Program-made: the position numbers and the translations under genes
Part shown: in pieces, positions 1 through 39,072 of the stretch
How the letters are laid out: the number at the start of each line of letters is the position of its first letter
Position numbering within the stretch: position 1 is the stretch's first letter
The notes under the pieces: generated by a model
What the model saw: the letters and a program-made list of their open reading frames with translations, nothing else
Told to the model about the DNA's origin: nothing
The model's database searches: none
NCBI GenBank assembly: GCA_031273605.1
Contig: JAISRN010000068.1
Location: forward strand, 1-39,072
DNA from: Spirochaetales bacterium
GTDB taxonomy: Bacteria; Spirochaetota; Spirochaetia; UBA9216
Direction: 5' to 3'
DNA: 39,072 nt

Positions 1-19
1 GCCAAAGGCGAACTTTGGC
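1..19. repeat. Small perfect inverted repeat GCCAAAG-GCGAA-CTTTGGC
   Basis: Direct reading: 7-bp arms, 5-nt loop. Confidence 0.5.
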
Positions 20-53
20 TTGCGCCTTGCGAAACGTGCCATTTTCAGAAGTT

Positions 54-84
54 GCAGTTCCAAAATCTGACATTTTGGAACTGC
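54..84. repeat. Intergenic hairpin repeat, family 1 copy 1 (GCAGTTCCAAAAT-CTGAC-ATTTTGGAACTGC)
   Basis: Perfect 13-bp inverted repeat with 5-nt loop; 27/31 identical to 10596-10626. Confidence 0.85.
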
Positions 85-223
85 CTCAGTCAAAATGAGT
101 TTATATGCGCTGGCCCTGGCCGGGAACTTAGCCCTTGGAAAGCATAGATTCAGGACGCGAAAATGGGTGGCCCCTATGCCCCTTTCGCGGATTTTCGCGC
201 CTTTCGCGGTTCCTCTCTTTTTG

Positions 224-278
224 TCCGTGCCGTCCGTGGTTGATCCCTTCCTCTTTATCCGTGAGGTCCGTGGTTAAT
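224..278. repeat. Dispersed repeat, family 2 copy A (two tandem degenerate units TCCGTGNNGTCCGTGGTTRAT)
   Basis: 224-244 and 258-278 match at 18/21 positions; 258-278 is the exact reverse complement of 17057-17077. Confidence 0.85.
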
Positions 279-1391
279 CTTAACTTGGGAATGGCCACGG
301 CGGCGGGGACCCTTAAAGATTCGGCGGAAAAAATCCCCCGCGGTTACCAGGGGAACCACGAGGTTCTCCACCAGGCCCCAGCGGTAAACGTTTTTTTCCG
401 CAAAGCCAAAGATCCTCTCCAAAGGGAGTTTCTGCCCGTCATCCAGGATAACGGTACCGGAGTACCAGCCAAAAACCTGGTGGGAAGGCCCCTGGGGTCC
501 CTTGGTAAAGCGGTCCATAATGGGGTCCATGCGCATTTCAAACCGGCCGTCGGAGGAGGTAAAGGTCCAGGGCTCAAGCCATAATTTTTGCTTTTCGTTG
601 ACGCAAAAGGTTACCTCTTCCAGTTTGTGAATCCTGCCGTCGTAAAACAGGGCGTTTTCCGTGGCCTCGGAGGTATCGCTCTTTTGATAGTCCCAGCCTA
701 TGTTGAAGCTGAAGGGCCGGCCCCCGACGCTGCCATTCCCCCCGCCCCAGTACGCGTGGGTTTCCCCGGGCCAAACCCCCCGCCCCCAGTCCTGCACCGC
801 AAAGGCCCGGCGGGGATCAAAGGTATGGCGAATCTCCCCCAGGGTAAGCTCCCCCTCCAGAGGGATGTCGGCCCGCTTGTGGGCATAGAAAAATTGCCCT
901 GCCTCTTCGACAAAGGGAAAGTAGTGGCACAGGGTGTCCCCCGGGGGGAGATGCAGGGTTAGGTTAAGGTCCAGGGGATGCTTTCCGTCGTAACGCTCCC
1001 ACCGGGCCTTAAAGAGAATCCTTTCCCGGCCCCCCAAAAGCTCGCAGGACACCCCCGGCGCTCCGTATTTTAAGGAGCCGTAGGCATCCCGGGGCAGTTG
1101 GAGAAGGCTGTCCTTGGGCAGGCAGAGGGAGCCCTTATCCAGGTGGAATTTTTTTTGAAAATCCATAAAACTTAAAGAAAAGGTATGGAGAAGCCCGACA
1201 TCGGCAATAAAGAAACCAATGCCGCAGGTTTCATCGCCGCAGAAAAAATAATGCCATTCTTTAATGCGTTTGGCGGGATGACCAATCTGCTCCCGGTTGT
1301 ACTCCAAAAGGGGAGACCGGGCCCATCCGGATTCGGCAAGCTCCCCGTTGGGCAGCAGGAGGTCGTGGGGGTGGATAATTTCGTGCTGCAT
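255..1391 (-). CDS. DUF2804-like protein (start at MQHEIIHPHDLLL; the longer ORF to 1454 runs into a repeat)
   Basis: Long ORF with VQDWGRGVWPGETHAYWGGGNG...FNIGWDYQ typical of DUF2804; the upstream 21 residues are not convincing. Confidence 0.7.
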   Translation of the reverse strand: MQHEIIHPHDLLLPNGELAESGWARSPLLEYNREQIGHPAKRIKEWHYFFCGDETCGIGFFIADVGLLHTFSLSFMDFQKKFHLDKGSLCLPKDSLLQLPRDAYGSLKYGAPGVSCELLGGRERILFKARWERYDGKHPLDLNLTLHLPPGDTLCHYFPFVEEAGQFFYAHKRADIPLEGELTLGEIRHTFDPRRAFAVQDWGRGVWPGETHAYWGGGNGSVGGRPFSFNIGWDYQKSDTSEATENALFYDGRIHKLEEVTFCVNEKQKLWLEPWTFTSSDGRFEMRMDPIMDRFTKGPQGPSHQVFGWYSGTVILDDGQKLPLERIFGFAEKNVYRWGLVENLVVPLVTAGDFFRRIFKGPRRRGHSQVKINHGPHG

Positions 1392-1449
1392 AGTCCTACT
1401 ATGAAACCTCTCAAGCCCCTTGTCAAGACTCCCCGGAGGGAACCAAGAA

Positions 1450-1480
1450 ATCAACCACGGACCACACAGACGACACGGAC
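1450..1480. repeat. Dispersed repeat, family 2 copy B (ATCAACCACGGACCACACAGACGACACGGAC)
   Basis: Similar to the reverse complement of 224-278; opposite orientation to copy A. Confidence 0.75.
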
Positions 1481-1623
1481 AGGTCCAAGGTCCAATCTTT
1501 CTTACCCCGTCTTTTAGCCGTTTAGGGGCTTAACTATTCCCGGCTGCTGGAAGCCGCTATAAAGGAGTCCTTGGGAATTGCCTCCCGGGGAAGGAAGGGA
1601 AAACTCCCCTCCCCCCGTAGGAT

Positions 1624-2547
1624 TTAGGGAAGGTCCCAGAGCCAGGTAGAGAGGTAGCGCTCCCCAGTGTCGGGGAGAATCACCACGATGGTTTTGCCCT
1701 TATTCTCCGGCCGCTGGGCCACCGTGAGGGCCGCTTCCAGGGCGGCGCCGGAGGAAATGCCCACCAGGATCCCCTCCTCCTTGGCGGCCCGCCGGGCGGC
1801 GTAGGCGGCCTTGGCGTCATCGGTTTGGTAGATTTCGTCCACCAGGTCCGGGGAGTAAACCTGGGGCACAAACCCGGCGCCGATGCCCTGAATTTTATGG
1901 GGCCCCGGCTGTCCGCCGGAGAGAACCGGCGAGGCGGCGGGTTCTACGGCAATGAGCTTTATGGAAGGCTTTTTGTCTTTGAGGTACTTTCCCGCGCCGG
2001 TTATGGTGCCCCCGGTGCCTACCCCGGAAATAAAAATATCCACGGCCCCATCGGTGTCCCGCCAAATTTCCGGGCCCGTGGTTTTTTCGTGTATTTGGGG
2101 GTTGGCGGGGTTATTGAACTGCTGGGGGATGAAGGAATGGGGAATCCCCGCCGCCAGTTCCTCCGCCTTGGCAATGGCGCCCTTCATGCCCTTGGCCCCT
2201 TCCGTTAATTCCAGTTCGGCCCCCAGGGCCTTCAGCAGTTTCCGCCTTTCCAGACTCATGGTTTCCGGCATGGTGAGGATGAGCCGGTAGCCCTTTACGG
2301 CGGCCACAAAGGCCAGGCCGATTCCGGTGTTCCCGCTGGTAGGCTCGATAAGGACGGTTTCTCCGGTGATTTTCCCCGCTTTTTCCCCCTCTTCAATTAA
2401 AGCCAGGGCGATCCGGTCCTTCACGCTGGAAAGGGGATTGAAAAATTCCAGCTTGGCATAGATAATGGCGCCGCCCTGGTTTATCCGGTTAATTTTTACC
2501 AGGGGGGTATTGCCCACAAGATCCGTAATTTTGTCTACTCTTGCCAC
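1624..2547 (-). CDS. cysK: Cysteine synthase A (O-acetylserine sulfhydrylase)
   Basis: [20 protein letters not shown] (PLP Lys), [35 protein letters not shown] start preceded by AAGGAG. Confidence 0.95.
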
Positions 2548-2559
2548 GTTAAACTCCTT

Positions 2560-2608
2560 ATACTTAGTATTTACATGATAATTATAATATATAATGGCCC
2601 CAGGTCAA
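2560..2608 (-). promoter_or_regulatory. cysK promoter TTGACC-16-TATAAT with palindrome ATACTTAGTAT just downstream
   Basis: Minus strand: TTGACC (2608-2603), 16-nt spacer, TATAAT (2586-2581), 11-bp palindrome at 2570-2560, then RBS and GTG. Confidence 0.65.
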
Positions 2609-2815
2609 GTTCTTTTTCCCCAAAACCCGTAAATTCCCGCAAAAAGTTTCACCGGAGGTCATTTTGAACCGGCAAAATGCCATCTTGTTCAGATAAAAGC
2701 CCTATGCTATACTTGCAGATCAAATGATGAGAAAAATCGGCCGGCTAAAACTGTTTTTTTCCTCCCCCCCCGAAAAACCCCTTCCCCCCGGCATGACCGT
2801 TAGGAGAGGGCGCCC

Positions 2816-5605
2816 TTGAAAAAACTAAAGGGCATCCGTACCCGGCTTTTTTCTAGTATCGGCGCCTTAACTCTTTTATTTGTGATTATCCTAATTGTTT
2901 TAGGAATAGCGGTTATGGGGTTTATCGCCGACGGCCTTTTGGTCCGCACCATAGAGCCCCTGACCCGCAGCGCCGCGGTAAGCCTGGAAAATGACATTCA
3001 GGCCATGGCCGCCCGGCTGGAACTGCTGGGGGAGGCCTTCTTTCCCCAGGGCGCCCCGGATTTAGCCCCCGATTCGGCGCTTTTGGAGCAATCCCTGGCC
3101 GGGGGGGGGCTTGTCTGGCTGGGTTTTTACTCTCCCCAGGGGGTCCTTCTTTCCGGCAGCCCCGCAAGCCCGGCAAGCCTTACCGAAACTACCCTTCACC
3201 CCCAGCCGGACCGGAATAGGAAGTTGGTTTTGGGAGACATTCTGCCGGGCCCCTCCGGTCCGGAGCTTACCCTGGGGATTCCCCTGGAGGACCGGGGGAG
3301 GCTTGAGGGCTTCCTAACGGGCTGCTTTGTTTATCAAAATCTTAACCGAATTTTATCGGCCATGGCCCTTTCGTTTCAGGAAAATGTCTTCATCATTGAC
3401 CACGAAGGGCGCTTGAAGATTCCGGAAAACCAAACCCCCCAGGGAAGGGTTCCCCTTCAGCTTGTCCTCACCGAACCGGCGGTCCGGGAGGTTGCCGGCG
3501 CCATGCTTAGGGAGCAGGAGGGCAGCCGCTGGATACGGGTTTCCCAGGGAAGGTTCCTGGCCAGTTACAGCCCCGTCCGAAACGCCCGCTGGTCCTTGGG
3601 GATTCTGGTTCCCCCCCCTAGTTCTTTCCTCCCCCTTCACCGGATGGCTTTTTGGGGCTCCCTGGTATTCCTTGTCTGCCTTATTTTTTTTGCTTTTATT
3701 TCCAATGCTATTTTGACATCCCTCCTGACCCGGCCTTTGGGAACCATTACCGAACAGGCCCGCAGCCTGGCCGAGGGGAACTTTGAACCCATCGAAGCCA
3801 AGGCGCTCACCGCCCGGCATGATGAAATTGGAATTCTAAGCCGGACCTTTAACACCATGTCCGGGGCCATTGAGGAATTGATGGAAAGGGCCAACCAAAT
3901 AACCCAGGCGGCCCGGTCCGGCCGGCTGGAGGAACGCTGCGATCCCCTCACCCTGCCGGGGAGCTACCAAAAGATTGCCGCGGATTTTAACGCAACCCTG
4001 GATCAGGTCTGCCTTCAGTTAGAATCGGTTCCCGACGCCCTGGCCTTTTTTGATCTTAGGGGAACCATGCTGTACCGCAACCGGATTATGGAGGATTTTC
4101 TCATCCGCCATGAGCTGCAATGCCCGGACCCGGAAAGGCTGGCCCGGATTCTCTCCGGAGGGGAAAGGGGCGAGTTTAATTCGGAGATTCTGAATTTTCT
4201 AAGCCCCGAAAAAACCTTTCCCGACACCTACACATCATCGGTGGATCTGCCGGGCTACGACATTATCTCCTACCACCTTCCCCCGGAGGAGGTTCAGGAA
4301 GATTCCGGCTCTCAGGAGAATAATTACCGGAACACCGGGGCAGGCAACTATCTCTTAACCCTTAAAAAAATTTCCGTTGACGGCGGACAGCCCTGCGTCA
4401 TGCTTATTTTAAGCGACGTTACCATGCTTATCCGGTCCAAACTGGATGCGGAATCCGCAAGCCAGGCAAAGAGCGATTTTCTCTCCCGGATGAGTCACGA
4501 AATTCGAACTCCCCTAAACGCCATTATCGGGATGACCCAGATTGCCAAGAGTACGGACCAGGGGGACAAAATCAAGAATTGCCTTGCCCAGATTGAAAAC
4601 TCCTCCAACCACCTGATAGGAATCATTAATGATATTTTAGATTACAATAAAATTGAATCGGGAAAGCTGTCCCTGGACGAGGACTATTTTGACCTGAGGG
4701 CTAACTTGGATTTTGTGGTTTCCATGATGTCCCCCAAGGCCAGGGAACGGGGCATAGATATTCACTTAAGCATTTCCAACCTTACCCACAGCTACATCCA
4801 TTCCGATTCTTTAAGGCTTAACCAGGTGCTGATTAACATTCTCTCCAATGCGGTTAAATTCTCTCCGGAAAAAAGCTCCATAGAACTTAATGCCAGGGAG
4901 ATGGAGTACCAGTCGGGATTTGCCCGGTTTTACTTTGAAATTGTGGACCACGGCATCGGCATCAGCGAAAAAAAAGCGGCCAAGCTGTTCCGCCCCTTTG
5001 AACAGGCGGACGGAAGCATTACCCGGAATTACGGAGGCACCGGTTTGGGCCTGGCGATAAGCAAAAACCTGGTGGAAATGATGGGGGGCAGCCTTAACCT
5101 GCAAAGCAGGGAAAATGAGGGCAGCGCCTTTAGTTTTACCATCGTTTCCCCGGCCCAGATTCCCCCCCGGACCGAGGCTCCCCGCTCTCCGGGGGAAACA
5201 AAGCCGGAGGTTTACGATTTTACCGGAAAACGCTGCCTGGTGGTGGACGACATTGAGATTAACCGGGAGATTATTACGGAACTCCTCTCCGATACGGGAA
5301 TCCTTATTGAGTGCGCCGGCAACGGTCAGGAAGCGGTGGACCTTTTTCGGGACTCCCCCCCCGGCTATTTTGACCTGGTTTTGATGGATATGCAGATGCC
5401 GGTGATGGACGGCTGCACCGCCACCCGGGCCATCCGCTACCTGGGCCGGGAGGATTCCGAAACTATCCCGATTATCGCCATGACCGCCAACGTGATGCAG
5501 GAAGACATCCGAAAGGCCATGGAATCCGGAATGGACGCCCACCTGGGCAAGCCCATTGAACTTGATGCGATGTATAAAGTACTCCAGGAGCACCTTACCT
5601 CTTAA
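2816..5605 (+). CDS. Membrane-bound hybrid sensor histidine kinase (TM - extracytoplasmic sensor - TM - HAMP - HisKA - HATPase - REC)
   Basis: FLSRMSHEIRTPLNAIIGM H-box, GTGLGLAISKNLVEMMGG G-box, REC with LMDMQMPVMDG; hydrophobic segments near residues 12-38 and about 280-300. TTG start. Confidence 0.9.
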   Translation: MKKLKGIRTRLFSSIGALTLLFVIILIVLGIAVMGFIADGLLVRTIEPLTRSAAVSLENDIQAMAARLELLGEAFFPQGAPDLAPDSALLEQSLAGGGLVWLGFYSPQGVLLSGSPASPASLTETTLHPQPDRNRKLVLGDILPGPSGPELTLGIPLEDRGRLEGFLTGCFVYQNLNRILSAMALSFQENVFIIDHEGRLKIPENQTPQGRVPLQLVLTEPAVREVAGAMLREQEGSRWIRVSQGRFLASYSPVRNARWSLGILVPPPSSFLPLHRMAFWGSLVFLVCLIFFAFISNAILTSLLTRPLGTITEQARSLAEGNFEPIEAKALTARHDEIGILSRTFNTMSGAIEELMERANQITQAARSGRLEERCDPLTLPGSYQKIAADFNATLDQVCLQLESVPDALAFFDLRGTMLYRNRIMEDFLIRHELQCPDPERLARILSGGERGEFNSEILNFLSPEKTFPDTYTSSVDLPGYDIISYHLPPEEVQEDSGSQENNYRNTGAGNYLLTLKKISVDGGQPCVMLILSDVTMLIRSKLDAESASQAKSDFLSRMSHEIRTPLNAIIGMTQIAKSTDQGDKIKNCLAQIENSSNHLIGIINDILDYNKIESGKLSLDEDYFDLRANLDFVVSMMSPKARERGIDIHLSISNLTHSYIHSDSLRLNQVLINILSNAVKFSPEKSSIELNAREMEYQSGFARFYFEIVDHGIGISEKKAAKLFRPFEQADGSITRNYGGTGLGLAISKNLVEMMGGSLNLQSRENEGSAFSFTIVSPAQIPPRTEAPRSPGETKPEVYDFTGKRCLVVDDIEINREIITELLSDTGILIECAGNGQEAVDLFRDSPPGYFDLVLMDMQMPVMDGCTATRAIRYLGREDSETIPIIAMTANVMQEDIRKAMESGMDAHLGKPIELDAMYKVLQEHLTS

Positions 5606-7328
5606 TTAAGTTTTCCGGCAGGAACCGCAAAAGGCAGTCGGAAAGGGTTTTGGTTTCCATGGGCTTGGAGAGGAGGCTGTTAAAACCGGCGGCTAAAAAC
5701 ATCTCCCTGGCGCCGGAGACAACGTTGGCCGTGAGGGCCACAATGGGCACCACCCGGTTCCGCCCCCCCTGGGAGCGGATGGTTTGGACCGCGTCTATCC
5801 CGTCTATTTCCGGCATCATGTGATCCATGAGGATGAGATCGTAATTTTGGCCGGCGGCCTTTTCGATGGATTCAGCGCCCCCCCGGGCTATGTCCGGGTT
5901 GATTCCAAAGGCATTCAGCATAAAAGCGGCTATTTCCAGATTAATCTCAATGTCATCCACCAGGAGAACCTTGGCTTCCGGGGCGGTAAAGTCAATGGCC
6001 TGCTTTTCTTCTCCGGGCAAATTTTCAACCCCCCCCTTCCTGACGGGCAGGGTAACGGTAAAAACCGAACCGGCGCCGTAGCGGCTGGCCACGGTAATTT
6101 CCCCGGACATCATGTCGCAGAGCCGTTTGGTAATGGCCAAACCCAGGCCGGTCCCCTGAACCTGCTTGTTCCTGACCTGATCCAACTGCTCAAAGGCGGC
6201 AAACAACCGGGGGATGGCCTCGGTCTTGATGCCTATCCCCGTATCCTCGATGACGAATCGGAGGATCACATCGGCGGAGGCGGCCTCTCCTTCCTTCCCG
6301 GCCCGGTCCTCCGGGGGGGCGGAGACATCCACCCGGAAGATCACCCCGCCCTGCTCGGTGTACTTGAGGGCATTGTTGAGCAGGTTGGTTAAAATCTGGC
6401 TTATCCGCTTGGCGTCTCCGTGGACCACCTGGGGAAGGCCGGGGTCAAAAAAACACTGAAAACTTAAATCCTTTTCCGGGAAAAGCAGGGCAAACATTTC
6501 CTCGATCCGGGCCAGAAGATCCCCCAGGTTAAACCACTCCAGGATAAGCTCCAGTTTTCCCGCTTCGATCTTGGAAAAATCAAGAATATCATTAATTAGG
6601 CTTAACAGAACATGGGAGGAGGTTCTGATATTTTTCAGGTAGTTAAGCTGTTCCGGTTTAAGCCCCCCGGCTTCCATCATGGCGGAGATGCCGATGATCG
6701 CGTTAAGGGGGGTCCGCAATTCATGGGACACGGTGGCCAGAAAATCGGACTTGGCTTTGTTGGCCTGTTCGGCTTCCTGCTTGGCCCGCAGCAGATCCGT
6801 GGAGTCGTAAAAAAGAAACATGGCCCCGTTGTCTTCGCCCTTGTCGTTAATCATGGGGCTTATCTGGACAGCGTAGTCCCTGGGGTTCCCCTTGCCGCTA
6901 AAGTCGATGGGGCGCTGCAGATCGATGCGGCTGTTTTGATCCTGCCCCTTATAAATATCATCCGCCAGGGCCGTAAATTTTTCATCGGTAAAGCGGAGTA
7001 AAATATCCCGGTAATGGACCCCGGCAATCATGCCAAATCCCGGAATGCCTGATATTTTAAGAAAAATGTCGGTGCAGTAGACTATTTTTCCTTCGCCGTC
7101 AAAAAGCATGATGATGTCCGGGCAGTTTTGCAGAAGAAGGTTCATGTACTGTTCCAGTTGGGAACTTTTGTCTTCGACAATTTTGCGCAGATTATCCTTG
7201 GCGGCGGCGGCAATCCTATTCCGCTCAATCGTTAGGTTGGCAAGGTTTAGGTGACGTTCCAGTTTTTTTATGGTCAGCCGGGCTTCATTTAACAGAACCT
7301 CGGCATCCCCCCTGTTGTTATCGTCCAT
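5595..7328 (-). CDS. Cytosolic PAS-containing hybrid histidine kinase (HisKA - HATPase - REC)
   Basis: SDFLATVSHELRTPLNAIIGI H-box, GTGLGLAITKRLCDMMSG, REC with LILMDHMMPEIDG; no TM segment seen. Confidence 0.9.
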   Translation of the reverse strand: MDDNNRGDAEVLLNEARLTIKKLERHLNLANLTIERNRIAAAAKDNLRKIVEDKSSQLEQYMNLLLQNCPDIIMLFDGEGKIVYCTDIFLKISGIPGFGMIAGVHYRDILLRFTDEKFTALADDIYKGQDQNSRIDLQRPIDFSGKGNPRDYAVQISPMINDKGEDNGAMFLFYDSTDLLRAKQEAEQANKAKSDFLATVSHELRTPLNAIIGISAMMEAGGLKPEQLNYLKNIRTSSHVLLSLINDILDFSKIEAGKLELILEWFNLGDLLARIEEMFALLFPEKDLSFQCFFDPGLPQVVHGDAKRISQILTNLLNNALKYTEQGGVIFRVDVSAPPEDRAGKEGEAASADVILRFVIEDTGIGIKTEAIPRLFAAFEQLDQVRNKQVQGTGLGLAITKRLCDMMSGEITVASRYGAGSVFTVTLPVRKGGVENLPGEEKQAIDFTAPEAKVLLVDDIEINLEIAAFMLNAFGINPDIARGGAESIEKAAGQNYDLILMDHMMPEIDGIDAVQTIRSQGGRNRVVPIVALTANVVSGAREMFLAAGFNSLLSKPMETKTLSDCLLRFLPENLIKR

Positions 7329-7346
7329 TTTGGTCCGCCGGGTTCA

Positions 7347-8504
7347 CTATAAGACGCAGATCACCATAGTATCGTTGTGGCTGCGGTTGGTTAGGCTGTT
7401 GTCCTTTCCGTAAACCGGGCAGATCTCGGTACCGCAATAGGCCATGTGAAAGGGGGTTTTATCCAGAATCTGCCGGGCCAGATCCATCTCTCCCGTGGTA
7501 TTGAATCCCTGGGCAAAATACCGGCCCACACAGGAGAAGATCAACAGACTCCGGTCTTCCCTGCCATCCAGGGCCTGCCTAAGCACCTTGCCGGTGGTTT
7601 CTTGAATCTCCTTGGCGTCCAGGGCCCCCACGGTTAAAACGGAACCCTCGGGCATCTTGCCCCCGCACACCGCCGAACCGTCCGGGGTAATGGCAAACAT
7701 CACCCGGATTACCGGCTGGGTTCCATCGTTGTAATCCAGAATAAAGGGATAGGAGTTGATCCCCTGGATAACCCCCTTCTCGTCCTTTTCCAGCCCCAGG
7801 GAAACCAGATAGTCCGCCACCGAAATTCCGTTAACCTCTTTAAGCTGATTCCCCCGGGAGGCGGTGATGACCCCCTTCTCCCGAAAGGCCTTTTCTTCGG
7901 GGATGCCGCCGATAAAAAACCGGGGTTCCAGTTTTCCGTAACACAGGACAAAAGCATAGCCGTCCCGGAACGCCCGGCCGTCGTAGAGGGTTTGGGATTC
8001 CCGGTAGTCCGGGTTATGATCCACCGACAGGGCGCCGAAATTCGGCACTCCCCCGGTAATGGCGTCCCAGGATTCCACGAAGAAATCGGCGGAAACCCCG
8101 ATTAAAAGGGGAGCGAAACTCAGCATAAGGGAAGGCCGGTCCTGCCGGGTTTGGGCAATTTTGTCGTAGGCGGCCCGGAAGGGGGCGTCATCCTCGCCGG
8201 TAACCGGAACGGCCAGGCCGGTAACAAATTCAACATCATCGCTGGTGAGGACCGTGAGGATCAGGATCACATCCCCCTGGCCGTCGGGCCCCGAAGCCCC
8301 TAGGGTGGTGGTTCCCACCAGGGAAAAGGGCAGTTTTTCGGCCAGCAGCGCCCAGGTTCCGGAACCGATAAAATCCGCAAAGCAGGAGACGATGCCCACG
8401 CTGTGCTTCTTTAAGGGCTTGACCTTTAGCTGATCCAGGAGCGAAGAAACAGCCCCCTCGACATCATCCGGGTCCTGGGTAAAAGCGGTTATGGTGGTTA
8501 TCAT
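7347..8504 (-). CDS. FIST N/C domain sensory protein
   Basis: FIST-like layout: N-terminal GIVSCFADFIGSGTWALLAEKL...VGTTTLGASGPDG, C-terminal EVNGISVADYLVSLGL...RSLLIFSCVGRYFAQG. Confidence 0.8.
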   Translation of the reverse strand: MITTITAFTQDPDDVEGAVSSLLDQLKVKPLKKHSVGIVSCFADFIGSGTWALLAEKLPFSLVGTTTLGASGPDGQGDVILILTVLTSDDVEFVTGLAVPVTGEDDAPFRAAYDKIAQTRQDRPSLMLSFAPLLIGVSADFFVESWDAITGGVPNFGALSVDHNPDYRESQTLYDGRAFRDGYAFVLCYGKLEPRFFIGGIPEEKAFREKGVITASRGNQLKEVNGISVADYLVSLGLEKDEKGVIQGINSYPFILDYNDGTQPVIRVMFAITPDGSAVCGGKMPEGSVLTVGALDAKEIQETTGKVLRQALDGREDRSLLIFSCVGRYFAQGFNTTGEMDLARQILDKTPFHMAYCGTEICPVYGKDNSLTNRSHNDTMVICVL

Positions 8505-8550
8505 GGTTCATCATATCCCTAAGCGGGGGGGAAGATCAACCGTCGAACCC

Positions 8551-8985
8551 TTAAATGAAATACATAAAGTCCCTGTCCGCATTGGGGGAAGCGGCCAGGG
8601 CGGCCAGGGTATACTTGCCGATGACCCCGGCTATGCAGAGGTCGAGCTTATCGTAAACCATCCGGCGGAGGCACATCCTTAGCCGGTTTTCCTGAACCCC
8701 CGGAGGAAGGGGTTCCGCCACCAGCAGGTCTCCCTCCAGACACTGGAGCACATCCTTCATCATAATTTCCTCCGCCGGCCGGGCCAGGGCATAGCCCCCG
8801 GAGGCCCCTTTGACGGAGCGGATAAAACCGGAGCGGCGCAGTATCACCGCCACCTGTTCCAGATACCGTACCGAAATGTCCTGCCGCTGCCCCACCGAAG
8901 CTAGGGTAACGTGGGATTCCGAGGCATGCTCCGTTAGATCCACCAGAAGCTGGAGACCGTACTGTCCCCGGGTTGAGATTTTCAT
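8551..8985 (-). CDS. Rrf2 family transcriptional regulator (cluster-Cys motif degraded)
   Basis: MKISTRGQYGLQLLVDL...ISVRYLEQVAVILRRSGFIRSVKGASGGYALARP is the Rrf2 wHTH signature. Confidence 0.9.
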   Translation of the reverse strand: MKISTRGQYGLQLLVDLTEHASESHVTLASVGQRQDISVRYLEQVAVILRRSGFIRSVKGASGGYALARPAEEIMMKDVLQCLEGDLLVAEPLPPGVQENRLRMCLRRMVYDKLDLCIAGVIGKYTLAALAASPNADRDFMYFI

Positions 8986-9410
8986 ATCACGTACTCCCGA
9001 TCCATGGCTTCGCAGGATTGAACCAGGTCTTCCAGGGTAATGCCGTCTATGAGGTTGTTTATGGCCAGATAAAGCTCCTTCCAGGCCAGGCGGCGCTGGC
9101 AGCTATCTACCCTGGGGCAGGGGGCGCCGGTGAGGCACTCCACCGGTTCCAGGGAGGACTCCGCCGCCCGGAGGATGTCCCCCACCGAAATTTCCGCCGG
9201 AGGCTTGCCCAGAAAGTAGCCCCCCCGGGGGCCCCGGATTCCCCGGACAATGTCTACCCCCCGGAGGGGAATGAAAAGCTGCTCCAGGTAGCCGTCGGAC
9301 AGTTCGGTACTTTCGCCAATCTGCCGCAGACTGGCATACTCATTGGGGGGAAGAAAGGCCAGGTATAAAAGGGCCTCCAGGGAATAGCGTCCTTTAGTTG
9401 AAATTCTCAT
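8982..9410 (-). CDS. Rrf2 family transcriptional regulator with IscR-type C-x5-C-x5-C motif
   Basis: MRISTKGRYSLEALLYLA...YLEQLFIPLRGVDIVRGIRGPRGGYFLGKP; CLTGAPCPRVDSC. Confidence 0.9.
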   Translation of the reverse strand: MRISTKGRYSLEALLYLAFLPPNEYASLRQIGESTELSDGYLEQLFIPLRGVDIVRGIRGPRGGYFLGKPPAEISVGDILRAAESSLEPVECLTGAPCPRVDSCQRRLAWKELYLAINNLIDGITLEDLVQSCEAMDREYVI

Positions 9411-9422
9411 GGTTTCCTCCCG

Positions 9423-10568
9423 CTAACCCAGGGCCTGATCAAAATCTTCAATAAGGTCCTGGGGATCCTCCAGGCCCAGGGACAGGCGGATCAGGGTGTC
9501 CGTAACCCCCAGCTTTTCCCGCTGGGCCGGGGGCATGGAGGCATGGCTCATCCGGACCGGATAGGAGGCAATGGTCTCCACGCTCCCCAGGCTTACCGCC
9601 GAGGCGGCCAGCTTGGTTTTGGCAAAAAAATTCAAAGCCTCTTCCCGGCTGCGGGTTTTGAAGGAGAGCACCGCCCCGGCCCCCCCGGCCTGCCGGGCGT
9701 TCAGGTCGTGGCCGGGGTGATCCGGCAAGCCCGGATAGTAGACCGCCTCTACCTTGGGGTGATCCTTTAGCCAGAGGGCCAGCCGCCCCGCGGAGGCGCA
9801 CTCGTAATCCATCCGGACTTTGAGGGTCTTGATCCCCCGGAGGACCAGCCAACTGTCCCAGGGGCCCGCAATGGCGCCAAAGCTGTTTTGTACATGGTAA
9901 ATCCGTCGGCCCAGCTCTTCCTCTGCCGCCACCGCCAGTCCCAAAACCGCATCGGAATGGCCCCCTAAAAATTTAGTGGCGGAGTGGAGGGAAATATCCG
10001 CCCCCAGGCTCAAGGGCTTTTGCAGGCAGGGGCTCATAAAAGTATTATCCACGATAGAAATGATCCCCGCCTCCCGGGCCAGGGCGCAGCAGCCCCTAAG
10101 ATCGGTAATTTTGAGGAGGGGGTTGGAAGGGGTCTCCAGGAAGAGCCCCCTAGTGTTGGGCCTTATAGCTCCGGCGACGGCCTGAAGGTCCGTGGCGTCC
10201 ACAAAGGTAACTTCCAGGCCCCAGCGCTTAAAAAAGGTGTTGAGGATTCGAAAGCTGCCGCCGTAAATGTCTTCCGCCGCCACCAGGTGATCCCCGGTGG
10301 AAAAGATCCCCAGGGTTGAGGCAATGGCGGCAATCCCGGACCCAAAGGCGCAGCCCCGCTTTCCCCCTTCCAGCAGGGCAATGGTTTGTTCCAGGGCCTC
10401 CCGGGTGGGGTTCCCCGACCGGGAGTAGTCGTATTTTTGGTTTTTGCTTAAATCTTCCTGATCGTAGGTGGAGGTTTGATAAACCGGAATTCCCAGCCCC
10501 CCGGTGTCTCCGCCGATGTTCCGATCCGTATCAAACCCGCTGTGAACACAGAGCGTTGATTCTTTCAT
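9423..10568 (-). CDS. Cys/Met metabolism PLP-dependent enzyme (cystathionine gamma-synthase / beta-lyase family)
   Basis: YQTSTY, YDYSRSGNPTREALE, AFGSGIAAI, SLHSATKFLGGHSD (PLP Lys); start at MKESTLCVHSG with AGGAT upstream. Confidence 0.9.
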   Translation of the reverse strand: MKESTLCVHSGFDTDRNIGGDTGGLGIPVYQTSTYDQEDLSKNQKYDYSRSGNPTREALEQTIALLEGGKRGCAFGSGIAAIASTLGIFSTGDHLVAAEDIYGGSFRILNTFFKRWGLEVTFVDATDLQAVAGAIRPNTRGLFLETPSNPLLKITDLRGCCALAREAGIISIVDNTFMSPCLQKPLSLGADISLHSATKFLGGHSDAVLGLAVAAEEELGRRIYHVQNSFGAIAGPWDSWLVLRGIKTLKVRMDYECASAGRLALWLKDHPKVEAVYYPGLPDHPGHDLNARQAGGAGAVLSFKTRSREEALNFFAKTKLAASAVSLGSVETIASYPVRMSHASMPPAQREKLGVTDTLIRLSLGLEDPQDLIEDFDQALG

Positions 10569-10595
10569 GGTATATCCTATAAGAAAGATAGACAG

Positions 10596-10626
10596 GCAGT
10601 TCCCAAATCTGACATTGGGAAACTGC
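10596..10626. repeat. Intergenic hairpin repeat, family 1 copy 2 (GCAGTTCCCAAATCTGACATTGGGAAACTGC)
   Basis: 27/31 identical to 54-84; imperfect inverted repeat. Confidence 0.8.
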
Positions 10627-10691
10627 TTCATTTCTTATAACTATACTGTTAATTCTCGGAAAAATCAACTAGGTAAAGCCGGGCGGGCTTT

Positions 10692-10976
10692 TTAAAGATC
10701 GTTAAAGCCTTCTTCGATGAGGGACACCAGGTTCTCCACCGCCTCCCTTTCATCGGGCCCCTGGGCGGTAAGTTCCACCGGGGTTCCCTTGTTCAGAATC
10801 ATGGTAACCACATGGACCACCGACTTGGCGGAACCGGATTTTACCGTCTCGCCCCTTTCGTCAAGTTTTTTTACGGTAATTTCCGAAGAAAAGGACTTGG
10901 CGGCCTTAACAAATTCGTTGGCCGTCCTGGCGTGGAGTCCGGTACGATTAATGATGGTAGTTTTTTTTGCGTACAT
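10692..10976 (-). CDS. ptsH: Phosphocarrier protein HPr
   Basis: NRTGLHARTA active-site His; SGSAKSVVHVVTM; 94 aa. Confidence 0.95.
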   Translation of the reverse strand: MYAKKTTIINRTGLHARTANEFVKAAKSFSSEITVKKLDERGETVKSGSAKSVVHVVTMILNKGTPVELTAQGPDEREAVENLVSLIEEGFNDL

Positions 10977-12727
10977 CAGCTATGCACCCCTTGGTCTTCT
11001 GGATTTCTTCGCTTTTTTTCTTCTTCCTGCAAATAGGATTCCACCTCGGCGGCGGTGGCCAGGCTCAGGACCCGGTTTGCGATCCCCTCCGCATCCTTTA
11101 AGTCAAGCCGGGTAACCATGCGTTTAATCCCCGCCACCGATGAGGCGGACATGGAGAGTTTCCTTATTCCCAAACCCAGAAACACCATGGCCGCCCGGGG
11201 GTCCCCCCCCATTTCGCCGCAGACGGAAAGGGGTTTTCCGGCCTTGAGAAAAGCCTGGGAAGCGACATAGATCAGCCTAAACATGGCCGGATGAAAACTT
11301 TGATAATATTCGTTGAGTTCCGGATTCTGCCTGTCCACGGCCAGGAGGTACTGGCAAAGATCGTTGGTTCCGATGCTGGCAAAATCGACTTCCTCCACAA
11401 TCAGGTCCGCAATAAGGGCAATGGCGGGAATCTCGATCATAATGCCCACTTTAATGTCCGGGTTATACTCCAGCCCCTGTTCGTCCAGCTCTTCCCGGCA
11501 CTCCCGGATAATGGCCTTGGCCCGGCGCAGATCCTCCAGGCTGCCCACCATGGGAAGCATGATAGCCAGGTTGCCCCACACCGAAGCCCGGAGAGCCGCC
11601 CTAAGCTGGGTTTTAAAAAGGTCCTGCCTGGTAAAGCAGAGCCGCAAAGCCCGCACCCCCAAAAAGGGATTATCCTCCCGGGGCAGTTCCAGGCAGGGCA
11701 GAGTTTTATCCCCCCCTATATCCAGGGTTCGCAGGATAACCTGGCGGCTTCCAAAAACCTCCGCCGCCTTTTTGTAGGCCCGGAACTGCCGCTCCTCGCT
11801 GGGCAGGTCCTGGCCGGCCATAAACAGGAATTCCGAGCGGAAGAGGCCCACCCCGTCTGTCCAGGCTGCGCCTTCCAGCTCATCGTCATTGGTGGAGCCG
11901 ATGTTCAGGCAAACCTCAACGGTTTTTCCATCCCGGGTAACCCCCTTAACTCCCCGGAATTTTTCGGTTTCCGCCGCCTCCTGCAAAAAGGCCCGGCGGC
12001 GGGCCTCGTATTCCTCGATCTGCCCTTTGGCGGGGCCGATGATGAGGCGGCCCTCCAGGGCGTCCAGAATCACCTGGTCATTGTCCCGGATGGCGTCCAT
12101 CACATTACTGATTCCCAGGAGGGCCGGAATGCCGTAGCTCCGGGCAATGATGGCGGAATGGCAGGTTAGCCCCCCCACCTCGGTTACCAGCCCCAGGACC
12201 TTTGTCCGGTCCATGACGGCCGTATTGGAAGGGAAAAGCTCATGGGCAAAAACCACCGAGGGCTCCTTGATCTCCGAAAGGTTCCGGTGTTCCACCCCCA
12301 GCCAAAGCCGCAAAATGCGGTTTTTTACGTCCCTAAAGTCCGCCGCCCTTTCCATGAGGTACTGATCGTCCGCGGCGCTGACCATATCAATAAATTTTTC
12401 ATAAACCGTTTCCACGGCGTAATCCGGGGCAAAGTTTTGTCCGGTAATCAGGGTAAGAATATCCTTCCCCAGTTCCTCGTCATTGAGAATCTCCAGGTGG
12501 GCCTCGAAAATGGCGGCCTTCTCATTCTCGCCGGACTCCCCCAGCCCTTTAATGATGAGGGAAAGTTCTCCGGCGGCCTTATCCAGCACCTCCCGGTAGT
12601 GTTCAAGATTCCGGGGCAGTTCCTCTTTGGTAAGGAACCTTTCGGTAATCACCGGACGGAAGGGGATAAAAACAAAGGCTTTGCCCAGGGCGATTCCCGG
12701 GGAAACCGGGGGAGCTTGAAAGATCAT
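10976..12727 (-). CDS. ptsI: PTS enzyme I (phosphoenolpyruvate-protein phosphotransferase)
   Basis: VGGLTCHSAIIARSYGIPAL active-site His motif, GVGLFRSEFLFM, DFASIGTNDLCQY, SVCGEMGGDP. Confidence 0.97.
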   Translation of the reverse strand: MIFQAPPVSPGIALGKAFVFIPFRPVITERFLTKEELPRNLEHYREVLDKAAGELSLIIKGLGESGENEKAAIFEAHLEILNDEELGKDILTLITGQNFAPDYAVETVYEKFIDMVSAADDQYLMERAADFRDVKNRILRLWLGVEHRNLSEIKEPSVVFAHELFPSNTAVMDRTKVLGLVTEVGGLTCHSAIIARSYGIPALLGISNVMDAIRDNDQVILDALEGRLIIGPAKGQIEEYEARRRAFLQEAAETEKFRGVKGVTRDGKTVEVCLNIGSTNDDELEGAAWTDGVGLFRSEFLFMAGQDLPSEERQFRAYKKAAEVFGSRQVILRTLDIGGDKTLPCLELPREDNPFLGVRALRLCFTRQDLFKTQLRAALRASVWGNLAIMLPMVGSLEDLRRAKAIIRECREELDEQGLEYNPDIKVGIMIEIPAIALIADLIVEEVDFASIGTNDLCQYLLAVDRQNPELNEYYQSFHPAMFRLIYVASQAFLKAGKPLSVCGEMGGDPRAAMVFLGLGIRKLSMSASSVAGIKRMVTRLDLKDAEGIANRVLSLATAAEVESYLQEEEKKRRNPEDQGVHS

Positions 12728-12733
12728 CCGCTT

Positions 12734-14035
12734 TTACGCCCCTACAAAGAGGGCGTCCTGAAGTTTCCTGAGCTGAACCATGAGGCTTGACTCATCCAAT
12801 TCCACATCCCCATAGGTAACCAACTCTCCCTTTTTCACCGGCCTGAGCATCCTGGTCTTTTTATTCACCAGGCCCAGGGGCAGCACATTTTTTTCTTTGG
12901 CTTCGGCCGCGGAAATAAAGGTTCCCCGGAGGGTGAATCCTCCTATGCCGTCCAGGGTGTCTCCGGGGTTTAGGTCAATCTTAGCCACCGTACCCGTTTC
13001 GGCCACCAGGCCCATCCGGGGCACTATGGTGGGGATGTTATCAATAACCGCCTTGGCCGCGGAAAGGGGGGTTTCCAGGCTGCAAAGGTGGTAGGGCCGG
13101 TAGAGAACAAAATTGGGCCCCTCCCCCATGGAAAGGTAGTTAAGTTCGTGGAGAATATCCGGCTGGGTGGTGGAGATAATCACAAATACGCCGGGGGCCA
13201 CTCCGTTGATATATTCAATAACCTGATAGCTGTTTAAAATTCCCCCTTCGCTTTTCAGGCTTAAGAGCTTGGGCAGATCCTTAACCTGTCCGGAGGCGCC
13301 GTGGGCCCCCATAATATCGGGAAGAAAACCCGTGGCATTGGCCATGGCGGTCATTTCCACCATAGTTTTGGTTCCGTCCTTAAAAGAACAGAGCATTTTA
13401 GGGCTCATGTTCTTGCGCCCGGCCTCGGCGGCAACGGAATCCGGGGTACAGTCGTAATCAATGGCGTTATTCTTGCCCTTTCCCACAACCCGGACATCAA
13501 AGCCTAAGGCCTTGGCAAAATCGTAGATTTCGAGCACCGCCCCCGGTTCGTCCCCCGCGGAGCCGGTGTAAACAACCCCCGCGTTAGAAGCCAGCTTGTA
13601 GAGAATGTGTCCTATGCACACATCGGTTTCGACGTTAAGCATAACGATATGTTTTTGATTATTAATGGCGTCAATGGCTACCTTGGCCCCCACCTCCGGC
13701 ACCCCGGTGGCGTCGATGGCGCAGTCAATACTTTCGCATTTAGTGGCCAGTTCGTTGTTGGTGGTAACCACAAACACGCCCTGTTCAAGCAGCCTGTCCG
13801 CCTCTTCGACGGTGGAAGCCTCGGCAAAATCCTTACCCAGGGACAGGCCCGCCCGGAGAAAGGCATTAATGGCGTTTTCAATCTTGACATCCACCACCAC
13901 GGAGGGGCGCATGCCTTTCATGGAGAGCATCTGGCCTACCATGCCTCTCCCCATCTGTCCGGCGCCGACAATCCCGGCATAGATGGGCATGTCGTTTTTT
14001 TCTAATTCTTCAAGTTTATAATTCAATCCAAGCAT
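12734..14035 (-). CDS. COG4091-type oxidoreductase with C-terminal SAF domain (homoserine-dehydrogenase-like; same superfamily as DXR-like DRL)
   Basis: GIVGAGQMGRGMVGQM Rossmann motif; GVPEVGAKVAIDAI; C-terminal KTRMLRPVKKGELVTYGDVELDESS is SAF-like. Confidence 0.8.
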   Translation of the reverse strand: MLGLNYKLEELEKNDMPIYAGIVGAGQMGRGMVGQMLSMKGMRPSVVVDVKIENAINAFLRAGLSLGKDFAEASTVEEADRLLEQGVFVVTTNNELATKCESIDCAIDATGVPEVGAKVAIDAINNQKHIVMLNVETDVCIGHILYKLASNAGVVYTGSAGDEPGAVLEIYDFAKALGFDVRVVGKGKNNAIDYDCTPDSVAAEAGRKNMSPKMLCSFKDGTKTMVEMTAMANATGFLPDIMGAHGASGQVKDLPKLLSLKSEGGILNSYQVIEYINGVAPGVFVIISTTQPDILHELNYLSMGEGPNFVLYRPYHLCSLETPLSAAKAVIDNIPTIVPRMGLVAETGTVAKIDLNPGDTLDGIGGFTLRGTFISAAEAKEKNVLPLGLVNKKTRMLRPVKKGELVTYGDVELDESSLMVQLRKLQDALFVGA

Positions 14036-14104
14036 GATACACCTCGTTTAAGAAACAAAATTTCCCCGGGGCCTTAAAAAACCCGGAGCCAAAAGCGGGG
14101 CCGG

Positions 14105-14138
14105 CGGCAGTTCCGCAAGCAGGAAAGAGGAACTGCCG
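14105..14138. repeat. Hairpin related to family 1 (CGGCAGTTCC-N14-GGAACTGCCG)
   Basis: Perfect 10-bp arms 14105-14114 / 14129-14138 sharing the GCAGTTCC/GGAACTGC core. Confidence 0.7.
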
Positions 14139-14186
14139 GCATAAAACTCTTAGAAACGCCCCTGTCAAATCATAAACAAAAATCCC

Positions 14187-14546
14187 TCACTTAAAAAAAA
14201 TCTCAAAAGGGTCCCCCGGCTTAACCTCGGGCATACCGTTTCCCTTTAGTTCAATGTGTCCGCCAATCTCCGGCTTATTTTTCCCGGTAAACTTAAAGGT
14301 ACAGTGCCCCATATTGCGCAGGGTATGATTGGCTTCTTCCCCCACGGCGGTAACCAGGTAGGTCTGATTTCCCAGGACGACCTTATCCCCCGGCTTCACC
14401 TCCCGGTCCAGGGGAACTATGGTGTGCAAAATTGACATTTCCGCCAATTCGGGAGGGGCATTGTCGTTAAAAACAATGAGAATCCCCTCCTCGGCAAAAT
14501 CAGACACCAGCTCGCCGATGGCGGTTATCTTGGATAGATAATCCAT
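14187..14546 (-). CDS. srlB: PTS glucitol/sorbitol-type EIIA
   Basis: 119 aa; ITAIGELVSDFAEEGILIVFNDNAPPELAEMSILH...YLVTAVGEEANHTLRNMGH. Confidence 0.93.
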   Translation of the reverse strand: MDYLSKITAIGELVSDFAEEGILIVFNDNAPPELAEMSILHTIVPLDREVKPGDKVVLGNQTYLVTAVGEEANHTLRNMGHCTFKFTGKNKPEIGGHIELKGNGMPEVKPGDPFEIFFK

Positions 14547-14569
14547 ACCGGTTTTAAGCTCAACAGCCC

Positions 14570-15541
14570 CTAGTAGGGCAGAAGGAAACTGGCCAGCCAG
14601 GCAATGACCACCGCCAGCGGGCCGGTAATCATCCGGGAAAAAAGCACCGCCGGAACGCCCACATTGATGGTCTCCGGTTCCGCCTCTCCCAAGGCCAGGC
14701 CCACAGGGACAAAATCCCCTCCTACCTGGGCGTCAATGGCAAAAAGCGCCGGAAGGGCCATGGCGGGTTTAATGTTCCCCGCGCCAATCTGCTCACCCAC
14801 CAGAACGCCGACAATCTGGGCAATAACCGCCCCGGGACCGATGATGGGGGAAATCACGGGAATTGCGCAGATAAACGATAGGATGATCATGCCGATCAGA
14901 TTGCCCGCCAGTGGGGAGATGCCCTTGGCAATGATGTTCCCCAGGCCGGTTCCGTTGATGATACCGATGATCACCGAAACAAAGGCCATGAAAGGCAGGA
15001 TGTGCCGGATAACCATGTCGATGGTATCCCGTCCGGCCTGAAAGAATTTGCCAACCACCCCTCCGACGGCCTTGCCGATTCGGATCAGGATGCTCTGCTT
15101 TCCGCTTGAACCGTCTTCTTTCACTTTGGTGTCCTCTTTTTCCGTGATTCCCGGGGCAGTGACAGGTTCGCTGCCGTCGGCATAACTCAGGTTTTCCGGT
15201 TTTACCCCGGAAACATAAATGTCTTCGGTAATGTACTTGGCCAGGGGTCCCGAAGGCCCGGTCTGCATGAGGTTTACCGTGGGGATTCGCTTTTTGGGAT
15301 AAACGCCGCACCGGGCGGTTCCGCCGCAGTCGATGATAACCACGGCAATTTTGTCCTCCGGAATGCCCGTGGAAAAACCGTCCCCCGCAGTGCCGCCGGT
15401 CATTTCGGCAATTTTTTTGGTGAGCCCGTCAATGCCGCCCCCGGTAACGGAGACGATCATGTTTTTTTCGTCCGTGGGCTGAATAACCAGGGGACCGCCC
15501 CAGCCGCCCCGCCCGGCGCTTATTTTAATGGCTTTATACAT
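14570..15541 (-). CDS. srlE: PTS glucitol/sorbitol-type EIIB(C)
   Basis: N-terminal KISAGRGGWGGPLVIQP...VVIIDCGGTARCGVYPKKRIPTVN, then a membrane domain ISPIIGPGAVIAQIVGVLVGEQIG. Confidence 0.95.
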   Translation of the reverse strand: MYKAIKISAGRGGWGGPLVIQPTDEKNMIVSVTGGGIDGLTKKIAEMTGGTAGDGFSTGIPEDKIAVVIIDCGGTARCGVYPKKRIPTVNLMQTGPSGPLAKYITEDIYVSGVKPENLSYADGSEPVTAPGITEKEDTKVKEDGSSGKQSILIRIGKAVGGVVGKFFQAGRDTIDMVIRHILPFMAFVSVIIGIINGTGLGNIIAKGISPLAGNLIGMIILSFICAIPVISPIIGPGAVIAQIVGVLVGEQIGAGNIKPAMALPALFAIDAQVGGDFVPVGLALGEAEPETINVGVPAVLFSRMITGPLAVVIAWLASFLLPY

Positions 15542-15548
15542 CTGTCTC

Positions 15549-16076
15549 TTACCTCCGCTTCATAAACAGCAGGGTGAGCCGCTCGGTAACGATGCCCCGG
15601 ATGAGGATGACCACCACGCCCACAATAAAGTATAGAATAGCCAAGGCCCCCAGGGAATAGCCAAGGGCGGTGATACCTTGGGCTATTCCCAAATAAACGA
15701 AGAGCTCCCCCGCATTGGCATGGGGAAAGAGCCCGGTTATGGGGTGGCAGAAGGAAACCGCGGAATCGTAAAAGGCGGGTTTGTATTTTTCCTCCAAAAA
15801 GCGGCCAAAGGTGTAGGCCATGGGGTTACACAGGATAAACATAGAAAGCACCGGCAGCACGGTGTAGCGGAGCAGAAAGAATTTACTGCAACCTGCGGCA
15901 AACTTGTCCATTTTTTCCTGACCAATCAGGGCAATCAGGGCGTTCACAAAGGTAATCAAAACCACCAGGGTGGGAATGATCCCCGTTACCAGCCCCATAA
16001 AGTTCTGACCGCCGAGGTTAAACAGATTGATAAACCATTCTGCAGCCTTAGCTAGGGCATTCATAATTTCCTCCAT
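15549..16076 (-). CDS. srlA: PTS glucitol/sorbitol-type EIIC
   Basis: 175 aa hydrophobic; NLGGQNFMGLVTGIIPTLVVLITFVNALIALIGQEKMDKFA; precedes srlE. Confidence 0.95.
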   Translation of the reverse strand: MEEIMNALAKAAEWFINLFNLGGQNFMGLVTGIIPTLVVLITFVNALIALIGQEKMDKFAAGCSKFFLLRYTVLPVLSMFILCNPMAYTFGRFLEEKYKPAFYDSAVSFCHPITGLFPHANAGELFVYLGIAQGITALGYSLGALAILYFIVGVVVILIRGIVTERLTLLFMKRR

Positions 16077-16187
16077 ATCTTATTGATTTCAATCAAACAC
16101 CTTTAGTCATCTGAGAAGTTAATAACGCCCCCTCCTTTCCGGGCTTTTTAGTTTTTCCCTGCCAGACCAGTGTTTTGACTCGAAAAA

Positions 16188-16622
16188 TTAGAGCCCCGGG
16201 CGCTGGGGAGTCCCCTCCCCTTCTTCAAGGGCCTTGGCGTCCTTCCTTTTAAAATAGGCGTCCAGGGCTTCCACCGCCTGAATCAGGGCGCCCTTTTTTT
16301 TGCTCAAAACTGCAGGATCGTAGGGATGGCGGCGGCGGTAAATTTTTAAATCGACGCCGTCTTTCTCGATCCCAATGCGCCGGATGGCCTCCAGACTTAA
16401 GCCCCGGTACTCAGGAATTTCTTTAAACCGGGCAAAAACGGTGATCCCCTTCATGGCGCGAACCGAAAGGACCTGGTCCTGGTCCCGGTCGTAGGCCAGG
16501 ATCAGAAGCTCCCCCGGACCGATAACCCCCTTGCGCTGACCCACCCCCAGGGTTGCCTTGCCGCCTACGAGTTTCTTTACCGTTTTTTGATACTGCCGCA
16601 CCTGGAGGTAGCCTAAAAACAT
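16188..16622 (-). CDS. gutM: GutM family glucitol operon activator (real start probably upstream, at a non-ATG/GTG/TTG codon)
   Basis: MKGITVFARFKEIPEYRGLSLEAI resembles E. coli GutM MKGLTVFARPQKIPAITGMHLHEL; upstream in-frame codons encode the expected N-terminal TM helix. Confidence 0.8.
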   Translation of the reverse strand: MFLGYLQVRQYQKTVKKLVGGKATLGVGQRKGVIGPGELLILAYDRDQDQVLSVRAMKGITVFARFKEIPEYRGLSLEAIRRIGIEKDGVDLKIYRRRHPYDPAVLSKKKGALIQAVEALDAYFKRKDAKALEEGEGTPQRPGL

Positions 16623-17056
16623 TTGCAGCCCCAGGAGGCAGAAAACCGCTAAAAAAATAAAACTCCGGGAAATGGCGAAACCCCCCCAGGGGGGGGCAAT
16701 TTTTGCGCAACCCCGCCCCTTGTGAAATTATTATGGATCGGGTCTTTTAATCCGTCAATAAAAATTTTTATCAAAATTTTCGCATAATTTTCCAAATTGT
16801 TAAAAATTTATTGAATTTTTGGAACGGAGGGGATTTTGCGGGGAAAAATTGCCAAAAAGAACCAAAAAACAGGGGAAAAAGCCCGTTTTGGCGAGGAATT
16901 CAGGGGCGCCGAAAGCCGCCGCCAGGGGAAAAAGTCCTGAATTTTAAAAATGTCAAATTTTTACAATATTTTGCCATTATTTTTCAATAGAATTTCACTT
17001 TTTTCCAAGGAATCGCCGTTTTTCTGCGGAGAACTGGAATACCCGCCTTAACCCGG

Positions 17057-17077
17057 ATTAACCACGGACCTCACGGA
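17057..17077. repeat. Dispersed repeat, family 2 copy C (ATTAACCACGGACCTCACGGA)
   Basis: Exact 21-bp reverse complement of 258-278. Confidence 0.85.
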
Positions 17078-17231
17078 CGGAAAAAGTGGTTAGTGGCAAG
17101 AGGAATAGGTTGGGAAGTCCACCCTCCACCCTTCTTTCGCGGTTCCTTTTTCCTGCGGTATCAAACAGATTTTTAACAATGGTGAAGCAAAAAGCCCCTT
17201 TCCCATGTCTTTATAGGGAAAGGAGACTACC

Positions 17232-17968
17232 ATGAATCGACTAAACCCCCTGAACGATTTCCTCTTCCAAAAAATGCTCGGCGAAAAGGGATGCGAGCCC
17301 CAGCTAAAGGCGCTCCTCAACGCCCTCCTTGCCAATACAGGGCGAAAACCCCTCTCCGAAATCGAAATTATCGAAAATACTACCCTCCCTCCGGATATTG
17401 TCGGGGCAAAAAAAAGTATCCTCGACATCCGCTCCCAAACCCCTGACCGGAATAAAATTAATATTGAAGTTCAACTGGCAAACGAGTATAATATAGGCAA
17501 AAGAAACGTCTTTTACGTGAGCCGGGAACTGATTAAGGGCATCGTAGCCGGCCAGGACTATCGGAAGTTACCCCAGGTTATAGCGATTAATATCCTGGGG
17601 TTCAGTCCCTTCCCCCTGGAACGGTATCACACCAGTTTTCACCTGCGGGAAGACCTGAATCCTGAGTTCATATTAACCGATGTGATTGAGATGCGGAGGA
17701 GTTGATAAAGATGGACGAAGGGATAGCCAAAGCGCAGGCGATAATGGACCGGATAACCCGGGATGAGAAGCTGCTCCATGCCTACGAGATGTATGAGATG
17801 ACCCTTTCGGACGAAACCTCCCGGCTTAACGGCGCCAGGGAGGAAGGCCGACAGGAAGGGGAGGAACGAATCCGGGAGGTGGCGAAAAACTTTAAGGCCA
17901 TGGGACTTTCGGCGGAGCAAATTGCCGCCGCCACCGGCCTAAGCCCCGACGAAATAGCCCGGTTATAG
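17232..17968 (+). pseudogene. Rpn / PD-(D/E)XK nuclease-transposase family gene, split (17232-17705 N-terminal part; 17690-17968 C-terminal part in another frame)
   Basis: N-part MNRLNPLNDFLFQKMLG...KSILDIRSQTPDRNKINIEVQL; C-part EELIKMDEGIAKAQ...REEGRQEGEERIREVAKNFKAMGLSAEQIAAATGLSPDEIARL; both halves are typical of one Rpn protein and the middle appears missing. Confidence 0.7.
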
Positions 17969-18041
17969 GGAAAAAGTCGACCACACTGACCCCACAGACA
18001 AAGAAAGAAACCTCCCCCGGCCTTTATGTGCCTTCCGTGCC

Positions 18042-18062
18042 ACTAATCACTAATCACTAATC
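18042..18062. repeat. Tandem heptamer ACTAATC x3
   Basis: Three exact copies read directly, abutting the ttcA-like stop codon. Confidence 0.8.
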
Positions 18063-18804
18063 ACTTTGCCGTGAGCCCTTCATCCAGATAATCCCAGTGT
18101 CCCCCGCTGAGGGCCCGGAGAATCCGGCGTTTGGGGCCCGGCCCTTCTCCCAGGAGGGGTTTTATCCGGGCTCTCATCTCCCGCCGGCCCGAATGAAGGC
18201 CGAAGGGGCAGGTACAGACGCTGCGGAGGATGCCCTTTTCCCCGGCGCAGGCGATGATCTGGGCCTCTTCCACATAGGCCAGGGGACGAATGAGGCTTAG
18301 GGGGTATTTCCGGTAGTCCAGCCGGGCGGGCATGGTTTCCAAGGTCCCCTTTTGCAGGAGGTTCATAAAAAAAGTTTCGATAATGTCGTCCAGATGATGT
18401 CCCAGGGCCAGTTTGTTAAAACCGTGGTCCACCGCATACCTGATGAGTTCCGTCCGGCGCTGGGTGGAACACCAGTAACAGTTCATGGTTTTTCCCGGTT
18501 TGAGCCGCCCCATGACGGGGACCGGCAGATCCTGAAAGGGCAGCCCCCAGCCGGCCAGGTTTTGTTTTAGGGCCCCCTTTTGGCAGCAGGAGCAAAAGTC
18601 CGTGGAGATATGAATGGCCTCCAGGGTAAAATTTCGTTTAAGGGCCTGCTTTAGGTCCGAGAGAACCCAGGCCATGACCGTGGAATCCTTGCCGCCGGAA
18701 ACCCCGGCGAGAATCCGGTCCCCCTCGGCGATAAGGTTTCGTTCCAGGATGGCCTTGAGGGTGAGTTTGCGGACCAGAGTAAGGGCCTTTTTGCCGCCGT
18801 CCAT
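18061..18804 (-). CDS. ttcA: TtcA-family PP-loop ATPase (tRNA 2-thiocytidine biosynthesis-like)
   Basis: GVSGGKDSTVM PP-loop, CYWC, LGHHLDDIIETFFMNLL, C-terminal CTCPF. Confidence 0.8.
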   Translation of the reverse strand: MDGGKKALTLVRKLTLKAILERNLIAEGDRILAGVSGGKDSTVMAWVLSDLKQALKRNFTLEAIHISTDFCSCCQKGALKQNLAGWGLPFQDLPVPVMGRLKPGKTMNCYWCSTQRRTELIRYAVDHGFNKLALGHHLDDIIETFFMNLLQKGTLETMPARLDYRKYPLSLIRPLAYVEEAQIIACAGEKGILRSVCTCPFGLHSGRREMRARIKPLLGEGPGPKRRILRALSGGHWDYLDEGLTAK

Positions 18805-18832
18805 CCTTCCTCCTCCGGGGCTAAAACCGGAC

Positions 18833-18861
18833 CAAAAAAAACCGCCCGAAACCGGGCGGCC
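18833..18861 (-). terminator. Rho-independent terminator downstream of tRNA-Asn
   Basis: Minus strand: CCGCCCG-GTTT-CGGGCGG followed by a T run; + strand AAAAAAAACCGCCCGAAACCGGGCGG. Confidence 0.85.
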
Positions 18862-18874
18862 AAGGTTAAAAAGG

Positions 18875-18947
18875 CTCCCTCGGACAGACTCGAACTGCCG
18901 ACCTAGTGGTTAACAGCCACCCGCTCTACCGACTGAGCTACAAGGGA
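18875..18947 (-). tRNA. tRNA-Asn (GTT)
   Basis: Minus strand TCCCTTGTAGCTCAGTCGGTAGAGCGGGTGGCTGTTAACCACTAGGTCGGCAGTTCGAGTCTGTCCGAGGGAG folds as a cloverleaf; anticodon loop CTGTTAA; 7-bp acceptor; CCA not encoded. Confidence 0.95.
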
Positions 18948-19040
18948 AAGTAAGACTAAGATAGCCTTTTTTTAAAAAACTGTCAAGGGAAAATTAACAT
19001 AAAAACCCTGCCTTATTCGGATAAAATAGACAAAAACCGG

Positions 19041-20630
19041 CTATTCCCACTCGATCGTGGCCGGGGGCTTGGAAGAAACATCGTAAACCACCCGGCCTAT
19101 CCCCGGAACCGAGTTGGTGATGAGGGCCGCTATTTCCAGCAGGTCCTTCATCTCAAAGGGATACGCGTCGGCGGTCATGCCGTCCCGGCTGGTAATGGCC
19201 CTCAAGGCCAGAACATAGGAGTAGTTCCTGGCGTCCCCGGTTACCCCCACGGAGCGGACCGGCAGCAGCACCCCGAAGGCCTGCCATATCCGGTCGTAAA
19301 GCCCCCGGCGCTTTAGCTCCGCGATAAACAGGCCGTCCGCCTCCCGGAGGAGCCGGCACTTTTCGGGGGTTACCTCCCCGGGGATTCGTACCGCCAGGCC
19401 AGGCCCCGGAAAGGGATGCCGGCCGACCAGCTTTGCGTCCAAGCCAAGGCGGGCGCCCAGGCGGCGGACCTCGTCCTTGTAAAGCCGGGAAAGGGGCTCG
19501 ATGAGGAGGCCCCCTTCCCTCTTGGCCTCCACCAGGGGGCTGCGGACATTATGGTGGCTCTTGATAACCCGGGCCTTTTGGCCCACCCCCTTTCCCGATT
19601 CAATCAGATCGGTGTAAAGGGTGCCCTGGGCCAGGAGATAGTCCCCGGCAATCCTGGCTTTGACGGCCTGTTCCTGAACCTCCATAAATAAATCGCCGAT
19701 GATTCGCCGCTTTTCCTCCGGAGAATCGACTCCCCCCAGCCCCCCCAGGAAGGTCTCTTCCGCCTCAATGAGATAGAGATTTTCCGCCCCCAGGCTTTTC
19801 AGGCTCTCCGCCACTTCCTGGGATTCATTTTGACGCATAAGCCCGGTGTCGATGTACATCAGGTGAACCCGCCGGGGGTCCAGAGTTTTTAAGAGGAGGG
19901 CGGCCACCACGGCGGAATCCACTCCCCCGGAAATGAGAACCAGCACTTCCCGGGATCCGGCTTTGGCTTTTACTTCCTCCTGAATTAGGGAGAGGTAGGA
20001 GTCCACATCCCAGCCTTTGGCCCCGCGGCAGATCTGAAAAACAAAGTTCCCCAGAAGTACATCCCCGTATCCACAGTGGCTTACCTCCGGGTGAAATTGA
20101 AAGCCGTAAAGCCGACGGCCGGGATGCCAGGCGGCGGCAATGTGATTTTCCGAACGGGCCAGGAGAACAAAGCCCGGAGCGGGGGTTTCCACGCTGTCCC
20201 CGTGGCTCATCCAGGAAAGAAAGCTCCGGGGAACCCCTTGAAAAAGGGCGGCGGGGGAATCCGGGGCCGGGGAATTGGCGGGGGACTCCAGGGCCGGAGG
20301 CAGGAGGGTTACCGGGATGCGGCCGTACTCCCGGGCGGGCAGGGCCACCACCCGGCCTCCGAAATCCCTCGTCATAAGCTGGAAGCCGTAGCAGAGCCCC
20401 AGTACCGGAAGGCCGGTTTCGTACCAAAGGGGATCGACCCCCGGAGCCCCCTCCTGGTAAACCGATGCGGGGGAGCCGGAAAAAATGATTCCCCGGACCT
20501 GGTTTAAGAGGGAGGGAGAAAAGGGAAGGTCTCCGGGAAGAATCTCCGTGTAGACTCCCATCTCCCTGATTCTCCGGCCAATAAGCTGGGTGGTTTGGCT
20601 GCCAAAGTCAAGAATTAAGATCGTGTCCAT
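19041..20630 (-). CDS. guaA: GMP synthase (glutamine-hydrolysing)
   Basis: ILDFGSQTTQLIGRRIRE, PVLGLCYGFQLM, LISGGVDSAVVAALL, GRHPFPGPGLAVRIPGEVT, SSKPPATIEWE C-terminus. Confidence 0.97.
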   Translation of the reverse strand: MDTILILDFGSQTTQLIGRRIREMGVYTEILPGDLPFSPSLLNQVRGIIFSGSPASVYQEGAPGVDPLWYETGLPVLGLCYGFQLMTRDFGGRVVALPAREYGRIPVTLLPPALESPANSPAPDSPAALFQGVPRSFLSWMSHGDSVETPAPGFVLLARSENHIAAAWHPGRRLYGFQFHPEVSHCGYGDVLLGNFVFQICRGAKGWDVDSYLSLIQEEVKAKAGSREVLVLISGGVDSAVVAALLLKTLDPRRVHLMYIDTGLMRQNESQEVAESLKSLGAENLYLIEAEETFLGGLGGVDSPEEKRRIIGDLFMEVQEQAVKARIAGDYLLAQGTLYTDLIESGKGVGQKARVIKSHHNVRSPLVEAKREGGLLIEPLSRLYKDEVRRLGARLGLDAKLVGRHPFPGPGLAVRIPGEVTPEKCRLLREADGLFIAELKRRGLYDRIWQAFGVLLPVRSVGVTGDARNYSYVLALRAITSRDGMTADAYPFEMKDLLEIAALITNSVPGIGRVVYDVSSKPPATIEWE

Positions 20631-21844
20631 AGGGGCCTTCGGATAAAGGTTTCTTTTCTCCGGTATCCCACGGAGATCACGTCCACCGGGGTTTCGCAGT
20701 AGTCTTCGATAAATTGAATGTAGCTTCGGGCCTGGGGGGGAAGCTCCTCGTAGGTGCGGCTGGAGGCCAGGCGGGTTTTCCAGCCCGGAAAGCCCTTTAA
20801 AACCGGCTCGGCCTTTTCCAGTACTTCGGTGGAGGAGGGAAAGTCCGTTAGTTCCTCTCCCCGGAAACGGTAGGCGGTACAGACCTTGATCTCGTCAAAC
20901 CCGTCGTAGACATCGATGTGGGTCAGCACCAGGGAATCGATCCCCGAAACCCGGCAGGCGTACCGGAGAGCCGTTAAGTCCAGATAGCCTGTCCGCCGGG
21001 GCCGCCCGGTGGTAACGCCGTACTCCCGGCCCAGCTCCCGAATCCGGTTTCCCAGGTCTCCGTCCCGGCCTTCGGTAAACTCGCTGGGAAAGGGGCCGTT
21101 GCCCACCCTGGTTGAGTAAGCCTTAAACACCCCCAGCACCCGGTCAATCCGGCCCGGCCCTAAGCCCCCGCCCTGGCAGGCCCCGGCGGCGGTGGAGTAT
21201 CCGGAGGAAACAAAGGGGTAGGTTCCCCAGTCGAGGTCCAAAAGCACCCCCTGGGAGCCCTCCAGGAGAATCTTTTTATTCCGAAAGTCCGCCATAAAGG
21301 CCGCCTGATTCACCCGCATCCCGTTAAGCCGCTCCCGGTAATCCTCCAAAAAACTCCGGTAGCTTTCGGGCATCCTGGCCCAGAGTTCCGAATCAAAAAG
21401 GTCCACCACCCGGATGCCGTTCCGGTGGGCCTTGTGGGCAAAGGTAACGCCGATTCCCCGGCCGGTGGTTCCGATGGGGTTAAAGCGCCGGCCCTCCAGT
21501 TCCCTGTCTTCGTCCTTATAATCCGGAAGAACCAGGTGGGCCCGGTCGGAGAGGAAAACCCGGCCCTGCCAGGCAAGCCCCTGCCGGGAAAGTTCTTCCA
21601 GTTCCGCAAAGAGGGACTGAACATCCACCACCATTCCCGCCCCCAGGAGCACTTTTTTGTCCGGGTAAACTATTCCTGAGGGAATCAGGTGAAGTTTATA
21701 TGTTTCTTCCCCCACAACAATAGTGTGCCCCGCATTGGCTCCGCCGGAAAACCGGACCACCAGATCCGAATCCTGGGCTAAAAAATCAACAATTTTGCCT
21801 TTTCCTTCATCGCCCCACTGGGCGCCGATTACGACTAAATTCAT
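20615..21844 (-). CDS. purA: Adenylosuccinate synthase
   Basis: MNLVVIGAQWGDEGKGKIVDFLAQ, GGANAGHTIVVG, EGSQGVLLDLDWGTYPFVSS; overlaps guaA start. Confidence 0.97.
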   Translation of the reverse strand: MNLVVIGAQWGDEGKGKIVDFLAQDSDLVVRFSGGANAGHTIVVGEETYKLHLIPSGIVYPDKKVLLGAGMVVDVQSLFAELEELSRQGLAWQGRVFLSDRAHLVLPDYKDEDRELEGRRFNPIGTTGRGIGVTFAHKAHRNGIRVVDLFDSELWARMPESYRSFLEDYRERLNGMRVNQAAFMADFRNKKILLEGSQGVLLDLDWGTYPFVSSGYSTAAGACQGGGLGPGRIDRVLGVFKAYSTRVGNGPFPSEFTEGRDGDLGNRIRELGREYGVTTGRPRRTGYLDLTALRYACRVSGIDSLVLTHIDVYDGFDEIKVCTAYRFRGEELTDFPSSTEVLEKAEPVLKGFPGWKTRLASSRTYEELPPQARSYIQFIEDYCETPVDVISVGYRRKETFIRRPLWTRS

Positions 21845-21908
21845 GAATCTTCCTTTGTTTGCCCGTAGGCGTTTTTTTGTTCCCCGGATCCCCTGCTGTT
21901 TCTTAGGA

Positions 21909-23348
21909 TCACTGGGGGGAGTAATTGGGGGCTTCCTGGGTAATGACCACATCGTGGGGGTGGCTTTCGATGAGCCCCGCGGAGGTAATCCGCAGGAATT
22001 TCCGGTAGCGCCTGAGCTCCTCAATGTTCCGGCAGCCGCAGTAAAACATCCCCTTCCGCAGGCCCGCGGAAAGCTGATGAAGGAAGGAGCGCACCTCCCC
22101 CTTGTAGGGCACCCGGCCTTCGATGCCTTCGGGAACCAGACCCTCCCCGGGATTCATCTGGTAACGGTCCCCTCCCCCCTCCTGAATGGCCCCTAGGGCG
22201 CCCATTCCCCGGTACTGCTTAAACATCCGGCCGTCGTAAATGATGGCCTGACCGGGGCTTTCTTCCAACCCCGCCAAAAGCCCCCCCAGCATCACCGTGC
22301 CGGCCCCGGCGGCAATGGCCTTGGTAATGTCCCCGGAGAATTTTACCCCCCCGTCGGCAATCACCGGAATATTGTACTTGTCCGCCTCCTCCGCGCACCA
22401 GAGGACGGCGCTGAACTGGGGCGCCCCGGCTCCGGACACTACCCGGGTAGTGCAGATGGAACCCGGCCCGATCCCCACCTTTACCGCGTCGCTTCCGGCG
22501 TCAATCATCCGCTTTGTGCCCTCCGGGGTGGCGACGTTCCCCCCCACCACCAGGATGTCCCAGCGTTTTTTAATGTCCCCAATGGCCTTAACCACCGGCG
22601 CCGAATCGCCGTGGGCGGTGTCGATAACCACAAAGTTAACGCCGTTCTCCAAAAGAAGGGGAATCCGCCGCTCGTAATCCTGGGGAGAAACCGCCGCCCC
22701 CACCACCAGCCGGCCGGCCTTATCCAGCACCGCCTGGGGATACTTTTCGTGTTTTTCCAGGTCTTTAAAGGTGATAAGGCCGATGATCCGGTTTTCCCCG
22801 TCCACCACGGGGATCTTTTCAATCTTGTGGCGGTTAAAGAGTTCCCTGGCCAGGCTGATGTCCACGGGTTTCTTGGCCCGGATGGGGTCCTTGGTCATCA
22901 CCTCCGAAACCTTTAAGTCGGGGTTATCGCAAAACCGGGTGTCCCGGTTGGTAATGATTCCCGAAAGTTTCCCCTGGCTGTCCACCACGGGAAGGCCGGA
23001 GATCTTATACTGAGCGGTGATGCGCTTAACATCCCGGATGGTCATGTTTTCCTCCACCGTGTGGGGTTTGTCGATGATCCAGTTCCGGGAACGCTTAACC
23101 ACCCCCACCTGCCGGGCCTGCTCGTCCGGGCTTAGGTTGCGGTGGATAACCCCGGCCCCCCCGTGGAGGGCGATAAATTTGGCCATCCGATCCTCCGTTA
23201 CCGTGTCCATCGCGGCGGAGAGGATGGGGGTGTTCAGGTAAATATCCCCGCAAAGGCGGCTGCGAATGTCGATCTCTCCGGGGAGAAGCTCGGCATAGGC
23301 GGGCATGAGGAGAACATCATCGTAGCTTAAGGTTTCTTTAATTTCCAT
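21909..23348 (-). CDS. guaB: IMP dehydrogenase
   Basis: ETLSYDDVLLMPAY, two CBS motifs, VKVGIGPGSICTTRVVSGAG, IADGGVKFSGDITKAIAAGA. Confidence 0.97.
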   Translation of the reverse strand: MEIKETLSYDDVLLMPAYAELLPGEIDIRSRLCGDIYLNTPILSAAMDTVTEDRMAKFIALHGGAGVIHRNLSPDEQARQVGVVKRSRNWIIDKPHTVEENMTIRDVKRITAQYKISGLPVVDSQGKLSGIITNRDTRFCDNPDLKVSEVMTKDPIRAKKPVDISLARELFNRHKIEKIPVVDGENRIIGLITFKDLEKHEKYPQAVLDKAGRLVVGAAVSPQDYERRIPLLLENGVNFVVIDTAHGDSAPVVKAIGDIKKRWDILVVGGNVATPEGTKRMIDAGSDAVKVGIGPGSICTTRVVSGAGAPQFSAVLWCAEEADKYNIPVIADGGVKFSGDITKAIAAGAGTVMLGGLLAGLEESPGQAIIYDGRMFKQYRGMGALGAIQEGGGDRYQMNPGEGLVPEGIEGRVPYKGEVRSFLHQLSAGLRKGMFYCGCRNIEELRRYRKFLRITSAGLIESHPHDVVITQEAPNYSPQ

Positions 23349-24760
23349 TACCGCTCCTTTAATTTTGCGATCAGCCTCCGGTATTCCCTGGCTAAACGCC
23401 GGGCCTTTTTTACCGAAAGGCCGGTGTAGTGTTCCGGCCGGGAAAAGAAAACCCCGGCGCTGCCGCCGCAGGTTTTGTGCAGTTGTTCATCAACCAGATC
23501 AAAAACTTTTTGATCCTTGGTGAGTTCCTCCGCCAGGCTTGTCCGGTTATGCTCGCATTTTAGGGTAAGCCGGCGGATAATTTCGTGGGCATGACTTTCC
23601 CCCCTGGCGGAAAGCAGGATGTAGGCCGCCTCGGAGAGCACCAGATCGCCGGTTTGTTTAAGGTTGTTCCGGAGGGCCTGGTCTTCCACCGAAAGGCCCT
23701 TTAGGATATCCTTCATCCTGGCCGCCGCGGCGGCAAAACCCGCCAGGTAATCCGCCACAAACCGGGCGGAGGCGGAGTTGGAAAGGTCCCGCTGGTGTTC
23801 CGATATTTGGTCCATATAGAAAGTCATTATCCGGGGAGAAAAGGCCTTCCATAAACTTTTAACGTGCTCCGAATTCCAGGGGTTGCGCTTTTGGGGCATG
23901 GTGGAAGAACCCACCTGATCCGCAGAAAAGAATTCCCGGACCTCCCCAATTTCGGTACGCTGAAGGTGCCTGAGATCGTCCGCCAAATTGGCAAGGATTC
24001 CAAAGGCGATGTTTATCTCCAGGAGGAGCCTTAACAGGTACTCCGGTTCCACAATCTGGGTGCTGTGGGGCGCCGGGGTTAAGCCCACCTTGGCCAGACA
24101 GGCTTTTTCCAGGCCCTCGGGATCGGAAACGATGAGGCTTAGGGCGTTGTAGGCCCCCACCGCCCCGGAGAGCTTTCCCCTAAGGTCCCGGCTTAAGGTG
24201 TCGATCCTTTTGACGGATTCCCCCAGGCGGACGAGAAACTCCCCCAGGGCGTAACCTAAGGTAAGGGGAACCGCGTGCTGGCCGTGGGTCCGGCCCACCT
24301 GGGGGACGGCGGCGTGCTTTTCCACCAGACCGGCCAGGCTCTCCTCTATTTCCAAAAGCAGGGGAAGGAGAACCTCCCGGCAGACATCCCGGTAGCGCAT
24401 GGCCGAGGCGGTGTCCAGAATATCCGCGGAGGTGGCCCCAAGGTGAACCAGCCGCCCCAGTTCCGGAGGAATTTTTTTCTTGATAACATTAACTAAGGCC
24501 CGGATGTTGTGCCGGGTTTTTTCCTCTTCCCGGTACACCTCTTTGGGGTCCAGGGAACCTTCCAAACCCTCCGCCCCGGCGGGGTCCAGTCCCAAGAGTT
24601 CCATGTGGGTACGGAGGAGGGCCCCCTCCACCGCGGCGCAGTACCGGAGGGAGGCCTCTTCGCTGAGGTAGGCCGCCAGGCGATCAAAAAGCTCCCGGTT
24701 GGCCAGGTAGTACCGGTGATCCAGGGGAGACAGATTAGAAAAAATATTTTTCTGTTCCAT
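23348..24760 (-). CDS. purB: Adenylosuccinate lyase
   Basis: HLGATSADILDTA, GRTHGQHAVPLTLGY, GSSTMPQKRNPWNSE. Confidence 0.95.
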   Translation of the reverse strand: MEQKNIFSNLSPLDHRYYLANRELFDRLAAYLSEEASLRYCAAVEGALLRTHMELLGLDPAGAEGLEGSLDPKEVYREEEKTRHNIRALVNVIKKKIPPELGRLVHLGATSADILDTASAMRYRDVCREVLLPLLLEIEESLAGLVEKHAAVPQVGRTHGQHAVPLTLGYALGEFLVRLGESVKRIDTLSRDLRGKLSGAVGAYNALSLIVSDPEGLEKACLAKVGLTPAPHSTQIVEPEYLLRLLLEINIAFGILANLADDLRHLQRTEIGEVREFFSADQVGSSTMPQKRNPWNSEHVKSLWKAFSPRIMTFYMDQISEHQRDLSNSASARFVADYLAGFAAAAARMKDILKGLSVEDQALRNNLKQTGDLVLSEAAYILLSARGESHAHEIIRRLTLKCEHNRTSLAEELTKDQKVFDLVDEQLHKTCGGSAGVFFSRPEHYTGLSVKKARRLAREYRRLIAKLKER

Positions 24761-24788
24761 GCCTTATTATAGTGAAACCCCAAAAAAC

Positions 24789-25586
24789 TTAAAAGGGGGG
24801 GGTTTCCAAGCTCAGGATGGCCTCCTGTTCCCCGGCGGGCAGGGTGAGGACCTCGGTACGGCGGCTAAAAACCGCCAGGGTATGCTCAAACTGGGCGCAG
24901 AGGCTGCCATCTTCACTCACCATGGACCAGCCGTCCCCTAAGACCTTGGACCGGGGCGCTCCCAGGGTGAGGATGGGCTCCACCGTAAAAACCATCCCCG
25001 GAACAATGGGCCGTCCGGTGTCCGGCTCGCCTAGGGGAAGGACCAGGGGTTCCTCATGGATGGCCTGGCCTATGCCGTGGCCGGCAAAATTCTCAAAAAC
25101 CCCGCAGCCGTAGCGGGCCGCGATCCGCCCAATGGCCCAGCCCACATCTCCCAGGCGGTTTCCCGCCCGGGCGGCGGCAATCCCCGCCAGGGTCGCCTGC
25201 CAAGCCGCCTTAACGAGCCGCCGGGCGTCGCTGTCCCCCCTTCCCAGCCGGTAAGTCCACGCGGCATCCCCGCACCAGCCGTCCAACTCGGTACTAATGT
25301 CTACCGTAATCAGGTCCCCCTCCTGCAAAACATAGGAGGAAGGCAGGCCGTGACAGGCCACCTGATTTACCGAAGTACACACCGAAGCGGGAAAACCCTG
25401 GTAGCCCTTAAGGGCCCGCCCTCCCCTGCTGTGGATGGCCTTTTCGCAGAACCGGTTAATATCCAGGGTACGGATTCCCGGACGGAGAAGGGGTTCCAGG
25501 GCCCGGAGGGTGGTTTCCGCCAGCCGGCAGGCCCGCCGGATGTAACTCACTTCCAGAGAGGTTTTGAGGGGAATGGGTTTTTCCAA
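24789..25586 (-). CDS. map: Type I methionine aminopeptidase
   Basis: VCTSVNQVACHGLP, ITVDISTELDGWCGDAAWTY, GHGIGQAIHEEPLV, VFTVEPIL. Confidence 0.95.
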   Translation of the reverse strand: MEKPIPLKTSLEVSYIRRACRLAETTLRALEPLLRPGIRTLDINRFCEKAIHSRGGRALKGYQGFPASVCTSVNQVACHGLPSSYVLQEGDLITVDISTELDGWCGDAAWTYRLGRGDSDARRLVKAAWQATLAGIAAARAGNRLGDVGWAIGRIAARYGCGVFENFAGHGIGQAIHEEPLVLPLGEPDTGRPIVPGMVFTVEPILTLGAPRSKVLGDGWSMVSEDGSLCAQFEHTLAVFSRRTEVLTLPAGEQEAILSLETPPF

Positions 25587-25589
25587 AAT

Positions 25590-25958
25590 CTAGCTCCCCG
25601 CCGCCAGATCGGGACGCAGGGCTTCCGCCCCTCCCCGGTAAAGGGGCCGGGGAGTCCGGAAAAACAGGCTTTCAAAAAGGATCAGCACCCGGATAACCCG
25701 CTCCAGGCTGCCCCGGTAGTCCGGCTCCTGGGAGCAGAACAGGGGAATCCCGCCGTAGTCCCCCCGCCGGCGCAGGGCGGCCGCGGGGTTGAGGCTTACC
25801 AGGTCCCGGGTAACGGAAAACTGAAGGTTAATAACCCGGCGGAGCTTGATGCGATTCACCTGAAGGAGTTCCTCCACCAGGCCGCCCAGCCCCTGACAGA
25901 TCAGATCCGGCTCGTCCTTAGCCACCTGCACCGCCCCCCGGACGGAAAGTACCCTCAT
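25590..25958 (-). CDS. aroH: Chorismate mutase, AroH type
   Basis: RVLSVRGAVQVAKDEPD...FSVTRDLVSLNPAAALRRRGDYGGIPLFCSQEPDYRGSLERVIRVLI...YRGGAEALRPDL matches the B. subtilis AroH pattern. Confidence 0.88.
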   Translation of the reverse strand: MRVLSVRGAVQVAKDEPDLICQGLGGLVEELLQVNRIKLRRVINLQFSVTRDLVSLNPAAALRRRGDYGGIPLFCSQEPDYRGSLERVIRVLILFESLFFRTPRPLYRGGAEALRPDLAAGS

Positions 25959-25982
25959 TTTCTCCTCCTTAAAGCCGGGGCT

Positions 25983-26423
25983 TCAACCCGTTCCGGCAAT
26001 TGCCCCCAGGCTTCGACTGACAAAAAGCAAGGCATACCCAACCAGGGCCGCCCCCAGGGAAAGGATCGCAAAAAAGGAAAAACCCCCGCCGGGAGAGCCC
26101 GGAGGGCGGCCCTTTCCAAAGAGGACCCTCTCGACAATTTTTTGCACAAAAAAGAGCCCCCCCAGGAGGAGGTAGAGAAACAGGAACCGTTCCAGCCAAA
26201 CCTGAAGCCCCAGGATGGTTTCATCCTGAAGTTCCTGGGAGGTTACGGTAGCGTAAAAAAAAACAAGAATGAGATTCAGAAAAAAAAGAAAGAGCATCCC
26301 CCGTTTCAGCCAGCGGGAAAGGCAAATTTTCAGGGGCGCCGGCAGGCCGGAATCCCCCGGGCCGGCCCCGTCCTCCGGGGTTTCCATGATTTTCAGTATA
26401 GCGGCTTTAACCGGCCTTCTCAA
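25983..26423 (-). CDS. Small integral membrane protein, unknown function
   Basis: About three hydrophobic segments (GMLFLFFLNLILVFFYATV, FLFLYLLLGGLFFVQKIV, FAILSLGAALVGYALLFV). Confidence 0.6.
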   Translation of the reverse strand: MRRPVKAAILKIMETPEDGAGPGDSGLPAPLKICLSRWLKRGMLFLFFLNLILVFFYATVTSQELQDETILGLQVWLERFLFLYLLLGGLFFVQKIVERVLFGKGRPPGSPGGGFSFFAILSLGAALVGYALLFVSRSLGAIAGTG

Positions 26424-26440
26424 GGGATCAACCGGCAGGG

Positions 26441-26634
26441 ATTAACCACGGACGGCACGGACCAAGACACACGGACTAAGAAATTTCTCACGGAGGCACG
26501 GAGGACTCGGAGTTGTATTCCCCCGTGAACTCCGCGTGCTCCGTGAGAGAAAAAAGGCGGCTGCCCCCACAGACAACACCCCCGCCCCAGACCTCCCCAC
26601 AGCCGGACCCGGATTAACCCCGGACGACACGGGG
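26441..26634. repeat. Dispersed repeat, family 2 cluster E (ATTAACCACGGACGGCACGGAC; hairpin 26486-26548; GGATTAACCCCGGACGACACGG)
   Basis: Repeated CACGGA/GGATTAACC motifs; TCTCACGGAG (26486-26495) and CTCCGTGAGA (26539-26548) are perfect 10-bp inverted arms. Confidence 0.75.
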
Positions 26635-26657
26635 CAGGTATTACGCTGTCCGACCCG

Positions 26658-27686
26658 TTACCAGGCAAACGAAAAGAGGCTTTTCTCGTGATACGGCTTT
26701 TCCGGGCCGAAAACCGTGTCCGGAAAAGAGGGCTGGTTGGGGGAATCCGGAAAATGCTGGGTTTCAAGGCAAAGACCAGCGTGTTTATAATAGATAGATC
26801 CGGGCTTGCCCGGCGTTCCGGCAAGAAAATTCCCCGTGTAGAACTGCAGCCCCGGCTGGGTGGTAAAGACCTTCATGGAACGGCCCGATACCGGTTCGCG
26901 GATCTCCCCGCAGGGCCGCAGGGTTCCCGGGCTGCCCTCAACCGCAAAGCAGTGGTCATAGCCTCCCGCCCCGGCTATGTCCCTGCCCACAGGTTTAAAA
27001 TGGGTAAAATCAAAAGGGGTATCTTTTACCGTACAAAGTCTGCCGGTAGGAATACGGGAAGGGCCAAGCTCCACGAATAATGGGGCGTACAACCGCGCTT
27101 CGTGGCCGAGTATATTCCCGTTTCCTTCCCCGGCCAGGTTAAAATAGCTGTGGTTAGTGAGGTTTATTGGACAAGGCCGGTCCACCGTGGCCCGGTAATC
27201 CGCCCTAAGCTCGTTAGATCCGGTCAGCCCATAGGTTACTTCCGCCCGCAGGTTTCCGGGGTAGCCCTCATCCCCATGGGGACTTTCCAAAGTAAGGCGA
27301 AGAAAAACTCCGTCTTTATCCTCGTAGGTTTCGGCCTGCCAAACAATCCGGTCAAAGCCCTTCCGCCCGCCGTGGAGACTGTGGTCCCCATCGTTCTTGA
27401 AAAGCGGGTAGTCTTGGCCATCCAGGGTAAAACGCCCGTTGGCTATCCGGTTCCCGAAACGTCCGATAGTCGCGCCGATATACGGAGTATTGTAGAGATA
27501 CCCGTGAAGGTCCGGGTAACCGAGGAGAACATCATCCCGCCTGCCGCTCCGGGAAGGTACGACCAGAGAGACCCACGTCCCCCCAAAGGTACTGATGGAG
27601 AGGGACAAATCCCCCGCCTCCAAGGTGTAAAGGCTAACTTCCTGCCCGGTATATAACACTCCAAAGGGTTTTTGGCTAATTTTCAT
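26658..27686 (-). CDS. galM: Aldose 1-epimerase (galactose mutarotase)
   Basis: GGTWVSLVVPSR, IGRFGNRIANGRF, NLTNHSYFNLAG, TQPGLQFYTGNF. Confidence 0.95.
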   Translation of the reverse strand: MKISQKPFGVLYTGQEVSLYTLEAGDLSLSISTFGGTWVSLVVPSRSGRRDDVLLGYPDLHGYLYNTPYIGATIGRFGNRIANGRFTLDGQDYPLFKNDGDHSLHGGRKGFDRIVWQAETYEDKDGVFLRLTLESPHGDEGYPGNLRAEVTYGLTGSNELRADYRATVDRPCPINLTNHSYFNLAGEGNGNILGHEARLYAPLFVELGPSRIPTGRLCTVKDTPFDFTHFKPVGRDIAGAGGYDHCFAVEGSPGTLRPCGEIREPVSGRSMKVFTTQPGLQFYTGNFLAGTPGKPGSIYYKHAGLCLETQHFPDSPNQPSFPDTVFGPEKPYHEKSLFSFAW

Positions 27687-28690
27687 ATATTTTCACGAAA
27701 ATAAACATCAATCGGGATTTCAATAACATCATCGCAGGTTTGGCAGAGTACGCATTTCCGGTATAGGGTTCGCAAGGCCTCAAATCCCTGATTATCCGCC
27801 CGTTGGGAAATGAGGCAATCTATGGCGCCGTCTAAGAGCGCCCTCCGGTTCAACGGCAGATTATCAAAACCGATCAGGGTGGTCCCGTTTTTTTTACCCT
27901 CCTCCACAAGATAGGACGCGGTCAGGTGCCCCTCGGCGTGGGGGACAAAAATACCGTCAATATGCTTATGTTCAAGAAAAAGTTTATCCAGATACGAATA
28001 CAGAGAGCCTGAAATGCTGTTGTCGTATAGTCCGTCTAAAACCGCCACATTATGGTCATTCGCAAAATAATCGGTGAAGCCCCTGACGCGTTCCCACAGA
28101 TTGTACCCATGATTGAACATACGCAGCGTTAAAAACAGGCCGCTGCCTTTCAGCAGTTTCATCATTCGTCCCGCGCAGACACCGGCGCGATAGGGGCTTT
28201 GAGCTATGGTAACAAGGGGCTTCGTAAAAGACAGGGGCGTATCAACATAAATATACGGAATATCCTGCATTTTTTCGGCCAGGATCTGGGTTTCATCAGG
28301 CACTATGGGCGACAGGATAATCCCGTCAACGTTGTTTTGCAGCAGGGCTTCCCCGGCTTTAAGCATTTCTCCCGGGCGTTCACGGTTAAAAAAGGCGCTT
28401 TTTATTTCAATATTAAAGGGCTTAAAGGTGGAGGCGGCGTTATAGATACCTTTTATAATTTTATCCCAATAACCGGAACCGCTGCCCGGCTCCGGAAGCA
28501 ATACCCCCACTCTGAGAACGGCATTGCGTTTTAATTGACGGGCGGCGACATTAGGGGTATATCCGTGGGCGGCGATAACCGCCTCGATTTTTTCACGGGC
28601 TAAAGCGGAAACCTTGCCGCGATTATGGACAACCCGGTCTACCGTTCCTATCGAAAGTCCGGCATTTCGGGCAATTTCCGCCAATGTCAT
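27683..28690 (-). CDS. LacI family transcriptional regulator
   Basis: MTLAEIARNAGLSIGTVDRVVHNRGKVSALAREKI HTH, then a periplasmic-binding-like domain; ATGA overlap with galM. Confidence 0.93.
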   Translation of the reverse strand: MTLAEIARNAGLSIGTVDRVVHNRGKVSALAREKIEAVIAAHGYTPNVAARQLKRNAVLRVGVLLPEPGSGSGYWDKIIKGIYNAASTFKPFNIEIKSAFFNRERPGEMLKAGEALLQNNVDGIILSPIVPDETQILAEKMQDIPYIYVDTPLSFTKPLVTIAQSPYRAGVCAGRMMKLLKGSGLFLTLRMFNHGYNLWERVRGFTDYFANDHNVAVLDGLYDNSISGSLYSYLDKLFLEHKHIDGIFVPHAEGHLTASYLVEEGKKNGTTLIGFDNLPLNRRALLDGAIDCLISQRADNQGFEALRTLYRKCVLCQTCDDVIEIPIDVYFRENI

Positions 28691-28768
28691 AGGATTTACC
28701 TCATTTTATCAGTTGTAAACCTTCACACCGATAGTATAGCCGATATTACCTAAAAAAGCAATCAAAAA

Positions 28769-28846
28769 GGGTAAATTTTGGGTAAATTTTCCTTGACAGA
28801 ATGGTAAAGCGGACTTAGCATTACTTTGTGTTATCGATAACACAAA
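28769..28846 (+). promoter_or_regulatory. mgl-gal operon control region: tandem 11-mer, -35/-10 and 22-bp palindromic operator
   Basis: GGGTAAATTTT x2 (28769-28790), TTGACA (28793-28798), 17-nt spacer, TAGCAT (28816-28821), perfect palindrome TTTGTGTTATCGATAACACAAA (28825-28846). Confidence 0.8.
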
Positions 28847-28870
28847 ATAAAATGATTTGGAGGCGAATTT

Positions 28871-29893
28871 ATGAAGAACCGTTCTAATGTAGGCGCGGCT
28901 GCTTTGGCCGTCCTGGCGGTATGCCTAGCGGCATGGACCCTAACGGGCTGCGCGAAGAATTCGGACAAGCCCAGAATCGGCGTCGCTATCTACAAGTTTG
29001 ACGATACCTTTATGTCAACGGTACGCAACGCCATTTCCAAAGCGGGGGAGGAGAATGCGACGGTCGAAATTGTCGATAGTCAAAACGCCCAGCCGACGCA
29101 GAATGACCAGATTGACAACTTTATATCGAGGAGCGTCAAGGCGCTGGCGATTAATCCTGTTGACCGCACAGCGGCTGCGGTGATTATCCAGAAAGCAAAG
29201 GCGGCTGACGTTCCGGTAGTGTTCTTTAACCGCGAACCCCTTGCTTCCGATATGCAGGCATGGGATAAGATCTACTATGTCGGGGCAAGGGCCGAGGAAT
29301 CGGGTACCTACCAGGGACAGATTGCGGTGGACTACTTCAGGGGGAATCCCGGCGCCGACAAAAATGGCGACGGCGTTATCCAGTACATCATGATTATGGG
29401 CGAACCCGGCCATCAGGACGCGGAACTCCGCACCGAGTATTCGGTAAAAGCCATTACCGACGCCGGGCTTAGGGTTGAGCAGCTTGCCAGAGATACCGCC
29501 ATGTGGGACAGAGTGCGGGGGCAGGAAAAAATGTCGGCCTTCCTTGCGGCGCACGGCGAGAGAATTGAGCTTGTGCTTTGCAACAATGACGATATGGCCC
29601 TCGGCGCTATCGAAGCCTTAAAAGCCGAAGGCTACAACACAGGGGGCGCGAAATACATCCCCGTTATCGGTGTTGACGCTACCGCCCCTGCCCTGGAAGC
29701 CATTGAAAACGGCACCCTTTTGGGAACAGTCCTCAACGACGGCCAAAATCAGGGGCAGGCTGCCTATGACATCGCGTTCGCCGTAGCAACAGGGGCAAAT
29801 CCTTCCTCCACAGGCTGGACTCTTGACGGCGGCAAATATGTGTGGGTTCCCTACCAGATGGTTACCAGAGCGAATTACCTGCAATTTAAGTAG
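28871..29893 (+). CDS. mglB: Galactose/glucose-type periplasmic binding lipoprotein
   Basis: Lipobox LTGCAKN; PRIGVAIYKFDDTFMSTVRNAI, ALAINPVDRTAA, PVVFFNREP, LCNNDDMALGAIEAL, IPVIGVDAT. Confidence 0.93.
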   Translation: MKNRSNVGAAALAVLAVCLAAWTLTGCAKNSDKPRIGVAIYKFDDTFMSTVRNAISKAGEENATVEIVDSQNAQPTQNDQIDNFISRSVKALAINPVDRTAAAVIIQKAKAADVPVVFFNREPLASDMQAWDKIYYVGARAEESGTYQGQIAVDYFRGNPGADKNGDGVIQYIMIMGEPGHQDAELRTEYSVKAITDAGLRVEQLARDTAMWDRVRGQEKMSAFLAAHGERIELVLCNNDDMALGAIEALKAEGYNTGGAKYIPVIGVDATAPALEAIENGTLLGTVLNDGQNQGQAAYDIAFAVATGANPSSTGWTLDGGKYVWVPYQMVTRANYLQFK

Positions 29894-29914
29894 GGAGAAA
29901 AACAGATAAAGAAA

Positions 29915-30001
29915 AACCACTAACCACACGAAGGCTGCGAAGGGAAGGGTAAAGGATATTTTTTGCTCCGAACTTTCCCGTAGTTCGTGAGGTTGGTGGT
30001 T
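29915..30001. repeat. Inverted repeat in mglB-mglA gap (AACCACTAACCACACGAA ... TTCGTGAGGTTGGTGGTT), family 2-like
   Basis: 18-bp arms 29915-29932 and 29984-30001, 16/18 complementary. Confidence 0.75.
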
Positions 30002-30024
30002 AAATTCCAAAAACGGAGGATGCT

Positions 30025-31575
30025 GTGGAACCCAGTGAATATGTCCTTGAAATGGAGAATATCACAAAAAGTTTTCCGGGGGTTAAGGCGCTGGATGGCG
30101 TTATCCTGAGGGTACGCGCCGGTACCGTTCACGCCCTTGTGGGGGAAAACGGCGCCGGAAAATCAACCTTAATGAAATGCCTCTTTGGCATGTATGACAG
30201 GGACGATGGAACTATCAAGATGAACGGCGAAGAAGTGTCGTTTACCGATGCAAAAGACGCGCTAAAACGGGGAATCGCGATGATCCATCAGGAATTATCG
30301 CCGGTGAAAGACCAAACCGTCATGGAAAACATGTGGCTGGGGCGTTACCCTGAAAAGAAAATATTGGGAATTCCGTTTATTAACAATAAGGCAATGTATA
30401 ACGACACGATAGAAGCGTTCCGGGGTTTGGGGCTTGATATAAACCCGAAAGTAAAGGTGCGCTATTTGTCTGTTTCAAAAATACAGATGCTTGAAATAGC
30501 TAAAGCCTGTTCAATGAACGCAAAAATAATCATTATGGATGAGCCCTCATCCTCGCTTACCCAAAATGAGGTTGATCAGCTCTTTTCGATTATCAAGGAA
30601 CTGCGCAAAAAGGGCGTGGCTATCATCTACATATCCCACAAGATGGATGAGATACTAAAAATATCCAACGAAGTTACTATTATGCGGGACGGTAAATACA
30701 TAGGAACCTGGGAGTCAAACAAACTTACCACGGATTTTATCATCTCAAAAATGGTAGGGCGTGATTTGTCAAACCGGTTTCCCCCGCGTCACAATACCCC
30801 CGCCGAAAATCTTCTTGAAGTAGGCGGTTTGTGTTCAGCGGAACGGAACTCCTTTAACAATGTATCGTTTAACCTGCGGAAGGGCGAAATACTCGGCATT
30901 AGCGGCCTTGTGGGGGCTAAACGAAGCGAACTGGTTGAGTCGATTTTCGGCTTGCGTCCCCTTAAATCCGGCCAAATAAAAATTGATGGCAAAAAGGTCA
31001 GAATAAAAAATTCTATCGACGCAATCGATGCAAAAATGGCTCTTTTAACCGAAGAACGCCGTGTCACCGGTATTTTTCCCATGCTTTCAATTGCCGATAA
31101 CACGCTTATCACAAATTGGAAAAAGTATTTATCAAAAGCCGGTTTGATACGCTCCAAACAGGGCATCGCTGATGTTGATGAAAGTATTAAGCAGCTTCGT
31201 GTAAAAACGCCCTCCTGCCTGACCCGGATAAGAAATTTGTCGGGCGGCAATCAGCAAAAAGTTCTTTTTGGCCGCTGGCTTTTAACGGAGCCGGAAATTT
31301 TACTCCTTGACGAACCGACCCGCGGAATAGACGTGGGAACAAAGTATGAAATTTATTCAATCATTGCCGATCTTGCCGCGAAGGGCAAAAGCATCATCAT
31401 GATTTCTTCGGAAATGTCTGAGCTGTTGGGCATGTCGGACAGGATCATGGTAATGTGCAACGGCAGGGCAACAGGGATTCTTGATGGCAAAACCGCGACA
31501 CAGGAGGCGATAATGACCCTGGCGACACAGTTTGAACAAACAAAGGAAAATGAAAAGGAGGCTATCCTGGCATGA
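30025..31575 (+). CDS. mglA: Galactose/methyl galactoside ABC transporter ATP-binding protein
   Basis: Two ABC domains: GENGAGKSTLMKCLFG Walker A; IIMDEPSSSLT; second LSGGNQQKVLFGRWL and LLLDEPTRGIDVGTK. Confidence 0.95.
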   Translation: MEPSEYVLEMENITKSFPGVKALDGVILRVRAGTVHALVGENGAGKSTLMKCLFGMYDRDDGTIKMNGEEVSFTDAKDALKRGIAMIHQELSPVKDQTVMENMWLGRYPEKKILGIPFINNKAMYNDTIEAFRGLGLDINPKVKVRYLSVSKIQMLEIAKACSMNAKIIIMDEPSSSLTQNEVDQLFSIIKELRKKGVAIIYISHKMDEILKISNEVTIMRDGKYIGTWESNKLTTDFIISKMVGRDLSNRFPPRHNTPAENLLEVGGLCSAERNSFNNVSFNLRKGEILGISGLVGAKRSELVESIFGLRPLKSGQIKIDGKKVRIKNSIDAIDAKMALLTEERRVTGIFPMLSIADNTLITNWKKYLSKAGLIRSKQGIADVDESIKQLRVKTPSCLTRIRNLSGGNQQKVLFGRWLLTEPEILLLDEPTRGIDVGTKYEIYSIIADLAAKGKSIIMISSEMSELLGMSDRIMVMCNGRATGILDGKTATQEAIMTLATQFEQTKENEKEAILA

Positions 31576-32606
31576 AAACGGAATTAGAGCAAAAACTGAC
31601 TTCGGGCAAGATCAAAGATTTCTGTATTAATAATGCAATCGTTCTGGTGCTTATATCGCTTATTATTTTTATCGCCATCAGAGAACCGAGCTTTCTTTCG
31701 TTACGGAATCTGCGGAATATCCTTACGATGTCCGCGACACGGCTTATCATCGCCCTCGGCGTCGCGGGGATTCTTATCACCGGCGGCACCGACCTTTCGG
31801 CGGGACGCAGCGTCGGGCTTGCGGCTGTTTTATCGTCATCCCTTTTGCAGTCCCAGGACTATCCGCGCCGTATGTATGAAAACCTGCCCTCTCTTCCCCT
31901 CATTATTCCGGTTTTAATTGCCATAACCGTCTGCGGAATGGTCGGTTTGGCAAACGGCATCATTGTCTCAAAATTAAAAGTACCGCCATTTATCGCCACC
32001 CTCGGCTCAATGGTTGCCGTTTACGGCATAACCTCAATTTATTTTGACAGGCCGCCCTACGGCGCCCAGCCTATCGGCGGCTTAAACTCAAGTTTCAGCG
32101 CCCTGGGCACAGGTTTTATAGGTCCCAACGGCCTCTTTTCGCTGCCCTATATTGTATTGATTGCCGCCTTTATCGCTGTTTTAATGTGGGTGGTGTACAA
32201 CAAAACAAGGTTAGGCAAGAATGTTTACGCGATAGGGGGCAACAGCGAAGCGGCCCGTGTGTCGGGGGTGAATGTCGTCAAAACTTTGATTACCGTTTAT
32301 ATAATCGGCAGCGCCCTTTATGGCCTGGGCGGAACCCTTGAAGCGGCCCGGACAGGGGGGGCTACAAACAACTACGGCAACGGTTACGAGCTTGACGCTA
32401 TTGCCGCCTGTGTTGTCGGCGGCGTTTCGGTTTCGGGGGGTGTCGGCACTGTGGGCGGTGTTGTTGTCGGCGTCTTGATATTCAGCGTTATCAATTACGG
32501 GTTGACCTTTATCAACGTAAATCCGTACTGGCAGCAGATAATCAAGGGCCTTATTATCGTGGCGGCTGTCGCTATAGACATCAGAAAATACCTTGCCCGG
32601 CGCTAA
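31572..32606 (+). CDS. mglC: Galactose/methyl galactoside ABC transporter permease
   Basis: GVAGILITGGTDLSAGRSVGLAAV, PPFIATLGSM, YAIGGNSEAARVSGVNV; multi-TM; ATGA overlap with mglA. Confidence 0.95.
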   Translation: MKTELEQKLTSGKIKDFCINNAIVLVLISLIIFIAIREPSFLSLRNLRNILTMSATRLIIALGVAGILITGGTDLSAGRSVGLAAVLSSSLLQSQDYPRRMYENLPSLPLIIPVLIAITVCGMVGLANGIIVSKLKVPPFIATLGSMVAVYGITSIYFDRPPYGAQPIGGLNSSFSALGTGFIGPNGLFSLPYIVLIAAFIAVLMWVVYNKTRLGKNVYAIGGNSEAARVSGVNVVKTLITVYIIGSALYGLGGTLEAARTGGATNNYGNGYELDAIAACVVGGVSVSGGVGTVGGVVVGVLIFSVINYGLTFINVNPYWQQIIKGLIIVAAVAIDIRKYLARR

Positions 32607-32617
32607 CAGTTTGCATT

Positions 32618-33601
32618 ATGAATATTCTAATCATAGGCGGGGCGGGATATATAGGAAGTCACGTTGCCAGGGAATTTTTGGACCGAAAACATTCGGTAAC
32701 GGTCTTCGATAATCTTTCAAGCGGTTTAAGGGAGAATATTTTCGAGGGTGAAGAACATTTTGTCCTGGGGGATATTCTCAACTACAATCAATTGTTGTCC
32801 GCCATGAAAGGCGGTTTTGACGGGCTGGTACACCTTGCGGCATTTAAGGCTGCCGGGGAATCCATGATCGCACCGGAAAAATACTCCCTGAATAACATCA
32901 GCGGGACAATCAACATATTAAACGGCGCGCTTGAAACGGGTATCAAGTATGTGGTTTTTTCTTCCAGCGCCGCGGTGTACGGTGAACCCCAGTATCTGCC
33001 TATTGACGAAAAGCATCCGGCGGACCCTGAAAACTACTATGGTTTTACCAAACTGGAAATAGAGCGGATTATGCTGTGGTATGACAAGCTTAAAGGGCTT
33101 CGTTACGCCAGCCTTCGTTACTTTAACGCCGCGGGTTATGACCTCATGGGCAGGATAAGCGGCCTTGAACAAAATCCCTCCAATCTGCTGCCGGTGGTAA
33201 TGGAAACGGCAATCGGAAAGCGGAAGGAAGTGCAAATTTTCGGCAACGATTATGACACCCCAGACGGCACTTGCATCAGGGATTATATTCACGTAAGCGA
33301 TCTTGCGGCGGGCCACGTCGCGGCTCTTGAATATATCGCGGCGGCGGATAAGAGCCTTACGGTAAACCTTGGAAGCGAAGAAGGGGTTTCCGTACTGGAA
33401 ATGATCGAAACCGCCCGGCACATAACGGGGGTGGATATTCCGGCGCGTATTACCGGACGGAGGGCCGGAGATCCCGCCCGGCTCACAGCCTCCGCGCAAG
33501 CAGCAAAAAAAGTCCTTGGGTGGCAGCAGAAATATTCCGGTGTCCAAACACTGCTTGCCTCAACCTGGGAGGCATACAAGAGGAACAGGCGATCTGTATG
33601 A
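32618..33601 (+). CDS. galE: UDP-glucose 4-epimerase
   Basis: IIGGAGYIGSHVAREF, VFDNLSSG, SSSAAVYGEP, YYGFTKLEIE, LRYFNAAG, CIRDYIHVSDLA. Confidence 0.95.
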   Translation: MNILIIGGAGYIGSHVAREFLDRKHSVTVFDNLSSGLRENIFEGEEHFVLGDILNYNQLLSAMKGGFDGLVHLAAFKAAGESMIAPEKYSLNNISGTINILNGALETGIKYVVFSSSAAVYGEPQYLPIDEKHPADPENYYGFTKLEIERIMLWYDKLKGLRYASLRYFNAAGYDLMGRISGLEQNPSNLLPVVMETAIGKRKEVQIFGNDYDTPDGTCIRDYIHVSDLAAGHVAALEYIAAADKSLTVNLGSEEGVSVLEMIETARHITGVDIPARITGRRAGDPARLTASAQAAKKVLGWQQKYSGVQTLLASTWEAYKRNRRSV

Positions 33602-35001
33602 ATGGGCAAGACCTGATTGCTAAAATAAACAGCCCTTCTGCGGTATCTGTTTTTAATAAGTTGTACGGCGGTAATGGAATCCTATGCTCATCCGATCCCC
33701 AAAAAGGCGAAGTTTTTTCCCTTGAAAATGTCCGTTTGCGGTATACCGCTTTGGTTAATGGTTTGATTGAAATACTTAAAGAGTATCCTGATTCTATTGA
33801 AGGCGCCTCAGAGGATGTCCGTTTATTTACTGCGGCAGGGCGGACGGAATTGGGAGGCAACCATACGGATCATAACAACGGAAAAGTATTAGCCGCTTCC
33901 ATCCAGCTTGACGCGGTTGCCGCAGTCGTTATGCGGAATGATAAAAAAGCGCTGCTGCGCTCAACCGGGTTTCCCGATGTAAAACTGGATATAACGGATC
34001 TTGCTCCAAAAAAAGAAGAAACGGGAACCACCGAATCTTTGGTGAGGGGAATAGCCGCCGAGTTTGCCGCCCGGGGCATAAGGGCAAAGGGCTTCATTGC
34101 AAACGCCGATTCAACAGTATTGAAAGGTTCCGGCCTGTCCTCATCCGCCGCGATAGAAGTGCTTCTGGGCACAATCTTTAATTGCCTTTACTCAGGCAGG
34201 CAATTTAACGAACTGCAAATTGCCCAATTCGGCCAAAAAGCTGAAAATAATTATTTTGGCAAACCATCGGGGCTTATGGATCAGGCGGCCTCCGCGTCCG
34301 GCGGGGTAATTGCCCTTGACTTTGCGGTAAAGGACAATCCGAAAGTAGAAAAGATTGACTTTGATCCTGCCCCATTTGGTTACGCCCTGTGTGTTGTGGA
34401 TACCAGGGGAAGCCACGCAGACCTTACTCCCGATTACGCGGCTATCCCCAATGAGATGCAGGGAATAGCCCGCTTTTTCGGCAAAGGGACGCTGCGTGAA
34501 ATAAATATCGGGGACATTTATTCAAATATGGAAACCATCAGGCAAAAAGCGGGGGACCGCGCCGTGCTGCGCTGCCTGCACTATTTTAATGAAAACCGGC
34601 GGGTCCAAACCATGACAGAGGTTCTTAAAAAACTGCCCGGGGAAGTCGGCTCATCAAAATCCGGCGCGTTATTTAATACCTTTCTCGGCCTGGTAAATGA
34701 ATCCGGGAATTCTTCCTGGGAGTTGCTGCAAAATGTTTTTTCACCCCGGAATCCCGCCGTACAAAGCCTAGCCCTTGCGCTGGCTCTGAGCAGGGAATTT
34801 TTTAAAACGATGAACAAAGTAGACGATGCCCCGCCCGGCGTATGCCGGGTACATGGAGGCGGTTTTGCCGGTACCATTCAGGTGTATATCAGGCAGGAAT
34901 ATCTGGAAAAATACAAATCATGGATGGAACAATTTTTTGGCGAAAAGCCGGTAACTGTTTTACGCATACGGCATACCGGCACGACGGAAATTATATTGTA
35001 G
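33598..35001 (+). CDS. galK: Galactokinase
   Basis: GRTELGGNHTDHNNGKVLAASI, VLKGSGLSSSAAIEVLLG, GLMDQAASASGG, VHGGGFAGTIQVY; start overlaps galE stop (ATGA). Confidence 0.93.
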   Translation: MNGQDLIAKINSPSAVSVFNKLYGGNGILCSSDPQKGEVFSLENVRLRYTALVNGLIEILKEYPDSIEGASEDVRLFTAAGRTELGGNHTDHNNGKVLAASIQLDAVAAVVMRNDKKALLRSTGFPDVKLDITDLAPKKEETGTTESLVRGIAAEFAARGIRAKGFIANADSTVLKGSGLSSSAAIEVLLGTIFNCLYSGRQFNELQIAQFGQKAENNYFGKPSGLMDQAASASGGVIALDFAVKDNPKVEKIDFDPAPFGYALCVVDTRGSHADLTPDYAAIPNEMQGIARFFGKGTLREINIGDIYSNMETIRQKAGDRAVLRCLHYFNENRRVQTMTEVLKKLPGEVGSSKSGALFNTFLGLVNESGNSSWELLQNVFSPRNPAVQSLALALALSREFFKTMNKVDDAPPGVCRVHGGGFAGTIQVYIRQEYLEKYKSWMEQFFGEKPVTVLRIRHTGTTEIIL

Positions 35002-35065
35002 GGTGAACAAAGAACTTCCGTTCAATTTCAGCCCGCAGAGCATTGGTAAATGAACTGAAAATTCC

Positions 35066-35114
35066 TGTCAATTTAAGTCAAAAAATTGACAAAAACCCGG
35101 ATTTTATGTAATAT
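35066..35114 (+). promoter_or_regulatory. Promoter TTGACA-17-TAATAT with inverted repeat TGTCAATTT-N8-AAATTGACA over the -35
   Basis: TGTCAATTT 35066-35074 and AAATTGACA 35083-35091 are exact inverse complements; -35 at 35086-35091, -10 at 35109-35114. Confidence 0.6.
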
Positions 35115-35184
35115 TATAGTATAGCCCTATGGCTTGTTATTTTGAATTGACTCCCGGCAACGGACCTGTCTTGCGAGGATCGCC

Positions 35185-36999
35185 ATGGAACTGCTTCACC
35201 CCTCTCCCGCCTTCCCCCTGATCAACCTGGAAAAACCAAAACTCTTTAGGGAGCAATTCCCCTACGACCAGGTGCCCCGGATTCTCTTTGAGGGGGTGGA
35301 TGTTCCTCTGGACCCCGCGGAGGAATTCTTCATTACCGACACCACCTTTCGGGACGGCCAGCAGGCCAGGGCGCCCTACACCCCCAAGCAAATTCTCAAG
35401 ATTTACGAACTCCTGTCCAAACTGGGGGGGGAAAGGGGACTCATCCGCCAGGCGGAATTCTTTCTCTACTCCGACCGGGACCGGCAGGCGGTGGAACTCT
35501 GCCTGGCCCAGGGGCGGCGCTACCCTGAGATTACCAGTTGGATCAGGGCCAACAAGACGGATTTTGCCCTGGTAAAGCAATTCGGCCTCAAGGAAACGGG
35601 AATTCTCACCTCGGTTTCCGATTATCACATCTACCTGAAATTAAAAACCGACCGGAAAAAGATCATCGGAGATTACCTGGGCATCGTTCAGGGGGCGCTG
35701 AACGAGGGGATCATCCCCCGGTGCCACTTTGAGGACCTCACCCGGGCGGACATCTACGGCTTTGTCCTGCCCTTTGCGGAGCAGCTTCTGAAACTTTCCC
35801 AAAGCTATAGCCTGCCGGTGAAGATCCGCCTCTGCGATACCATGGGTTACGGCCTCACCTACCCCGGCGCCGCCCTTCCCCGGAGCATCCCCCGGCTGAT
35901 CCACGCCTTCCGCCGGGAACTGGGCTACCCTTCGGCCTGGCTGGAATGGCACGGCCACAACGACTTTCATAAAGTCCACATTAATGCCTCCTCCGCGTGG
36001 CTTTACGGGGTCAGCAGCCTCAACGCCTCCCTCCTGGGCTACGGGGAAAGGACGGGAAACCCCCCCCTGGAGGCGGCGGTGATTGAGTACCTGGGCCTAA
36101 CCGGGGATAGGGGGATCGACACCCGGGTTATCTCCGAGATTGCGGACTACTATCGCCAGGAGGTTATGGCGAATATCCCGGACAACTACCCCTTTGTGGG
36201 GGAGGATTTCAACACCACCCGGGCGGGGGTCCACGCGGACGGCCTTTTGAAGAATCCCGAAATATACACCATCTTTGATACGGAAAAGCTCCTCAACCGG
36301 CCGATCCGGGTCATGGTAACGGACAAATCCGGCTATGCGGGGATCGCCCGGTGGCTTAACGAAAACATCCCCCTGATCCGGGAAGGGAAGCGGGAGGAGA
36401 TATCCAAGCGCCATCCGGGGGTAAGTTACATCTACGACTGGGTAAACCTTCAGTACGAGCGGGGGCGAATCTCCTGCATCTCCGGGGATGAACTTATCAC
36501 CCAGGCCAAGCGTTACATCCCCTCCCTCTTTGAATCCGACTTTGACCGGGTTAGGGAGGCGGCCTCCCGGATCGCCACCCGGCTTTCCGCCCGGATAAGC
36601 CAGGCGGAGGCCCTAAAGGGCGATCTGGACAGGGAAAATGTGGAAAAATACCTGGAAAAGATCCTTAAAAAAGAAGCCTCGATTCAACTTATCGCCATCA
36701 CCAACACCGACGGCTACCGGATCGGCCAGGTTCACACCCAGCACGGAGAAAAGGCCCTGTTCCGCAACCTTCTTAACAAGAATTTCAACAAGCACGAATG
36801 GTTTTCCCAGGTTATTGCCACCGGCGAACCCTACGTTTCCGATCTTTTCTTTTCCAAATACACCAAACGGCTGATCCTAACCCTGGCCCACCCCCTTAGG
36901 GATCAGAACAATCAGATCCGGGGGGTAATTGACATTGATTTTGCCTTTGAAACCCTGGCAAAACTGATAAGCCACCTTCCCGAAGAAATTACCGAATGA
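35185..36999 (+). CDS. DRE-TIM metallolyase (Re-citrate / isopropylmalate / homocitrate synthase-like) with C-terminal Cache/PDC-like domain
   Basis: ITDTTFRDGQQARAPYTPKQI, RCHFEDLTRADIYGFV, LEWHGHNDFHKVHINA, GERTGNPPLEA, NTTRAGVHADGLLKNPEIY; C-terminal ITNTDGYRIGQVH...WFSQVIATGEPYVSDLFFSKYTKRLILTLAHPLRDQNNQIRGVIDIDF. Confidence 0.85.
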   Translation: MELLHPSPAFPLINLEKPKLFREQFPYDQVPRILFEGVDVPLDPAEEFFITDTTFRDGQQARAPYTPKQILKIYELLSKLGGERGLIRQAEFFLYSDRDRQAVELCLAQGRRYPEITSWIRANKTDFALVKQFGLKETGILTSVSDYHIYLKLKTDRKKIIGDYLGIVQGALNEGIIPRCHFEDLTRADIYGFVLPFAEQLLKLSQSYSLPVKIRLCDTMGYGLTYPGAALPRSIPRLIHAFRRELGYPSAWLEWHGHNDFHKVHINASSAWLYGVSSLNASLLGYGERTGNPPLEAAVIEYLGLTGDRGIDTRVISEIADYYRQEVMANIPDNYPFVGEDFNTTRAGVHADGLLKNPEIYTIFDTEKLLNRPIRVMVTDKSGYAGIARWLNENIPLIREGKREEISKRHPGVSYIYDWVNLQYERGRISCISGDELITQAKRYIPSLFESDFDRVREAASRIATRLSARISQAEALKGDLDRENVEKYLEKILKKEASIQLIAITNTDGYRIGQVHTQHGEKALFRNLLNKNFNKHEWFSQVIATGEPYVSDLFFSKYTKRLILTLAHPLRDQNNQIRGVIDIDFAFETLAKLISHLPEEITE

Positions 37000-37067
37000 G
37001 CCCCCGGGGGGATAGGATATTGACTCTAAGGCCCAGGCAGGGGTATTCTTAAAAAGAGGGGTAAATT

Positions 37068-37520
37068 TTGAAATTCTCCAAGCTGATGAAGGAGAGAATC
37101 CGCCGGGTTAAGGTCCTTTTTGCGGAACTTGGTTACGAAGTCTACGAAGACAGCCTCCAGGATGACTCTTACTCCGCCGCTTTTGAACGGGACGGGGAGT
37201 TTGCCGGGGGTTTTATGATCAATGGGGAAAGCAAATTCCTGGAGATTGCCTTTGCCTTTTCTTTTTCCACATCCTTGAGTCATTTTTTGCAATCCCAATT
37301 GGAAAAAATGATTGAAATGTGCTATACTTTTGGTTGTTATCTCAGCGTTCAAAAAGAGGAAGACCTGTCTTTTTCCGTGTTTTCTAAGATTTACTTTGCC
37401 GGCCTTAACTACTATGCCCTCAAGGAAACCCTCAGGGATTTTCATAGCTGCATCGAGGCTCTTAAGGAAATCATAGACCTGAACCAGCGTGCGGGAGGAA
37501 ACAATAATGGAAACCACTAA
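37068..37520 (+). CDS. Conserved hypothetical protein (possibly YbjN/CesT-like fold)
   Basis: 150 aa ORF with TTG start and purine-rich upstream GAGGGG; overlaps next gene by 14 nt; fold suggestion is weak. Confidence 0.6.
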   Translation: MKFSKLMKERIRRVKVLFAELGYEVYEDSLQDDSYSAAFERDGEFAGGFMINGESKFLEIAFAFSFSTSLSHFLQSQLEKMIEMCYTFGCYLSVQKEEDLSFSVFSKIYFAGLNYYALKETLRDFHSCIEALKEIIDLNQRAGGNNNGNH

Positions 37521-38238
37521 ACAGGAGTTCATCAATCAGATGGAAAAACTGGTTTTAGATACGGTGGATGATTTTGCCGACAGCCTTGAGGCCCACAACA
37601 GCCCTATCTGTACCTGCCCCCAGTGCCGCCTGGATGTTACCTGTTACGTCTTAAACAACATTCCTCCCCAGTACATCATCTCCAGCCGGGGGATGGCCCA
37701 CCTTCAGGCGGATTATCAGCTCAAGATTCAAAAAACCGCCGATGTGATTCAGATGACCAAGCAGGGTTTTGAAATTGTCTCCCGGGTTAAGCGTCCGGGA
37801 TTTGTCCACAAGGGGGAGGCCGCGGGGGAAATTATCGAAGAAAAGCCCTGCTTCAACTTTCCCCTGATCACGGGGCAGTTGTTGAATGGCCAGAATTTCG
37901 CCCCCCTCAACGAAAAGCAGGAGGTAAGCCTCCTTATTGACGGCTGGCCGGCGGAAATGTGCAACTCCAACTGGCCCAACCCCTACATCCTGGTTCCCAC
38001 CCTGCCGGGCAACTTTATGTTTCTCCCCAAGCCCTTCTTTACCGCCCAGCCGGGGGAAACCCGGACCTTCTCCCTAACCCTGCAATTAAAGGCGGAGGGT
38101 TACCATAACCTTTCCCACAATTTTACCCTGGACCTGGTTTCCGACAGCCGGGTTCTGAGCGCCCTCAAAACCAATAAAAAATACACGGTGCAGGAACTCT
38201 ACGCTTTTAAAACCGATTTTGTCGAAGAAAACCTGTAA
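37507..38238 (+). CDS. ComFB-domain protein with long C-terminal extension
   Basis: CTCPQCRLDVTCYVLNNIPPQYIISSRGMAHL is ComFB-like; about 150 aa follow that are not part of that domain. Confidence 0.75.
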   Translation: METTKQEFINQMEKLVLDTVDDFADSLEAHNSPICTCPQCRLDVTCYVLNNIPPQYIISSRGMAHLQADYQLKIQKTADVIQMTKQGFEIVSRVKRPGFVHKGEAAGEIIEEKPCFNFPLITGQLLNGQNFAPLNEKQEVSLLIDGWPAEMCNSNWPNPYILVPTLPGNFMFLPKPFFTAQPGETRTFSLTLQLKAEGYHNLSHNFTLDLVSDSRVLSALKTNKKYTVQELYAFKTDFVEENL

Positions 38239-38290
38239 CTCCGGGGGGCATAGCAGGGGGAGCTAAAAACCGTTATAGTTCCTTTTAAGA

Positions 38291-39072
38291 GTGATTAGAA
38301 AAACCGCCGCGACAGTTGGGGTCCTTCTCTTTCTTCTCCTCCCGGTTTCCGCCTCCCCGGAAACCCTGCCCTTGCCGGAGGAGGAAGCCCCGGCGGCTCT
38401 TTTTTCTCCGGGCCGGGACTCCCCGGATGTGGAACTTTTCCTCCAGGGCTCCTGGAAGGCCCAGGCCACCGCCTCCTTAGGCTTTGCCTATGTGTTTGGC
38501 CGGGGATTTTACCGGGAAGAGTCCTTTCCGGGAATGGCGACGGGCTTTGATTTTGTGCAGCACCCTGATCTTACCCTCTCCCTCTGGCTTTTCCGCCGCT
38601 TTTATATTGAAACCTTCTTTGCCGAAGACTGGGAGGACACCCGCTTTGTGATAGGTTACCGGGGGCGGCCGGGGGATTTTTTTCAATCCGCCCAGGGGGG
38701 AAACCGCCAGGTGGAGATGGAGAATTACTCCCTCCTGGGCTTTCCGGAAATTCCTGAAAACGGCCTGGGGCTTGCGGCCCGGTTTGCCGGGGGCTTTTCG
38801 GAACACGAGTTTCTTCTGCGCTTTGATCCCGCGGAAAGCCTGGTGGTATACTTCCAGGGGGACGCCCGGCTGTCCCAGGTTTTCCTAAACCCCGCAGGGT
38901 ATCGCCGGGGCCGGGATTTTATCCTCCCCAAGATGCCGGGGACGGTCATCGGGAACCTGGTGGTTCTCGTCGAAAAAACCAAGGACGACCCCTACCCCTC
39001 CGTGGCGGCTCCGGATGGCCGGCATTACCGCCGGGCCTCCCAGGAGGATTACCGCTGGGACGGCAGTTTAGG
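38291..39072 (+). CDS. Exported protein, partial (runs off window end; absent from ORF track)
   Basis: GTG start; VIRKTAATVGVLLFLLLPVSASPETLPLPEEE signal peptide; frame open to 39072: ...VELFLQGSWKAQATASLGFAYVFGRGFYREESFPGMATGFDF... Confidence 0.7.
   Translation, partial: MIRKTAATVGVLLFLLLPVSASPETLPLPEEEAPAALFSPGRDSPDVELFLQGSWKAQATASLGFAYVFGRGFYREESFPGMATGFDFVQHPDLTLSLWLFRRFYIETFFAEDWEDTRFVIGYRGRPGDFFQSAQGGNRQVEMENYSLLGFPEIPENGLGLAARFAGGFSEHEFLLRFDPAESLVVYFQGDARLSQVFLNPAGYRRGRDFILPKMPGTVIGNLVVLVEKTKDDPYPSVAAPDGRHYRRASQEDYRWDGSL

Follow-up and report, generated by a model that had tools for sequence, protein, structure and literature searches.

A predicted Re-citrate synthase carrying a C-terminal Cache/PDC domain in a Spirochaetales genome

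Cache domains are commonly regarded as parts of extracytoplasmic receptors, and the locus described here raises the question of what such a domain would be doing at the end of an enzyme of central metabolism. The window, by which we mean the whole stretch of 39,072 nucleotides of Spirochaetales contig JAISRN010000068.1 that was analysed, contains at 35185-36999 (+) a single open frame, from ATG to stop, that encodes the 604-residue protein P0001. An earlier note, made from the sequence alone, had described this protein as a DRE-TIM enzyme of the Re-citrate or isopropylmalate synthase kind fused to a cytosolic Cache/PDC-like domain, and the motifs that it named, DTTFRDGQQAR, HGHNDFHKV, GERTGN and AGVHADG, are present in the translation. 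The features of the gene are as follows.

35185..36999, + strand: whole open reading frame, 604 residues, predicted Re-citrate synthase with a C-terminal Cache/PDC domain
35332..36147, + strand: HMGL-like DRE-TIM barrel, residues 50-321 (Pfam PF00682, invariant residues, Foldseek matches to homocitrate, isopropylmalate and citramalate synthases, HCS, IPMS and CMS)
within 35332..36147, + strand: barrel motifs DTTFRDGQQAR, RCHFEDLTR (R179), HGHND (H256, H258) and GERTGN
36148..36531, + strand: post-barrel subdomains, residues 322-449 (weak PF22617 match at 339-387)
36538..36600, + strand: long N-terminal helix of the Cache domain, residues 452-472 (AlphaFold2 models)
36631..36969, + strand: Cache/PDC sensor fold, residues 483-595 (PF22673, tail profile against the PDB, Foldseek)
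36793..36804, + strand: predicted pocket motif H537-E-W539-F540, R-x-W-F in the family consensus (alignment)
36937..36939, + strand: invariant D585, aligned with PctA D173 (alignment)
35086..35115, + strand: candidate sigma-70-like promoter upstream of the gene, TTGACA-18-AATATT (consensus match only)

An artefact of assembly or reading frame is ruled out, as the fusion is one open frame here and recurs in independent genomes of many phyla. Directly upstream, at 28871-35001 (+), lie genes for a sugar ABC transporter (binding protein, ATPase and permease), for an NAD-dependent epimerase and for a protein resembling galactokinases. The kinase frame, as called from a GTG, overlaps that of the epimerase, and its real start therefore probably lies further downstream. 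An unknown 150-residue protein and then a ComFB-domain protein are encoded downstream (37068-38238, +). Elsewhere in the window, a PTS enzyme I adjoins a DRL_cat oxidoreductase and a sorbitol-type PTS EIIBC (10976-15541, -), likely a sugar-alcohol uptake cluster.

Pfam, a profile search of the PDB, AlphaFold and Foldseek agree on the fusion of a DRE-TIM enzyme with a Cache/PDC tail. Pfam placed HMGL-like at residues 50-321 (E 1e-25), MCP-like_PDC_1 (PF22673) at residues 488-592 with 34 bits, above its cut-off of 27, and dCache_1 at residues 449-599 with an E of 3e-10 and 40.5 bits, under its cut-off of 45. Both Cache models were matched by 58 of 58 homologous tails, each scanned singly, and PF10388 (YkuI_C) was additionally matched by 19 of them. 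A profile of these 58 tails matched Tlp3, KinD, PctA, PctC, PctB and the cytosolic YkuI in the PDB, with best values of 2e-11 for 4xmq and 3e-10 for KinD. AlphaFold2 gave a pLDDT of 89 for the whole protein and 91 for the tail alone (pTM of 0.85), with a long helix at 452-472, a second helix at 483-496 and the PDC sheet. When the modelled tail was submitted alone to Foldseek, KinD was the top match (E 2.5e-8, TM 0.68 over the query), followed by WalK, Tlp3, PctA-C and YkuI. The tail thus displays the long N-terminal helix, the PAS-like sheet and the profile match that define the Cache superfamily, and it is confirmed as a Cache/PDC domain of residues about 450-595. Structure prediction, which the earlier note had proposed as a check, returned a PDC fold; the fold that it assigned therefore stands, whereas the start that it gave, residue 470, does not, the domain beginning at about 450 with the long Cache helix. 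That the tail was recently copied from a chemoreceptor encoded elsewhere in this genome was considered and is unsupported, the sole other match in the genome being a weak MCP match. The window also holds an ordinary extracytoplasmic Cache domain, in a hybrid histidine kinase at 2816-5605 (+) with a dCache_1 sensor, HAMP, HisKA, HATPase and receiver domains.

No transmembrane helix or signal segment is evident in P0001, the highest 19-residue hydropathy being 0.99 by this crude measure, and because hydropathy gives no sign of a transmembrane segment the Cache domain, its PDC fold now confirmed, is very probably cytosolic, as had been claimed. Cache domains usually lie outside the cytoplasm beside a transmembrane helix and act on an output signalling domain; here the output is a metabolic enzyme. 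According to Upadhyay et al., every Cache domain found was in a protein that has an output signalling domain, and Diacid_rec and YkuI_C alone are mainly intracellular (PMC4822843). YkuI_C is an intracellular Cache-like domain as is the P0001 tail (Foldseek 9e-6), but it is attached to an EAL domain, a signalling output, and not to a metabolic enzyme. Such a distribution would favour a tail that signals to partner proteins, as in chemoreceptors and kinases, instead of to the synthase itself. We consider this very improbable, since P0001 has no HAMP, kinase, GGDEF or MCP part and signalling genes were absent from the neighbour clusters of tail-bearing synthases that were examined.

The core of the protein (residues about 50-450) is most likely a Re-citrate synthase (EC 2.3.3.3), an unusual citrate-forming enzyme of anaerobic bacteria, of the type known from Clostridium kluyveri and Syntrophus, an assignment that we infer strongly. 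It contains the D-x-R-D-G, HxH and GERxGN signatures of the DRE-TIM metallolyases, and as no NCBIfam synthase model came near its cut-off, P0001 is left unnamed by that collection. Against homocitrate synthase (NifV/LysS) it scored 125 bits, the cut-off being 463, and a Trp replaces the active-site His; it has no LeuA_dimer match and lies far under all the NCBIfam cut-offs for 2-isopropylmalate synthase and CimA. No close solved structure was found for P0001, the nearest being Leptospira citramalate synthase, and the best Foldseek match of the whole model was Sulfolobus homocitrate synthase 6ktq, with other HCS, IPMS and CMS structures also matched. The invariant R179 is aligned with an Arg of the Sulfolobus enzyme (SaHCS), not of IPMS or CMS, and W119 stands at the position of the homocitrate synthase His; these two positions are presumably those that hold the far carboxylate of the oxo-acid.

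The gene content of the genome points in the same direction. No family match for Si-citrate synthase was found in the window's genome, which is 86% complete, whereas 13 of 14 control genomes were positive. The genome does encode CimA (citramalate synthase), LeuB, LeuC, aconitase and an NADP-isocitrate dehydrogenase, together with the C-terminal part only of LeuA, at a contig end. With the other condensing enzymes accounted for, Si-citrate synthase undetected and aconitase and isocitrate dehydrogenase (IDH) present, P0001 would be the natural citrate-forming enzyme. Among relatives, the gene of the tail-bearing synthase is followed by aconitase-type and IDH genes (16 loci each), and at four loci neighbours were named by NCBIfam: the Elusimicrobia locus L058 has the order synthase, malate dehydrogenase, aconitase, isocitrate dehydrogenase; L037 and L063 have a hydratase and IDH with the synthase; and L064 has aconitase but a thiolase in place of IDH. 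Within a single phylum, that of the Desulfocarbo locus L017, 80 genomes were compared: a strong Si-citrate synthase match was present in 5 of the 40 that have the enzyme and in 28 of the 40 that lack it (Fisher p of 2e-7, kinship ignored), and the two enzymes largely exclude each other there. The Re-citrate synthase reading of the earlier note is thus supported by the gene set of its own genome, by TCA operons in relatives and by exclusion of Si-citrate synthase in one phylum.

The operon context and the exclusion of Si-citrate synthase are likenesses to the Re-citrate synthases of C. kluyveri and S. aciditrophicus, which by inference have the same DRE-TIM core; Syntrophales relatives show about 50% identity. 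The C. difficile/HM1_2993 type is a separate group, with about 28% identity to enzymes of the C. kluyveri/S. aciditrophicus type (PMC12016533). Tail-bearing homologues from Syntrophales have masses of 70-71 kDa and tail-less enzymes 51 kDa. The S. aciditrophicus enzyme has a reported subunit mass of 72.9 kDa, tag included, and should therefore carry the tail, whereas the C. kluyveri enzyme is not known to do so.

P0001 itself belongs to a clade of ten sequences, a supported group in the core tree, in which no conserved or shared neighbour genes were found. Six of the ten genomes also encode Si-citrate synthase, so that the role of the enzyme may differ in this clade, and role and ligand are less certain here than for the operon-linked relatives. 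Both observations would fit a shift of P0001 and its clade to another condensation, for instance one with a homocitrate or methylcitrate-like product. Such a shift appears improbable, since all the catalytic residues listed above are the same as in the operon-linked relatives, W119 replaces the His of homocitrate synthase, and the window's genome combines aconitase and IDH with no detectable Si-citrate synthase.

The survey of domain architectures that the earlier note had called for shows a tail near-universal in some phyla and absent from many homologues. In the window's phylum (with records named Spirochaetota) the enzyme was found in 37 of 247 genomes, with the tail on 16 of 38 copies and absent from 22; two genomes (G003 and G039) encode one tail-bearing and one tail-less copy and are natural material for comparing the two forms of the synthase. 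The phylum of L017 has the enzyme in 143 of 297 genomes and the tail on 137 of 141 judgeable copies (about 97%), whereas all 21 copies in the Bacillota sample (the Paenibacillus phylum) are without it. Two Bacillota frames of more than 1100 residues, considered as further fusions, are tail-less synthases (487 and 462 residues) followed by aconitase genes, and the plasmid copies are only distant, tail-less relatives from Deinococcus. Tail-bearing loci occur in at least ten phyla, the records being from Fibrobacterota, Spirochaetota, Lentisphaerota, Omnitrophota, Myxococcota, Thermodesulfobacteriota, Nitrospirota, Armatimonadota, Elusimicrobiota, Auribacterota and Margulisiibacteriota; the sample from genome contigs leans to tail-bearing copies because it consists of the closest matches only. 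On a quick tree of the core the tail state must change five to six times, and well-supported branches force at least two of these changes; many branches are open, and gain of the tail is indistinguishable from loss. The tail is therefore neither a one-off nor universal but widespread and optional, and the pairing of enzyme and Cache domain is old. Nor does it seem to be a described part of the family: none of the openly available papers searched reported a Cache domain attached to a citrate, homocitrate or isopropylmalate synthase. Domain databases probably already show the architecture, and an enzyme that has been purified probably has it, but it has apparently gone unremarked.

The position of the tail suggests a function. 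The sister enzymes have a regulatory domain after these same subdomains: LeuA and CimA have LeuA_dimer there, and Sulfolobus homocitrate synthase has RAM. The P0001 tail starts where these domains start, and tail-less homologues stop near residue 450, about the end of the post-barrel subdomains; by position, the proposal that it takes the place of a LeuA-type domain is borne out. LeuA and CimA have the barrel, the subdomains and the location of the regulatory domain in common with P0001 but differ in the LeuA_dimer fold, its Leu/Ile feedback ligand, the lack of a Cache domain and the lack of R179. Sulfolobus homocitrate synthase (6ktq) shares the Arg of R-x-x-x-ED and also ends in a ligand domain, but this is RAM and not Cache, and it has a His where the P0001 family has W119.

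Based on the fusion, fold, conservation and distribution, all observed computationally, and by analogy with these LeuA_dimer and RAM enzymes, we propose that P0001 is a cytosolic Re-citrate synthase whose single C-terminal Cache domain binds a carboxylate or amino acid of the pathway and thereby alters synthase activity, a reading that we think rather probable. The core would condense acetyl-CoA and oxaloacetate to citrate; the Cache domain would bind a small pathway ligand, with pyruvate, 2-oxoglutarate, glutamate and citrate as candidates; and the bound state would be passed through the post-barrel subdomains to change activity. Locus L124, where a synthase-aconitase-IDH operon has a tail-less synthase, shows the tail to be optional within the same operon, as expected of an add-on control module. 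The S. aciditrophicus enzyme is reported to be active as purified, and the ligand would then not be strictly required. A wider proposal is that the Cache superfamily, described only in signalling receptors, also provides an intracellular, ligand-operated allosteric switch for an enzyme of central metabolism; it would govern how carbon enters the TCA cycle in many anaerobes, and its pocket would have been retuned in the window's clade. The odds of this seem to us evenly balanced.

Alignment to sensors of known structure indicates what the tail might bind. In PctA the carboxylate of the ligand is bonded by R126, and D173 is likewise a key residue for the ligand (PMC10104139). H537-E-W539-F540 is aligned with PctA R126, W128 and Y129, and position 537 also with KinD R131, the residue changed in the R131A structures. 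This position is Arg in 76 of 79 tails outside the window's clade and His in P0001; W539, F540, Tyr/Phe555 and D585 are kept in the tails by alignment to PctA. The KinD sensor (4jgo, and 4jgp with pyruvate) is the best fold match and its R131 aligns with the consensus Arg of the tails, but it is an extracytoplasmic part of a kinase, has no Asp matching D585, and P0001 has His at the Arg position. The tail is not a dCache_1AA amino-acid sensor by motif (PctA Y121, R126, W128, Y129, D146, D173): the Trp, the aromatic residue and D173 are kept and R126 is kept in the family (His in P0001), but D146 corresponds to an invariant Ser557 and Y121 is not kept. As a best guess, the pocket-matching Arg, Trp, Phe and Asp shared with PctA and KinD point to a carboxylate or an amino acid, and metabolites around citrate and glutamate would be the first candidates.

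The six positions that match PctA pocket positions have an entropy of 0.30 versus 1.79 in the rest of the tail, although the conserved Trp, Phe and Asp are partly fold residues common to Cache domains. This bears on whether the tail is a structural or oligomerisation module that has lost ligand binding. Cache and PAS folds often dimerise, the tail is absent or lost in many homologues that keep the same core residues and operon, and the pocket Arg is altered in the window's clade, all of which would suit such a module. A purely structural domain is not expected to keep pocket-matching positions as its most conserved ones when the mean tail identity is 43%, and we regard this alternative as unlikely. 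Under the ligand-binding reading, the substitutions found in the window's clade make a retuned pocket probable there: Ala or Thr for Tyr at 504, His, Lys or Arg at 537, Ala for Ser at 568 and Asp for Gly at 583.

The literature searched says little about how Re-citrate synthase is controlled. If the proposal is true, Cache would be the third regulatory fold, unrelated to the other two, at this position in DRE-TIM synthases, and Desulfovibrio and Syntrophus would offer a ready test of the signals by which anaerobes adjust their synthesis of citrate and glutamate. Among loci L011-L082, the tail-bearing synthase has aspS upstream in 33 loci and hisS upstream in 21, both identified by sequence appearance; the records concerned are mostly deltaproteobacterial. 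At the Desulfovibrio-type loci L054, L057, L062, L063 and L068, a hydratase of 780-830 residues follows IDH; the one tested, from L063, is far above the cut-off of PRK11413 and not of a standard aconitase model.
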